Source of the DNA: an uncultured Bermanella sp.
GTDB lineage: Bacteria; Pseudomonadota; Gammaproteobacteria; Pseudomonadales; Oceanobacteraceae
Direction: 5' to 3'
NCBI GenBank assembly: GCA_913058575.1
Contig: CAJXRF010000031.1
Coordinates: 1 to 56,080, forward strand
DNA length: 56,080 bases
Shown here: positions 1 through 56,080 of the stretch, piece by piece
Position numbering within the stretch: the stretch's first letter is position 1
Layout: each line of letters begins with the position of its first letter
Translations under genes and position numbers: made by a program
Notes under the pieces: generated by a model
What the model was told of the DNA's origin: nothing
Seen by the model: only the letters and a program-made list of their open reading frames with translations
The model's database searches: none

Positions 1-701
1 AGTGCGATAGAACGGACCCTTCGGTCCGTATATTCGCTTTTTGTACGTTATTTTATTTTCCAACTTTACCTTAAAATTCAAGGTCTTACCATGCACCTAC
101 CACTCATCTTTTTCTGTATATACGGACCAAGGGGTCTGTATATACACGCCTGCTGAGTTCGGTAATATCTAGTCTTCTGCTTTAAACCCAATTCCGTCAA
201 CCACAAAAGGAGCGACCCTTATGAGGTAATATACCGACCCAAACCGTCCCTTAAGTTTTTGGATTAATACGCAGTAAAATCCAGCGCTCACATTGAACAA
301 TTTCTAAACAAATTTCTGCACAATTTAGCGACCATCAAAAATGTAGCTGGAACCAGGCTCAAGCCCTTAGGGCTGTGGTCTTTCTTGATTGCCATGTTTT
401 AAAACAAGCTGTAGGTGCTCTTGATTAGTTTCGTAATGTTTGGCGCTTCAAGAACATTCCTACAGCGCAGAGTAAAGAGGAAGTCGATCTACTATCTGTG
501 TGAATAAAAAGCACTACAAAAATCATGGCTGGATAATTGTATGGCACTGGGCTCCAAGTAAATGAGTGTTTTAGTATCAAAAATCGGACACATTATGGCT
601 CAAACATTGAACACCCTGTAATTATTAAGGTCTATTCCCTGCTAAGCCTAGGGTTTATCATTGTCACATGGGATTTATACACATTTACTAGAAGGCAAAA
701 C
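1..701. other. Gene-poor leader region
   Basis: I see no convincing coding sequence here. Besides the repeated motif in the first 240 bases there is a short hairpin around 370-383 (AGCCCTTAGGGCT). The stretch 280-500 gives the impression of degraded sequence: it has no conserved reading frame and only scattered stops. An open frame runs into the GspC-like gene from 537, but that upstream start has no good ribosome binding site. Confidence 0.4.
12..239. repeat. Four copies of a TATATACGGACC-like motif
   Basis: A motif close to TATATACGGACC occurs four times. It lies at 23-34 (reverse, GGTCCGTATATT), 117-128 (forward, exact), 133-144 (reverse, GGTCTGTATATA) and 228-239 (forward, AATATACCGACC). 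Copies 2 and 3 form a 32-bp hairpin at 115-146 with 14-bp arms, one G-T pair and a 4-base loop. Copy 1 lies in a 7-bp-arm hairpin at 12-29. The clustering suggests binding sites for a regulator or replication-type protein, or remains of a mobile element. No protein for it is visible nearby, so the role is unknown. Confidence 0.5.
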
Positions 702-1235
702 ATGCGCTGGTTACTGATGGGCCTATTGGTTCTTAACGTTTTACAAGGTATTTACATTTTTTCTTATGATGATACGAAAAGCTTCAACGCAAAGGTAGCC
801 GCCCCAGACCCAAAGCACCTATCAAGCACCCACAACACAGCTGTCACTTCTCACAAGACATTGCAGGCCCTTGATGATGCACCAGCACCCCCTAGCCATA
901 AATCAAATGGCATAGCTGTAGTTTCACAAGAGATCAGAGTCGTGAGCCGCAGCTTAGTGAACAAACTAGTGCAGTCTGGCAAAGGGCTTAATACAGTACG
1001 GTTTGCCCTTTGGCCAAAAGGGGGGTTCTTAGCCACCTATGTTAAACAGGCCAGTGTTGTAGCCCGCCTAGGATTAATGAAAGGGGACGTGGTTAAATCC
1101 ATTAACAACACACAAATGAGCAGCGTATTGCATGCTTTAAGCATTTACCAAGATCTAGAAGATCTACACTTTTTGGAACTGGCAATTGAAAGAAAAGGCA
1201 AGGCTATTTCTTATTTTTATAAACTCATTGATTAA
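702..1235 (+). CDS. GspC-like inner-membrane PDZ protein (orphan)
   Basis: This 177-aa protein has the layout of type II secretion GspC: a very short cytoplasmic start, one membrane helix (MRWLLMGLLVLNVLQGIYIF), a Ser/Pro/His-rich linker, and a C-terminal PDZ-like domain with VARLGLMKGDVVKSINN and a closing LxIERKGK strand. In GspC these parts link the inner-membrane platform to secretin GspD. I chose the ATG at 702 because AGAAGG lies 6 bases upstream; the frame is open from 537, which would add a second hydrophobic segment and has no clear ribosome site. No other gsp gene is in the window, so it may be an orphan, a relic of a gsp locus, or an unrelated membrane-anchored PDZ protein. The homology-region part before the PDZ is weakly recognisable (VVSRSLVNKLVQ). 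Confidence 0.6.
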   Translation: MRWLLMGLLVLNVLQGIYIFSYDDTKSFNAKVAAPDPKHLSSTHNTAVTSHKTLQALDDAPAPPSHKSNGIAVVSQEIRVVSRSLVNKLVQSGKGLNTVRFALWPKGGFLATYVKQASVVARLGLMKGDVVKSINNTQMSSVLHALSIYQDLEDLHFLELAIERKGKAISYFYKLID

Positions 1236-2004
1236 TAGTTGCTGAATCAATGCTTGAAAAAATGATGAGAATATAGATATCGCAAGGCCAAAAAAAATGG
1301 CTTAGCTGGTTTAGTATAAACGTTTTAGCCGTTAGACCAGTCAATTATTAAAAGAGGGATTACTCCTTAGAGATTTACATTCACTTTTAATTCTTTACCG
1401 GTTATTACATAGCTTTACCCTTTCCACACAGCAATTTTAAAAGTGACAACTAAGCTTGGATTAATGGTAATAAAGTTGGTTTGAATACATCTCAACTTGA
1501 GATGCGATTGACCACAAAATTCCAGGATTAATGCAAATACAGACCCAGTGTATATTTTGCCTTACCCCCCAAATTTGGATAAGGCAAGATACACGATCAA
1601 TTGTCGACACTAAATTGCATTAACAAACGGTAATCATCAGACGATGATATACACGAAAGTAAACGGGGAGACCAGTAAGTAGTAATGGGGACTGAAAAAG
1701 CGCATTAGCAGACTCAATCACTTGGTTGAATACAACCTGCAGTAACACTGCATATAACAGGAAGTCTGAGCGTGATAACAGTTAGTATTTACTTGAAATA
1801 AGCGGCCGCATGATTAGGACAATCATGGTGTGCCGTTTATTTGCTTTATGCATTTCGACATTTGGTAATTTCCCTACCACTCTAATCCCTCTGTCATAAA
1901 AAGCTACCAAAGGTACTTAAATTGACATTGTATTTATTATGCCATCACTAATAATAGCATGATCATATTTTGTAACATTTTCAGAATTTTATACTCGGAT
2001 ATTC
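1236..2004. other. Hairpin-rich intergenic region
   Basis: No gene is supported in these 769 bases. Three inverted repeats stand out. One is 1548-1594 (arms GTGTAT..TTGCCTTA and TAAGGCAAGATACAC, left arm two bases longer, C-rich loop). Another is 1633-1648 (ATCATC, loop AGAC, GATGAT). The third is 1796-1842 (AAATAAGCGGC..CATGATT against AATCATG..GCCGTTTATTT, with an internal bulge). None is followed by a T-run, so they do not look like simple terminators. Confidence 0.5.
1796..1842. repeat. Long imperfect inverted repeat
   Basis: The left arm 1796-1815 and right arm 1821-1842 pair around a 5-base AGGAC loop. The outer arm is AAATAA(G/A)CGGC and the inner arm CATGATT; the middle differs by a small bulge containing the GCGGCCGC site. 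It could be a remnant of a small palindromic mobile element or a structured RNA. No flanking direct repeat was recognised. Confidence 0.4.
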
Positions 2005-2673
2005 ATGCAACAGCTCGCTCGAATTGACACCACCCTGCTGAAGTGGGCCTACCAAATACCTTTTAAGAACAGTTATCTTATTAAGGCGTTAATTTTTATG
2101 GGAGATGCGCCATTTTGGATGCTCATTATTGTGATAAGCGCACTGCTCGGCCAGTTTTTAAATGCTCCTTCATTTGAGACGTTAGCCATCTCTCTTATGT
2201 TAGGGTTTGCCATTGGTAATTTACTATTTAGCCAGCTTAAAATAAGAGTCAATCGCCAACGCCCCTATGCCAATGCATCGCTTCAAGAAAAGCTTAATAT
2301 AACCATTAATAATCGTGATCCTGGCCACGGCTCTAAAGAACAGGAGAGCTTTCCTTCTGGCCATGTATTTTGGACCACCCTGTGCGTAAGCCTTATTTGT
2401 TATCAATTTAGCTGGAGCGGTTTTTTCATAGTGAGCTGGATGGTGCCGGCCATGATTTTTTTACGTCCTCACCTTGGGGTACATTACCCAAGCGATGCCC
2501 TTGCCGGGTTTGTAATTGGCATCATGCTCGCAATCATTACCCTGTTATTGCTTCCGTTGGTATTAGGCTATCTAGAATTTTTAAAAGCATTTAGCGGCTA
2601 TGTTTATGGCTATTGGATTTTCGTCTTAACATTTTTAATAGTTGGCATTAAATCTTGGAGAAAACGCGTTTAA
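2005..2673 (+). CDS. PAP2-superfamily membrane phosphatase
   Basis: A 222-aa polytopic inner-membrane protein of the PAP2 (type 2 phosphatidic acid phosphatase) family. The three signature blocks are present in order: KxxxxxxRP as KIRVNRQRP near residue 75, PSGH as SFPSGHVF near 117, and RxxxxxHxxxD as RPHLGVHYPSD near 152. The two His and the Asp would form the phosphohistidine site facing the periplasm. About five or six hydrophobic helices are visible. Such enzymes dephosphorylate lipid phosphates, including phosphatidic acid, phosphatidylglycerol phosphate and undecaprenyl pyrophosphate; which lipid is used here cannot be read from sequence. The gene stands alone and converges on the solute-binding gene at 2693. 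The ATG at 2005 gives a sensible amphipathic N-terminus. Confidence 0.85.
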   Translation: MQQLARIDTTLLKWAYQIPFKNSYLIKALIFMGDAPFWMLIIVISALLGQFLNAPSFETLAISLMLGFAIGNLLFSQLKIRVNRQRPYANASLQEKLNITINNRDPGHGSKEQESFPSGHVFWTTLCVSLICYQFSWSGFFIVSWMVPAMIFLRPHLGVHYPSDALAGFVIGIMLAIITLLLLPLVLGYLEFLKAFSGYVYGYWIFVLTFLIVGIKSWRKRV

Positions 2674-2692
2674 TTAAAACTAAGGGCATTGG

Positions 2693-3442
2693 CTAGTAAA
2701 GGTAGCGATTTACAATTTCTTTAATAATGCCCTTTTGTTTCATTTCATTAATGGCAAGGTTAATCGGTTGCAGTAAGTCTTCTCTGGAGTGATGGATTCG
2801 AACTTTTAATTCAGAGCGATTAATCACAGGGCCCAGTTCAATGGCGCTCCATTGCGCCTTTAATTCTGGAATGTGTTTTTTAATATACGAAAGCTCCGCT
2901 TTATCAATAATACCTGCTTCAGCACGAACCAAGGCTAGCTTGCGTATTTGGGAGACATTACTAACACTATCAGAGCGCGTAAATAGATGGTCTCCCACAT
3001 AACCATAACCGCGAATAGTGGAAATTTTACGGCCTTTTAAATCTTTAATGCTTTCAAAATTAAAAGCTTTTCCCAGCGGAAAAACTAAAATTTCTTCCAC
3101 TACTAATACCGTATCGCTCCAAACAGAAGCTGCTGGTTGTTCCTTGCGCCATGCAATATTCACACAGCACTCTATTTGCACCAGCCCTTCATCAAAAGCT
3201 TTTTTACTGCGCTTAACGGATAATAATTTACTGGGTAAGAGTTTAACTGACAGGCGCTTATCTAGCTCAAGGGTAATTTCATGTAATATGCCACTGGCTT
3301 TACTGCCATCCATGATCCAGTACGGCTCCCAACTCACATCCGTCACTGCATAACGAACACTGTCGGCAGCACTTACCAACGTAAACACCCACAGTATACT
3401 CAATAGCAAATAACGGTATGGAACGGCTTTATAAATTGCCAT
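2693..3442 (-). CDS. Periplasmic SBP_bac_3-type solute-binding protein
   Basis: The product is a 249-aa exported protein of the amino-acid-type periplasmic binding fold. A signal peptide starts at the ATG at 3442 (MAIYKAVPYRYLLLSILWVF, cleaved after LVSA). The mature part has the family pattern: an early substrate strand, a W-R region where many relatives have WKR, a GxGYVGD segment near the hinge, and a C-terminal helix ending KGIIKEIVNRYLY. The frame is open to a GTG at 3550, which would overlap the upstream GST gene and add a second hydrophobic stretch; I prefer 3442. It is the last gene of the AraC-GST-SBP leftward set. No permease or ATPase lies nearby, so it may act as a stand-alone sensor or auxiliary binding protein. 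Confidence 0.75.
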   Translation of the reverse strand: MAIYKAVPYRYLLLSILWVFTLVSAADSVRYAVTDVSWEPYWIMDGSKASGILHEITLELDKRLSVKLLPSKLLSVKRSKKAFDEGLVQIECCVNIAWRKEQPAASVWSDTVLVVEEILVFPLGKAFNFESIKDLKGRKISTIRGYGYVGDHLFTRSDSVSNVSQIRKLALVRAEAGIIDKAELSYIKKHIPELKAQWSAIELGPVINRSELKVRIHHSREDLLQPINLAINEMKQKGIIKEIVNRYLY

Positions 3443-3528
3443 GCAAGCTGCTCGAAACGGATTAGTTATGAGTATAGTCGGTATTATTAACCCATTAAAA
3501 AAACAGCTAATCACTTTCAACAGGAGTG

Positions 3529-4212
3529 TTAGTTTTGGCCAAATAAACACTCTTCATGGGTGTCTAACCACAAAGGATATTTAGCCATCACCTTAGTAAA
3601 AAAAGGGCTTTGCAAAAACAAGGCTAACCATTTTTGTAAGTTTGGATAAGGGGCCTTGATAAACCATTTTTTATCTACCCGAGAGAATTGACGAACAAAG
3701 GGTAATAACGCGTAATCGGCTAGGCTGGCGCCATCTCCCAATAAATATTCCTGCCCATTAAGGCGTTGCTCTAGGCTTTCAATAAACACTTCGCATTCAC
3801 GGCGATAGAATTTTTCTGAAACCTCACTAAAGCGCCTTGCTCTTTTATATTTCTCTAACGTGGGTTTAAAGCCAACATCATTTTCATGCACCAATTGCAG
3901 CATGGCCGACAAACCATTGGGGAAATTACAATACAGTAAATCGTGGGGGTCATTTTCACCTAATGCCCATAGCATGATATCCAAACTTTCATCAATGACC
4001 TGCCAGTTTTCTTTAGACTGCGTTGCATTTATTAACAATACAGGCACAGTGCCCTTGGGCGAGATGGCCAGCATTTCTGGCGGTTTGTTTTTTGTCACCA
4101 CCGCCCGCAATTTAACGGTTTGCTGGGCCATTAATATGCCCATTCTGGCACGCATGGCATATGGGCAATGCTGTAGGGAATACAAAATGGGATGCGTTTC
4201 AGGGTTATTCAT
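3529..4212 (-). CDS. Glutathione S-transferase family protein
   Basis: A 227-aa cytoplasmic GST-fold protein. The N-terminal thioredoxin-like domain has a CPYAMRARMGI block at about residue 16, as in omega/Grx-like GSTs with an active cysteine, and the cis-proline block KGTVPVL near 55. The all-helical C-terminal domain contains LLGDGASLADYALLPF, the conserved N-capping Asp motif. It likely catalyses glutathione-dependent reduction or conjugation; the substrate is unknown. Its ATG overlaps the stop of the upstream AraC-type gene (ATGA at 4209-4212), so the two are translationally coupled. With a second GST across the divergent promoter, this suggests detoxification tied to the GMC oxidoreductase unit. 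Confidence 0.85.
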   Translation of the reverse strand: MNNPETHPILYSLQHCPYAMRARMGILMAQQTVKLRAVVTKNKPPEMLAISPKGTVPVLLINATQSKENWQVIDESLDIMLWALGENDPHDLLYCNFPNGLSAMLQLVHENDVGFKPTLEKYKRARRFSEVSEKFYRRECEVFIESLEQRLNGQEYLLGDGASLADYALLPFVRQFSRVDKKWFIKAPYPNLQKWLALFLQSPFFTKVMAKYPLWLDTHEECLFGQN

Positions 4213-5225
4213 TTTCCTTTACTCTCCCGATATTCGCCTGGCGTAGTGTCATACCAGCGTTTAAAAGCACGGTAAAAATTACTGTGATCGGTAAAGCCCA
4301 ATAAAAATCCAATTTCTTGCAACGAGACTTTCTGATTACAAGCGTAATCATGGGCAAGCATTTTACGAGTGCTGTCGAGTAAGGATAAGAAGGTACAATT
4401 TTCTTGTTTTAAACGGCGCTGAAAAGTACGTAAACTTACATTAAAAAATGCCGCAAAGTCTTTTATCTCGGGTTCACCACTGGGCAGTTTTTTGCAAATT
4501 AAATCCTTTACCTGTTCACTTAACGTGGTTTGACTGAGCTCTTTAAGGGTTTTCAGAACGATCTCAGCATGGTGATCGCGCATGGCCTTATTGGCAAAAA
4601 TCATTGGGGTATCTAGGTATTCATGGCTTATTTCTAAACTGTAATGGGGTTGTGAAAATCTCAATTCACATTGAAATATTTCTTCATAAGGCTGAATATT
4701 TTTAGGTTTAGCATGTTTAAAATTAGCCACTAAAGGATTCAGTGGCTGGTTCGTGACAAAGCGTGATGAAAACACCTGTAAGGCCAAACCGGCATCAAAG
4801 CCTTGGTAGGCCACAGGCAAATCATTGCCTTGGCTTAAATAAATAATTTCACAGCCCAATTCATTGGGCACCTGATATAACTCCACTGCCGAGCCAATAA
4901 TTTTTTGATATTGAATGGTACGCTCTAATCCTTCTCGTACATTATCGCAAGACATAAGACTAAAACTATAAGCATCAAAGGAGCTCACAGTGGGCTGCTT
5001 GCCCATGGTTAATCCGATGGCGGGGTTATGGGTTAAACGACTCGCCTCTTGCCATAACAGGGTGAAATCGTCTTGTTTGAAAAAAGCCCCTGGATTAGTC
5101 AGCTGAGCGGCATCTAAGTTAAATTGAGTGAATAATGCTGAAGCATCCAGCCCTTCGCGTCCTAATAATTCAAACACCAAGCGTGCCCAGCCCACAGACA
5201 ACTGCTGTACTTTAGCCATGTTCAT
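4209..5225 (-). CDS. AraC-family transcriptional regulator
   Basis: A 338-aa regulator. The N-terminal ~200 residues match the arabinose-binding-like domain found in OruR/ArgR-type AraC proteins (GREGLDASALFTQFNLD opening, FKQDDFTLLWQEASRL). The C-terminal ~100 residues carry the two helix-turn-helix motifs (FFNVSLRTFQRRLKQENCTF and LQEIGFLLGFTDHSNFYRAF, ending RWYDTTPGEYR). I chose the ATG at 5225, spaced well from GAGAAG; a GTG at 5231 and an ATG at 5219 are alternatives. It is divergent from the GMC oxidoreductase operon across about 190 bases and heads its own operon with the GST, so it is the likely controller of both sides. The ligand may be an alcohol, aldehyde or fatty compound; that is inference. 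Confidence 0.88.
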   Translation of the reverse strand: MNMAKVQQLSVGWARLVFELLGREGLDASALFTQFNLDAAQLTNPGAFFKQDDFTLLWQEASRLTHNPAIGLTMGKQPTVSSFDAYSFSLMSCDNVREGLERTIQYQKIIGSAVELYQVPNELGCEIIYLSQGNDLPVAYQGFDAGLALQVFSSRFVTNQPLNPLVANFKHAKPKNIQPYEEIFQCELRFSQPHYSLEISHEYLDTPMIFANKAMRDHHAEIVLKTLKELSQTTLSEQVKDLICKKLPSGEPEIKDFAAFFNVSLRTFQRRLKQENCTFLSLLDSTRKMLAHDYACNQKVSLQEIGFLLGFTDHSNFYRAFKRWYDTTPGEYRESKGK

Positions 5226-5319
5226 ATCCACTTCTCATTATCCACTTCCAAGATCGCCATGCCCGTCATGCTTTTTTAATTTTGTTTTAAATAGATTTAT
5301 ACACCTCATGGCATCCAAA

Positions 5320-5339
5320 GACAATCGGTTGTCATGACA
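5320..5339. promoter_or_regulatory. Candidate operator between AraC and GMC genes
   Basis: Two overlapping palindromes occupy this divergent intergenic space: GACAA-TCGG-TTGTC (5320-5333) and the perfect 10-mer TGTCATGACA (5330-5339). They lie about 95 bases from both start codons. AraC proteins usually read direct repeats, so the owner of this site is uncertain. Its position makes it the best visible control element for the two operons. Confidence 0.35.
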
Positions 5340-5414
5340 GGCCAAAGAGACCCTTGCCCGAAGCGCCTAATATTGGCCTAAATAAAAACAATGCCTATGA
5401 AAAAGGAGTAGCCT

Positions 5415-7025
5415 GTGTTTGATTTTGTCATTGTAGGTGGCGGTTCTGCTGGTTGTGTATTGGCCAATCGTTTATCAGAAAATGGTCTGTTTAGTGTTTG
5501 CTTGTTAGAGGCTGGCAGTGACAACAACAGCCCATTAGTTTCCACCCCCTTAGCCACCATGGCGTTAATGTTTACCAAGAAATATAACTGGCTATTTGAT
5601 AGCACCCCGCAAAAGACTCAGCAAAATCGTGAAATTTATTGCCCCAGAGGCAAGGGACTAGGGGGTTCTAGCGCTATGAATGGCATGATTTATATTCGTG
5701 GTCACGATAAAGATTACGACCGTTGGGAGAAAGAAGAAGGGGCCAAAGGTTGGAGTTTTAAAGAAGTACTGCCTTATTTTAAACGCTCGCAACATCAAGA
5801 GCGTGGCGAAACAAACCGCCATGGAGTAAATGGCCCATTAAATGTCTCTAATCCTTCGCGGCTGGTTAAATTTAATAAGCGTTTTATACAAGCCGGCAAA
5901 GAAATGGGTTATTCATACAACGAAGACTTTAACGGTGACACCCAAGAAGGGGTGGGCGAATATCAATTCACTATTAAAAAAGGTAAGCGCCACAGTGCCG
6001 CTGCCGCCTATTTAACAAAGCCTATTAAAAAGCGCCCTAATCTCACCATTATTACTCATGCCCATGCCAGTCAAATTGAATGGCAGGATGGCCGTGCGGT
6101 GGGCGTTACCTATCTTGATAAAGAACAAACTCAGCATAGAGTAAACGCCAAAAAAGAAGTGATTTTATCGCTAGGTACCTTTAACTCACCGCAATTATTA
6201 ATGTTATCTGGAGTGGGGCCTAAAAAAGAGTTAGAAGAAAAAGGTATTAAGGTTAATCACCATTTACCCGGGGTGGGTAAAAATTTGCAAGAACATGTGG
6301 ACATCATGGTGATGCGCAATGCCAGTAAAAAAATAGGCGGCCCCATGGGCATTAACCTGTACCAAGCCATTCATGATTTTCCCAGTTATTTAAAATACCC
6401 CTTGTTCAGTAAAGGCATGCCGCAATCACATCACGCAGAGACGGGAGGATTTTTCAAGTCATCAGATGACAAACCCTTGCCCGATCTACAGTGGACATTC
6501 TCACCTGCTAAATTAAATGATCATGGCCGCGATATAAAAGCCTTAATAAAAACCGGTTACAGCGCACACATAACTCTGCTAAGACCTAAAAGCCGCGGAG
6601 AGATCACTTTAAAAAGCACCTCGCCATTGGATGCCCCTAACATTGATTTAAACATGCTATCCCATCCAGAAGATGTTAACGATTTAATCTCTGGCTTGAA
6701 AAAAACCCGTGCATTAATGACCGCCCCCGCCTTTGAAGATTACTTAAGCGATGAAGTTTACCCAGGAGCAGGTTGTGAATCGGATGCGGCACTTGAAGAG
6801 TATGTGCGCCGTAAGGCCAACCATATTTATCACCCCATTGGCACCTGTAAAATGGGCGATGATCACATGGCAGTGGTAGACAGCGAATTAAAAGTACATG
6901 GTTTACAAGGGTTGCGTGTTGTAGACGCTTCTGTGATGCCATCGCTCATTGGAGGTAACACCAATGCACCTACGATTATGATCGCCGAAAAAGCCAGCGA
7001 TATTATTTTGCAAGACCACGCATAA
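5415..7025 (+). CDS. GMC-family FAD alcohol/choline dehydrogenase-like oxidoreductase
   Basis: A 536-aa flavoprotein of the glucose-methanol-choline family, the right length for AlkJ- or BetA-like members. The N-terminus is the FAD-binding Rossmann motif VGGGSAGCVLANRLSE followed by LLEAG. GMC signature 1 appears at GKGLGGSSAMNGMIYIRG near residue 80, and signature 2 at GTFNSPQLLMLSGVGP near 255. The C-terminal active site has the His of YHPIGTCKMG and the Asn/His-position region GGNTNAPTIMIAEKASDIIL. It should oxidise primary alcohols, or possibly choline, at the membrane or in the cytoplasm and pass electrons to the respiratory chain. The GTG start is set by AAGGAG six bases upstream. It heads a three-gene operon with SRPBCC and GST proteins, controlled by the divergent AraC protein. 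Confidence 0.9.
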   Translation: MFDFVIVGGGSAGCVLANRLSENGLFSVCLLEAGSDNNSPLVSTPLATMALMFTKKYNWLFDSTPQKTQQNREIYCPRGKGLGGSSAMNGMIYIRGHDKDYDRWEKEEGAKGWSFKEVLPYFKRSQHQERGETNRHGVNGPLNVSNPSRLVKFNKRFIQAGKEMGYSYNEDFNGDTQEGVGEYQFTIKKGKRHSAAAAYLTKPIKKRPNLTIITHAHASQIEWQDGRAVGVTYLDKEQTQHRVNAKKEVILSLGTFNSPQLLMLSGVGPKKELEEKGIKVNHHLPGVGKNLQEHVDIMVMRNASKKIGGPMGINLYQAIHDFPSYLKYPLFSKGMPQSHHAETGGFFKSSDDKPLPDLQWTFSPAKLNDHGRDIKALIKTGYSAHITLLRPKSRGEITLKSTSPLDAPNIDLNMLSHPEDVNDLISGLKKTRALMTAPAFEDYLSDEVYPGAGCESDAALEEYVRRKANHIYHPIGTCKMGDDHMAVVDSELKVHGLQGLRVVDASVMPSLIGGNTNAPTIMIAEKASDIILQDHA

Positions 7026-7039
7026 TTAACGGGTTCACC

Positions 7040-7483
7040 ATGCTTACCATCGAAAATACAATTGAAATCAAGTCTTCTGTTGAACAGGTCTGGGAAGTAT
7101 TAACCGATCGAGAAAGTTATGCCCAGTGGAACCCTGTGATACTTTCACAAACAGGGGTATTAAAAAGGGGCTGTCGCGCCAAGATGCGCATCAACCCAGC
7201 CCTTTTTCCCATGAGCGTTGACATTGTTTACCGACAAGTACAAACCAACAAAGAACTCAGTTGGTTTGGTGGCCCGCCTCTTATTAAGGGCTACCATTAT
7301 TTTAAACTGCAAAGCCTACCCAATGGGAATACTCAAGTAATCCATGGTGAACGCTTTGGTTTTTTAGCCACTCTTATGGGTTGGCCAGCCATTGTTAGCC
7401 TAGTGAAGATGAAATATAAAAAAGCCGACCGTGCTTTAAAAAAACGTTGTGAAACCATTTTAAAATCACAACAGGCCGCTTAG
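7040..7483 (+). CDS. SRPBCC-family (START/Bet v1-like) protein
   Basis: A 147-aa cytoplasmic protein with the SRPBCC fold. The opening IENTIEIKSSVEQVWEVLTD and the following YAQWNPVI block are typical of polyketide-cyclase/dehydrase-like members, with strand pairs around LSWFGG and HYFKLQ and a long C-terminal helix. The fold makes a hydrophobic pocket for lipids or aromatic ligands. The gene lies 14 bases after the GMC oxidoreductase stop and 26 bases before the GST gene, so co-transcription is likely. It may bind the substrate or product of the oxidoreductase; this is inference from position. Confidence 0.82.
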   Translation: MLTIENTIEIKSSVEQVWEVLTDRESYAQWNPVILSQTGVLKRGCRAKMRINPALFPMSVDIVYRQVQTNKELSWFGGPPLIKGYHYFKLQSLPNGNTQVIHGERFGFLATLMGWPAIVSLVKMKYKKADRALKKRCETILKSQQAA

Positions 7484-7509
7484 ACTTTCATTTTTAAATA
7501 GGAAATATC

Positions 7510-8544
7510 ATGGAGCCGGTAATAAAGTTGGTAGGCGCGCCCCAGTCCCCCTATAGCCGTAAAATGCGTGCCGCATTGCGCTATCGACGTATTCCCTATC
7601 AATGGGTACGCCAATACTCAGCCGCCAGCCAATCGCAACCAGACATAAAAATTCGCCAAATGATTCCGGTGTTATGGTTTTCTCATGAAGATACGAGCCA
7701 AGACAGGGCTATGCTGGACTCGACCTTTCAACTAAAAGCCTTAGAAGAAAGCCACACACAACGCTCACTTATTTGCCCTGACCCTGTGGTGATGTTTTTT
7801 AACCTGCTGATGGAAGACTTTGCTGATGAATGGCTCACCAAGGCCATGTTTCATTATCGTTGGAGTTATCAAAAGGATACCCAAAAGGCTGCCACCATTT
7901 TACCGTTAGAAGTGAAATGGGACCAAAGTGATGCCCAAGCCCTTGAACTTCAAAATGACTTTGGCCAACTGCAAACTTCTCGCTTAGGGGTGGTGGGTTC
8001 CAACGAGATCACTAAACCCCTCATTGAAGAAAGCTTTAAAAATATATTACTGAGCCTTAACGACATGCTTAGCACGCAACCCTTTGTGTTAGGCCATCGC
8101 CCCGGGGCCGCTGATTTTTCTTTATATGGTCAACTGGTGTGTTTAGCGTTATTTGATCCAACCTCATCTCACCTAACACTAGAATTAACCCCCAGAGTGT
8201 ATGCTTGGGTAGAGGCCATGGAGGATACTTCAGGTGAAGAGGTAGATGATCATGGCTGGCTAAACCGTGACGATATTCACCATAAATGGGGAAGCCTATT
8301 AGGTGAAATAGGGCGCACTTATGTGCCTTATTTACTGGCCAATGAGCAAGCTTTAAAAAATCAGCAAGGTGAGTTTCAGTGCCTTATTGATGGACGCCTA
8401 TGGCAGCAAAAACCATTTTTATATCAAGGCAAATGTTTATATTGGTTAAGGGAGGCTTTTAATCATTTGAATGACAAGGATAAGCAACATGCATTCAGTA
8501 TATTAAAAGAATTTCATTGTGAAGCATTATTCGAAATGCAGTAA
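7510..8544 (+). CDS. Long glutathione S-transferase-like protein
   Basis: A 344-aa GST-fold protein, longer than the usual 200-230 aa. The thioredoxin-like N-terminus shows the GxPxSPYSRKMRAAL block, with Ser rather than Cys or Tyr near the glutathione site, and a proline-containing IPVLWF segment. The C-terminal helical domain includes LGHRPGAADFSLYGQLVC, the standard N-cap motif. About 90 extra residues follow (from roughly residue 250), with aromatic-rich FQCLIDGRLWQQKPFLYQ. Relatives of this size are found beside lipid and alcohol oxidation genes. It ends four bases from the convergent MCP stop, with no visible terminator between them. The ribosome site TAGGAAA supports the ATG. Confidence 0.8.
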   Translation: MEPVIKLVGAPQSPYSRKMRAALRYRRIPYQWVRQYSAASQSQPDIKIRQMIPVLWFSHEDTSQDRAMLDSTFQLKALEESHTQRSLICPDPVVMFFNLLMEDFADEWLTKAMFHYRWSYQKDTQKAATILPLEVKWDQSDAQALELQNDFGQLQTSRLGVVGSNEITKPLIEESFKNILLSLNDMLSTQPFVLGHRPGAADFSLYGQLVCLALFDPTSSHLTLELTPRVYAWVEAMEDTSGEEVDDHGWLNRDDIHHKWGSLLGEIGRTYVPYLLANEQALKNQQGEFQCLIDGRLWQQKPFLYQGKCLYWLREAFNHLNDKDKQHAFSILKEFHCEALFEMQ

Positions 8545-8548
8545 TTAA

Positions 8549-10474
8549 TTATTCACTTTTAAAATGACTGACGGTGGCTCGCAATGATGACGCCACTTCA
8601 TCCATACTTTGGCACGCTTCTACGCTGATTTTTGCGGCATTAGAAGAGTCCTCGCTAATTTTTGAAACCAGTTTAACGTGCTCATTAATGTTGTCATTCA
8701 TTTTATGTTGTTCTTCAGTCGCTTGCGCAATCTGTTCATTCATGCCAGATATTTGTTCAACCACAGTTTGAATTTCAGCAAGGTGCCCACTCACTTCAGT
8801 CACAAACTTCACACTGGTCAGTGTGGCTTCATTACCCGATACCATAACATCTACCGCTTGTTGCGAGCCCTTTTGTAAGCGGTCAATCATTTGGTTAATT
8901 TCTTCTGTGGACTCTTGGGTGCGCTGCGCTAACGTGCGCACTTCATCTGCCACCACTGCAAATCCCCTACCCTGTTCGCCGGCTCTAGCCGCTTCAATAG
9001 CTGCGTTCAACGCCAATAAATTGGTCTGCTCTGAAATGCCTGAAATCACGGCTAGCACCGAACTAATGGACTCCACATCGGTGGCTAAACTGCTGACAAC
9101 TTGCTCAGCGTTACGAATGTTTTCACTGAGTTTCTCCATTTGATTAACGGTTTTTGCTATGGTTTGCGAACCGCTAGAGGCTTCGGATTTTGCCGTAGAG
9201 GATAACTGTGCAGCTTGGCTAGCATTATGGGCAATTTCTTCCACCGTGGAACCCATTTCAATAATACCACTAGCCACCAATTGCGTTTTTTCCTGCTGAG
9301 TAGAGGTATGAGATAGGGTGGCATCGGCGCTGTCGGCTACTTTCCCCACCGACTCATGCACAGTATGAGCCCCTTGTTTAATTTGCGTGAGCAATTTACG
9401 CATCGTGTCATTATTTTTATTAAAAGCGCTGGCTAACTGCCCTATTTCATCATTGCTGTTAACGTCAAGCTCACGACTTATATCCCCTGACTCACTGGCA
9501 TAACTCAATGCTTTGGAAATAACCCCTAGTGGCAATAGGGCGAGACGGACTGACCGGTAAACAATGAACAATAAAATTAGCACTAAGACTAAACTGATAA
9601 TCGTGGTGAGAGTGGTGGTGTAATTGACATCCTTGTATAGCGATTTTTTTTGAACTTCTGCCACCACATACCAATCCACTAAAGGTATGTGCATGGCAGA
9701 GGCAATATATTCAACACCGTCACGGTTAAATTCAATTTCGCCTATGCCTTGCTTGGTAAATAGCTCCCCTAAGGTGGTTAATCCAGTTAACTCACTGAGT
9801 GTTTGGTCTTTATCTGTTGCGTCATTGGATTTTACATTGCCTTTATTATCTACTATGTAAACTTTTCGCCCTTGTGAATCTTGACTTTGGGCAATGTCCT
9901 TTAGGGTCGACAAAGTTTTTCCCATGCCCGCGGCCCCTAACGTTTTTCCTTGATGCATCACTCGGTAGTTAATAAACACTGTGGATATTTTACTGTCTAA
10001 ATCCAGTGCTATATCCAATTCATAGGCATTATCAGTTGCCATAAAATCGTAAAACCATTTATCTCCATTGGCCGATGACGATAACACTCGTGAGAGCCCG
10101 TCTTGAAAAAAGTATTTTCCACTTGTGTAAGAAACCCAATAAGTAGTGCTGGCCCCTTCATTCACTTGTATATCTTTGAGCATATTTATCAGAGCTTGTT
10201 CGCCCTCTTCATTCTCACCTTGATTGGCCCAATCTAAGACGTAGCTATTTTGAGCCATGAGTTTAGATATACGCACAGGAATGGATAGTTCGTATTCAAT
10301 GGCATTGCGGACTTGTAATAATACTGTAGGTAGTTCAACCCCATGAACACGGTTATCTACCAAGGTTTTCATGGATGCATTGTATAAAACAATAATAGTA
10401 AAAAAGGAGACGGCTAATAAACCACCTACCAATAACACCACTTTTTTGTGAAGCTTTTTACTCTGGGATTCCAT
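8549..10474 (-). CDS. Methyl-accepting chemotaxis protein with periplasmic Cache-type sensor
   Basis: A 641-aa transmembrane chemoreceptor. TM1 is near residues 11-32 ([19 protein letters not shown]). A periplasmic sensor of about 250 residues follows, with Cache-like features ([39 protein letters not shown]). TM2 is near 285-307, followed by a HAMP domain. The cytoplasmic coiled coil carries the highly conserved hairpin [20 protein letters not shown] then [15 protein letters not shown]. It would signal through CheW/CheA. No che genes are nearby and there is no CheR-binding NWETF-like tail. A GGAAAG ribosome site supports the ATG at 10474. The ligand is probably a small organic acid or amino acid, as for many dCache sensors; this cannot be decided here. 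Confidence 0.93.
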
Positions 10475-10850
10475 TCCAACTTTCCTATCAGACGATTTTG
10501 CCTAGCGTCCAAGCTGAGCAAATTTATAAAATTCTTATCTGAGTCTAGCAGTTATAAGAAAACCTGCTAAACGCAGCTTAGGCGTTAGGATTAGACTCCC
10601 ATTTTACTCGATCGCTGTCGTTGATTGCTGACTAGGCAACCTTTAAAATAAAAAAATTCGTATAAGTCACCCTTCCTATTTACTGTATTTAAAAACAAGT
10701 AAGCCACGCCAGAACTCCACTTATACTTAGAAAATAACTCCTATCTATTCGGCTTCTTATTTAAAACATATTCGCTGCACATTTAGTGCACATTCTTCAC
10801 TTACATTAAGGACTTCCAATACAACCATAATATCCGTCAGAGGAAGTGTT
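10475..10850. other. Divergent intergenic region, MCP and YHYH genes
   Basis: These 376 bases should contain both promoters. I see only a weak hairpin near 10571-10587 (AACGC, 7-base loop, GCGTT) and AT-rich stretches around 10640-10700. An AGAGGAAG ribosome site lies just before the YHYH gene. No operator palindrome was recognised. Confidence 0.4.
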
Positions 10851-12227
10851 ATGAATTTCAAGCTGGTTTTTATCCCCCCTTTGTTAGCCTTGCCCTTGTT
10901 ATTAGTTGGCTGTGGCAGCAGTGATAGCGCTGAAGACACCACAACCGACACCACCACTGATTCGTCAACCGACACCTCAACAGATACCGATACATCTAGT
11001 ACCAGCAGCGGTTGGATCATTAACAGTGATGACGAGGTGTCCCAAAACCTATTTGAAAGCGGCACCAATCAAGGCTCATTAGTGAACGTACAAAGTGTCA
11101 CAGCCGAAACCGTAGACGACTTGGAATACACAGTGGTGGCGGCCACTGGCATTGCTAATTATCAAGTCACATTAAGCCAAGATGAAATTGATGCCTTAAA
11201 TGCCCGCCCTAAAGCGGCTACTGATTTTTTATCCGGTGCCACCACCGCTCAAGCTGATGTGGCTTTTGAATTTGGTGAAGACATTGGCTACAACAGCAAT
11301 AACGATTGTGAAACCACAGGCGGCGCAGGCTACTGGCCACCGGGGCCGGTTTGCCCTGAAAACCTATCGCGTACCGGATATTTTCCTAACAGCCCAGAAC
11401 CCGCCACTGAAGATGTGGCTAGCGGCTTAGGCGCCATGGGCTACTGGGTAAACGGCACCTCTGTTTACCAATGGGGTGACGGGCAAAGTTATAACAACGA
11501 AGGGGTTTGGCAAACTCTGGCTCCGGTGGCGGAAGTATACGATGTGGACGTATGCGGCGGTCACGCGGCCAATGGCGATTACCATCACCACTTTAGTTCA
11601 GATTGCTTAGGAAAAATGGTGAACGATGAAGGCACCAGCCATTCACCCATTTATGGTTACGCTGCCGATGGCTATGCCATTTATGGCCCTTGGTACAGCA
11701 ATGGTGTCTTGGCAAAAAGCAGTTGGGCAGTGCGTGATTACGACGATGCCAATTCAGACACCGGTTGCGGCACTGCGGGTGTGCGAGACTGTGTATTGAT
11801 CGATGAGTTTAATGTGAGCCTAGGTTTTGAAGATGCGGCGTCAGGCCCTAGCACGTCTGATGAATATTCATCCCTTTCGGGCAACACCTTTATCGCCAGT
11901 GCCGGATTTTTTTATGAAGACTTCTATTGGGATACTGCCTTAACCGATTTAGGCGCTGAATATCTTGACCAATTTAACGGCCACGACAGCGGTGATGACT
12001 TAGGCTACCACTACCATGTAACCGTCACACAAGACGACAGCGGCACTCAAATTCCTGCTTTCCCTTATACCATTGGGCCGCGTTTTTACGGAAAAATTCA
12101 AGATAACGCCATCACTTCCACTGAGGGTGGCGCACCTGATGGTGGAGACGGTGGTGAATTGCCTGACTTGCCTTTTTGCGAAGCCGATCAAGAGCCTGAA
12201 ATGGGGGTTTGCATTCCTCAAATGTAA
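10851..12227 (+). CDS. YHYH-domain lipoprotein
   Basis: A 458-aa lipoprotein. The signal peptide ends in a lipobox (LLLVGC, Cys near residue 21) followed by a long Ser/Thr/Asp linker with SDSAEDTTTDTTTDSS-type repeats. The globular part has the hallmarks of the YHYH family: NGDYHHHF near residue 245, GYAADGYAIYGPWY, and GYHYHVTVTQ near 385, ending in FPYTIGPRFYG. The His/Tyr clusters suggest metal binding, perhaps copper, but the biochemical role of the family is not established. Cys pairs in the central part (CETTGGAGYWPPGPVCPEN) suggest disulfides. The following gene, 85 bases away and also His-rich and exported, is likely a partner. The start is set by AGAGGAAG. Confidence 0.85.
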   Translation: MNFKLVFIPPLLALPLLLVGCGSSDSAEDTTTDTTTDSSTDTSTDTDTSSTSSGWIINSDDEVSQNLFESGTNQGSLVNVQSVTAETVDDLEYTVVAATGIANYQVTLSQDEIDALNARPKAATDFLSGATTAQADVAFEFGEDIGYNSNNDCETTGGAGYWPPGPVCPENLSRTGYFPNSPEPATEDVASGLGAMGYWVNGTSVYQWGDGQSYNNEGVWQTLAPVAEVYDVDVCGGHAANGDYHHHFSSDCLGKMVNDEGTSHSPIYGYAADGYAIYGPWYSNGVLAKSSWAVRDYDDANSDTGCGTAGVRDCVLIDEFNVSLGFEDAASGPSTSDEYSSLSGNTFIASAGFFYEDFYWDTALTDLGAEYLDQFNGHDSGDDLGYHYHVTVTQDDSGTQIPAFPYTIGPRFYGKIQDNAITSTEGGAPDGGDGGELPDLPFCEADQEPEMGVCIPQM

Positions 12228-12312
12228 CGCTCACTTAACAAATAGTTTGAGTGCTTTGATTAGCACTTAAATTACTTTTTCATTCACTTTTATTTATTTG
12301 TAGGCAATGCCC

Positions 12313-12813
12313 ATGAAAATTAAAAACATCTTTGCAATAGCCAGTTTAAGCATTAGCCTGATGTGCTTACCATTAATGAGCCATGCTCAAATGGACATGC
12401 AACATAATCACTCACCTAAAGATTTACCAATCAGTGCCTTAACACCCAAATTAATTATTTCTATTACTGAAGACGATATGTCAGGTTTTAACTTGCACTT
12501 ATCCACACAGAACTTTCAACTAGAATCCCCCACCCAAGAAGGCAATGCTCCTAACAATATTGTTGAAGGCCATGGCCATTTATATATTAACGGCACTAAA
12601 ATTCAGCGAGTGTACGCAAGCGATATACACATTCCGGGAAAGTACATTAATAAAGGGGTTAATCAAATTAGTGTCACATTAAATGGGCACGATCACAGCG
12701 CGTGGCGTAAAGATGGCAAGGAGATTATTTCAACGCTTTTTATTAACACCCATAAAAAAAATATCATCTCTCATCAGTTTTCATCTTTCCCAGTATTGGT
12801 GACAGCGCCGTAA
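12313..12813 (+). CDS. Small His-rich exported protein of unknown function
   Basis: A 166-aa protein with a clear signal peptide (MKIKNIFAIASLSISLMCLP, cleavage after SHA). The mature start is Met/His-rich (MDMQHNHSP). The body has VEGHGHLYINGTKIQRVY and VTLNGHDHSAWRKDG, a His-bearing beta-rich pattern seen in small periplasmic proteins near copper-related or YHYH genes. I do not recognise a named family. The Met/His residues are compatible with metal binding. Two ATGs six bases apart (12307, 12313) are possible; the second is better spaced from TAGG. It probably belongs with the YHYH lipoprotein upstream; a short AGTGC/GCACT hairpin lies between them. Confidence 0.6.
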   Translation: MKIKNIFAIASLSISLMCLPLMSHAQMDMQHNHSPKDLPISALTPKLIISITEDDMSGFNLHLSTQNFQLESPTQEGNAPNNIVEGHGHLYINGTKIQRVYASDIHIPGKYINKGVNQISVTLNGHDHSAWRKDGKEIISTLFINTHKKNIISHQFSSFPVLVTAP

Positions 12814-12871
12814 AGGCAAAGCTAATGACGCATCAAATTATTTTAGGTAAGAAGTAAAGCACAACAAAGCA

Positions 12872-13603
12872 TTAACGATATTGATCAATGATGCTTTGAT
12901 ACTGCGCTTGGTCAAATTTCAATTCATTTAAAGCATTTGAAAATAGCGCCGCCTGCTTGGCTTTTTCCCTTGGGAAAACGGCGTAACGAGATACTACCTT
13001 TAAGGGGTTAGCTAAAATTTTAATGCGATGAGACATCCTCAGTTTTTTGGCCTCAAATTCAAGGGTACTTTGATCGCCAATAATCACATCTACTCGGCCT
13101 TTAAGGAGCTTAGAAATTAAGGTGGCATTATCAATGGTGGCGGGGTGTTTATCTAAGAAGTCTGCCTCTTCAAATTCTTTAGTGTATGAATAACCAGAGA
13201 TGGTGCCGATTTTATAATTAGATAGATCTTTCAATGTATTAAACTCAATACCGGAATCTTTTTTAACCATGAACACAGTACGACCATATTGAAGGGGACC
13301 CACCATTAAATATTTTTGAAAACGTTCGCGCTTCTCTACCCAGCTTAGTGATAATGTAATTTTGTTGTTATCGGTCATACTGATAACCCGCTTCCACGGG
13401 TAGGTTTTAATTTCGTAATCAACCTTCAATCTATCTAATACCACACGCACTATGTCAGCATGAATGCCTTTAACTTGGCCATTTTCTTCATACACATAAG
13501 GGGGAAAGCTCACATCCCCAGCCACCAACCACTTTTCACTGTGTACAAACCCTGAGAGCAGCACAGACAGAAATAAAATGACCTTTATTAACATGATCTT
13601 CAT
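12872..13603 (-). CDS. Periplasmic SBP_bac_3-type solute-binding protein
   Basis: A 243-aa exported binding protein. The signal peptide MKIMLIKVILFLSVLLSGFV is cleaved after VHS. The mature protein has the family landmarks: FPPYVYEENGQVKGIHADIV, the YPWKRV block, LSLSWVEKRERF, the hinge KIGTISGYSYTKEF and the C-terminal INDQ-like helix. These proteins bind amino acids or similar polar compounds; stand-alone copies often feed chemoreceptors or two-component systems. It has no transporter neighbours. The ATG at 13603 is supported by AGAAGG. It converges with the small His-rich gene, leaving 58 bases between stops. Confidence 0.85.
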   Translation of the reverse strand: MKIMLIKVILFLSVLLSGFVHSEKWLVAGDVSFPPYVYEENGQVKGIHADIVRVVLDRLKVDYEIKTYPWKRVISMTDNNKITLSLSWVEKRERFQKYLMVGPLQYGRTVFMVKKDSGIEFNTLKDLSNYKIGTISGYSYTKEFEEADFLDKHPATIDNATLISKLLKGRVDVIIGDQSTLEFEAKKLRMSHRIKILANPLKVVSRYAVFPREKAKQAALFSNALNELKFDQAQYQSIIDQYR

Positions 13604-13885
13604 ATGCGCCTTCTAATTCTACTCAAAATCATCGTACATAAAGCTTAGCAGGTTTCTTTAACCTCTCTTTATTAGGCCCAGCGTAGCAGACCCATTTTAT
13701 GGAGGGGCTGGTAAGGCTAGCGCCCTTTAAATAGGGCTCTATTGAGGGCATGCCAATTAAAATTAGGCTGAGTCGGCCATTAAAGCGACACAAGCCTTAC
13801 ACTTCTATACACTGCGCCCCAGAAAAAAGCATGACACCTGATCACTTAAGAGTCAGACGCTAAAATCAGTTTCGGGGAGATTTAC

Positions 13886-15007
13886 ATGAAATACAATTTC
13901 GCACTGTGCCTAATGGCCTTACTGGTTTCAAATTTAAGCTGGGCAGGCGAGTACTTTGATCAATCGTTAACCAGTATATCCCAATACAAGCTTACCGCAG
14001 GCACCCCCAATACAGATGAAGTGACCGATGAGTGGTTTGAAGGGGCATTTGAAGACGCCATTAAATATGACACACAAGAATTTAGTTTCCGCTCACCTCG
14101 CTTTAAAGATTTCTCCATCGATTTCACTACCTTGCTAAACGCCGATAATGACCGTGAAAAAATCTCGGCGGCATTAAAATGGAAAGGCATTAAAATTTCC
14201 CATGAATCAGGATCAGCCAAGGGTAAATTCATTACCCCAAACAGCAATGACGATTTATTTGTTAATGTGGGCGACACGTTACCTCGTAGGTGTGTAGGTT
14301 ATTCGGCCGGAGATTGTCTTGAAAAAATCATGATCGAGGCTGGCAAAGAAGTAGAAATGGAATTTGAAGGTAACAAATTACAATACACCTATGCTTGGGA
14401 TGGCGGCATGCAAAAGGTCATTGGCATCAGCCAATACGATGTGCAAACACCGCTTTTATTATCAAGAAAAGTCGACCCCGACTCCAATGTAAGCTATTCC
14501 AGTGGCAATGAAACTCACAATTATAAAGGCACTGAACTATGGGGTTCTGTTATTGATAGCAAGGGGGAAGTGACGTCCACTAATATTTATTTTGGTATGG
14601 ATGCCACTGAGCTGCGCTTAATTGAAGCCTATGAAAATAATAAACGTTTTCACCATGGCTTTGTTGGCAGTATGTTTACCATGCTGACCACCCAGTCTTT
14701 TAAAAGCTCCGGCGAACAAGAGCAATTACTTAGTGAAACTTACGGCATCGAAATAGATAAAGCCGAAGATTTTGACAGCACTTCGGCAGCGGTGTTTTCA
14801 TTTGAATTTAATGTAGGCTACCAATTGGTTTTTCAAATAGACCGCACTTCAAAAAGCCAAGCGTTTATTCAAGCGGGCATCCGTGGAGTATGGTTATTCT
14901 CTGATACCTTCGCCGATGAACCTTCTAGCGAATCTACCTATGTTATTGATGAAATAAGCGGTGACACTTACAATGGCTATTATGTATCGGTGGGTTCTAA
15001 TTTTTGA
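13886..15007 (+). CDS. Exported protein of unknown function, possibly outer-membrane
   Basis: A 373-aa protein with a signal peptide (MKYNFALCLMALLVSNLSWA). I do not recognise a family. The rest is rich in alternating polar/hydrophobic stretches and ends GYYVSVGSNF with a terminal Phe, as expected of outer-membrane barrel proteins recognised by the BAM complex. A Cys pair (CVGYSAGDCLEK) near residue 137 may form a disulfide. The C-terminal half (FSFEFNVGYQLVFQIDRTSK, FIQAGIRGVWLFSDTF) looks like antiparallel barrel strands; the N-terminal half may be a soluble domain. GGGGAGA precedes the ATG. It is a single-gene unit ending at a strong bidirectional terminator. Confidence 0.65.
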   Translation: MKYNFALCLMALLVSNLSWAGEYFDQSLTSISQYKLTAGTPNTDEVTDEWFEGAFEDAIKYDTQEFSFRSPRFKDFSIDFTTLLNADNDREKISAALKWKGIKISHESGSAKGKFITPNSNDDLFVNVGDTLPRRCVGYSAGDCLEKIMIEAGKEVEMEFEGNKLQYTYAWDGGMQKVIGISQYDVQTPLLLSRKVDPDSNVSYSSGNETHNYKGTELWGSVIDSKGEVTSTNIYFGMDATELRLIEAYENNKRFHHGFVGSMFTMLTTQSFKSSGEQEQLLSETYGIEIDKAEDFDSTSAAVFSFEFNVGYQLVFQIDRTSKSQAFIQAGIRGVWLFSDTFADEPSSESTYVIDEISGDTYNGYYVSVGSNF

Positions 15008-15027
15008 ATAAGTTAAAACTCATTCAT

Positions 15028-15054
15028 AAAAAAAGCACCAGTGGTGCTTTTTTT
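15028..15054. terminator. Bidirectional rho-independent terminator
   Basis: The stem GCACC/GGTGC (15035-15039 and 15043-15047) has a 3-base loop and is flanked by seven A (15028-15034) and seven T (15048-15054). It works on either strand. It sits between the convergent exported protein and the porin. Confidence 0.9.
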
Positions 15055-15076
15055 AGTTTTACTTTTTGAAAAAGCT

Positions 15077-16237
15077 TTAAAAGAGCATATCTACTCCAAA
15101 ACGTATTAGGGTAGCATTCGTATCCAGTTTAGTTTCCTCAGTACTGATTAATTCAACCTTTACCGCAGCTGAATCATGGAAGTCATGACGAAGCCCTAAT
15201 GTATGTGTTGTCACCTCCCTATCGACATCACTAATAGCACCAGCAATAGCAGCTTCAAACCCAGCTGGAGCATTATTTTCTATAGCTGAATCGCCCTCTT
15301 TTTTATTGCCAGATAATGAATAGCTAACGTTAGTATCTCCAAAACTATAAACTACCGAAGCTAGTGAGCGAGTCTCTTTTGAAGCAATCAATAAAATTTC
15401 ATCAAAATCAAGTTTCGAATATTCTAGTATGACTTTTAAAGGGTAGAAATTTAAATCAAAACCTATACCAGTAAAGATAAGTTGTTTATCTTGTATTGAT
15501 ACATGCTCAGCTACAAATGCAGCATCAACACCAAGCCCTGTATAAGTTGTCTCCGCGCCCGAAATCGCTGTACCTTCAAGTGTTAAGTCACCTTGAACAT
15601 ATATAAGCTTTGTTGAGTGGCCATTAAACTCAAATTGCCCCGTCACCGCTACTATAGATTTAAATTCAGAAGTGGTAAGAGTTGGATCTTCAGAATAATC
15701 ATTTCGGTTCGCAAGTGAAACTACAAATTGACCATCTACAGCGCCCATCGGCACGTTATATAAAAGGCTAGCACCATCCATATTGGTAATTTGCGCCGCA
15801 TATAGTTCTTGAGGTGGGCGAATCCAGTGATAGGTGTAACCCACTTCTAAATATTCAGACAACATATAAAAGGGCGTTCTGATTCGACCAAACTTAGCAG
15901 ATAACGTAGGCGTTAGATTATACGTCATATACATCCACTCAAATTCGGGCTTATAGTTTTCGCTGCCACGTGCAATAATTTGCCCTGTAGCGGTTAAGCC
16001 ATCACCTAAACGAGAAACCGCCTGTAGGCCATACACGCTATTTTTGTCATACTCAAGAGTATCTGTATAACCCCCTATACGATTATCGCTAGACAAACCA
16101 TCATATGCATCATCACTATCTACAACAACACCACCTACAAACGATGCAAAACCTTGGAACTCTACTTCCGCCAGTGCGGGTAACGACAGGGTCAACAGTG
16201 CGATGCACAGGGCCCTAAAACCATTCATTATTTTCAT
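15077..16237 (-). CDS. Porin-like outer-membrane beta-barrel protein
   Basis: A 386-aa outer-membrane porin-like protein. The signal peptide is MKIMNGFRALCIALLTLSLP, cleaved after ALA. The mature part opens with FQGFASFVGGVVVD and contains a porin-like constriction region KFGRIRTPFYMLSEYLEVG. It ends IRFGVDMLF with a terminal Phe, the classic BAM signal. Barrel strands can be followed throughout. I chose the ATG at 16237, seven bases after AGAGG, over an in-frame ATG at 16258 that would almost abut the upstream stop. It lies directly downstream of a short PstS-like protein. This gene pair recurs in marine gammaproteobacteria and suggests anion, perhaps phosphate, uptake across the outer membrane. 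Confidence 0.85.
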   Translation of the reverse strand: MKIMNGFRALCIALLTLSLPALAEVEFQGFASFVGGVVVDSDDAYDGLSSDNRIGGYTDTLEYDKNSVYGLQAVSRLGDGLTATGQIIARGSENYKPEFEWMYMTYNLTPTLSAKFGRIRTPFYMLSEYLEVGYTYHWIRPPQELYAAQITNMDGASLLYNVPMGAVDGQFVVSLANRNDYSEDPTLTTSEFKSIVAVTGQFEFNGHSTKLIYVQGDLTLEGTAISGAETTYTGLGVDAAFVAEHVSIQDKQLIFTGIGFDLNFYPLKVILEYSKLDFDEILLIASKETRSLASVVYSFGDTNVSYSLSGNKKEGDSAIENNAPAGFEAAIAGAISDVDREVTTHTLGLRHDFHDSAAVKVELISTEETKLDTNATLIRFGVDMLF

Positions 16238-16258
16238 GATATTGCCTCTATGATCCAC

Positions 16259-16678
16259 TTAGAATTTAGCCACGACTTTCACACCGGCACCTTCATTGCC
16301 CGATGTCACGTATCCAATAAAGCTGGGGTTCTTTGAGACTAAATCCACCATCTCTGAATCCTGCTCTAACTGCTTTGGTGGCGTGCCTTTGCCAGTGAAG
16401 ATCATTTTTGCCCAATAGGCCTTGAGCTGTTTGGGCGACTTGCTTAATACGCTTTTGGTAAATTCTTTGGAACTGGCCGAACCGTCTTTAAACGTCACAG
16501 GAATGGCATCCCCCCCTCCAGGAAAACCTCGAGTTTTCCCTAAGAATATTCGTGAAATGGCGTCCTTATCTAGAACGCTGGCATTGGATGGGTGCACAAT
16601 AACCGACACTTCCGCCAAGGCCGTTGAAGCCAGTAGCAGTGCCAGTAAAGCCATAAACCCGTGACGGAGTAACCTCAT
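16259..16678 (-). CDS. Short PstS-like periplasmic phosphate-binding-family protein
   Basis: A 139-aa exported protein that looks like only one lobe of a PstS-type binding protein. The signal peptide starts at 16678 (MRLLRHGFMALLALLLASTA, cleaved after LAE or ALA). The mature part has VIVHPSNASVLDKDAISRIF, the LGKTRGFPGG block and a SSKEFTKSVL helix with the WAKMIFTGKG motif, and ends with SFIGYV. These are typical of PBP-like_2 short members, usually annotated as phosphate ABC transporter substrate-binding protein. AAGGAT eight bases upstream decides the start; the frame runs open to 16735. It is co-transcribed with the porin 21 bases downstream. No pstCAB genes are present. Confidence 0.82.
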   Translation of the reverse strand: MRLLRHGFMALLALLLASTALAEVSVIVHPSNASVLDKDAISRIFLGKTRGFPGGGDAIPVTFKDGSASSKEFTKSVLSKSPKQLKAYWAKMIFTGKGTPPKQLEQDSEMVDLVSKNPSFIGYVTSGNEGAGVKVVAKF

Positions 16679-17051
16679 AATATTTATCCTTATTGTGAAG
16701 CGCATAATGTTTGCGGGAACAAACTTTCGTTTCATCCTCTAGCCCTTTAAGGCATAAGATAAAAAAAGCATAGTTCAAAAATAACAAAAGGTAATTTCTA
16801 ACACTTAATAGACGAATATTGACCAATACAGGGCGCTAACCTCTAGTAAGTCGTTACATACTTTTACAGGTTAAGTTTGCTTTTTAGCGTATCTAAGGTA
16901 ATGAATAGCCATACCTTGTATCTGTGGCGTTATTAAAAATTCTGGTTAAATAACCGCCTAAAAGCACCACAAGACTCTCAACTCATTCCCTTCTATAATG
17001 GCTCTACTCGCCGAGATGCTTTCATGCATCATTACTCTCTGGAACCAGTTA
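16679..17051. other. Divergent intergenic region, PstS-like and Crp-like genes
   Basis: This should hold the leftward promoter of the PstS-like/porin pair and the rightward promoter of the Crp-family gene. A reverse-strand stretch at 16853-16869 (CTGTAAAAGTATGTAAC) recalls half of a Pho box, but the repeat spacing is off by one, so I do not call it. Nothing else stands out. Confidence 0.35.
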
Positions 17052-17651
17052 ATGAGCGAATACCCACTATTTGAAGCCCATGAACGCTTAAAGACCGGAT
17101 TTGAGATGCACCTAGGTGAATCTCTTAGCCATTGGGAGTCCTTTGCCCACAAGTTTTATTGCCGTGACATGAAGCCTCAGGAACATTGGGTAAAAGCAGG
17201 TGATTGGTGCAATGAGCTGTGCTATATCCTTAAAGGGCTTATTCGTATTTATTACATAGACATGGCGGGTAACGAAGTGAATCAACATTTTTACCAAGCC
17301 AACGAAGTGATTGCCCCAGTGAGCGTGTTAATTAGCGATGAGCCTTGCCAGTATTTTATTCAGGCGCTGGAGCCCACCCAAATTATGTTGGCTGATTATT
17401 CCGACCTTTATAAAGATGGCAGCGATAATACCGAGTGGTTACGCCTAGAAGTAAAAATGCTGCAAACCGTGTTTGTAAAAATGGCGCGCCGTGAAGCGCG
17501 TTTATTATTGGGCAATGCCGAGCAACGCTACAAGTGGTTTTGTAAACATTACCCGGAATTACTCGAGCGCTTACCGCAATATCATGTGGCGTCTTTTTTA
17601 GGTATTACACCAGTGTCGCTTTCGCGTTTGCGAAAAAATTTAGAAATATAA
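17052..17651 (+). CDS. Crp/Fnr-family transcriptional regulator
   Basis: A 199-aa regulator of the Crp/Fnr superfamily. A cyclic-nucleotide-binding-like beta roll spans about residues 25-125 (HWVKAGDWCNELCYILKG, IRIYYIDMAGNEVNQHFYQ), without the RSA motif of true cAMP binders. The C-terminal winged helix ends with YHVASFLGITPVSLSRLRKN, the recognition helix. This subfamily, with the helix near the C-terminus and no long tail, often has unknown ligands. The ATG at 17052 is preferred, with GGAA eight bases upstream; the frame is open from 16998. It could govern the divergent PstS-like/porin operon, but the gene lies alone and this is only positional inference. Confidence 0.82.
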   Translation: MSEYPLFEAHERLKTGFEMHLGESLSHWESFAHKFYCRDMKPQEHWVKAGDWCNELCYILKGLIRIYYIDMAGNEVNQHFYQANEVIAPVSVLISDEPCQYFIQALEPTQIMLADYSDLYKDGSDNTEWLRLEVKMLQTVFVKMARREARLLLGNAEQRYKWFCKHYPELLERLPQYHVASFLGITPVSLSRLRKNLEI

Positions 17652-17674
17652 CTTTTACGCGTTATAAATGTTCA

Positions 17675-18838
17675 TTAGTGCACTGGTGCATCATTATGAA
17701 TAACACTGCAATTTCGCCCAGAATTTTTCGCTTCGTACACGGCTAAATCTGCACGATTGATAATATCATCCATAGAGGTATCGCTTTCTCTCAAAGAGGC
17801 AATGCCCGCACTGAAGCTAACATGAATGGTGGCATCTTTAACAACCTGAATGATATGCTTAGATAATGCCTCCCTCAAACGCTCCACAAAAACAAAAGCA
17901 CCTGAACTGTCTGCATGAGGCATTAATAAAATAAATTCTTCACCCCCTAAGCGAGCAAATAAATCAGACTCGCGAATTCGCTCTTTTACAAACCCGCTAA
18001 ATTCTTTAAGTACTAAGTCACCGCCATCATGACCGTATTGATCATTCACTTTTTTGAAAAAATCTAAATCTATAAACACCACCGAGCAAGCCCCTCCATA
18101 GCGTTTATGAAGTGCCAATACGTCTTCGGAAAATTCATAAAAATATCGTCTATTGGGCAATCCGGTTAAATAATCGGTGAAACTCATTTCCTTTAATTCT
18201 TGTGTGGCTTTTTTTAGTTCTATTTTATTTTTCAATAAATCATCAATGGATAAACCGAATGCATATTGCAACCAACCAATGCATACCAGTGCGACCAAAC
18301 TTAATAGAAAAAACACCCAAATATGCGTACCCCAGATAATGGGCGATTGATTAAAGGCATTCATGTTGACGTCATAAGAAGCCCCTCCGGTCACGGTAAA
18401 ATAAGCAATCACTGCCATCAGTAAAGCCAGTAACAACAAACAAACAATTGCCCAGCGCACACCAAACATGGTCATCACTAATAATGCGCACAACAGCACA
18501 GCAAAGAAACCTAAACTAGAAAGGCCATAATGGAGGAAACCCGACATAGCAATGGCCGCAGGTAAAAGGCAAATAAAAACAGCTTTAATGCAATAGGAAA
18601 AGTGCCTGCGAAAAATGGCAAGGCCAATATAAATGGTTAATAAAGCGCTATAACCCATATGGGTTACATCGGCTAAAAAGTATTCGCTGCGCAGCCAAAT
18701 AGTCGGAAAACATAAAACCGAAACGAAGGCCACCGCCACACTAAACGTGTCGATAAGCTCATGCCTGAGAGAATTAGAAACATCTTTTTTAGAGCCTCTA
18801 ATGACTTCAAAGACCCGATCTTTTAGTTGGTTAATCAC
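17675..18838 (-). CDS. Membrane-anchored diguanylate cyclase (GGDEF)
   Basis: A 387-aa protein. The N-terminal ~195 residues hold about six membrane helices, probably a MASE-like sensor. A GGDEF domain follows (residues ~215-380), with SFTDYLTGLPNRRYF at its start, the catalytic loop RLGGEEF near 305, and an RESD inhibitory I-site five residues upstream. An intact A-site (GGEEF) and I-site predict an active cyclase under c-di-GMP feedback. No EAL domain is attached. The start is GTG with a weak ribosome site. It would control motility-to-attachment switching, which fits the chemoreceptor elsewhere in the window, although no target is adjacent. Confidence 0.92.
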   Translation of the reverse strand: MINQLKDRVFEVIRGSKKDVSNSLRHELIDTFSVAVAFVSVLCFPTIWLRSEYFLADVTHMGYSALLTIYIGLAIFRRHFSYCIKAVFICLLPAAIAMSGFLHYGLSSLGFFAVLLCALLVMTMFGVRWAIVCLLLLALLMAVIAYFTVTGGASYDVNMNAFNQSPIIWGTHIWVFFLLSLVALVCIGWLQYAFGLSIDDLLKNKIELKKATQELKEMSFTDYLTGLPNRRYFYEFSEDVLALHKRYGGACSVVFIDLDFFKKVNDQYGHDGGDLVLKEFSGFVKERIRESDLFARLGGEEFILLMPHADSSGAFVFVERLREALSKHIIQVVKDATIHVSFSAGIASLRESDTSMDDIINRADLAVYEAKNSGRNCSVIHNDAPVH

Positions 18839-18941
18839 GTGTGAGTTGTAACCGTCCTGTTTACATCAAAAACCTAGCTTAAGCGCCTGCCAAGCGCCGC
18901 TATGACCTTTAAGTATAGGACAGCTCTGGCCAAGGCAAGTA

Positions 18942-19838
18942 TTAAGCGAATATATTGGCCTGTAAAAGGTAATCAATTAACACACGCGTACGCTGAGGCA
19001 CTTGCCGCCTAGATGGATACACCAAAGAGAACACCAGTTTTTCTATGGACAAGGATGGCATGACTTTCACTAATTGCCCTGTACGAATTTCATCACGCAC
19101 TGTGGTGGGCAACATAACTCCTAAACCCAAGCCTGCTTTCACCATCTCTTGTAACATCATGGGTGAGTTGGATAAAAAATACTGCTTAGGGGTCACTTGT
19201 AGAGTGCGACCTTTTTGTTTAAAAAAGTGCAAGCCATCGCTTCTGCGCTGGGACAGGGAGACCCACTTATGATCCTGTAACTGAGCCACACTGGTGGGGG
19301 TGCCGTGGGCTTTAAGATAATCCGCAGCACCATAGATATACAAGGGCTCCTCATGCATGACCCTTGCTATCAATGAATCGTCCTTGGGAATACCAATACG
19401 AATCCCTAGATCAATTTGATCCTGAATATAATCAAGCTTGTCGTCGCTTAGTATTAAATCCAATTGCACTTCAGGATAGGCTTTTTGAAACCCCGCCAAG
19501 ACAGGCAATACGTATTTATGGGCTATATCGTGATTCATGGTGATGGCCACGCGGCCCGTGGGGATGCTGGCGGTCGTGATGGCCTCTACCTCTTGCAAGA
19601 TATCTGGTAAGCGTCGGGCCTGCTCATACACCCGCCTGCCCTCCTGAGTAATATTCAACTGGCGAGTAGAACGCTGAATCAGTCGCACCCCTAACTGGCT
19701 TTCCAGTTGCGAAACCTGCTCGCTGATGCGTGAACGGCTGCTGTGCAGGCGCCTTGCCGCACCGGCAAAACTGCCCACCTCAATAACCGTTGAAAACACC
19801 CCTAATAAACGTAAATGAGAAAAATCAATTGTACTCAA
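18942..19838 (-). CDS. LysR-family regulator, divergent from qorB
   Basis: A 298-aa LysR-type regulator. The winged HTH covers residues 5-65 (LRLLGVFSTVIEVGSFAGAA, SRSRISEQVSQLESQLGVRL). The PBP2-type effector domain runs from about 90 onward (GRVAITMNHDIAHKYVLPVL). It belongs to the CrgA/DsdC-like group with the SRSRISEQVSQ recognition helix. The start appears to be TTG, with GAGGTG about ten bases upstream. It is transcribed away from the qorB-like gene, with a perfect palindrome in the shared intergenic space, the usual arrangement for autoregulation and activation of the neighbour. The inducer is probably a quinone or electrophile; this is inference. Confidence 0.9.
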   Translation of the reverse strand: MSTIDFSHLRLLGVFSTVIEVGSFAGAARRLHSSRSRISEQVSQLESQLGVRLIQRSTRQLNITQEGRRVYEQARRLPDILQEVEAITTASIPTGRVAITMNHDIAHKYVLPVLAGFQKAYPEVQLDLILSDDKLDYIQDQIDLGIRIGIPKDDSLIARVMHEEPLYIYGAADYLKAHGTPTSVAQLQDHKWVSLSQRRSDGLHFFKQKGRTLQVTPKQYFLSNSPMMLQEMVKAGLGLGVMLPTTVRDEIRTGQLVKVMPSLSIEKLVFSLVYPSRRQVPQRTRVLIDYLLQANIFA

Positions 19839-19875
19839 AACCAGAACACCTCATTCTTTTAATGCCAGCTTATAC

Positions 19876-19890
19876 TAACAATCATTGTTA
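19876..19890. promoter_or_regulatory. Candidate LysR operator
   Basis: A perfect 15-bp palindrome, TAACAAT-C-ATTGTTA, lies between the divergent LysR and qorB genes. It overlaps a TATACT -10-like box at 19871-19876. LysR proteins bind interrupted T-Nx-A palindromes in such positions, so this is the likely binding site. Confidence 0.55.
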
Positions 19891-19959
19891 ACCATACTGA
19901 CCCTGTTTTCAATTAAAGCCATTCAGGCAAAGCAGAATACACAAAACAGGAGCACCACC

Positions 19960-20817
19960 ATGATTGCCATTACCGGAGCAAACGGCCAACTAGGCCAGCT
20001 GGTTATTCAAGCGCTATTAAAGCAAGTTCAAGCCAGTGAGTTAGTGGCCCTAGTGCGCTCACCAGACAATGCTCAAAACCTGAAGGCCTTAGGCGTGCAA
20101 GTGAGACTTGCCGACTATAATCAGCCAAATACACTGCCCAGCGCCCTAAAAGGGGTAGATAAGTTACTGCTCATTTCTAGCAGTGAAATTGGCCAGCGAG
20201 TACCGCAACATCAAGCGGTGATTACTGCCGCCAAAGAAGCAGGGGTAAATTTACTGGCCTACACCAGCTTATTAAAAGCCGATACCTCACCGTTAATTTT
20301 GGCAAGTGAACACAAGGCCACCGAACAAGCCATAAAAGACTCTGGATTGAATGCCGTGATTTTACGCAACGGCTGGTACAACGAAAATTACAGCGACAAT
20401 TTACAAGGGGTTTTACAATCAAACGCAGTGGCCAGCGCCGCACAAGAGGGTAAATTTTCAACCGCGTCTCGCAAGGATTACGCACAGGCAGCTGCCAATG
20501 TTTTAGTCTCGCCAGAAAGCCATGTGGGAAAAACATACGAACTGGCCGGAGACAGTGCTTACAATTTGCAAGAGTACGCACAGATAGTGGCTAAGCAAAC
20601 CCAGCAGGCTATTGAGTTTATCTCTTTAAGCACTGAAGACTATAGTCAAGCACTGGTGAGTCATGGTTTACCACAAGGCTTTGCTGATGTACTGGCCGAC
20701 TCCGATTTTCATGCACGAGACGGATGGTTACTTGATGATAGCAAGGTACTTTCAAAACTCATTGGCCGAGCCACGACTACCATTTCGCAATCGGTTGAGG
20801 CGGCACTAGCCGGTTAA
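19960..20817 (+). CDS. qorB: NAD(P)H:quinone oxidoreductase, QorB/YtfG type (SDR)
   Basis: A 285-aa atypical short-chain dehydrogenase of the NmrA-like/QorB group, matching E. coli QorB in length and motifs. The N-terminal dinucleotide motif is AITGANGQLGQLVIQALL, then ELVALVRSPDNAQNLKALGV, which reads like the NADPH-binding edge. The mid part has the block ILRNGWYNENY, typical of QorB; the C-terminus closes the substrate cleft. It should reduce quinones with NADPH and protect against electrophiles. AGGAG seven bases upstream fixes the ATG at 19960, although the frame is open from 19885. A bidirectional terminator follows. Confidence 0.9.
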   Translation: MIAITGANGQLGQLVIQALLKQVQASELVALVRSPDNAQNLKALGVQVRLADYNQPNTLPSALKGVDKLLLISSSEIGQRVPQHQAVITAAKEAGVNLLAYTSLLKADTSPLILASEHKATEQAIKDSGLNAVILRNGWYNENYSDNLQGVLQSNAVASAAQEGKFSTASRKDYAQAAANVLVSPESHVGKTYELAGDSAYNLQEYAQIVAKQTQQAIEFISLSTEDYSQALVSHGLPQGFADVLADSDFHARDGWLLDDSKVLSKLIGRATTTISQSVEAALAG

Positions 20818-20841
20818 ATGTAAAAAAATGCCATGTCACAT

Positions 20842-20873
20842 AAAAATAAGGCAGCTATAGATGCCTTATTTTT
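20842..20873. terminator. Bidirectional rho-independent terminator
   Basis: The 12-bp arms AAAAATAAGGCA and TGCCTTATTTTT flank an 8-base loop. The A/T ends provide a T-run on either strand. It separates convergent qorB and the pseudoprotease gene. Confidence 0.88.
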
Positions 20874-20904
20874 ACTGCTATTTATTTAATAACTGCCCTT
20901 AAAG

Positions 20905-22632
20905 TTAATCGCTGCAATCATTAAAGCAAATGTTGCTTATCTCTACGTTAAATTCTGTATCAAGTTGATTATTAAAAAATAACCCGCGACTAATCGAAGC
21001 TTCATAGGTCCCAGGCTCTTCTATTTCAAAGGTTTTTGTTACCCATTCATTATCGGTGCCTGCTAGAGTGTTTACCGGTGCCAATGAAGGGCCATCACCA
21101 AATAAACCTTTTCGGTTAATGTAAAGAAGCATCAACCAGTCATCAATACCATTAGCACGATAAGTAACCGAAACATTTTTAGGGTTTACCACGTACTTAT
21201 TGCGCTTAAGCGTGAGCTGCTCCATCACCTCGTAATCGGCAATAATACTGCCTGAAAAACGTTTTTTATTTTTCACCCAGCCGCGTATTTCCCATAGTGA
21301 ACTTCTATCTCCTTTAAACATATGTTGGCCCACTGCACTGGCCACTACATAACTGCCCGCGGCATTGCCATTTATTTCAAAACTTAATAAGTCTTCGTAT
21401 TTAATAGGGTCTTGAGGGTTGGCGAATACCTCAATGGTACACTCTTCTGATGGTAGCAATGTATGACAAGTATTACCGGATATCGAAAAATGATCTCCCT
21501 TTACAAAGTCAGCATTAAAAATATCAAATTTTTGATCTGCTGAATGATTCGTAAAGGTAACGTTTAATTTAGTTCGCGCTATTAATGGCCTTTCTCCCAA
21601 GTCATAAGCTGTTGCAACACTTAATCCAGCTTGCTTTGCATCCATCAAATTTTTCCATGGTGTGTATTGGCTGATAGCTGCCCAGTTATCACAAGATTCA
21701 ATAAAGTTCGTGGTTCTTCTTTTATAGCCTAATAGAAATTTTTCACTGCCCGCTTCATACACTACAGGTGCACCTGTTGATTTATTGGCCACATCAATTG
21801 TGCAATTTGGGAAAGGGTCTGATAGATGCGCGACTAAACATAAGCGACGAGCAAGAGGGTTATTGGTTAAGTTTTGACACTCGCTAATAGGTGCAATATT
21901 AAACATCTTACTGCCAATTTCACCTGTGTAGTCGGTGTAATAACGCCCCACCACTTTCACTTCCATGTCTTGGCCTGATTCTAATTTATCTAACAATGCA
22001 TCGCTGGCCAGTGTTAGGGTCTCGACTCCTTCAGGAACCGTATTCACAGTGGCGATTATGTCATCACCACTAAATGGGTGAGTCATTCTTTGGCTAATGG
22101 GGTAGCTGGCTGACTGAGTACCATCGGCTAAATTAAAGACCACTTGTACTGGGTAGTTTGGAATGGGAAAGGGACTGGGAATAATTACGCCGCCATCTAT
22201 GGGGGTCCCTCCTATTATCCCGCCATCTGGAATAGAATCTATGGGCACGCCATTAATCACAAGCCCAGCATCCGATAGTGTGGAGGCGCTAAAATTAGAG
22301 GTATTAGAGCTATAAACACCTGGCGCAATATTTGGCATATTTACCGTTGCCACACCATCAATCACCACAGAGCTACTATCTAAAGATGTGGGGGTTGATG
22401 AGCTGCCAATGGGAAATGGAGTAAGGTTATAACTCCGACAATCTGGTGAAAATAATACCTGGTTACCACCAATGTAACTGCCATTACAAAGGTGCTCTCC
22501 TGTGGAATCCTGCACTGAAACTAAATAAGAATAGCTTTCATCAGCCTGAGCGTATGTGACACCCAGTGACCCCAACATGAGTAAGCCTGATGTAAGGGAT
22601 GAGAATTTTTGAAGGTTAAGCGAGAAGTTCAT
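20905..22632 (-). CDS. Exported trypsin-like protein with degenerate catalytic residues
   Basis: A 575-aa exported protein (signal peptide ending TYAQA near residue 31). The N-terminal ~330 residues look like a trypsin fold: SYSYLVSVQDSTGEHLCNGS matches the start and CGGS strand, then LFSPDC sits where TAAHC normally is, MTHPFSGDDIIATV where the Asp segment lies, and NKSTGAPVVYE where GDSGGPLV is expected. So the His position reads Asp and the Ser position Thr, and no IVGG activation site is seen. A Pro/Gly/Ile-rich insertion (~residues 130-165) interrupts the fold. The C-terminal ~240 residues resemble the Ig-like extensions of marine secreted proteases (LLPSEECTIEVFANP). I infer a non-catalytic binding protein. 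A 6-bp hairpin lies in the 5' leader (22661-22677). Confidence 0.7.
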   Translation of the reverse strand: MNFSLNLQKFSSLTSGLLMLGSLGVTYAQADESYSYLVSVQDSTGEHLCNGSYIGGNQVLFSPDCRSYNLTPFPIGSSSTPTSLDSSSVVIDGVATVNMPNIAPGVYSSNTSNFSASTLSDAGLVINGVPIDSIPDGGIIGGTPIDGGVIIPSPFPIPNYPVQVVFNLADGTQSASYPISQRMTHPFSGDDIIATVNTVPEGVETLTLASDALLDKLESGQDMEVKVVGRYYTDYTGEIGSKMFNIAPISECQNLTNNPLARRLCLVAHLSDPFPNCTIDVANKSTGAPVVYEAGSEKFLLGYKRRTTNFIESCDNWAAISQYTPWKNLMDAKQAGLSVATAYDLGERPLIARTKLNVTFTNHSADQKFDIFNADFVKGDHFSISGNTCHTLLPSEECTIEVFANPQDPIKYEDLLSFEINGNAAGSYVVASAVGQHMFKGDRSSLWEIRGWVKNKKRFSGSIIADYEVMEQLTLKRNKYVVNPKNVSVTYRANGIDDWLMLLYINRKGLFGDGPSLAPVNTLAGTDNEWVTKTFEIEEPGTYEASISRGLFFNNQLDTEFNVEISNICFNDCSD

Positions 22633-23194
22633 TGATTAACGTCCTGTAATCGATTGGGTTACCTACGACGTGTAGGTGCCAAATCATAGGGCAAGTTAAA
22701 GGCCAACAGACTTCAAAAATAAATTGGGAAAATTTTTCAGAAAAAAGTAATAAAAACCTCGCTTAGTAAAAACAATCAAAAAAAATACTCACTATTTTTA
22801 ATTAGCTATTTTTTAAAAAAGTTATAATTAAAGTACTATGTATTTCATTTATAAAATACATATAGCTAAAAATTTTAACATTAAACATTTACACTCATTA
22901 AATGAATTATCAGTGATAATTTTTCAAGCCTTAAAATGAAATTAGTACTTTTTTCTGTTTTTTTAGGGCGCTATAAATTATATGAACGACAACAACAAAA
23001 ACATGGCCAATATGTCCATTAATTGCCGCCCTAATAAAGCACTGACAATTATTTATCGCCCCTTTCACCTCGCCCCATACAAAAACAATTGATTTTATTG
23101 ACAATACATTACACGTATTACTTTAATCGCAGCACGACTCCGCCTTTAGCGAAAAAGCAGTAATGCGTGTATAAAAGAAGAGGAAAAGGAGCCG
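22633..23194. other. AT-rich intergenic region
   Basis: About 560 bases, very AT-rich between 22720 and 22960, with no supported gene. The first part is the leader of the pseudoprotease gene and includes the hairpin ACCTAC-GACGT-GTAGGT (22661-22677). The AT-rich core could hold a bent promoter or silencing-protein target. I see no IS end or tRNA. Confidence 0.45.
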
Positions 23195-24067
23195 TTAATA
23201 GGCAAGGTTTAATTTAAACGCCGCAGTCTGTTCACCTTCTAACCCGCTAGCATTAAATTGCGCCAGATAGGCGTGTGATGAAGCTTCCGCTAGAGTCACT
23301 TCAATAATATCACCTTGACCATCCCCTTCATAAAAGTACACCGAGGTATAACCATCATTTAAAGTGCTTTGGTATTCTAGGGTCACATCAAACGCGTCTT
23401 CTATCTTTGGCCCATTAAAATCACTTCTAGAATATTCTATTTCTGAAATCGCCTGACTGTCTATAGATGCCTCAAGGCTGTCGGCAAAAGACACTTGCGT
23501 GGTTGATATAGTATAAAAATGGCCATTTAACATATTCGTTTCAAGTTTTTGTTGGCATAACCCCGTGGCTAATTGGGAGCTAGCTTCTTGTAATATGCCT
23601 GAACCACTGGTTAATACTGAACCCAAAGTATTTGCGGAATGATTGATTTTAAGCGCCGTCCAGCTAAAGCCCTCGCTTTGATCTTGCAAGGTAATGGTAT
23701 TGTTATCCACAATGCTCGTGACTAGGTTTCCTTCAATGACAATTTGATCATCATTAAGATTAATGGCAATTGATTCGCCGCTGCAATCGCTGACAAATAA
23801 GTTTTCTTGATCTGTACTGAAAATTGAAAACACCATTTTTTGGCTGGCGTTAAAACTGTAATCCATACCATCTTCACTGCCATCTCCTGAGTGATTACCC
23901 ACCCCTACCCAAATTCCTTGTAAATTGCCAGAGTCGGAAACCGCTTGATAGTTATTTAAATCAAAAGGGGTGAATAGGTCTTCACTTGAGTTTGAATCGG
24001 AAGTGCTGCCGCAGGCTGCTAAAAATAACATGGCCGCGGTTACCATTATTGGATTAAGTAATTTCAC
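23195..24067 (-). CDS. Putative lipoprotein, paralog A
   Basis: A 290-aa lipoprotein of unknown function. The lipobox FLAAC comes at about residue 19, followed by a Ser/Asp linker and then the signature FDLNNYQAVSDSGNLQGIWV. The body is beta-rich (SFNASQKMVFSIFSTDQENL, IVDNNTITLQDQSEGFSWTA) and ends AAFKLNLAY. It is clearly homologous along its whole length to the next gene, in the same order and orientation, so the pair is a tandem duplication. The start is GTG, seven bases after AGGGA. The two are separated by about 300 bases and each may have its own promoter. No enzyme motif is visible; an outer-membrane surface role is possible. Confidence 0.7.
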   Translation of the reverse strand: MKLLNPIMVTAAMLFLAACGSTSDSNSSEDLFTPFDLNNYQAVSDSGNLQGIWVGVGNHSGDGSEDGMDYSFNASQKMVFSIFSTDQENLFVSDCSGESIAINLNDDQIVIEGNLVTSIVDNNTITLQDQSEGFSWTALKINHSANTLGSVLTSGSGILQEASSQLATGLCQQKLETNMLNGHFYTISTTQVSFADSLEASIDSQAISEIEYSRSDFNGPKIEDAFDVTLEYQSTLNDGYTSVYFYEGDGQGDIIEVTLAEASSHAYLAQFNASGLEGEQTAAFKLNLAY

Positions 24068-24344
24068 GATTCGTCCCTTTACAATTAAACCGTCATTGAT
24101 TTGAGGCGAATCTTACTCTTTCTTAAATGGCCAATACGGGTACAGCACACAAAACATTAAACTTAAAAAAGCACTTATTAAAATTTTGAACTGGCTGGCA
24201 ATGTTAATGTGTACTAGGTTTGATTCTGACACTAGGCACATTTATTTGGGAAGTGTCTTGCTAAAAACTGACATCAATTAAAATCAAACACCTAGCACCT
24301 GAATACTGCTTTCACCTTTTAGGTTAAATTCAAGGGGCTAGGGG

Positions 24345-24383
24345 TAACTTATTAAAACCTGTCTTTTAGGTTTTAATAAGTTA
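24345..24383. repeat. 16-bp perfect stem overlapping the stop of lipoprotein paralog B
   Basis: The left arm (24345-24360, TAACTTATTAAAACCT) and right arm (24368-24383) are perfect inverted repeats with a 7-base loop GTCTTTT. The right arm overlaps the last codons and stop of the gene ending at 24373. There is no T-run after it on the reverse strand, so it is an RNA-stabilising or weak termination hairpin rather than a classical terminator. Confidence 0.6.
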
Positions 24384-25248
24384 GATTAAATTTAAAAGCA
24401 GCGGCCTGTTCACCCGTGGAAGAAGTGACTAAAAAATTCCCCGCGTAAGAATGTGAACTGTTTTCAGAAACTATATATTCAATATTGTCACCCAGATCAT
24501 TTTCTTGATTAAAGTTCAAATATACAAAGCTATCCGTTAAGAAACGTTTATAACTTAGTTCAATATCATAATCCCCATCAATCTCCGCCCCCTTATAATC
24601 CTTTCGTGTAAAATCAAGTTCTGAAATATTTTGAGGATTCGCCGATAATTCTAAATTATCAGCCATGGATACTTCTGTACTGGTGACGACAAATGAATGC
24701 CCAGAAGTCGTTGTGGCCGCTGTGCTCTGCTGGCAAAGACCCACAGCCAATTGAGAGTAATCTCCCGATTGGGTTCCGGAACCTTCAACTTTTACAGATC
24801 CAAGCGAGGCTGGGCTGTGGTTTATTTTAATGGCTGTCCAGATCAACCCACTTTCTTGGTCCTGTAACGTAACCGTATTATTGTCTACTATATTTGTGAT
24901 CACAGCTCCGTTGACATCAATTTGTTCTGCATCAAAATCAACCACTTTAGATTCACCATTACAATCAGTGACGTACAGCTTTTCTTGCTCACCGCTAAAA
25001 ATAGAAAATACCACTTTCTGGCTGGCATCAATGGCATAGTCAGTGTCATCTATACTAACTGTTCCTGAATAATTACCCACTCCTACCCAGATACCTTCCA
25101 AATCACCAGAATCGGATACGGGCTGATAATTGGCTAGATCGTATTCTGTGAATGCGATACTTCCTGTATCCTCAGAATCAGATGAACTGCCACAAGCCGC
25201 AAGTGAAGCTATAGCCAAGGTAAGTAAGGCGGGTTTAACAAGTATCAT
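24373..25248 (-). CDS. Putative lipoprotein, paralog B
   Basis: A 291-aa lipoprotein homologous to the one at 23195. The chosen ATG at 25248 (MILVKPALLTLAIASLAACG) gives a normal lipobox; a longer frame from 25275 would add nine odd residues. Shared blocks with paralog A are YDLANYQPVSDSGDLEGIWV, DASQKVVFSIFSGEQEKLYV, IVDNNTVTLQDQ and a common AAFKxNL end. Divergence is spread over the whole length, so the duplication is old. The 3' end is embedded in a 16-bp perfect hairpin. Function is unknown. A GAGA seven bases upstream is the only ribosome-site sequence seen. Confidence 0.7.
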   Translation of the reverse strand: MILVKPALLTLAIASLAACGSSSDSEDTGSIAFTEYDLANYQPVSDSGDLEGIWVGVGNYSGTVSIDDTDYAIDASQKVVFSIFSGEQEKLYVTDCNGESKVVDFDAEQIDVNGAVITNIVDNNTVTLQDQESGLIWTAIKINHSPASLGSVKVEGSGTQSGDYSQLAVGLCQQSTAATTTSGHSFVVTSTEVSMADNLELSANPQNISELDFTRKDYKGAEIDGDYDIELSYKRFLTDSFVYLNFNQENDLGDNIEYIVSENSSHSYAGNFLVTSSTGEQAAAFKFNLTY

Positions 25249-25381
25249 GATTTTCTCAGAGTAATCGTATAACAATAATAGGCTGCCATATTACCCGTAT
25301 TTTAATCATTCATAATGGGTATAGCGCACAAAACCAAACAAAGAAAAACCACTTAAAACACAAGCTCACCCCAAGATAGCC

Positions 25382-26041
25382 TTACGGGGCATTTCTTTGG
25401 GAAGGGTCCTTAGTGAAGGATTGAATCATGTGATGGGGGTCTTGGTATTGAGCTTGGCTTTGCGCAGCCTGTGCCCACCATAACAATTGATTAAAGGCTC
25501 TTGTAAAATAGCTTTGCCACTGTGATTCATCTACGCCTTCTAACACACCGCCCTCTTCATTAAATACTTGCTGGGCATTGGGCACATGAACCATGGCCGA
25601 TACCGGCAGACAACCTAATTCAGATAAAAAGGCACGCATCCCCAATGCCGCACGGGCACCACCCCATTGCCCGGCAGAATAACTCACAATACAACTGGGC
25701 TTATAGGAAAATAGCGAACTGGCAAAATGGTTGAGTAAGTTTGCTAACGCTGGGCTCATGGAATGATTATATTCAGGGCTCACCATCACATAACCCTGCG
25801 CGCCCTGAATTTTTTCGGCAAGCAATGCAAGGTCCTTAGGGGCCCGGCTTTTAGCATAAGAAAAATGCGGCTTAAAAATAGGCCCTTGTTCATAATCAAG
25901 CGGGTCTATTATTTCTATGCAATGCTCACCCTGAGTGAGCTGTAAAAAATATTCACAAGCGCGGCTCACCCGTAACCCTAAACGGGCAGGTCTGGGTGGT
26001 GTACTGTCTCTTAGAGAACCCAAGAAAATTAAGAATTTCAT
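25382..26041 (-). CDS. NAD(P)H-dependent FMN reductase family protein
   Basis: A 219-aa flavodoxin-like protein. The ATG at 26041, six bases after GAGGA, starts MKFLIFLGSLRDSTPPRP, the FMN-phosphate loop of the NADPH-dependent FMN reductase family. The second signature is YVMVSPEYNHSMSPALANLL near residue 85, followed by SYSAGQWGGARAALGMRAFL. It should use NAD(P)H to reduce FMN, quinones or azo/nitro compounds as an obligate flavoprotein dimer. It is a monocistronic gene upstream of the lipoprotein pair. The reading frame extends to 26086, but that longer N-terminus is not typical for the family. Confidence 0.88.
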   Translation of the reverse strand: MKFLIFLGSLRDSTPPRPARLGLRVSRACEYFLQLTQGEHCIEIIDPLDYEQGPIFKPHFSYAKSRAPKDLALLAEKIQGAQGYVMVSPEYNHSMSPALANLLNHFASSLFSYKPSCIVSYSAGQWGGARAALGMRAFLSELGCLPVSAMVHVPNAQQVFNEEGGVLEGVDESQWQSYFTRAFNQLLWWAQAAQSQAQYQDPHHMIQSFTKDPSQRNAP

Positions 26042-26267
26042 TTTTATCCTCGGTGAATAAAGGCTTTTAGGATAGCTATATATCATTTGGGTCTTAGTTT
26101 AATCATAAATCGGCTATCCATACACAGGCTAAGATAAACATTATTAAATTAAAACCTGACCGCCACTCGGTACAACTGGAATTTCAATGGAAAACAGCTA
26201 ACTTATAGAGTGGCAATTTGTTTTATATTAATTCTAGCCATGCTCCTTTTTATCTTTGATACCTATC

Positions 26268-27002
26268 ATGTGCAATACCACTCTCAAAGCTATATTCTTC
26301 ACTTTATTCTTTAGCTTACACAGTTTTGCTAAAGACAATATCATATTGCCCATTGCCACTGAACATTATCCGCCCTATGAAATGGTTGAGCCCATTGCAG
26401 GACTAAAAGGATTTGATTATGAAGTGTTAGTGGAAATTTTTAAACGACTCGACTATGAAATAGATGTGGAATTTCTTCCATGGAAGAGAGCACTTGCTTA
26501 CACCAAAAGAGGTAAAGTATTAGGCATACTTACCTGTGCTTATGAAAAAGATCGTGAAAAATATATGATTTTTTCAAACCCTATAAGCACACGATCTGAT
26601 GGTTATTATATTCGTGCTAATTTTGAAGGGCCAAAACCCACTGTAATCGAAGATGTTATGGGGCAAAAAGTCGCCTCGGTTAGCGCCTATACCAGCTTAC
26701 AAATATTGAAAAAAGCGCACTTAAACCCCATGGCAGCCAACAATACTGAAGCCGCCATTGGGATGCTGCTTAAAAAACGTTTTGACTATTTATATGTAAA
26801 TAAACAATCCACAGATTTCATTATTCAGCAACTTAGCCTTGCCAGTGCCTTTAATTTTTACCCTATCACTCATAACGACTTTTATTTTTGCTTTTCTAAA
26901 AAATATAAAGGAGTCACTAAAATCGTTCATCAATTTAATCAAACCCTGAAATCAGTTAAGGAAGATGGCACCTATAATAGGATTCATGATAAATATCGAT
27001 AA
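26268..27002 (+). CDS. Periplasmic SBP_bac_3-type solute-binding protein
   Basis: A 244-aa exported binding protein. The signal peptide is MCNTTLKAIFFTLFFSLHSF, cleaved after FA. The mature sequence shows EHYPPYEMVEPIAGLKGFDY, the FLPWKRALAY block, LTCAYEKDREKYMIFSNPI, a hinge (KVASVSAYTSLQILKK) and a C-terminal DGTYNRIHDKYR helix. These are the family's usual segments, and polar amino acids are the likely ligand class. The ATG at 26268 is preferred to an in-frame TTG at 26256; neither has a strong ribosome site. It is a single gene, converging with the hydroxylase gene at 27040. Confidence 0.82.
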   Translation: MCNTTLKAIFFTLFFSLHSFAKDNIILPIATEHYPPYEMVEPIAGLKGFDYEVLVEIFKRLDYEIDVEFLPWKRALAYTKRGKVLGILTCAYEKDREKYMIFSNPISTRSDGYYIRANFEGPKPTVIEDVMGQKVASVSAYTSLQILKKAHLNPMAANNTEAAIGMLLKKRFDYLYVNKQSTDFIIQQLSLASAFNFYPITHNDFYFCFSKKYKGVTKIVHQFNQTLKSVKEDGTYNRIHDKYR

Positions 27003-27039
27003 AGCAGCACCATTCACTTGGTTAAACGGTTACCATTTT

Positions 27040-27942
27040 CTAACGCCGATCCAAATCGGTATTAAAATAGCGGTGTAAGGGACTAAACTCTTCTTTATCC
27101 GTTTGACGCCAACCATAAATTTTAGGGCGTTGTTTTTCAATGGTCAATGAATCCCACAGTAACCAATCATAAATGGCCAACACGTTGCACATGTTTCTTG
27201 CCGAATTAGCACTGCGACTATGATGGTGGTGGTGCATATTGGGAAACACAATTACATGACATAAGCCCCACATGATTTTTCGAATTACTTCATGTTTATG
27301 GTTCAGTAATATCAAATCGTAACTCCAACCCCAGTTGGTATGAACATGCATACCCCAAACAGCTTTAATTAATGTGCCCCAGAAAAACCATTCGTAAAAG
27401 CCTAAATACAAACAAATAAGTCCAAACCAATAGTTAGGTAAAATTAACCACCAGCCCCAATGTTCCACATAGGTGTGAGTGGTGGTTAATTCACCCTTAC
27501 CGTCATTACCTCCAATTTGATGGTGAGGGCGGTGGGCAATTTTATAAAATGCCTGAATACGCTCTAAAATTTTGTTTTTGGGTTTGCGTGAATGGGCAAA
27601 CAAATGAGCGCGGCCATGCAGGTATTCGTCTATTAAAATATAAACCAATAACCCAGCCCAAAAGTATTGCTGCTCAAAGCCTTGCAAGCCCCCATTAAAA
27701 CTGGGAAAGAGAAAGGTCATTATAAAAAATACAATAAAAGTTAATACCGGGCGTTGCACCACCGCTAAAAAGCCCAAAGCTAAACCCGCCATGGCCCAAT
27801 CTTCTTTGGTTTTTTTACCGTCTTTATAGCGCCCTGCCAACCATTCGTAACTTAGCAGCAAACCAAGCGCCCCAAAGGCAAACATCGACATACTAAGAGA
27901 TACATCATGAGCTTGGGAACTCACCATTGTTTGAATGCTCAT
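27040..27942 (-). CDS. Fatty acid hydroxylase/sterol desaturase-type membrane di-iron enzyme
   Basis: A 300-aa polytopic membrane protein. It has the histidine clusters of the fatty-acid-hydroxylase superfamily: DEYLHGRAHLFAH near residue 110, HRPHHQ near 138, GMHVHTNWGW near 198 and FPNMHHHHHSRSA near 235. These would hold a di-iron site on the cytoplasmic face. Several hydrophobic helices lie in the first 100 residues and around the His motifs. It likely hydroxylates or desaturates a lipid, sterol or carotenoid-like chain. AGAGG six bases upstream supports the ATG. It is divergent from a LysR gene 116 bases away, probably its regulator. A substrate cannot be inferred from sequence. Confidence 0.85.
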   Translation of the reverse strand: MSIQTMVSSQAHDVSLSMSMFAFGALGLLLSYEWLAGRYKDGKKTKEDWAMAGLALGFLAVVQRPVLTFIVFFIMTFLFPSFNGGLQGFEQQYFWAGLLVYILIDEYLHGRAHLFAHSRKPKNKILERIQAFYKIAHRPHHQIGGNDGKGELTTTHTYVEHWGWWLILPNYWFGLICLYLGFYEWFFWGTLIKAVWGMHVHTNWGWSYDLILLNHKHEVIRKIMWGLCHVIVFPNMHHHHHSRSANSARNMCNVLAIYDWLLWDSLTIEKQRPKIYGWRQTDKEEFSPLHRYFNTDLDRR

Positions 27943-28058
27943 GAAAACCTCTTCTTCTTATTAGGATTAATCCAGCTTATGAGGTTTATGGTTATAATAA
28001 AAATATATAATATACATATCAAACATTCATCAAACTAAATTCTGGACACCTAAAGCCC

Positions 28059-28982
28059 ATGAGTATTAATTTGCGCAGCGTAGATTTAAACCTGCTTACG
28101 GTGTTTGATGCGGTCATGGAACACGGCAAACTTTCCCATGCCGCCAACACGCTTGCCATGTCTCAACCAGCGGTTAGTAACGCTGTGGCAAGGCTGCGCC
28201 TCACTTTTCATGACGAGCTATTTATACGCTCCCGTCACGGCATGGTGCCCACGCAACGGGCCAATGAACTCATCATTCCCGTACGCCAAGCCCTTAAGAT
28301 GCTGCAAGGGGCTCTAAACCCAGAAAGTGCCTTTGACCCCAATACTTCCAACCGCACCTTTAAATTGGCCATGGGAGATTATGGCGAACTGGTTTTATTG
28401 CCTGCGTTGTTGTCTGTATTCAGGCAGTATCAGGGGGACATGCAAATTCAAACACACCCAGAAGTAAGCCAACACAGTTTCGAGTTAGTCAAACACGCAC
28501 AAATTGATTTTTACTTTGACTATAAGCCGCCTATTGAAGAGCAACTAAACTACTGCCAAATTGGCGAAGAAGAAGTGGTGGTCATTGCTCGAAAGAATCA
28601 CCCTGTTTTTAAAACGTCCCTAAGCCATGATGACTACATGAATGCCAAGCACATTATTTTAAAATTTAATCATCACAGTCTTACGATGTTGGAAGATTTT
28701 TTACGTGTAAATAAGCGCATTCCTAGAAAGGTCATGGCACAAGTGAGACAGTATGTGGCCATACCCGGTTTGATCACCCACACCGACTGCATTGCCACAG
28801 TCCCCAAAAAAATGGCCGAATATTATGCCCAGCGCGAAGCCATTAATGTTTTTCCTTTCCCGTTTGAATTAGAGAAAACCCCCACCTACATGATTTGGCA
28901 TAAATCTATGAATCAAGACTCAGGGCATTTGTGGCTTAAAGAGCAAATTTTAACGCTCATTAAACTGGCCACCACAGCCTAG
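28059..28982 (+). CDS. LysR-family regulator (NodD/LeuO-like subgroup)
   Basis: A 307-aa LysR regulator. The opening NLRSVDLNLLTVFDAVMEHG and SHAANTLAMSQPAVSNAVAR are typical of the NodD/LeuO/NahR-like subgroup, with FIRSRHGMVPTQRA ending the DNA-binding part. The effector domain starts near residue 90 (RTFKLAMGDYGELVLLPALL). It is divergent from the hydroxylase gene. The 116-base intergenic space has a small GGATTAATCC palindrome at 27965-27974 and an AT-rich core, suitable for binding. I infer it regulates the hydroxylase, perhaps in response to a lipid or aromatic compound. Confidence 0.88.
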   Translation: MSINLRSVDLNLLTVFDAVMEHGKLSHAANTLAMSQPAVSNAVARLRLTFHDELFIRSRHGMVPTQRANELIIPVRQALKMLQGALNPESAFDPNTSNRTFKLAMGDYGELVLLPALLSVFRQYQGDMQIQTHPEVSQHSFELVKHAQIDFYFDYKPPIEEQLNYCQIGEEEVVVIARKNHPVFKTSLSHDDYMNAKHIILKFNHHSLTMLEDFLRVNKRIPRKVMAQVRQYVAIPGLITHTDCIATVPKKMAEYYAQREAINVFPFPFELEKTPTYMIWHKSMNQDSGHLWLKEQILTLIKLATTA

Positions 28983-29199
28983 CGTTCGTTTCAGTTAGGG
29001 TTTCAATAAAGCCAATCTTCCCTGTGGGCTGTCACGATGGCCTGCCCTCCCATAACTGTGCCTTTCAAGGAACTTGTATCAATAATTGAAACACTGATAA
29101 CAAATTTCTTGTAATTGTACTAATAAATATAAAATCCTAAACTGCTGCTCGAACTCAACCAAGCCTTGGCTTGCAGCCAAATTTAATTAGGAGAACTCC

Positions 29200-30033
29200 A
29201 TGAAGATAAGACTGATTCTGGCATCTGCCGCACTGTTACTTAGCCCATTAAGCTTTGCCGACAACATATTAGTGGTCATGTCAGATAAAAGTGAAATGGC
29301 CCTTAAAAATGATAAAACCTATAAAACGGGTTTTTATTTCAATGAACTAATGGAGCCTGTAAAGCAGTTTATTGATGCAGGGCATACTGTCACGTTTGCT
29401 ACCCCATCGGGTGTGGCACCGGCCATGGATCCAAATTCCGATTCATTATCATTATTTAAAGAGGACCAAAAATATTACGATACCCACAAGGCGTTACTGA
29501 ATGAGCTAAAAATCATGGATCCAGTAAGCAGCCCTGTCATTAGCTTTAATCGCGTAGAGCAAATTGGGGTGGATAAGTTTGATGCCTTTTTCGCACCCGG
29601 TGGCCACGCCCCTATGCAAGACTTAGTAGTGGATGATCAGTTGGGCAGAATATTAACCGCCTTTCACAATGCGAAAAAACCCACTGGCTTAGTGTGCCAC
29701 GGCCCCATCGCGTTATTATCGGCCTTGCCTAATAACGATGAGTTTGTGGATAGCCTTAAGAAGGGGAAATCAGTGAAACCATCAAGTGATTGGATTTACT
29801 CCGGTTATGACATGACTGTATTTAGTAACAGTGAAGAAGTCACCGCCACTAAATATTATTTGGATGGTGACATGTTTTACTTCCCACAAAATGCTTTAAG
29901 CCAAGCAGGTGGTGATTACCAGCGTAATGATGCCGATTGGACTGCTAAAGTGGTGGTGGATCGTGAATTGATCACAGGGCAAAACCCAGCATCTGCCATG
30001 GGCGTTGCACAAGAGATCATTAAACGTTTATAA
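29200..30033 (+). CDS. Exported DJ-1/PfpI-family (type 1 GATase-like) protein
   Basis: A 277-aa protein of the DJ-1/ThiJ/PfpI superfamily. It has a signal peptide (MKIRLILASAALLLSPLSFA) and then ADNILVVMSDKSEMAL. The nucleophile elbow is LVCHGPIALLSAL near residue 166, with Cys followed by His as in Hsp31/glyoxalase-III-like members. AFFAPGGHAPMQDL is the conserved Gly-rich loop, and the early glutamate lies around NELMEP. An active Cys-His pair suggests glyoxalase, protease or chaperone-like activity in the periplasm. AGGAG precedes the ATG and a strong terminator follows the gene at 30061, so it is monocistronic. Confidence 0.85.
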   Translation: MKIRLILASAALLLSPLSFADNILVVMSDKSEMALKNDKTYKTGFYFNELMEPVKQFIDAGHTVTFATPSGVAPAMDPNSDSLSLFKEDQKYYDTHKALLNELKIMDPVSSPVISFNRVEQIGVDKFDAFFAPGGHAPMQDLVVDDQLGRILTAFHNAKKPTGLVCHGPIALLSALPNNDEFVDSLKKGKSVKPSSDWIYSGYDMTVFSNSEEVTATKYYLDGDMFYFPQNALSQAGGDYQRNDADWTAKVVVDRELITGQNPASAMGVAQEIIKRL

Positions 30034-30060
30034 GCGTTAACGCAATATTTGCCATTAAAG

Positions 30061-30083
30061 CCCGGCCTCAGTGCCGGGGTTTT
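30061..30083 (+). terminator. Rho-independent terminator after the DJ-1-like gene
   Basis: The stem CCCGGC/GCCGGG (30061-30066 and 30073-30078) has a 6-base loop and is followed by GTTTTT and a further T-rich stretch. It ends the transcript of the DJ-1-like gene 30 bases after its stop. Confidence 0.9.
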
Positions 30084-30223
30084 TAATTTTTATAATGTGA
30101 AGCTTTTATAATGTGGATCATTCATATCCCTGAACTCAGTTAGATCAATTAGACCCTCAAAAGAAGTATACAAAACTAAAATATCGTATTAACTTGGCTA
30201 GCAGTCGTTTAGTGAGAAGTAGT

Positions 30224-30796
30224 ATGGAACAAGATAAAGCCCTGGAGCCTGTGACCTTAGTGATATCTAAGGTCGTGAAGATCGATAAAAATAACGCCTA
30301 TGAAGCTTGGGCCAAAGGCATCAATAAAGTCATTAAACGCTTTGACGGTTTTATTGGGGTAGATGTTATTCGCCCACGGGATCCAACTCATAATGAGTAC
30401 GTGGTGATTATTCGCTTTGAAAATATTGAAAGCCTCACCAAGTGGCAATCTTCCCCTGTGTGTCGCAGCTGGTTATTAAGCTCTCAAGATTTCATTGAAA
30501 CTCAATCGAAGTATCAAACTTCAGATGACTTAGAGCAATGGTTTACTCTGCCCGACCAAGATATCAAAACTCAGCAAAATCCGCCCTATTATAAAAAGGT
30601 GGTGGTGGGCATATTATCGGTTTACCCACTGATCATGGTGTCGAATATATTGGTAGCACCCTATACCGTGGAACTGCCCTATTTATTAAGAACCTTGGTC
30701 TCTGTGATTATTATTTCATCTCTAATGAGCTACCCCATGATTCCATGGATATCCAAATTGTTGGGATTTTGGCTATACCCAAATAAAAAATCCTAA
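30224..30796 (+). CDS. ABM-domain protein with C-terminal membrane helices
   Basis: A 190-aa protein. Its first ~100 residues are an antibiotic-biosynthesis-monooxygenase (ABM) domain: PVTLVISKVVKIDKNNAYEA, KRFDGFIGVDVIRP, YVVIIRFENIESLTKWQ. The last ~65 residues hold two membrane helices (VVVGILSVYPLIMVSNILV and VSVIIISSLMSYPMIPWI). Such ABM-plus-TM proteins are common in proteobacteria; function is unproven, with a role in quinone or aldehyde handling suspected. The ATG at 30224 follows GAGAAG; an in-frame TTG at 30194 would add ten residues. It converges on the MAPEG gene with only eight bases between the stops. Confidence 0.8.
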   Translation: MEQDKALEPVTLVISKVVKIDKNNAYEAWAKGINKVIKRFDGFIGVDVIRPRDPTHNEYVVIIRFENIESLTKWQSSPVCRSWLLSSQDFIETQSKYQTSDDLEQWFTLPDQDIKTQQNPPYYKKVVVGILSVYPLIMVSNILVAPYTVELPYLLRTLVSVIIISSLMSYPMIPWISKLLGFWLYPNKKS

Positions 30797-30804
30797 AGTT
30801 AATA

Positions 30805-31200
30805 TCATGACATCAACACCCAGTACAAATTGCACAGGCTTAAAAGGAGCATCACTAACCAATTTAACAAAATGCCATACATTCTAAATGGCGAGTAGCC
30901 TCCCAGAGCCCGAGTATAGCCAAATGCATGGGCCGCTCGGGATAATACAAATAACCCACCAAAACCATGAATCACCAAGCTGCTTTGAATTAAGTTTTCT
31001 GCAAACAACAATAACAACAGTGAAATAGGCGCGTATTCAATCATGTTTGCATGGGCCCGAATGGCTACGCTGAATGCTCTGTGGCCTTTGCCTCCCAACC
31101 CTGCATTAAGTTGTCTGCGAAAAACGGTCACTCGATAAGCCAATAGCAGCGTTAATATTGCAATAAGAGAGGTGTAAATGGCGGTTATTTCAAAGTTCAT
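30805..31200 (-). CDS. MAPEG-family membrane protein
   Basis: A 131-aa protein with four membrane helices. The MAPEG signature is clear: RAFSVAIRAHANMIEYAPI then LLLLFAENL, and HAFGYTRALGG near the end. Eukaryotic relatives handle glutathione and eicosanoids; bacterial ones are uncharacterised but may use glutathione at the membrane. The ATG at 31200 is preferred over a GTG two codons upstream. It is divergent from an HxlR regulator with paired inverted repeats between them, so expression is likely stress-inducible. It fits with the two GSTs elsewhere in the window as part of thiol-based defence. Confidence 0.85.
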   Translation of the reverse strand: MNFEITAIYTSLIAILTLLLAYRVTVFRRQLNAGLGGKGHRAFSVAIRAHANMIEYAPISLLLLLFAENLIQSSLVIHGFGGLFVLSRAAHAFGYTRALGGYSPFRMYGILLNWLVMLLLSLCNLYWVLMS

Positions 31201-31251
31201 GGGCACCCACTTAACTATTTTACTAAACGGTTTAACTTAAAAAGCATTCTC

Positions 31252-31299
31252 GCTACACTTAAAGTAGCTAACACATACTATCGCTACACAATAGGTAGC
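31252..31299. promoter_or_regulatory. Paired HxlR operator candidates
   Basis: Two identical-arm inverted repeats, GCTAC-N7-GTAGC, lie at 31252-31268 and 31283-31299, exactly 31 bases apart (three helical turns). They sit between the divergent MAPEG and HxlR genes. Same-face spacing is what a pair of dimers would need. HxlR proteins bind short palindromes next to their own gene, so these are likely its sites. Confidence 0.65.
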
Positions 31300-31316
31300 A
31301 CAAGGAAAATCTAAAT

Positions 31317-31628
31317 ATGGCACAACAAAGGCCCATCATGGCTCTGTTAGAGCTCATGAATAAAAAGTGGTCCATGCGAGTATTGTGGGAGTTGCACACC
31401 TCTGCCAGCACATTTCGTGAACTGCAATCTAGATGTGGTGAGATATCCCCGACGGTTTTAAATAAAAGAGTAAAGGAATTACGCGCATCACTTTTAATCA
31501 CCGACGGTGACGCAGGCTATGAATTAACTTCGTTAGGTCATGAATTGATAGAGCAATTTCACCCCATTAACAAATGGGCTAAAAAATGGGTGAAGCAGGT
31601 GGGGGTCATAGATGAAGCAGATCATTGA
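31317..31628 (+). CDS. HxlR-family winged-helix regulator
   Basis: A 103-aa regulator. The HxlR/DUF24 features are ALLELMNKKWSMRVLWELHT, TFRELQSRCGEISPTVLNKR (recognition helix) and YELTSLGHELIEQFHPINKW. The first helix lacks the conserved Cys near the N-terminus that thiol-sensing YodB/HypR members use, so it may sense something other than electrophiles. AGGAAA precedes the ATG. It is divergent from the MAPEG gene and most likely represses it through the GCTAC/GTAGC repeats. Monocistronic. Confidence 0.88.
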   Translation: MAQQRPIMALLELMNKKWSMRVLWELHTSASTFRELQSRCGEISPTVLNKRVKELRASLLITDGDAGYELTSLGHELIEQFHPINKWAKKWVKQVGVIDEADH

Positions 31629-31679
31629 CCTGCTTCGTTAACGAGTCTTATTTTATTCGTTTCGTCATCTTATTAATTT

Positions 31680-33038
31680 TCACTGATGACGGTTATAAAG
31701 CAATGTGTTTAATTCAGGGTAAGACAAATCAAATACCGCTTGAGTCCAGGCGTTAACCGAAGCGTGCTGTGGTTGTAGCGTTGCACATCGGGCAGGAAAT
31801 TCGTTACGGGCTAAGGTAGATTTTTTAGTGTTCGCCGTGCAATAAGTATCAATCCACAGAGTGTTTAAACGTTGCAATGCTTTGTTCACCAATTCATTGC
31901 CCATGCCGTCCGCCCACGCACTTTTATCTAAGAAATTCGGATTTAAAGGTCTAATATTTTCACTTTTAAAGTAATGGCTATGGGATTGGGTTTGATGAAC
32001 CTGTTTAGCTGTTTGTTCGTGAACCGACAAGGCTTTTCCCTGTACAAAACCATGAAATTTTAGTTTATGGGAGGTAATTTCATGATGAACTTTACCTTTA
32101 AATGTCACGTGTTTTTCCACTGGTTTTGAATGCACTAATTTACGAATGATTTTTTTAGGGTTTTTAGGATCTTTAATTAACTCAATGGTTTCTTTTTTAG
32201 CTTTGTAAGTATGGCTAAAGGTTTTTTTCTTACTGGTATTTTTATAGTGAATGGCGCCACTCATGGCCATTTTTAATGGTCGTTTGGCTTGCTCACTAAA
32301 CCACGGATGACCTTGAACCCCAGCCGCTACACGCCTAGCAATACGACTTGAGCTCACTCCAGCTTGATTATCAACCTTAACTCCTTTCACAGAAATTGAA
32401 GCGGATTTAAAACGAGTATTGTCGGCTTTCATGGGGTATTTCACTTGTTTAGAAAAAGCGCCGCAATAGGCCTGCCAAATACTGTGTAAGAAATGGCTTT
32501 GATTGGTCAGTTCTTTTCTCATTTTTGTACATTGTAATTGACCAAGCTTTAGCATGTTAGCTTGGTGGCGCTTGCGGCTGTCGTCGGCCAATCCGGTGGA
32601 ATAAATTTCGTCATATTGCTTAATAGAATAATAGAAGCGGTTGTGATTTTTATTTCCAGCCAATTCAGCCAGCTCTTTATTTAACCAATAGCCTGCTTCC
32701 ATCACCTCTTTGTCTATGGTGGCTTTTACTCCACTGTCGGCCATGACCTTCCATTTTTTAATATTTTTTAAGGCAATATTCAAGGTATTCGCGGCCGCCC
32801 TTGGTTGATTACCTTGACGTTGCAGGCGCACCTTAATCAGTTGCGCTTGAACCATACGAGTACGTGCTTGGGCAAGCTTATGGGCTATTTCTTCATCACC
32901 AGGATCGGACTGATAGGCCTTTTCATAATACATAACGGCCTGATCGAATTGCTCAGCCTCCATCATGTTATCGCCCTTCCTTAAATTACTGGAACAGGCC
33001 GACAAAAAAACCAGAGAAAAAATGATAATGATACGCAT
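31680..33038 (-). CDS. TPR-like lipoprotein of unknown function
   Basis: A 452-aa lipoprotein. The signal peptide ends in the lipobox LSAC (Cys at residue 15). A TPR-like helical segment follows (QFDQAVMYYEKAYQSDPGDE, EIAHKLAQARTRMV). The middle (~residues 210-350) is Lys/His-rich and beta-like, with FKSASISVKGVKVD and HVTFKGKVHHEITSHKLKF. Cys residues near 170-195 and 415-430 may form disulfides. I do not recognise the family after the TPR part. It stands alone. Its long basic middle could bind an anionic partner such as lipopolysaccharide or peptidoglycan, but this is speculation. Confidence 0.6.
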   Translation of the reverse strand: MRIIIIFSLVFLSACSSNLRKGDNMMEAEQFDQAVMYYEKAYQSDPGDEEIAHKLAQARTRMVQAQLIKVRLQRQGNQPRAAANTLNIALKNIKKWKVMADSGVKATIDKEVMEAGYWLNKELAELAGNKNHNRFYYSIKQYDEIYSTGLADDSRKRHQANMLKLGQLQCTKMRKELTNQSHFLHSIWQAYCGAFSKQVKYPMKADNTRFKSASISVKGVKVDNQAGVSSSRIARRVAAGVQGHPWFSEQAKRPLKMAMSGAIHYKNTSKKKTFSHTYKAKKETIELIKDPKNPKKIIRKLVHSKPVEKHVTFKGKVHHEITSHKLKFHGFVQGKALSVHEQTAKQVHQTQSHSHYFKSENIRPLNPNFLDKSAWADGMGNELVNKALQRLNTLWIDTYCTANTKKSTLARNEFPARCATLQPQHASVNAWTQAVFDLSYPELNTLLYNRHQ

Positions 33039-33230
33039 GATAAATTCTTAAAGTTCAGGTAGGCGCGAGATTATGCCAGAGAAGAAAAAACCAATCAGCC
33101 TTTCTTTAAAGCAGCTATAGAATTGACCCACATAGAGATAACGCAAGAAAAGAAAAAATAAAAAAACAGTGAAAATAACCCAATGTAAATTTATTGGATT
33201 ATTTCATTTAACTAATGGCTATAGGGTGCG

Positions 33231-33893
33231 TTACTCAGCGAATAAAACCGCGGTATCCAGTGCTTCACGTTCAGTACGAGTGGCATTCGCTGGGGCTGTT
33301 TCATCCATGTAACCAAATGACATACCAAATAAAATGCCGCGTTCTTCTGGTAAATCAAACATGGCTTTAACAGGGTCAGGGAACTGGCCTAGTGCCCCTT
33401 GCATACAACTTGAGATACCTTGCTCTTCAAGTAACAAGGTTAGGGTTTGTGCATAAATACCCATGTCTACCGCACCCATAATATCTAGGTATTTATCCAT
33501 GGTGAAAAAAGCCACGTGGGGTGCATCAAAAAAGGCCCAGTTTTTAATCATGGCCATTTGACGCTTGGCTTTATCTTCACGCTTAATACCCATGGCGGTA
33601 TACAAAGCATTGGCCGAACCAAACTGACGGTCGCGGTGCACCCCTTCGTATCCCACTTTCCAGTTAAAATCTGGATTCGGTTTACCCTGACTCATGACGT
33701 TTTGCATTAACTGGTTTTTAAGTTCGTCTTTTTTCTTACCCGATACCACTATGGTCTGCCAAGGCTGCACATTGCAGTTAGAAGCCGATTTTTGGGCTGA
33801 GGCAAAAATATCGCGCAGTAAACTTGGGTCCACTGGGTCTGACTTGAATCCACGACAACTAACACGTGCTTGAACGACTTCGTTTACACTCAT
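33231..33893 (-). CDS. Nitroreductase-family flavoprotein
   Basis: A 220-aa protein of the nitroreductase superfamily. The FMN-binding start is VQARVSCRGFKSDPVDPSLL, with SASNCNVQPWQTIVVSG close behind. The central MGIYAQTLTLLLEEQGISSCMQGALGQFP and the C-terminal GILFGMSFGYMDE are typical. It should reduce nitroaromatics, quinones or related compounds with NAD(P)H as a homodimer. The ATG at 33893 is set by AGAGG seven bases upstream, rather than a GTG two codons earlier. It is leftward and divergent from the MarR-thioesterase operon, about 390 bases away; common control by the MarR protein is possible but not shown. Confidence 0.9.
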   Translation of the reverse strand: MSVNEVVQARVSCRGFKSDPVDPSLLRDIFASAQKSASNCNVQPWQTIVVSGKKKDELKNQLMQNVMSQGKPNPDFNWKVGYEGVHRDRQFGSANALYTAMGIKREDKAKRQMAMIKNWAFFDAPHVAFFTMDKYLDIMGAVDMGIYAQTLTLLLEEQGISSCMQGALGQFPDPVKAMFDLPEERGILFGMSFGYMDETAPANATRTEREALDTAVLFAE

Positions 33894-34218
33894 GATCACA
33901 CCTCTGAATAGGGTTTTGCTTTTTTTGTAATGAACTCATTTTAGTGACTTAGCACTATAAACAAACTGAATAATTTTAATAACTACTAATAAGTATGACT
34001 AATACCTAAAACAGGATAAAGGGACACTTCGCAGCCTGTGGATAAAGACTCTATTTTTAAACTTATTGAAAAATGGCTCCCCCAACAGCCAAAATAGTAA
34101 GTACACACAAACTCTAATGCGACCATTTTAAAGCTAAAATAACGTGATAAGCCAGTCTAGCCAGAGAACGGTAGCCCTTTCATCCAGCCGCTTAAACTGC
34201 CCCTTTTCAATAATCGTT
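33894..34218. other. Intergenic region upstream of nitroreductase and MarR operons
   Basis: This 325-base stretch shows no gene. The right end leads into the strong MarR promoter. The left end should hold the nitroreductase promoter; I see no palindrome there matching the MarR operator. Confidence 0.4.
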
Positions 34219-34247
34219 TGACATTAGTATGGGTACGAACTAATTTG
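34219..34247 (+). promoter_or_regulatory. Sigma-70 promoter of the MarR-thioesterase operon
   Basis: A consensus -35 box TTGACA at 34219-34224 and a -10 box TAATTT at 34242-34247 are separated by 17 bases, the ideal spacing. The start codon follows about 39 bases after the -10. The -10 box falls inside the spacer of a long palindrome. Confidence 0.75.
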
Positions 34248-34262
34248 GTTCGCACCCATACA
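34228..34262. promoter_or_regulatory. MarR operator: 14-bp-arm palindrome over the -10 box
   Basis: The left arm GTATGGGTACGAAC (34228-34241) and right arm GTTCGCACCCATAC (34249-34262) are inverted repeats with one mismatch and a 7-base spacer holding the -10 box. A dimeric regulator bound here would block RNA polymerase. MarR proteins typically autoregulate through such sites, so this is probably its operator. Confidence 0.75.
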
Positions 34263-34285
34263 AAATTAAGATGTGATGCAAGCCC

Positions 34286-34696
34286 ATGGAAAAACGACTC
34301 TTTTTCTTAATTCACCAGGTACACAGAAAAGTATTTAAAGAAGCCAACCGCCTTTCTGAAGAAGATGTAGGCGCCCCTATTTCTCAAGTGGCGGCCCTTT
34401 TGGCACTTCAAAGAGGGCCGGAGAAAGTTAACGACATTGGTAAAGCCCTAAAGTTAAACCGCGCCGCCACCTCCGAATTAATTGCCCGCATGGAAAGCAA
34501 AGGCTTGGTTACTAAAATTCGCTCTCAGCATGATGGGCGCGCTCAAATTGTACAAGCCACTCCTGTTGGCAGTGACATGCAACACAAGGCCTTACCGGTA
34601 ATCGCTGCACTTAACGACCGCATTAAAGGGGATTTCAGTGATGACGAAATGGCAGTAGTGACTCGTTTTCTTGAGCGTTTAATGGATGAATTTTAG
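34286..34696 (+). CDS. MarR-family transcriptional regulator
   Basis: A 136-aa winged-helix regulator. The core is PISQVAALLALQRGPEKVND, IGKALKLNRAATSELIARME (recognition helix) and the wing SKGLVTKIRSQHDGRAQIVQ with the conserved D-x-R. The flanking helices form the dimer interface. It is followed nine bases later by a hotdog thioesterase, so the two form an operon. A long palindrome covers the -10 box upstream of this gene, pointing to autorepression. The inducer may be a CoA-linked or aromatic compound, given the thioesterase; that is inference. The ribosome site is weak. Confidence 0.9.
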   Translation: MEKRLFFLIHQVHRKVFKEANRLSEEDVGAPISQVAALLALQRGPEKVNDIGKALKLNRAATSELIARMESKGLVTKIRSQHDGRAQIVQATPVGSDMQHKALPVIAALNDRIKGDFSDDEMAVVTRFLERLMDEF

Positions 34697-34705
34697 GAGA
34701 ATACA

Positions 34706-35248
34706 ATGACATCAAATCAAGCTAACCCAGCGCTTGCAGCGCTTGCAGCGCAAAACGATTGGCCGTTTCAAGAAGGGTACGACCAACAGCGTAACCAGTT
34801 TCAGCGTTCTGTTTTTCAAGCCCACCCTTTGGTGAGCCATTTAGATTTTCAATATGGTGATGCCAAAGAAGGTTACTTTCGAATAGACATTCCTTGGCAA
34901 GAAAATTTAAGTAACTACGGGCAAGAGATGCACGGCGGCATTCATGCGGTATTGGTAGATTCGGTATCGGGGCAAGCCATTTATTCTTTGCTTAAAGAAG
35001 ACTATGGCTTATCCACTGTCAGCTTAAGCACCCAATACCACAGGCCCTTTAAAAAAGGCGTGATGAAAGCAGAAGGCTGGGTGACACGCTGGGGGCGTAG
35101 CGTGTGCCATACACAAGCAAGGCTTACGGTAGACGATGAGATCATCGCTGAAGGCAGTACGGTGTACTCGATTTTTGAACACAAGAAATCCAAAAGAAGT
35201 CACTGGGTAAAAGAGCGCGAAACAAAAGAAGAGACCGCTGCCCAGTAA
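34706..35248 (+). CDS. PaaI-type hotdog thioesterase
   Basis: A 180-aa hotdog-fold protein. The central helix motif EMHGGIHAVLVDSVSGQAIY and the strand VSLSTQYHRPFKKGVMKAEG are those of the PaaI/YdiI thioesterase group. It likely hydrolyses an aryl- or acyl-CoA thioester in the cytoplasm. The first ~40 residues are an extra N-terminal segment with a direct repeat (ALAALAAQN). A strong GGAGAA ribosome site precedes the ATG. It is co-transcribed with the MarR regulator and controlled by the operator described above. The convergent metallo-hydrolase gene ends nine bases after this stop. Confidence 0.87.
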   Translation: MTSNQANPALAALAAQNDWPFQEGYDQQRNQFQRSVFQAHPLVSHLDFQYGDAKEGYFRIDIPWQENLSNYGQEMHGGIHAVLVDSVSGQAIYSLLKEDYGLSTVSLSTQYHRPFKKGVMKAEGWVTRWGRSVCHTQARLTVDDEIIAEGSTVYSIFEHKKSKRSHWVKERETKEETAAQ

Positions 35249-35256
35249 CATAGTAA

Positions 35257-36267
35257 TCAGCCACCATACAGCTGTAAGGTATCTAACTTGCCCATCATGT
35301 GAAGGCTTAATGCTTTGTCATTTTGAGTCTTTTCAATGATGAAGTTCATGGCCCCTTCAAAATCATCCACGGCTTTACTCATGGGCTGCAATGGCTCATG
35401 AAAAGAGTGGGTAAAATCATCCCAGTGTACCGGCACGACTCGCGTGGCGCCCACACGGCTCACCACTTCATTAAAGTATTCTTGTTGATAACTGGCTGTT
35501 TTTATTCCTAAACCTGCAATGCCTAAAAACACCACATCCGCTCTAACACCTTCTAAAGCTAATTTTTTAAAGCCTGCACTGCCATGAATTAATACATTAC
35601 CCAGTGGATGTTCTAAGAAAACAGAATAACTGCCCCCTTCTTTAAAATCAGATAACTGGGCTGGAAATGTCATAGGCTGATTTAAGGTTTGGCCAGCACC
35701 GGTTAACTTCTCAATGAACTCAGGTGCTACTGCATGTTCACTGGTAATAAGACGCACTTTAAATTGGCCAAATTGCAAAGGTTGTTGAGAAGTCACCACT
35801 TTAATTTGTTTTTCAGCCAGCCCCCAACCACGCCCAATATTGGCACTGGATTCAGAGCCCACTAACATGGCCCCCGTTTGCAAGGCTACCTCTGGCGCAT
35901 CCATGGCATGATCGTGGTGAGAGTGCACCGGAATCACCGCCGCTAAATTATTGACATTCATCTGCAATAAAGCCTCTTTAATAAGCGCTTTATTAGGTGA
36001 TATTTCACCCCATAATAAATCCCAGAAACTGGGGCGCGTAAAAAAGCCATCACTCATGATGGCCGTTTGCCCATCACTGATTAATATCGTAGACGTGCCC
36101 ATGTAGGTGGCGATGAGATTCTGCGGTCCTGCTTTTTTAGAAATAGAATAAGAGGCTGGTTTAATCGAGCCTTTAAAATAAGCTTGGTAAGGGATTAAAC
36201 TAGGCAAGTTATTAAATTGATAAAAAAACGTGGCAACTGACACGACTAAAATGAGCAGCAAGCCCAT
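35257..36267 (-). CDS. Metallo-beta-lactamase-fold hydrolase
   Basis: A 336-aa protein with an N-terminal hydrophobic anchor (MGLLLILVVSVATFFYQF). The MBL motif HSHHDHAMD near residue 115 supplies zinc ligands. Later ligands are probably SEHAVAP (near residue 175) and the C-terminal VPVHWDDFTHSF. Weak similarity of layout to UlaG-like or NAPE-PLD-like members suggests a phosphoester or acyl-ester substrate, but the family is broad. It is likely periplasmic or membrane-attached. It converges with the thioesterase gene; no terminator was seen between them. Confidence 0.82.
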   Translation of the reverse strand: MGLLLILVVSVATFFYQFNNLPSLIPYQAYFKGSIKPASYSISKKAGPQNLIATYMGTSTILISDGQTAIMSDGFFTRPSFWDLLWGEISPNKALIKEALLQMNVNNLAAVIPVHSHHDHAMDAPEVALQTGAMLVGSESSANIGRGWGLAEKQIKVVTSQQPLQFGQFKVRLITSEHAVAPEFIEKLTGAGQTLNQPMTFPAQLSDFKEGGSYSVFLEHPLGNVLIHGSAGFKKLALEGVRADVVFLGIAGLGIKTASYQQEYFNEVVSRVGATRVVPVHWDDFTHSFHEPLQPMSKAVDDFEGAMNFIIEKTQNDKALSLHMMGKLDTLQLYGG

Positions 36268-36572
36268 GAACAGTTGTTTAGTGTATTGAATGACTTGCTC
36301 CTATTATTAATCGCTAATTGTAAATTCAAACAATTAATAAAATATAAACGAGGGTACCCGCGGGTGCCTTCTTTTTCCAAGGCATCACCATGGCGTTGCA
36401 TTGCTTAGGCTGATTATTATTACTGTTATTGCGCTATGAACCATACCAGAATTAAGTATGAATTGAAGGATGAAAGGTATGCGCAGAGGGAGTGCAAGGG
36501 AAAGTGCTTGAGGCTAATTGTCTCTCCTTTCTTAGTTTCATACCCTATTTACCCTGAGTGTTGAAAGGCCAT
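36268..36572. other. Intergenic region between MBL gene and bfr terminator
   Basis: No convincing gene is seen. A small stem near 36352-36368 (GGGTACCC-GC-GGGTGCC, imperfect) is followed on the plus strand by a T-rich tract, but no plus-strand gene precedes it closely. A 42-codon frame at 36436-36564 lacks a ribosome site and is not called. Confidence 0.4.
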
Positions 36573-36605
36573 AAAAAAGCACAGCCTAATATTAGCGCTG
36601 TGCTT
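36573..36605 (-). terminator. Rho-independent terminator of the bfr operon
   Basis: On the reverse strand the stem AAGCACAGC/GCTGTGCTT is followed by a T-run (A-run 36573-36578 on the plus strand). The loop itself contains a self-complementary CTAAT/ATTAG. It lies 34 bases after the second bacterioferritin stop. Confidence 0.88.
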
Positions 36606-36638
36606 ATCACCCACCTAATGACCGATTTGATCCAGCCG

Positions 36639-37124
36639 TTAAGTGCCTGGCCCGCCATTCATTTGCGACTGAATGTAGTTTTGAAGACCAATTTTATCTA
36701 TTAAACCTAAGTGCTGTTCAATCCAATAAATGTGATCCATTTCGGTGTCATCTAAGAGCTCTTCCAAAATCTCACGGCTCACATAATCCTGTTCTTGCTC
36801 ACACACAGCAATAATACTTCTAAGGCTTTCTGCTACTACTTGCTCGGCTTTTAAGTCGTTTTCTAGCATTTCCTTAACATTGGCGCCAACATTCACTTTT
36901 TCACGGGACACAGTGTCGGCTTTGCCTTCAAGAAATAAAATACGTTCAGCCAAACGCTTGGCATGATCTAATTCTTCGTCATACTCATGTGCAAGCTTTT
37001 CATGCAGCTTATTTATGCCCCAGTCTTCATACATCTTTGAATGGGCAAGGTATTGATCCATAGAGGTTAATTCTAGGGTGAGTTGCTTATTAAGCAGGTC
37101 TATGACCTTTTTATTGCCTTGCAT
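36639..37124 (-). CDS. bfr: Bacterioferritin subunit, ferroxidase type (no heme Met)
   Basis: A 161-aa ferritin-like four-helix protein. Comparing it with E. coli Bfr numbering, the ferroxidase ligands are present: Glu18, Glu51, His54, Glu94, and the Glu and His of the TEMDH segment (residues 128 and 131). The heme ligand position Met52 reads Leu (sequence DEELDH). So this subunit can oxidise iron but should not bind heme by itself. It follows the other Bfr gene by two bases and has a GGAGGA ribosome site, so the pair is made together and likely forms a hetero-24-mer. Two-gene Bfr systems with this division are known in several proteobacteria. Confidence 0.92.
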   Translation of the reverse strand: MQGNKKVIDLLNKQLTLELTSMDQYLAHSKMYEDWGINKLHEKLAHEYDEELDHAKRLAERILFLEGKADTVSREKVNVGANVKEMLENDLKAEQVVAESLRSIIAVCEQEQDYVSREILEELLDDTEMDHIYWIEQHLGLIDKIGLQNYIQSQMNGGPGT

Positions 37125-37126
37125 AA

Positions 37127-37597
37127 TTAATCCTCCATCATTGATTGCTGGTAATTCTCAATGCCCGTGTTTTCGATTAAGAACTGTTGAGATTCAATCC
37201 AATCTACATGCTCTTCCTCTTCTTCTAATATTTTTTCTAGCATTTCTCGGCTAACGTAGTCTCGTTCTTTTTCACACAAATCAATGACTTTACGCAGCTC
37301 GGCAATTTGCTCCATTTCAAAATCAAGGTCGCATTGCAGCATTTCATCTGTTTTTTCGCCAATGCGTATTTTTTCGAGTTTTTGCAGGTTAGGCAAACCT
37401 TCTAAAAACAAAATGCGTTCGATAATTTTATCGGCTTGCTTCATGTCTAGAATAGATTTTTTGTAGTCTTTATCATTCAATTCTTCCAAACCCCAGTTTT
37501 TATAAATACGGGCATGCAAAAAATACTGATTGATAGAAGTTAACTCTAAAGTCAATATACTGTTTAAAGCGGATAATATCTTGGACTGGGATTTCAT
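37127..37597 (-). CDS. bfr: Bacterioferritin subunit, heme type (degenerate ferroxidase site)
   Basis: A 156-aa bacterioferritin. Aligned to E. coli Bfr positions it keeps Glu18, Met52 (the heme ligand, in SILDMKQAD), Glu94, Glu127 and His130. However, Glu51 is replaced by Asp and His54 by Gln. The ferroxidase centre is therefore probably impaired while heme binding remains. The partner downstream shows the opposite pattern. The two should assemble into a mixed shell that stores iron in the cytoplasm. The gene is first in the operon; a weak Fur-box-like sequence lies about 140 bases upstream. The ribosome site is weak. Confidence 0.92.
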   Translation of the reverse strand: MKSQSKILSALNSILTLELTSINQYFLHARIYKNWGLEELNDKDYKKSILDMKQADKIIERILFLEGLPNLQKLEKIRIGEKTDEMLQCDLDFEMEQIAELRKVIDLCEKERDYVSREMLEKILEEEEEHVDWIESQQFLIENTGIENYQQSMMED

Positions 37598-38036
37598 AAT
37601 GGTGCCCTATTATCAGTGGGTCATTTACCTCAGAAAAGCATAGGCTATATATAGGCGCCTGCAAGACTATTTACACATAATGAAGAACCCAATATAGCCC
37701 TTTAAGATAAAGGAAATACAATAAAAAAAAGAGTCATTCTCATTAGTATTTACAAGCTAGTTAATTGGTAACCGCTGACTAGGTTGTGAAGCATTGGCAC
37801 GAATTCATAACACATTGCCTGACATTCAATGACGATCACAGCCAACAGACTGTTTTATATTTCTTAGCCCTTTCAAAATTACTACACTCAAATTGAATAA
37901 CGATCACACTTAAACCTTTTGCCTATAGCAAGAAAAAGCAATGCTTAGGCATGAATCTAAGTGGCTCGTTATTGAAGGAAACAGGCTATACATCAGCCAT
38001 TAATAATAAAAATGGACAAACTTCGGAGTTGAATTC
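37598..38036. other. Intergenic region upstream of bfr and the EEP gene, with possible Fur box
   Basis: The 439 bases contain no gene. At 37731-37752 a sequence reads on the reverse strand TAAATACTAATGAGAATGAC, which recalls the Fur-box repeats around AATGAGAATGA. It is about 140 bases upstream of the bfr start. The match is partial, so iron control is a suggestion only. CGGAG nine bases before the GTG of the EEP gene serves as its ribosome site. Confidence 0.35.
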
Positions 38037-39083
38037 GTGAAACATAAAAAACTCATTGCCTTTGCAATTATTGCAGCCCTCCTCACCAGTCCCGCCCATG
38101 CAGGGTGGTGGAAAAAAGCCAAGAAGAAAGCGAAGAAAGCCGTAAAAGAAGTGGTACAGGTCGTCGACACCGTCAGCGATACCTTGTCTGAAGGCGCATT
38201 GTGGATCAAGGGCATTGAGGAAACCGCGGGTAAAACCGGTTATACAAAATCAGGCAGTTTAAAATACGCTCCCTCTCAAACTCCTGCTGCTGATTACGGC
38301 ACCTTAGTAGTGGGCACGTATAACATGACAGGTTTGCCTCAGGCTTTGGGGGGCATCAAACCAAAAGAAGCAAAAGTGATTAGTAAAATGCTAGAAAGCT
38401 GGAATTGGGACATGGGCGGTATTCAAGAAGACTGGGTGGTGCATGAAGAATTGATTTCAAAACTCTCTACCGACACTTACCCCTCTCGCTCACGCCACTA
38501 CAATGGTAACCGGGTACTGTCCTTTGGCGATGGCTTATTCAGTGTGGCTGGCTTTAATAGTTTTGATGAAAAAATTCATCGCGAGAAATTTAAGAAATGC
38601 CGCGGTACCTTAATGGATTACTTTAAAGGAAAAGAAAAAAACCCAGATTGTAATTCAGATAAAGGTTTTACCGTGGCTAAGGTAAGGTTGGCCTCTGATT
38701 TAACCATTCATTTTTACAACTTACACATGAGCACAGGGGCCGATGAGGATGTTTACCAGCCTCAGTTACAACAACTAAGCGATTCTTTAAATAGCCGCTC
38801 GAAAGATGTGCCTGTGATTATGGTGGGAGATTTTAATATGAAATACGACCGTAAAGAATCTGATGATTTGCAAAGCTTCGTACAAAACAATAATTTAACG
38901 GATTCTTGCTTTGGCCTTCAAGCAGATTGTGGAGACCGCTTAGATCACATGCTGTTTAGAGGGAATGACCAATGGGAGCTAAGCTTATTAAGTGAATCCA
39001 CTGTCAGTGATGGCGGTGTTTCTGGGGGCAAAGGGGGTCATCACCCAAGGCAAATGACCCTGTCTTACCAAGCCATCAATTAG
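38037..39083 (+). CDS. Exported EEP-family phosphodiesterase with cationic leader helix
   Basis: A 348-aa exported enzyme of the endonuclease/exonuclease/phosphatase (EEP) superfamily. A signal peptide ends AHA. Directly after it comes a strongly cationic amphipathic segment, GWWKKAKKKAKKAVKEVV. The EEP core has VGTYNMTGLP, GGIQEDW (metal Glu), FYNLHMSTGA, VGDFNMKYD and DRLDHMLF. The final SDHxP-type site reads GGHHPRQM. Secreted EEP proteins include sphingomyelinases and DNases; the lipase genes that follow favour a lipid substrate, but this is inference. The GTG start fits CGGAG nine bases upstream. A 9-bp hairpin follows the stop. Confidence 0.8.
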   Translation: MKHKKLIAFAIIAALLTSPAHAGWWKKAKKKAKKAVKEVVQVVDTVSDTLSEGALWIKGIEETAGKTGYTKSGSLKYAPSQTPAADYGTLVVGTYNMTGLPQALGGIKPKEAKVISKMLESWNWDMGGIQEDWVVHEELISKLSTDTYPSRSRHYNGNRVLSFGDGLFSVAGFNSFDEKIHREKFKKCRGTLMDYFKGKEKNPDCNSDKGFTVAKVRLASDLTIHFYNLHMSTGADEDVYQPQLQQLSDSLNSRSKDVPVIMVGDFNMKYDRKESDDLQSFVQNNNLTDSCFGLQADCGDRLDHMLFRGNDQWELSLLSESTVSDGGVSGGKGGHHPRQMTLSYQAIN

Positions 39084-39101
39084 ACACAGACTCATCTTAA
39101 A

Positions 39102-39127
39102 GCCCTTTCTGTATAAAGAGAAAGGGC
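39102..39127 (+). terminator. Hairpin after the EEP gene
   Basis: A perfect 9-bp stem GCCCTTTCT/AGAAAGGGC with an 8-base loop lies 19 bases past the stop. It has no T-run, so it may be a weak terminator or a 3' stabilising hairpin. Confidence 0.5.
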
Positions 39128-39431
39128 GCATAAACAAGGCTTATATTAATTCATTACTTAAATTAATGAGACCTCACTTTAGTAACCAACAGTTATAAAA
39201 AAAACCATTTTTAATAATAACTTTGTCTTAATTTGACTATTATTCCCACAAACTCCATCAAATCTTACAAGTCTGTGAGATACTCATGACTTACAGTTTC
39301 TCAGTGGAAAAGCTTAGTTCGTACTAATAACGAACAGGCACATAAGTAGTTGCTACATCTGTCTTACTAGGCCCATGTAACACTACGGGTTTTAGATAAT
39401 ATAAAAATAAAAACAACCTGCGGATAAAACA
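39128..39431. other. Intergenic region upstream of lipase
   Basis: About 300 AT-rich bases that should carry the lipase promoter. I see no operator palindrome or riboswitch. The lipase ribosome site is weak (CGGAT). Confidence 0.35.
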
Positions 39432-40382
39432 ATGAAAAAACTAACCTTCTTGAAAAATGGAATACTGGCCAGCGCCTTAATGTTCCTAACCCTGCAAGCC
39501 AATGCCTTTTGTTTTTGGCCAATGGATTGCGATGCCTATGAAACCAAATACCCCATGGTGTTAGTACACGGTGTGTCGGGCTTTGATTCTATTTTGGGTG
39601 TGGATTACTTTTACGGCGTTCGTGACACACTAAAAGATCGCGGGGCTAAGGTGTATACCCCTAATGTCACCGCCTGGAACGACGCCTATGTACGCGGTGA
39701 AGACTTAGTCACCTACTTAGAAGATTTAAAAGCCACCACAGGTTACAGCAAGTTTAACTTAATTGGTCACAGCCTAGGGGGCCCAACTATTCGCTACGCA
39801 GCAGGTGTTAAGCCTGAGTTAGTGGCATCGGTCACCACCATTAATGCCGTTAACTATGGCTCTGACTTTGCCGATGTGGCCCGCGGCTTAGTGCCCTATG
39901 GCAGCAGTGTGGAGTCGTTAATTGAGTCGGCTTTAAATTTACTGGGTGACGTAATTGATACTCTTGCAGGTAACCCAGAGTACACTCAGGATGCCCTAGA
40001 CAGCATTACCTTCATGACATCAGAAGGGGCCGCTGAATTTAACGCGCTATTCCCTGATGGCGAACCCACTTCTCGCTGTGGCGAAGGTGATTCTAAAGTG
40101 AATGACATTCGTTATTACTCTTGGGGTGGCGACATGGCTTTCACAAATGTGTTAGATATATCTGATGCTTTCTTAACCCTAACCGGTGCCACCATAGACG
40201 GCTCTAACGACGGCTTAGTGGAGCGCTGTGATCAACATTGGGGTAAAGTAATAGGCACAAACTACAACATGAACCACATGGATGCCGTGAACCAAGTATT
40301 TGGTATTCACCACATCTTTGAAACAGACCCTTTAACTTTATACGAAAACCATGCGGTACGATTAAAATCAAAAGGTCTGTAA
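39432..40382 (+). CDS. lipA: Secreted triacylglycerol lipase, family I.1/I.2
   Basis: A 316-aa secreted alpha/beta hydrolase, close in pattern to Pseudomonas LipA. The signal peptide ends around LQANA. The oxyanion region is VLVHGVSGFDSILGVDYFYG, the nucleophile elbow is NLIGHSLGGPTIRYAAG (Ser), and the C-terminal part has DGLVERCDQHWGKV and NHMDAVNQVFG with the expected Asp and His. Two Cys (SRCGEG and VERCDQ) match the disulfide of the family, which also holds a calcium site. It splits long-chain triglycerides outside the cell after foldase-aided folding and type II secretion. The foldase gene follows, separated by a strong terminator. The orphan GspC-like gene is the only hint of secretion machinery here. 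Confidence 0.93.
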   Translation: MKKLTFLKNGILASALMFLTLQANAFCFWPMDCDAYETKYPMVLVHGVSGFDSILGVDYFYGVRDTLKDRGAKVYTPNVTAWNDAYVRGEDLVTYLEDLKATTGYSKFNLIGHSLGGPTIRYAAGVKPELVASVTTINAVNYGSDFADVARGLVPYGSSVESLIESALNLLGDVIDTLAGNPEYTQDALDSITFMTSEGAAEFNALFPDGEPTSRCGEGDSKVNDIRYYSWGGDMAFTNVLDISDAFLTLTGATIDGSNDGLVERCDQHWGKVIGTNYNMNHMDAVNQVFGIHHIFETDPLTLYENHAVRLKSKGL

Positions 40383-40408
40383 TTTAATTTTAGTCAGGCA
40401 CAAAAAAT

Positions 40409-40430
40409 GGGCTCTTGTGAGCCCTTTTTT
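40409..40430 (+). terminator. Rho-independent terminator between lipA and lifO
   Basis: The stem GGGCTC/GAGCCC (40409-40414 and 40419-40424) has a 4-base loop and is followed by six T. It lies inside the 69-base gap between lipase and foldase genes, and should lower foldase levels relative to lipase through partial read-through. Confidence 0.9.
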
Positions 40431-40451
40431 ACATCTTAGACGGTACCCAGT

Positions 40452-41486
40452 ATGAGTTTAAAAAAAACAAGTTTCATGGCTTTAGGCTTAGGAATTTTGG
40501 CAGTCGGCATCGTCTATATTGCTTTATCCTCATCCCCCTCAGTGATCGACAATGACACTACTCAAGCTAAAGAACTTGCCACAACTAAAAAAAATCCCCA
40601 GCAAGTTTCTTCAATAAAGGTATTGGGTTATCAATCGGAATATGGGCCGTTGCCCAATTCATTACAAGGGACAATTTTACAAAAATCCGTATTATTAGAT
40701 GAGCAAGGCAACCTCTTCATTAGCCAAGATTTAATGCGCATATTTAATTTCTTTTTATCCACCTCTCAAGAAGAAGCATTGGAAATCGTCATTGCAAGAA
40801 TTCAGGAGTACCTTGCCCACTATCTACAAGGAGAGCCCTTATCCGAAGCCCTTGTGATTTTAGATCAATACATAGATATGAAAAAAGCCATGGTTGAATT
40901 AGAACAAAGCCATGCCAATAGCCAAGACGGCAGCTACCTTTCTAAAATGGAAAACATATTAAATTCCCGCAGCGCCATTCGTGAGCAGTATTTATCACTA
41001 GAGGTGGCTCAAGCGTTTTACGGCAGGCAAGACCAACTAGACCAATACACTTTATCTCGCATGAAAGTGGCAGCCGATAACACTTTAAACAGCGCACAAA
41101 AAGCCGCCGCCCTTGAAGAAATAAATGCCCATGCCCCCGCTGACTTAGTGGCGTCTAGGGCCGAAACTCAACTGCCCGACACCCTAAGAGAACAAACCTC
41201 TGCCTTAATGGAAGAAGGGGCCAGTGAAGCAGACATTCGAGCCCTGCGCGTTGAATTAGTGGGAGAAGAAGCCACCCAACGATTTGAAACCCTCGATCAA
41301 GAGCGAGCCCAATGGCAAAGCAGAGTTGACAGTTTTTTAAAGCAACGACAAGATATTTTAAATTCACAAGGCATCACACAACAGCAGCAATCTGAACAAA
41401 TTAGCCTATTGCGAGACGAGCAATTTGATAGCCGAGAAAAGATTCGAATTAAAGCTTATGAAAGAAGTGCCAACAACGTAAGATAA
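40452..41486 (+). CDS. lifO: Lipase-specific foldase (chaperone)
   Basis: A 344-aa membrane-anchored steric chaperone. One N-terminal membrane helix (FMALGLGILAVGIVYIAL) precedes a linker and a large all-helical periplasmic domain. The diagnostic foldase motif RxxFDY(F/Y)LS appears as MRIFNFFLST near residue 95; here the Arg reads Met and the Asp reads Asn, so it is degenerate. The rest is helix-rich and Gln/Glu/Ala-rich (QISLLRDEQFDSREKIRIKA), as in other Lif proteins, and length is normal. It would fold LipA in the periplasm before secretion. It sits 69 bases after lipA beyond a terminator; its own ribosome site is weak. Confidence 0.9.
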   Translation: MSLKKTSFMALGLGILAVGIVYIALSSSPSVIDNDTTQAKELATTKKNPQQVSSIKVLGYQSEYGPLPNSLQGTILQKSVLLDEQGNLFISQDLMRIFNFFLSTSQEEALEIVIARIQEYLAHYLQGEPLSEALVILDQYIDMKKAMVELEQSHANSQDGSYLSKMENILNSRSAIREQYLSLEVAQAFYGRQDQLDQYTLSRMKVAADNTLNSAQKAAALEEINAHAPADLVASRAETQLPDTLREQTSALMEEGASEADIRALRVELVGEEATQRFETLDQERAQWQSRVDSFLKQRQDILNSQGITQQQQSEQISLLRDEQFDSREKIRIKAYERSANNVR

Positions 41487-41567
41487 ATTAAATTTAAAAT
41501 AACAAATTCAGAAAATTTAGTGTCTGTTGGCACCTTAATTCAACAACCGAAAATTGAGGCACAACGT

Positions 41568-41781
41568 TTACGCTTCCTTGAGTGCTAGGGCCATGGTGAT
41601 ACTATAGGGCCCTAAATTGACTCCCCCTGATAAACTGATCATGGAATATTGCACAGCAACCTTATGTTTTTTCGCTAGAGTTTCTAATTTAGAAAACCGA
41701 AAAGGCTTTTCTTCTTCCCATGAAAGGCCAGTACTATTAACCAGAGGATTATAGCTTAACGGAAAATCGGTATTACCAATC
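41568..41781 (-). pseudogene. C-terminal fragment of a degV-like gene
   Basis: The reverse strand here encodes about 70 residues matching the end of the intact DegV protein at 49856-50767. The fragment reads VAVQYSMISLSGGVNLGP then SITMALALKEA and stop, against VEVQYSMLSLSGGVNLGP and SITMALALKAD. Upstream, FSKLETLAKKHK matches FSRLETIAKEHN, and WEEEKPFRFS matches IEELPHREYFS. An in-frame stop just before the ATT at about 41781 ends the similarity. There is no start codon or ribosome site, so this is a decayed duplicate whose N-terminal 230 codons are lost. Confidence 0.85.
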
Positions 41782-41981
41782 TATTTACCAAAGTTATACA
41801 CAAGCAAACCTTACCCTGTCTTCTATACTGTAATGATGTGTACTAAAAAAGCTTGAGAACCCTCTTAAAGAACCCATTAGACAGGGGCCTAAGGCCCATA
41901 TGATTTTGAGAAGGGCATTTAAAACACTAGCCTGGTAGGACTTAGTGGCTAATTAACACATCACTTAACGGGCCCCTATAC

Positions 41982-42704
41982 ATGAAATTACCCTCATTAG
42001 TCCTATATTGCATGTTGGGGCTGCCACTCATCTGCCATGGTCAGCAAACTCTTATATTTGCACAAATCATTAATACTCCCGACCAAGTCATAGGGGCTGA
42101 AATTTTAAGAGTCGCCTACGGTTATTTGAACATCCCCATCGAGATTTTACCCATTTCAGGAAAACGCGCTTTAATTGAATCAAGTGAGGGACGCTTAGAC
42201 GGGGAAGTTCATAGAATTATCAACATCGCTCACGAATATCCCACTTTATTGCGTGTTCCCACCTCCATTAATTACATTGAACCCACGGTTTTTTCCAATG
42301 GTAAAAACATTACCATAAAGGACTGCTCTTCATTAACCGGCTATAAAATAGGCCGCGTAAGGGGTGTTAAGCATGCTGAGATATGCACTAAGAATATGAA
42401 AAAAATCACCATTTATAATAACAGCCGAATATTAATAGATAATTTAATTCTTAATCGAATTGATTTTATAATTACAGCCAAAGTAAATGGCTTGATGCAC
42501 TTAAAAAAAATTGGCAACCAAAGCGTTTTAGCCTTATCCCCATCCTTAAGCCACTTACCGGTTTACCATTACCTACATGAACAGCACATTCATCTCGTTC
42601 AAAAATTAGACGCCATATTTAGAAAAATGAAATCAAGCGGTGAACTTGAAAGTATTAGAGAGCGTATTATTGCTAAAATGTTAGCGCAAATACAAAAAGA
42701 GTAA
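41982..42704 (+). CDS. Periplasmic SBP_bac_3-like solute-binding protein, divergent
   Basis: A 240-aa exported protein (signal peptide MKLPSLVLYCMLGLPLICHG). The fold matches the amino-acid-binding family but the usual WKR block is replaced by ISGKRALIES. Landmarks are GYLNIPIEILPISGKRALIE, the hinge GYKIGRVRGVKHAEICTKNM and the C-terminal MKSSGELESIRERI. Two Cys (CSSLTG and EICTKN) may form a disulfide. It stands beside another binding protein of the same fold on the opposite strand. The ribosome site is weak. Ligand unknown. Confidence 0.75.
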   Translation: MKLPSLVLYCMLGLPLICHGQQTLIFAQIINTPDQVIGAEILRVAYGYLNIPIEILPISGKRALIESSEGRLDGEVHRIINIAHEYPTLLRVPTSINYIEPTVFSNGKNITIKDCSSLTGYKIGRVRGVKHAEICTKNMKKITIYNNSRILIDNLILNRIDFIITAKVNGLMHLKKIGNQSVLALSPSLSHLPVYHYLHEQHIHLVQKLDAIFRKMKSSGELESIRERIIAKMLAQIQKE

Positions 42705-42818
42705 TGGCAGGCTTGCGAGTTTTCTTAATACGCTCAGCGTAAGGTTTACTTTATTTAAAAAAAAACTTATTTTTGGCATTGTATAAAACATCTAACCATT
42801 AATATAAATACAATCCGT

Positions 42819-43607
42819 TTATTGCGATTTAAACATGGCTTCCTGAGACTGACTTTCTAAGGTAGTGAAATCTTGCTCAAACGGCTTGGCTCCGTACTGA
42901 TTTAATATTTTAGTCATTTCACCTGATTGGCGTAGCCTAAAAAATTCAGCGTTCACTTCCTTAAAGTACTTCTCGGCCGGTGAATTTATAGGGATAGAAC
43001 TGTAACGCCCATTAAGAAACGTCATTTCATAAGGTGCCACCTTGACTCCAGGAATAGCCAGCAGCATCTCTAAGTCATGCTTGCTGTCTGAATTAATAAT
43101 AATGGCATCTACCCTACCCACCTCAAGCACTCGGCCCAACTGTTGATAATCGTTAAAATTAAGTTTTGTGAGATTATGGGCGTTGTTATATTTTGGCGCG
43201 TAAAAATACCCTCTAATTTGCCCTATTGTATACTTCTTTAAATCATCAAATTGGTGAATGCGAATGTCTTTGTTAGGCGCGGTTAGAAAAGTTACTTGCC
43301 GCTTTTGGTAACCCATAAGAATAGGCTTAAGATACTCACGACGCTTTTCATTCATTGAATGGCGCACCAATAAGTCTACCTTACCCAGCTCAGCCCGATG
43401 CTGGGTTCGCTTCCAAGGTATTGCCTGCCATGAAATGTTATGGCCTGCTCGCTTTATCGCTAACTCTACCAACTCTTTAATTGGGCCGGCTGGTTGATTA
43501 TTGAAGTACACCATGTCGGGGGCCACAACCCGAAAATCTGCTTTAAATTCATAGGCTTGAACATTGCAAGCCAGTAATAGAATAAAGAAACATTCCAGTG
43601 GTCTCAT
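42819..43607 (-). CDS. Periplasmic SBP_bac_3-type solute-binding protein
   Basis: A 262-aa exported binding protein with a short signal peptide (MRPLECFFILLLACNVQA). The family blocks are present: APDMVYFNNQPAGPIKELVE, WQAIPWKRTQHRAELGKVDL, the hinge TIGQIRGYFYAPKYNN, and a C-terminal helix RQSGEMTKILNQYG. A tail of 20 residues rich in Ser, Glu and Gln follows (ESQSQEAMFKSQ). It converges with the SBP gene at 41982. An exact four-copy octanucleotide repeat lies about 100 bases upstream of its start, where it might affect the promoter. AAGGG is the ribosome site. Confidence 0.85.
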   Translation of the reverse strand: MRPLECFFILLLACNVQAYEFKADFRVVAPDMVYFNNQPAGPIKELVELAIKRAGHNISWQAIPWKRTQHRAELGKVDLLVRHSMNEKRREYLKPILMGYQKRQVTFLTAPNKDIRIHQFDDLKKYTIGQIRGYFYAPKYNNAHNLTKLNFNDYQQLGRVLEVGRVDAIIINSDSKHDLEMLLAIPGVKVAPYEMTFLNGRYSSIPINSPAEKYFKEVNAEFFRLRQSGEMTKILNQYGAKPFEQDFTTLESQSQEAMFKSQ

Positions 43608-43708
43608 AACAGACCCTTATATAGAGAACCCATCTATTTCAATATAGTAAACAATGAAAGATCGCACCGAATTTTAAATGTTAATGCAATGAGGGCATTT
43701 CAAAAAAT

Positions 43709-43740
43709 CAACAATTCAACAATTCAACAATTCAACAATT
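43709..43740. repeat. Four perfect tandem copies of CAACAATT
   Basis: The unit CAACAATT is repeated four times without a mismatch, and partial matches continue on both sides. It is 100-130 bases upstream of the solute-binding gene at 42819-43607 and 105 bases after the stop of the VWA gene. Octanucleotide tracts can slip during replication and change promoter spacing. Confidence 0.85.
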
Positions 43741-43844
43741 TTAAACAAACCTCAGCAATTTCTTATTTGCCACTGAACAGAATGATAACAGCCGTTAAAT
43801 TATTCGATATTAATCGTCATATCTGGGCGCCCACGTAATGAAAG

Positions 43845-45545
43845 CTAAGGGCAAATCAGCCCACCATTTCGGCTATAACCGCGCACCACTTCAAAATCAC
43901 CACTGACCAGCCCAGGGCCCACTTTAGGTTCTCCGCAACTAGTGACAAACTCGCCATTTAAATCATCATTTATATAAACTGAAATACTTGGCCCCATGGT
44001 TTTATCTTTTTCGGCACCATAAAACTCAAAGGACTCCTGAGCGGATACCGTGCTATCAAAAATAATTTTGGCCCCCTTATTTTTCTGAGGTTGCTCCACA
44101 CGAATTTGAGCGCTTGCTAAGTCCCCTGTGTATTTTAACTCAAGCATGGTGATTTGCCCTGCACACGACGAGCACTCTTCTCCTTCACAGGAGGCCTTTA
44201 TTTTTTGGTAGGCTGTTTTCTGGCAGTCTTCACAAACTAAAGGGGTAATTTTAATATGATTGTTTTCTGCACTGCTTAAGCAAACATCACCGCTAAACCA
44301 ACCATCAGGGGATAAATCAAAATTTACAGCGTCACTGTTGGTGGTTTCGTTAAGCACTTCAATGCCTTTTAACCCCACTAGGCTATATTGGGCAATCTGG
44401 CTAACCACCAATTCACTTTCGAGGCCATAATAAAATCCACCGGTAATGGCCGAAATAGCCGGTAATGTGGTGAGTTTACTGACTACATTTACAGGAAAGG
44501 TATTAACCACTATGTTCTTTTCTTTAAGGAGTTTCGCCGCTTCAATAGAGGCTAATCTATCTTCTTTTTCTTGGGTAATACCCGACTCAAATGGTGCAGT
44601 GGGTATGCCATCTGATAAAAATACTACCGTTTTAATATCTGGTCTTTTAAGGTCTGCAGCATCATAACTTGCTGCGATCACTTCCAATGCGGCTTTGTAA
44701 TTAGTAGACGCACTGCTGCTTTTTGGTATCTCTGGCTCCATCACACTCAGTGCCCTTTTCACAGCCGCTAAATCATCGGTGAAATCAAGTATTAGGCTGG
44801 CATCACTGGCAAAACGAACAATACCTACATTTAATTTCTCATGCTCAGTCAATCTGTTCACCAAAGCGCTTAGGGCTTCAATTTCGATTTCAAATACCGT
44901 TTGATCACCAATGGTTTTTTCGGCACTGCTGCCAGATGCATCTACCGCCAACAAAATATAGGCTTTGGTTTTTCTGCCTCCTTTTTTAAAGGCCTTTCCA
45001 GAAAGCGTGACTGTGCAATCACACTCGTTATCCCTAGCATTGGCCAAAGTAATCGACTCTTGAATGGCCGTGCTTGCTCGGTTAACGCTACTGATAAAAG
45101 ATTGATTTTGTGTAATTTGCTGAGTATCGCTAGCAGCCACGTCTATGTCTAAATACTCCCATGGAATAGATTCACTGAGCGTGATGACATCGGCAAGTTG
45201 GTAAGGGCTTTCAACCCCTAATAAAGTTACTTCTCGGCTGTAAGATTCAAACCCATCTTTGGAAGCCGAGAGAAAGGCACTGGATAAAAAGTCCTCTTCA
45301 CTTTCAACAACAAACTGACCACTACTATTGGTTAATGACACCGCTTCAATACCATCTATGGTCACCATAGCATTTTCAACTAGGGTTTCATCTTCTGATA
45401 TTACGGTACCTGAAATTGAGTAAACAGGCGCTGTTTCAGTGTTGCTGGTTGATTCTATACAAGCCGCTAATAATAAAGCCATAAAAGCGATGCTTGTTAT
45501 AGATAAAAATGACCGAAAGCTTAACGATGATTCAGAATAACCCAT
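43845..45545 (-). CDS. VWA-domain lipoprotein with carboxypeptidase-regulatory-like domain
   Basis: A 566-aa surface or periplasmic lipoprotein. The ATG at 45545 follows GAGGAAA by nine bases; the longer frame from 45623 is unlikely. The lipobox is LLLAAC. Residues ~45-120 form a CarboxypepD_reg-like beta domain (VYSISGTVISEDETLVENAM). A VWA domain follows at ~170-370 with a complete MIDAS: DASGSS, the Thr in SASTNYKAAL and the Asp in FLSDGIPTAP. The C-terminal part has six or more Cys, in groups like CEDCQKT and CEGEECSSCAG, suggesting disulfides or metal binding. VWA lipoproteins of this kind bind protein partners through a divalent metal; the target is unknown. It is single, with no adjacent partner gene. 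Confidence 0.85.
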   Translation of the reverse strand: MGYSESSLSFRSFLSITSIAFMALLLAACIESTSNTETAPVYSISGTVISEDETLVENAMVTIDGIEAVSLTNSSGQFVVESEEDFLSSAFLSASKDGFESYSREVTLLGVESPYQLADVITLSESIPWEYLDIDVAASDTQQITQNQSFISSVNRASTAIQESITLANARDNECDCTVTLSGKAFKKGGRKTKAYILLAVDASGSSAEKTIGDQTVFEIEIEALSALVNRLTEHEKLNVGIVRFASDASLILDFTDDLAAVKRALSVMEPEIPKSSSASTNYKAALEVIAASYDAADLKRPDIKTVVFLSDGIPTAPFESGITQEKEDRLASIEAAKLLKEKNIVVNTFPVNVVSKLTTLPAISAITGGFYYGLESELVVSQIAQYSLVGLKGIEVLNETTNSDAVNFDLSPDGWFSGDVCLSSAENNHIKITPLVCEDCQKTAYQKIKASCEGEECSSCAGQITMLELKYTGDLASAQIRVEQPQKNKGAKIIFDSTVSAQESFEFYGAEKDKTMGPSISVYINDDLNGEFVTSCGEPKVGPGLVSGDFEVVRGYSRNGGLICP

Positions 45546-45858
45546 GAAGCAATTTCCTCGGTTCAAAATAATCATTTTATAGACCATAAGGCAGCTGGCT
45601 TGTATTGATGAACCAAATACCACTCAGTCCAAAGAGTATATTCTAAACGCTCTGTTGAGAGCGCATTTTATGCTCTACATTAAAATTTAGAATTTAAACT
45701 GCGTTAATTAGAAGCTATTGATATAGCGTAGTCAGAAAGCCGCTAAAGTGAAATGATATTACCGCCCTTACTCAATCCCAATGAAAAGCTAATTTGCACG
45801 AACAACATTTACTTTTCGACTGCTAAGCCTGTCTATACTAAAGCATGAACCTAATCGG

Positions 45859-46930
45859 TTGCTTGCATATATTAATAAGTACCTTCAACCTATATTTGTT
45901 ATTACATTTTCCATTTTTTTGTTAGTTTCATCCCTTGGCCATAGCTGCGAGTTGGTGATGGGCTATCAAAAAAAGGCAAAGCCCCCTCTTATCAATAATG
46001 CCCCCGATAACTTAGGAATATATCTTGAAATTTACGCCCAAGCGGCCCAAGAGCTTGATTGCACCTTAAGGTGGTTCGCTTACCTAAAAGGCGAGTATTA
46101 AACGAAATGAAGCAAGGCTGGATTGATTTTTACCCGGGTATGAAATTTACCGATGAGCGCTCTATCTATGCGTATTTTATTGCTAATGGCTTAACCACAG
46201 GGCGTGTTGGGTTATCACGAATCAGCATGCCATTGATTACCAACAAGCAACACCTCACTGGCTACTCGCTTTTAATTACCTTGGGTGGCATTAACTATGT
46301 AAGAGATGTTCATGGCATTAAAGTACATCAGGTATTAAGGGCATCTCTATTAATTGCTTGCGCCTCTGGCTTTACGCCTTGTTCAGAATCAAGGCGGGCA
46401 AGGAAGAAATGCTTATTGCCTTTCAAGGAAGACCACCGCAGAGTCTGGACAAAGCGTAAAGCCCCGTAGGGCGCGACGCCAAGCACACATTGTCGGCGTT
46501 GCGCTGCTTGAAAATGGAACCACCATTTTACTTCGCCGCGCGCCTTGTCACTGTACGCTTGGCGTCACGCAGAGAAAGTAATCAATTAATAGAGGTGCCC
46601 TTAAGTTTAGACATTGAAAAAGCGGCCAAAATGCTCACCTTAGAACGGGGAGACTTCTTCGCCACAGACCCTTTTGTCATAGACAATTTTCTTAAGAATG
46701 TCGAAGAAGCCATCTTTAAAAAACACCCACATTGTTGCGGCGGTATAAAACCCATGTATATCGGGTTCTCTAAGAAGTCGAAGCACTTAGCAGAAATAAA
46801 TAACCCTGATTACAATAAAAATTTACCCTTAAGCCTAAAAAATTTTTCCACATTAATCGCCAAAGACAGCACAGCTTACCGATTTGGCGAAGCCGTTAGG
46901 GGCTTGGTTAAAAGATATCAGTATAAATAG
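45859..46930 (+). pseudogene. Solute-binding-protein pseudogene with frameshift and insertion
   Basis: Three frame pieces add up to one SBP_bac_3-type protein. The first (45859 to ~46073) has a signal peptide and GYQKKAKPPLINNAPDN. The second (from ~46074) carries VRLPKRRVLNEMKQGWIDFY, the family's RLPxKR block. The third (from 46605) has LSLDIEKAAKML and the hinge-to-end part. A single missing G near 46073 (TGG-GTT expected) shifts the frame. A 270-bp inverted-repeat element at 46335-46604 splits the gene; removing it with one TTAA copy joins VHQVL directly to SLDIEK. With both repairs the length is 807 bases, exactly 269 codons. The gene is dead twice over. Confidence 0.9.
46335..46604. mobile_element. 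MITE-like element with 22-bp inverted repeats and TTAA duplication
   Basis: The left end TTAAGGGCATCTCTATTAATTG (46335-46356, split here as TTAA plus GGGCATCTCTATTAATTG) and right end CAATTAATAGAGGTGCCC plus TTAA (46583-46604) are inverted repeats with one mismatch. TTAA is on both sides and its single copy restores the interrupted frame, so it is a target duplication. The 262-bp body is GC-richer than its surroundings and folds: CGCCTTG/CAAGGCG at 46375-46396 and GACGCCAAGC/GCTTGGCGTC at 46475-46566. It has no transposase, so it would move by a full-length relative. I cannot name the family. Confidence 0.88.
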
Positions 46931-47077
46931 TTAACGTTATTCAAAAAAAATATAATCACACTGGAAATGACGATTATTAAAAGTAATATTATGGCCTACG
47001 TTTCTAGGCTCATATTAATGGGTCAAACTCTAAGCTTTACCATGGACACAATACCATGCCATTTTTCCCTAAGCGGC

Positions 47078-48760
47078 TTACTCTACACCTTGTAATATCA
47101 ACTTCACCTGCTCAGGTAATAATTTACCCGTAGGTGGCATAAAGCCAGCTTCGCGGGTTAACTTAGTTTGTAAAAGCGTTTTTCCTTCCAGCGTCTTTAG
47201 CCAACCTGAATGGGGGTTTAACAATGCCCCTGGGTCTGATTTAAGTTCATTGTGGCAGGCAGAGCATTGATCAATCATTAACGATTTTCTGGGCCCTGAA
47301 AAATTAAAGCCTATAACCTTGCTTGCTTCATGAGGTAAAAAAGAATTTTTCTGTTGGTTTTCTTCAAAAGAAATTCCATTTGATAAGCGTAACAATGCTT
47401 TGTTTTTATCATCCACAATTAAGATAGAACCATCGGCTAATTGCAATAATCCCACCGGCGCTCCTTCTGGTCGTAACCCCTTGACACTATTCCAGTGAGA
47501 AATCACTTCTTGATGTTGGGCATCCAATTTTGAACCACCCTTAGGTGAAAAAAAGTGTTTGCTAAATTCAACTTCAGGGGCAATGGGGTCTCGCTTAAAT
47601 GACACCTTCTCACTGGCAGTCAGTATTGGTAACCCTTTGGCATTGACCTTATAAGAGACTAAACGATTGCCCACCACACGATAACCATGCCAGCTCATTA
47701 GTAACTGACCTGTTAGTGTGGGTAATTTTCTGCCTGTGTAATACATCATATCTAATGGCGCCACATGGGGCGGCATTAAACTGTAAGGGGTTTTATAGTT
47801 TTTTTGATTACACGAGTTTTCATTAACGCCAATAGTCTTTTTAAGCAATGAAAAATCACGATTAAGGCAATAAGGCCAACCATAAAAACCCCCTTGCTCG
47901 ATGAGATTAATTTCCTCATAAGGCTCATTGGCATCTTTTAAATCAGCGCTGTTTTCACCCTGTAAAATGGTACCGCTGCTGTGCACCAATAATGCAACTG
48001 AATTGCGCAAGCCTGTGGCGTATTGATCAAAATCACTGGCCCATTGATTGGTTTTAGCAATAAAGCCATAACGCCTTAAACCCACTTCTTTTACTTCCGA
48101 ACATTCACTCTTATCTGTAGAAGCATCATTAGGTGCACTGACCTTTTTGAGCAGGCCACAGTCATCTGTTTGAGAGCCCACATTAATAAGTAAGTCATTA
48201 TTGTTTAGAAAAACGAAACTGGTTAAAGGGTGAAGATACTGGCCATCAGGGTAGGGTAAACCTGTAATGACTACCTCACGGTCAATCATGCGCCGCCCTT
48301 TAATGCGAAAGCGCGTAATTTGATGCGCTTCCCCTAGATAAATACTCCCATCTTTGCCAAGCTTAATATCATGGGGAAGCACCAGTTTTTCAGCCACTTT
48401 AGTGACAGATATTAGATGACGATAACGATTGGACTGGAATTCCAATAGCCATAATATCCCTTTGCCTGCTGTCCAGCCGCCCATGTCCGTCACCAGTATC
48501 TGATGACTTTGTGGCAACTCTAACGCTTTCCTTGGCTTCTTAAAGTTAAGGCCCATCTGTTTATATTGAACATTATCTGCCAACAAACCCAAGCAAGTAC
48601 CTTGAATACTGCCAATGGGCAATTGAGCCAAACCATCACAATTTCGCTCTTCAGAATTGATAGGTGGGTAAGCTGCAAGGGTGAATACACTGGTGAAAAA
48701 CAACATGTTAAATAAAAACAATGGGGCAAGATATTTGTTTGTTGTGGTGAATTGCAGCAT
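47078..48760 (-). CDS. PQQ-type sugar dehydrogenase-like beta-propeller fused to cytochrome c
   Basis: A 560-aa exported protein. A signal peptide (MLQFTTTNKYLAPLFLFNML) precedes a six-bladed propeller of the soluble glucose/sorbosone dehydrogenase type, with NSVALLVHSSGTILQGENSA and the block EQGGFYGWPYCLNRDF. The last ~75 residues are a small cytochrome c domain with one heme site CSACH, and Met in GFMPPTGKLLP as likely axial ligand. It would oxidise a sugar or alcohol in the periplasm and pass electrons to its own heme. The ATG at 48760, after AGG, is preferred to a TTG one codon earlier. No PQQ synthesis genes are nearby. Confidence 0.83.
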   Translation of the reverse strand: MLQFTTTNKYLAPLFLFNMLFFTSVFTLAAYPPINSEERNCDGLAQLPIGSIQGTCLGLLADNVQYKQMGLNFKKPRKALELPQSHQILVTDMGGWTAGKGILWLLEFQSNRYRHLISVTKVAEKLVLPHDIKLGKDGSIYLGEAHQITRFRIKGRRMIDREVVITGLPYPDGQYLHPLTSFVFLNNNDLLINVGSQTDDCGLLKKVSAPNDASTDKSECSEVKEVGLRRYGFIAKTNQWASDFDQYATGLRNSVALLVHSSGTILQGENSADLKDANEPYEEINLIEQGGFYGWPYCLNRDFSLLKKTIGVNENSCNQKNYKTPYSLMPPHVAPLDMMYYTGRKLPTLTGQLLMSWHGYRVVGNRLVSYKVNAKGLPILTASEKVSFKRDPIAPEVEFSKHFFSPKGGSKLDAQHQEVISHWNSVKGLRPEGAPVGLLQLADGSILIVDDKNKALLRLSNGISFEENQQKNSFLPHEASKVIGFNFSGPRKSLMIDQCSACHNELKSDPGALLNPHSGWLKTLEGKTLLQTKLTREAGFMPPTGKLLPEQVKLILQGVE

Positions 48761-48960
48761 CAAAGACCTAATTACTCGGTGAGTTTGAAGTTAAAACCAG
48801 CATAGTACTGATATCTAATCAGAACAACCATATGCATATGACAAGCAACGCAGTGTGACAAGGCTTTTTGAAAACAATTATTCAACAAATCATGACTCTG
48901 GCATTTTAGTAACTGGCCATTGCATTTACAATGGGGCACCTTTTCCCATAGTAGTTTTGC

Positions 48961-49752
48961 ATGTCTGATTTATCGCTTATTCAATATTGCCTGATTGGTT
49001 TAATTTTTATCTGGAGTGGCTTTGTGCGCTCTGGCTTGGGCTTTGGTGGCGCCGTGTTGTCTCTGCCCTTTTTGCTATTGGTGGATAATCAACCTCAGGT
49101 GTACTTACCGATTATTGCCGTTCACTTGCTGTTTTTCTCATTTTTAACGGTTTACTTAAATAACCGTAAAGCGCTAAAACTGTCGGCAAACACCGCAACC
49201 AATTCAACCCCTTTCAGCACTGTAGATTGGTCGTATTTGAAATATGCCCTTGGCATCATGATCATTCCTAAGTTAATTGGAGTATTTGGCTTAATTACCC
49301 TGCCCCCTGCGTTAATGAGCAGCATTATTTTTACCATTGTGGCCTGCTACGCAATGTCTTATATCCTTAATCGACCCTTTAGCAGTAACAGCAAAACCTT
49401 GGATATTATTTTTCTAATGTTAGGCGGTTATATTAGTGGTACCTCGTTAATAGGTGCACCGTTAATTATTGCGGTGTTTATGACTCACGTGGCAGCACAC
49501 CAATTACGAGATACTCTATTTACCCTGTGGTTTATTTTAGTGGCCATTAAGATGGTTGCATTTATTTGGGTGGGAATCGACTTACAATTGCTACATGCAT
49601 TAATACTATTGCCCTGTGCCGGTATTGGCCATGTATTGGGTTTAAAAATTCACGAAAGAATGTTGAAAGCAGAAACCAAAGTCTTTTTCCGTGTGCTGGG
49701 CACTGTACTCTTGATCATTAGCGGCATTGGCCTGGGAAGGGTTTTGTTTTAA
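48961..49752 (+). CDS. TauE/SafE-family membrane transporter
   Basis: A 263-aa polytopic membrane protein with about eight helices. It shows the TauE/SafE (sulfite exporter) repeats: GFVRSGLGFGGAVLSLPFLL near residue 23 and the second-half GGYISGTSLIGAPLIIAVFM near 160, which form the inverted-repeat Gly-rich motifs. It likely exports sulfite, sulfonate-related anions or other organic acids. A polar loop of ~25 residues interrupts helices 2 and 3. It is a lone gene, divergent from the PQQ-type dehydrogenase gene by 200 bases, and converges on degV. Confidence 0.85.
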   Translation: MSDLSLIQYCLIGLIFIWSGFVRSGLGFGGAVLSLPFLLLVDNQPQVYLPIIAVHLLFFSFLTVYLNNRKALKLSANTATNSTPFSTVDWSYLKYALGIMIIPKLIGVFGLITLPPALMSSIIFTIVACYAMSYILNRPFSSNSKTLDIIFLMLGGYISGTSLIGAPLIIAVFMTHVAAHQLRDTLFTLWFILVAIKMVAFIWVGIDLQLLHALILLPCAGIGHVLGLKIHERMLKAETKVFFRVLGTVLLIISGIGLGRVLF

Positions 49753-49855
49753 AAATTTTGTTATACAGGGGTCACACCTGTAACCCCTTGTGTGGCGGCC
49801 TATGAAAGGCGAACTAAATTAATGAACACCATTAATTTAACTGAACAGGGCTAAT

Positions 49856-50767
49856 TTAGTCAGCTTTTAATGCTAACGCCATGGTAATGCTATCAGGCCC
49901 TAAATTTACCCCGCCAGATAAACTCAGCATCGAATACTGAACCTCAACATTATGCTCCTTCGCGATTGTCTCTAATCTAGAAAAGTATTCTCTATGAGGA
50001 AGCTCTTCTATCTTACTGCCCACACTGATATTAACCATGGGGTAGAGTAATTTTTTATGGCTGATGGCATCCACCGCTAACTCCAACATATTCTTAATGG
50101 CGGCCTCATAACCGCGTTGGCTTGAGAGTACCCCAGTCTGACTATTATGAATTTGAATAATGGGATTAATGCCCAGTATTTTTGCCAACGTAGATTTTAA
50201 TACGGTTAAACCTTTACGATCTTTACTGCCGCTGCGTTCACGAAGGTGAGCCACATTTGGAATGGTGGCATAAGCATAAATAGATTGGGAAAATTGCTCG
50301 GCTTTTTTCTTAACTTCTAAACCCGTTAAGCCTTGTTTAATAAGATCTAAACTGTATGACGCTAATAGCCCTTGGCCTGTGAACATGGTTTTGGAATCCA
50401 CTAAGTGGATATTTGCGTTTTTAGCTGAGTTTTTCTTTTGAATGAGGGTGATGGCTTTTTCTGTTTGCTCAAACACCATGCTTGTGTCTTTACTAATGGT
50501 TTGAATCACGATGTCTTTACATTCAGCGTCGAGCAGGACTTGTATTCTTTTCGCTATCGCTTCAATTGACATGGCTTCTGTTTGAACATCTTTGCCAGTA
50601 CTGGCCATAGACATGCCGTAGAAGTGAGACATTTGAGCACGATTACGCTGATCATTAATTTTATTGCCGGCCACATTAATAACATGAGGCAAAATAGGTA
50701 GTTTAAGCTGGCTAAATAAATGTTCCGGAAGGTCACACCCCGAATCGACAACGAGTTGTACGCTCAT
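49856..50767 (-). CDS. DegV-family (FakB-type) fatty-acid-binding protein
   Basis: A 303-aa cytoplasmic protein of the DegV family. The opening VQLVVDSGCDLPEHLFSQLK and VHLVDSKTMFTGQGLLASYS give the DegV fold with the Ser/Thr that contacts the bound carboxylate. The end SGGVNLGPDSITMALALKAD is the usual last motif. DegV/FakB proteins hold fatty acids for phosphorylation by FakA. FakA is not seen here. AGGAAA precedes the ATG. A decayed copy of its C-terminus lies at 41568-41781. A small AAATTAATG/CATTAATTT inverted repeat lies just after the stop (49816-49838). Confidence 0.9.
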   Translation of the reverse strand: MSVQLVVDSGCDLPEHLFSQLKLPILPHVINVAGNKINDQRNRAQMSHFYGMSMASTGKDVQTEAMSIEAIAKRIQVLLDAECKDIVIQTISKDTSMVFEQTEKAITLIQKKNSAKNANIHLVDSKTMFTGQGLLASYSLDLIKQGLTGLEVKKKAEQFSQSIYAYATIPNVAHLRERSGSKDRKGLTVLKSTLAKILGINPIIQIHNSQTGVLSSQRGYEAAIKNMLELAVDAISHKKLLYPMVNISVGSKIEELPHREYFSRLETIAKEHNVEVQYSMLSLSGGVNLGPDSITMALALKAD

Positions 50768-51082
50768 ATATTTTCCTGTGTATTGTTTTTATTATTTTAA
50801 GAAATAGGGCTTTCAAGCCATACTTTTAGTCTGATAGTAAAACATGAGACAAGACACATGCAATCTATTATCTCAATATGAGTATATTGCCTCTAATAGT
50901 GATTTTAATAAGATTGAAGAGTCATTGAGCATGGATGGAGGCTTAGCGTGACAAGTGATAGAAGTAATACAACTCAAAGGCCATAGCTTCTTACTTTAAT
51001 GGTTGGCAACTGCTTACTGACTTATGTGCATTCCAGAAGTGCTCGTTAAGTGTGCTGGCAAAACTCCCCCTCAGATTAAGGT
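50768..51082. other. Intergenic region upstream of degV
   Basis: The 315 bases contain the leftward degV promoter. A 35-codon plus-strand frame (50844-50951) has no strong ribosome site and no recognisable relative, so it is not called. No terminator for the methyltransferase gene was seen. Confidence 0.35.
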
Positions 51083-51679
51083 TTATAAAAGCTTAGTGGC
51101 CACCACATACACATGTTTTTCTGGGTACTGATCAAGCTCAAGATGCAAAATGGACAGGCCATTTTCGATCAATAATTTCACATTATCGTTTATGCCAATG
51201 GAACTGTAATAAAAGGTATCGTTATGCCATTGAGCAGTGCTCTCACCCACTTCATTGCCAAAGGTATAAATGAGAATTCCGCCTTTTTCCAAAAGCTCGC
51301 ATAGCTTAGAGACAACGGGTTTTTGCATCATAAAAGGCAAATGAAAAATGCTATCCCAAGCGACGATAAAATTAAATTTTTCGTCTGTTTGCCAAGAGCA
51401 AATGTCTTGCTGCATAAAATTATGCTGCGGGTGATTATGGCTTGCTAAATTAACCATCTCTTGGGATACATCAAGACCCGTCACCGAAAAGCCATGATCT
51501 TGTAAAATACGAATAAATCGCCCTCCGGCTCCACAACCCACATCCAGTGCTTTTCCGCCGTTTTCCGTAAAACCAATCGCTCGCTCAAATTGACGAACCC
51601 CATAGCCAGATTCAACGTGTTGGTTATGCCACCACTGAGCAATTTTATCGTATTTTTTTCCAAGTAAAAGTGGATCCAT
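51083..51679 (-). CDS. Class I SAM-dependent methyltransferase
   Basis: A 198-aa cytoplasmic methyltransferase. Motif I is KALDVGCGAGGRFIRIL near residue 43, motif II VTGLDVSQEMVNLA, and motif IV NFIVAWDSIFHLPF, with a GGILIYTFGNEVGE strand later. This is the Methyltransf_11/25 pattern and the substrate is unknown. AAGG eight bases upstream supports the ATG. It lies just downstream of the tRNA-Gly gene in the same direction, with 83 bases between them. Single gene otherwise. Confidence 0.9.
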   Translation of the reverse strand: MDPLLLGKKYDKIAQWWHNQHVESGYGVRQFERAIGFTENGGKALDVGCGAGGRFIRILQDHGFSVTGLDVSQEMVNLASHNHPQHNFMQQDICSWQTDEKFNFIVAWDSIFHLPFMMQKPVVSKLCELLEKGGILIYTFGNEVGESTAQWHNDTFYYSSIGINDNVKLLIENGLSILHLELDQYPEKHVYVVATKLL

Positions 51680-51762
51680 TTTAAGACCTTAATATTTTAA
51701 AATGTCATTACACTAAAGAATGCTGCCTGTTTATTGAATAGAGATAAAGCCACTTAAAATAA

Positions 51763-51838
51763 TGGAGCGGGGTACGGGAATCGAACCCGCGACTTCCAGA
51801 TTGGGAAACTGACACTCTACCAACTGAGCTAACCCCGC
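51763..51838 (-). tRNA. tRNA-Gly (anticodon CCC)
   Basis: The reverse strand folds into a standard 76-base cloverleaf. The acceptor is GCGGGGT/ACCCCGC with encoded CCA and U discriminator. The D arm is GCTC/GAGT, and the T arm is GCGGG/CCCGT with TTCGATT loop. The anticodon loop TTCCCAA gives CCC, which reads GGG (Gly). The anticodon stem TCAGT/TCTGG has a T-T mismatch next to the loop (31-39) and a T-G pair at the top. The gene has no neighbouring tRNA. Confidence 0.95.
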
Positions 51839-51952
51839 CCATATTAATTTCTTAACCCTTGTTCAAGGCGGTTAAGCGTTAACTTAAAATCAACACCCTG
51901 TTGCACCTAAGTCAGCACGTTACTTGCTATGTTTGCCCGTCATAACTTAGCG

Positions 51953-52957
51953 CTAGCCCTTAGAAGCAAAGTCTCTCGCCTTACTCAACTCCCCCTCAGG
52001 ACCTGCCCATCGCCAATGAATGTCTTCAATGGTATTCCCTAAGGCGTCTAGATCATTTTTCAGTTTTAACTTATCCCGAACTAACCAAAACCAAGCACTG
52101 GTGTTGTAACGTGTAAAAACACTTACTGAAGTGTGCTGATGGTTTTCAGCCCCTAAAGAACGAACGTAAGCCGATGCAGCTTTTTGTTGAATTAGCGAAG
52201 ATGAAATAAACTGCTTTGCTTCTTCTGGTTTTTTATCAAAAAGATCTAAGTATTTCCAGTGCTCTATATAGGCTTTGATTAAAATAGCCGGTAAATCTGA
52301 TCCGTCTGGTGCGTTATTAGATGCTTTTTCAGCAAATGCGATCATTTCTTTATTATCTCCGCCCCACTTTTCCGATAAGGCAATAATCATATGCATATGA
52401 GCAGCCCAATTAGTAGGGTCTCTACTTACGGCTTGTTGAAAGTAATGCTCGCGTACGTCTTGATCATCTGAATTCCAAGTAGACACCATAATTAAGTAGG
52501 CCCAAGGGGTCGGATCGTCTGGCATAGTTTCTGTACACTGCGTCAATATGTCTCTTGTTGTTGCTAACCTTTCAAAAAACAACGCCCAATTCTCTTGGCT
52601 AATTTGTTCTCCCATGCCATAACCCCTCGCTTCCCATGACCATTGAACTAGCCTAGCGCCGTAACACAGCTGAGCATCAGCGGAATTTGGCTCGTCACCT
52701 AACCATTGTTCAAGCACATTAATAGGGTACAACCGCGAAATACTCACAGATATTAAGTAACGATCTTCATAGGTGGTCTCAGGCGTAAATAAGGCCTTAA
52801 GATAAGAGTAGTCAGTTGAGTTTTCTAAGGCGCTATAGATTTCTTTGTTACCATACGAGCACTGCCTAATTTCACTATTTTTTTCAGATTGATTGTAGGT
52901 TCTATACAATGCCAAAAATACAATAAAGGTAATGGCAGCTAAAATTAAAATGGTCAT
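51953..52957 (-). CDS. Membrane-anchored TPR-like protein of unknown function
   Basis: A 334-aa protein with an N-terminal membrane helix (MTILILAAITFIVFLALYRT). The rest is helical with TPR-like pairs (NSADAQLCYGARLVQWSWEA, REHYFQQAVSRDPTNWAAHM, DDPTPWAYLIMV). It recalls proteins that count or bind others through tetratricopeptide-type repeats, such as the DUF4034 group, but I cannot confirm the family. Trp residues are frequent. The ribosome site is weak. It lies between the tRNA and the zinc-ribbon membrane protein, both leftward; whether they form a unit is unclear because a 475-base gap follows. Confidence 0.65.
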   Translation of the reverse strand: MTILILAAITFIVFLALYRTYNQSEKNSEIRQCSYGNKEIYSALENSTDYSYLKALFTPETTYEDRYLISVSISRLYPINVLEQWLGDEPNSADAQLCYGARLVQWSWEARGYGMGEQISQENWALFFERLATTRDILTQCTETMPDDPTPWAYLIMVSTWNSDDQDVREHYFQQAVSRDPTNWAAHMHMIIALSEKWGGDNKEMIAFAEKASNNAPDGSDLPAILIKAYIEHWKYLDLFDKKPEEAKQFISSSLIQQKAASAYVRSLGAENHQHTSVSVFTRYNTSAWFWLVRDKLKLKNDLDALGNTIEDIHWRWAGPEGELSKARDFASKG

Positions 52958-53432
52958 TCTTATAATTCTTTTAAGTGATTAGATGTATTCAGGGGAGACT
53001 TGATAGCCCAACTAAAATTCAGGTAAGTACTAGGCACTATACTCTTAAATTTCCAGCACAGTGTAATTGGCTGCTAAATTTTAATCAATTAAGCATATCT
53101 ACAATATAATGGTAAAAGAAAAGGAAAACAGTGCCCATAGATGATTGCCCTCGCCATATAATACCCAGCACCCACTTGTATGGGCATGGTGGATAACTGC
53201 AAAGCGGTTTATTTACGGTAAACTATTTTCAAACAACGTATGGGTACATATTTAAAAACTCTATACTTCGCCCCATAAATTAGATGAATAAGAACAACCT
53301 GGCCCTTTAAAATCTGCTTAGTAAACCATGCTATTTATCAAAGCACTGTATACTTTCTTGATCACTATCTTATCTCTCTCCATATACCGGCTAGCCATTT
53401 TTAAAGGGCTAGCACCCAGCAAATAAAAAGAG
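52958..53432. other. Intergenic region with a hairpin
   Basis: About 475 bases without a supported gene. A hairpin at 53390-53413 (GCTAGCC, 10-base loop, GGCTAGC) lies 20 bases after the stop of the leftward zinc-ribbon gene and may end its transcript. No T-run is present. The rest is AT-rich with no clear element. Confidence 0.45.
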
Positions 53433-54641
53433 TTAATCACTCAAACCACACTCTTTACAATATTGGCCATATACATAGGTATCCCCTTTACAATGACCGC
53501 ACTGCCTAAACTGTTTAAAGCCACATATAGAACAAGCCTGATTGCCATTAGGCAAGTGGCACCCACAATTTTGACACTGTCCTTTTATAATGCGCTTTTG
53601 AGTGATTTTTTCCTGAGAGAAAATCTTTTTCTGCATGAAATATATGAGTGATAAAGCCGTGATTACCGCAATGCCCATCATGGCATAATGCCAAATAGCA
53701 ATAAGGTTAAAAGATTCAAGAAATTCAAAAACTTGTTTTAAAAGCTTCTTTGGCACTATGTCATAAATAAGCTCCACTATTTTAAAAATAACGGGAATAA
53801 ACACCACCACCAAAAGATGGGCAGATACCAAGCTTTGGTAAGGACGACTTGCTTTGACGCTTTTCGCATTCCACAAATAAAAAATAAAGATAAGCGGCAA
53901 TAGAAATAGCATTTCCATTCCAAGGCGGTTCACTGGATACCAGAAATTTAAATCCCGCAGCGCCTCTAATAGAGCACCTCGATTTACTTTTGGCGACCTT
54001 TCTATCATGCTAAACAAGCGGCTAATACGCTCATCTTGCATAATCTTAGACTCGGCTTTGGCTTCTTCACTTACCAGGCCATTAAGGTCATCGGTAAGTT
54101 CTGATATTTTTTTCTTTAAGGGCGCTTGATTTTCATTAGCAGAGTTTTGCTCGGCAATTACTTCTAGAAGAGCGGTATTATATGCACCACTGGTACGCTT
54201 AAGTTCTAACTCCATTTTGACAATATGGTTTCTATTTCGAAGAAATGCATTCAGATCACTGGCTAAGGTTTTATCGTCTTCAATAGATCGCAATAGTTTT
54301 GATATTGGCGCACAAACAGGATGTAGAGATTTTACCCTGTCTTTTTCGTTTATATGAACATAACTGCTGCGATACCTAGTTACTATGCCTGCGGTGCGAA
54401 TAAGCCGATTGTTCTGGTTCCAGTCATCGTCAATTACAATATCTCGACAATATTGAGGAATAAACTCATTGGGTGTAGCCAATTGACGGGTGTGATCAGA
54501 CAAACCTTGAAAGACGGAAATCAAGATAAACACATCAAGAAAAATAATAATGGTGAATACTGTCTTACCAATAGCTTGATCATTTAAACTGGTAAGATTA
54601 GAACTGAATCGCTTTATTTTATTTATGATGTGCTTCAGCAT
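53433..54641 (-). CDS. Membrane protein with C-terminal double zinc ribbon
   Basis: A 402-aa inner-membrane protein. TM1 is near residue 28 (TVFTIIIFLDVFILISVF). A ~200-residue periplasmic helical part follows, with coiled-coil-like ISELTDDLNGLVSEEAKAES. Three more helices lie near 230-335. The last ~50 residues hold two zinc ribbons: CQNCGCHLPNGNQACSICG and CGHCKGDTYVYGQYCKECG. Four CxxC pairs, as seen, would bind two zincs. The domain order suggests a membrane sensor or an assembly factor whose ribbons face the cytoplasm. No family name is known to me. AGGAC supports the ATG. Confidence 0.65.
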   Translation of the reverse strand: MLKHIINKIKRFSSNLTSLNDQAIGKTVFTIIIFLDVFILISVFQGLSDHTRQLATPNEFIPQYCRDIVIDDDWNQNNRLIRTAGIVTRYRSSYVHINEKDRVKSLHPVCAPISKLLRSIEDDKTLASDLNAFLRNRNHIVKMELELKRTSGAYNTALLEVIAEQNSANENQAPLKKKISELTDDLNGLVSEEAKAESKIMQDERISRLFSMIERSPKVNRGALLEALRDLNFWYPVNRLGMEMLFLLPLIFIFYLWNAKSVKASRPYQSLVSAHLLVVVFIPVIFKIVELIYDIVPKKLLKQVFEFLESFNLIAIWHYAMMGIAVITALSLIYFMQKKIFSQEKITQKRIIKGQCQNCGCHLPNGNQACSICGFKQFRQCGHCKGDTYVYGQYCKECGLSD

Positions 54642-54762
54642 GTTGTTTGTCCTATTATGGCCAACTCAAAGTTATTATAGCCAATACCTTAGCTGTGATG
54701 AAGAAGCAGGGAGTTCAGATAAATTTTTATTAACATCAGAAACATGAACTGACTACTTGAAT

Positions 54763-55470
54763 TTAGTTTTCAATAACAAGCTTAGAATGCTTTTTTAACA
54801 TGGGCACCATCTCAGAAATAACAGCCGCACACTGCTCGGGCTTAGATTGTAAAATAAAATGAGGCCCTTCTATGGTTTTTACCATTATATTATTAAAGCT
54901 ATTTCTAAACTCGTTAAGTTTCCCAGAGCACACCAGTTTATCCGATACCGCTTGAATATACCCCACCGGTAGCTCAATGTCCCTAGGGTGATAAATAAGA
55001 GAATACATAGCGCCTAGCCTGGCCTTGATTAAAGCAGAAGAAAGTGAGTATAAACAAGTTTTAAATAGATGAATTAGCTCATCGCTAGCATCAGAACCTA
55101 GAAATAAAGCTTTAATGAATAGCGTTGAAAATGGCAACTTTAAAAGGAATTTAAGCGGTAAGCACCGCGCTAAAAACACAAGGCATTTACTTGGCGTGGA
55201 TAAAAACGTAGCAACAAATATAACCCCTTTCAAGTTCTCCATTCCACTCTTAGCGAGCGCCATGCCAATAGGGCCAGAAAAAGACTCTGCTATAAGAATA
55301 AAATCTTCATCAGGCAGTCGCTGTTTTACATATACAATAATGGAAGCGTAATCCTGCGCTCCTGAATTAGGAAGCGCTATTACTTCCCATTGAAACCCAG
55401 GAAGCATTTGAAGCAAGGGAGAAAATAAATCTCCCGTACCGTCCATGCCTGGTAATAAAACTAGCTTCAA
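54763..55470 (-). CDS. Alpha/beta-hydrolase
   Basis: A 235-aa alpha/beta hydrolase. The start LVLLPGMDGTGDLFSPLL contains the oxyanion-hole LPG region. The nucleophile elbow is IAESFSGPIGMALA (Ser near residue 84), and the catalytic His lies in EGPHFILQSKPEQ near the end; the acid is probably D192 in QAVSDKLVCSGK. It resembles small esterase/lipase-type or AB_hydrolase_6 members; the substrate is unknown. The apparent start is TTG, nine bases after AAGGGAG. It lies alone between the zinc-ribbon gene and the DUF1330 gene, both leftward. Confidence 0.8.
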   Translation of the reverse strand: MKLVLLPGMDGTGDLFSPLLQMLPGFQWEVIALPNSGAQDYASIIVYVKQRLPDEDFILIAESFSGPIGMALAKSGMENLKGVIFVATFLSTPSKCLVFLARCLPLKFLLKLPFSTLFIKALFLGSDASDELIHLFKTCLYSLSSALIKARLGAMYSLIYHPRDIELPVGYIQAVSDKLVCSGKLNEFRNSFNNIMVKTIEGPHFILQSKPEQCAAVISEMVPMLKKHSKLVIEN

Positions 55471-55592
55471 TATGGTGAACTCCCTTTAAAAATTAAGCTC
55501 AGACAAATTTATTCTTGACTACTTTAATCGCTATTTTTACACACATAGAGCAAGGGAAATTTGTACCGCTAGGGCCTTGCTTAACAGAGCAT

Positions 55593-55883
55593 TTAATGGT
55601 CACTAAACTCTGGCACAATAATCACCAAGCCTTCTGTAACCTTATTCCTTAATTTAGATAGCTCCTGGCTTTCTTTGCAATCATAAAAAGCCTGAGCCTT
55701 TTCCTGACTAGCGAATTTATACATCACCATATGAGAATATGGCGAACCTTCAAGGGAGGTTACAGTGGATGCAACCAGCAATTCTCCACCGTGCTTTTCA
55801 ATTATGGGTAAAGATAACGGCCCAAGTTCATGAATTCTTTGCTTATCGATAACATTGTAATGATAAATTATATATCCACTCAT
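55593..55883 (-). CDS. DUF1330 domain protein
   Basis: A 96-aa cytoplasmic protein of the DUF1330 family, a ferredoxin-like dimeric alpha-beta barrel. The start SGYIIYHYNVIDKQRI and HGGELLVASTVTSLEG with MVMYKFASQEKAQAFYDCKE are the usual blocks. Function is not known for the family; it is related in shape to ABM proteins. AAGGA eight bases upstream supports the ATG. It is possibly in one unit with the hydrolase downstream (122 bases). Confidence 0.88.
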   Translation of the reverse strand: MSGYIIYHYNVIDKQRIHELGPLSLPIIEKHGGELLVASTVTSLEGSPYSHMVMYKFASQEKAQAFYDCKESQELSKLRNKVTEGLVIIVPEFSDH

Positions 55884-56080
55884 TTTTTAGTCCTTAAATA
55901 CTGTAAACAACCCAAGCGCCTAACAACCTTAAACATACAACCATAGAAATATTTAAAATCGCTAAGGAATTGCATTACGCCTTATTGTGAATTAACTATA
56001 TTTTAGAAGATAGCCACGAATTAAATAACGCGGATTCAACCTTGAAGTGCATCAAAGCCTAAGCTGCTAATGCAGCCATA

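Follow-up and report, generated by a model that had tools for sequence, protein, structure and literature searches.

The MITEs of prokaryotes, small elements of jumping DNA that lack an enzyme of their own, are usually seen as decayed ISs with disposable interiors. REPINs, also multi-copy, consist of two inverted hairpins and are not known to have terminal repeats with target duplication. Of most relevance here is the MITEPsy1/ISPsy2 pair of Pseudomonas syringae pv. phaseolicola. MITEPsy1 is 100 nucleotides long, with ends GGAAGGTCTGAAAAAGCC and GTATCCTCTGAAAAAGCC, and is found at CTAG or YTAA with a 4-nt duplication; an IS5-family parent has been proposed and movement shown (PMC3189936). The same paper names REPINs with their RAYT transposases (PMC3189936). 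MITEAba12 of Acinetobacter is a 113 bp element with GGCTTTGTTGCACAAA ends and 9-bp duplications (PMC6382973), whilst ISHsp2, an IS630-family element of Halomonas, produces a TTAA duplication (PMC3606827). At the RNA level, a review depicts the predicted folding of a transcript of Coxiella QMITE2 and mentions small RNAs derived from such elements (PMC10969869).

The window, by which we mean the whole stretch of 56,080 nucleotides analysed, comes from an uncultured Bermanella sp. and carries, at 46335-46604, a 262-bp element placed between TTAA repeats inside a decayed solute-binding gene (Table 1). The first-pass annotation had described it as a MITE-like insertion and in most respects that description is borne out. 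The inverted ends are near-perfect, GGGCATCTCTATTAATTG matching CAATTAATAGAGGTGCCC at 17 of 18 bp, and TTAA is present on both sides exactly where it was placed. The interior is, as noted, GC-richer than its surroundings, 52% in the body compared to 40% over 2 kb on each side, and the proposed folding is pronounced, with a predicted energy for the single strand of -126.6 kcal/mol (z -9.7, none of 200 shuffles as good); the predicted fold is very stable on both strands. A size of 262 bp is indeed non-autonomous, and the ORFs in or overlapping the element are short and have no Pfam match. The claim that the window contains no transposase holds for DDE_Tnp_1, which has no match on the contig and to which the scope of the search is confined. 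The insert is short, carries no transposase gene, possesses terminal inverted repeats and a target-site duplication, and has dispersed copies; its identity as a MITE is supported.

Table 1. Positions of the element, its parts and the interrupted gene in the window
Feature	Position	Strand	Basis
Left copy of target duplication, TTAA	46335..46338	.	Direct reading; 4-bp repeats also in relatives
Left inverted terminal repeat, with the type A sequence GGGCATCTCTATTAATTG	46339..46356	+	Sequence and genome-wide end-pattern matches
Right terminal inverted repeat GGGCACCTCTATTAATTG (read on - strand)	46583..46600	-	Sequence and end-pattern matches
Right copy of target duplication, TTAA	46601..46604	.	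Direct reading
Arm A, 96-nt hairpin unit, stem with conserved mispaired stretch	46368..46463	+	Model R1, 73.0 bits
Junction motif AAGCCCCGTAGGGCGCGAC, conserved, small CC-GNA-GG hairpin between arms	46459..46477	+	Family motif scans and alignment
Arm B, second hairpin unit, inverted with respect to arm A	46472..46569	-	Arm-A model on the other strand, 47.0 bits; E 6e-9, an approximate value
Interrupted solute-binding-like gene, upstream piece, further frameshift before it	46059..46334	+	ORF reading
Interrupted gene, downstream piece (SLDIEK...), same frame without element and one TTAA	46604..46930	+	ORF reading

The reading frame had been thought to be restored exactly by excision. Removal of the element and one TTAA does join VHQVL to SLDIEK in frame, but the gene has other damage. 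Upstream of the element lies a second lesion, a frameshift, which leaves the first part of the gene in another frame (ORF 45859-46101), so the interrupted solute-binding-like gene is decayed anyway. A search of 34 relatives gave no orthologue of this gene and hence no orthologous empty site. On contig C37 of the host genome (locus L310) a paralogue with 38% identity over 69 residues has an open frame of 298 residues and, as read by eye, no insert at the corresponding place.

The host genome contains four more near full-length copies, of 95, 92, 86 and 83% identity, plus several deleted ones. The fear that the element might be a singleton is further dispelled by copies in two genomes of the same genus, three near full-length matches together with partial ones in G003 and one match in G001; in all, 4 of the 35 genomes searched, the host genome included, have a match to the element. 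A 22-mer of TTAA plus the end, with up to three mismatches, gives 22 matches in the host genome (including the two ends of the element itself) and none for the reversed control, which is well beyond chance, and the end pattern with up to two mismatches is present at 37 places compared to two for its reversed control. Solo ends of the ATTAATAGAGGTGCCCTTAA type, with no visible partner, were also observed in this genome (e.g. L015, L019, L025, L026, L032). Identical 4-mers flank five copies or stubs, namely TTAA (the window copy and one stub), ATTA, TTTA and TATA, and other copies have unequal flanks, for example TCTA/TAAA, which we read as decay. Of the strict TTAA target first envisaged, the 4-bp duplication stands, being seen at many copies, but the site is AT-rich or YTAR-like rather than TTAA alone.

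Five clear stubs of 26 bp in the host genome consist only of ends. They are palindromes, perfect or with a few mismatches, in which the two ends are fused, and three of the five retain identical flanking 4-mers; a sixth stub, on contig C77, is degenerate. In the window copy ATTAAT occurs in both ends as a direct repeat and loss of everything between leaves exactly 26 bp. A 48-bp stub in Gilvimarinus (G306), read by eye, fits a loss between two CTCTGG repeats. The simplest account would be that short direct repeats at the base of a hairpin have served as deletion endpoints, and such an origin would suggest that the element folds in the cell. The family looks old in the host genome, given that the near full-length copies differ by 5-17% from that in the window and the sole similar-ended relative of IS5 type is decayed. 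As a separate observation, contig C11 of this genome (L123, 1417-2265) encodes a 282-aa protein that by eye is like a REP-associated tyrosine transposase, the gene having GGTCAGGTCTTGCCTTTTGC inverted repeats around it.

The element belongs to an old family, present in many marine bacteria, the inside of which is two matching hairpins. The hosts are mostly marine. Part of the interior, 117 bp long, was matched by a repeat from another family of the order, and the junction motif AAGCCCCGYAGGGCGCGRC, with at most one mismatch, occurs within the order in 21 of 293 genomes and 18 of 118 genera, part of the 21 being chance judging by context; two genomes match the reversed motif, once each. A scan of named genomes places structured elements, among the matches listed, in at least Alcanivorax, Gilvimarinus, Marinobacterium, Microbulbifer and Saccharospirillum, and also in at least Porticoccus, Pseudomaricurvus, a Halieaceae MAG and a Thiotrichaceae MAG, with chance matches in further genomes too. 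Relatives occur in many Gammaproteobacteria, the most distant having 43% identity to the window copy, a figure obtained from 28 representatives of less than 85% mutual identity with gap columns scored as differences. Plasmid and phage collections gave no match for three queries. On an IMG/VR contig classed as viral (L284, 5057-5323) two type B ends are 267 bp apart; the arm model found no arm there, and the pair could belong to a different MITE whose ends are similar. About 130 bp downstream of a family member, at L104 1776-1933, there is a molybdenum-cofactor riboswitch (Rfam RF01055, 58.8 bits).

The motif scans gave 129 distinct places, 97 with at least one flanking motif and 70 with both, and five more were added by hand. 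The counts that follow concern 63 elements with ends in a fixed list of end words, from which type D and unlisted types are absent. Lengths range from 257 to 310 bp, with 53 of the 63 at 262-268 bp. Identical 4-mers, mostly CTAG or TTAA, flank 34 elements and are absent from 29. By end type this is 12 of 21 for A, 13 of 30 for B, 6 of 7 for E and 3 of 5 for F, using the best-fitting end offset and repeat length for each type and including one B row without a left flank. Nine of the 34 are non-palindromic, and two non-palindromic cases fit longer inverted ends instead. Type A is found at AT-rich 4-mers (TTAA, TTTA, ATAA, ATTA, TATA), type B often at CTAG. Both flanks are open for 100 codons in 25% of the 57 elements whose flanking sequence was long enough, compared to 59% of 1140 random positions at the same loci, and at 40, 60 and 80 codons the values are 74 versus 90, 54 versus 81 and 44 versus 69%. 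Location inside an open frame is therefore rarer among the elements than among random positions; the window copy is itself such a case.

Alignment of family members reveals two inverted hairpin arms of approximately 97 nt, joined by AAGCCCCGNAGGGCGCG. The consensus fold, from 22 of the 28 representatives (alignment A1, the six longest left out), has 98 pairs, with standard pairs in 93.6% of cells. At 82 of the 98 pairs at least one row has both partners changed, a level reached by none of 500 shuffles, although such counts are not probabilities, given that this alignment itself supplied the predicted structure and its rows share ancestry. When partners are slid by one to three columns the paired cells fall to 35-45%. 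Mispaired stretches in the arms are also conserved, up to 95% per column, with CAAGGCG placed opposite CAACGCAG; in arm A of the window copy it is opposite CACCGCAG, the consensus being CAACGCAG. When a covariance model of arm A is run over the 22 elements with E up to 1, it recognizes arm B on the opposite strand in 16 (15 of these below 1e-4), six having no such match, and on the same strand in one (E 0.8). Arm A matches its own reverse strand in 14 of the 22, as hairpins may, so it is the contrast in orientation at arm B that is telling. That the shape has been kept while the letters changed suggests the folded DNA itself matters.

What moves such an element? The ends resemble those of IS5-family ISs, with 20 identical bases in one case: GGAACCTCTGAAAAACTCCC is shared by an Alcanivorax element (L171), an IS in G219 and three partial IS copies in G276. 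The genome G219 holds an intact IS5-group IS of approximately 1.15 kb, with CTAG on both sides and ends GGAACCTCTGAAAAACTCC and GGAAGGTCTGAATAACTCC, and also family members with ends GGAGCCTCTGAATAACGCC. Its transposase passes the NCBIfam IS5 cut-off, as does the IS5 transposase P0002 of G225; G225 has an IS5-group IS with like ends, and G015 an IS5 with similar ends and no clear repeat. In the first-pass annotation, a full-length IS with the same ends was named as a finding that would support the reading. Similar-ended full-length ISs exist in related hosts, but for the exact end type of the window (GGGCACCTCTATTAAT) no intact parent was found, and the host genome has only a decayed copy with stops. 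This IS5-type pseudogene retains one recognisable end, GGCATCTCTAAAAATTGCC, 66 bp before the ATG and with four mismatches in 18 to the family end, a likeness equalled by 640 of 200,000 random 60-mers of the host genome (those with family end words excluded). The fragment scores below the NCBIfam IS5 cut-off, and 18 other genomes, most of them with the same end type, contain no close relative. Type B members, then, have ends like those of an IS5-family IS; for type A one pseudogene end is all that is comparable.

Other candidate parents were considered and set aside. DDE_Tnp_1 has four matches in the host genome. The ORFs on C11 and C1 are IS4-like by eye, that on C101 is of IS5 type but decayed, and C122 was scanned for ends only; no parent emerged from this set. 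In the genus listing no inverted pairs of window-type ends could be read at IS-like spacing, and such pairs elsewhere (L222, L234, L238) are between separate elements or involve matches with three mismatches. A viral-contig relative of the pseudogene transposase has no matching end. ISs of about 1.7 kb of the L253 type (IS1182-like by eye), as a source of the CAGGCTGTTGAAAAAC ends, have ends that differ, and a 2.8-kb pair in G307 (contig C46) looks by eye like two separate elements around host genes. That genome, an uncultured Alcanivorax MAG (L311-L330), has 88 exact matches to the D-type end AGGCTGTTGAAAAA, several near contig ends, a sign of strong amplification.

On balance we consider it likely that this is a non-autonomous MITE of a conserved family, mobilized by an IS5 transposase, with a fold probably used in survival or transposition. 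An IS5-type transposase acting in trans is the best reading of the movement, a link drawn from end sequence and target alone. The enzyme, made elsewhere, would recognize both inverted ends, and insertion would occur at a 4-bp AT-rich or YTAR-like site with duplication of that site. As a single strand the whole element is predicted to form a cloverleaf, in which the pair of ends is the closing stem and the two inverted units of approximately 97 nt are arranged around the small CC-GNA-GG hairpin. Conservation of the fold extends far beyond that of the sequence, with little variation in length, so the fold probably contributes to survival or transposition, perhaps by bringing the ends together at replication forks or by binding protein. 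The same folding would make the element prone to loss, with direct-repeat deletion leaving stubs of exactly 26 or 48 bp.

A different view of the interior is tenable, if rather less than an even prospect. It may be an independent, ancient DNA module, not IS-derived, that rides successive IS ends, the mispaired stretches representing a single-stranded DNA recognition structure that raises transposition or persistence. The end sets so ridden would be at least CTCT-type A, B, E and F and CAGGCTGTTGAAAAAC (Alcanivorax), and possibly GGGCCTGTTMACACTAAT. The interior has nothing in common with five IS copies beyond 12-mers, so the element is no visible deletion derivative of them. On a tree of interiors, trimmed by about 24 bp on either side, eight changes of end type are needed where the minimum possible is four; A and B mix in a Gilvimarinus clade, and B and D in an Alcanivorax clade, type D being two rows only, added by hand. 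The CTCT-type ends may be one drifting lineage rather than exchanged ends. Two finds of the arm model, L098 (in G225, about 2480-2770) and L164 (in Gilvimarinus, about 1-220, cut by the locus edge), display the same kind of arms with quite different ends, GGGCCTGTTAACACTAAT and GGGCCTGTTCACACTAAT (GGGCCTGTTMACACTAAT).

Could the pairing be passive? Palindromes are prone to template switching, which would copy one side of a stem onto the other and leave a fold without function. The excess of cells changed on both sides (523) over those changed on one (64) is in keeping with this, but we regard it as unlikely. Copying would erase the mispaired stretches, CAAGGCG against CAACGCAG, which nevertheless survive; unpaired columns are conserved to the same degree as paired ones (0.72 versus 0.70), and the overall length of the element is held.

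Less likely still is a fold that acts in RNA, with the transcribed element serving as a regulatory RNA, terminator or mRNA stabilizer. A fold serving RNA should display G.U above A.C. Over all 98 pairs there are indeed 97 G.T cells to 51 A.C, the predicted stability on both strands is compatible with a transcript, and QMITE2 offers a precedent. However, four positions where G.T is commonest supply 49 of the 97, and elsewhere the numbers are 48 and 50, with the caution that these positions were left out post hoc and that conserved G.T can itself be read as evidence for RNA. Eight tRNAs called by ARAGORN, a program that itself favours complementary stems, gave 10 G.T and no A.C. With G.T no commoner than A.C outside the four positions, the evidence leans, short of proof, to a fold maintained at the level of DNA. 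Rfam gave nothing in 46000-47000 (E up to 1), and in 10 loci searched with gathering cut-offs no match fell on the element. There is no promoter-like site in 46200-46750, where the sole terminator-like site, at 46727-46740 on the - strand, is outside the element.

That some other transposase, IS630-like with TTAA targets or of an unknown kind, moves these ends and the likeness to IS5 is convergent we judge improbable. In its favour, and against the IS5 reading, a relative of P0002 is absent from 14 of 20 carrier genomes, and two of the remaining six have distant pieces only. Several of the genomes are drafts or MAGs, but in Gilvimarinus G306, where the end is matched exactly 31 times, DDE_Tnp_1 and P0002-like matches are both absent. 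ISHsp2 makes TTAA repeats, and the end type of the window is located at AT-rich 4-mers where type B often has CTAG. Against convergence, the four CTCT-type ends have a common core and the 4-bp target size, 20 bp are identical in the comparison with IS5 ends from G219 and G276, and the host genome has its IS5-type pseudogene end.

The interior of this family is a two-hairpin module common to many genera, which is beyond what could be seen from the window. It keeps shape and length across those genera while letters and end types change, and the question is opened of whether the interior of a MITE helps movement. For annotators, AAGCCCCGNAGGGCGCGRC between two inverted arms provides a signature for otherwise unexplained repeats. 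We recognized no description of the conserved two-hairpin interior and its spread in the open-access literature, ISfinder being outside the scope of the search.

Comparison with the known systems separates what is familiar from what differs. MITEPsy1 has ends that are like type B ends here, is likewise short and non-autonomous, and uses the same target class, CTAG/YTAA with a 4-bp duplication; the window copy is at TTAA, and the family also uses TTTA, ATTA, ATAA and TATA. As MITEPsy1/ISPsy2 combines this end class and these targets with proven movement, how the element probably moves is, by the open-access literature, not new in kind. MITEPsy1 differs in its length, 100 nt compared to approximately 265, and the description available to us mentions no two-hairpin interior. 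The IS5 group (NCBIfam NF033581) is similar in ends and in 4-bp CTAG repeats and is present in some carrier genomes, but its ISs are of approximately 1.15 kb with a 313-aa transposase and the five copies compared are unrelated to the family interior. MITEAba12 is similar in its near-constant length, in ends that match several ISs and in an interior that, as described, is not derivable from them (PMC6382973), and is set apart by its 113 bp, 9-bp duplications and GGCTTTGTTGCACAAA ends. Unlike REPINs, the family described here combines terminal inverted repeats and 4-bp target duplications with long arms in which mispaired stretches are conserved.
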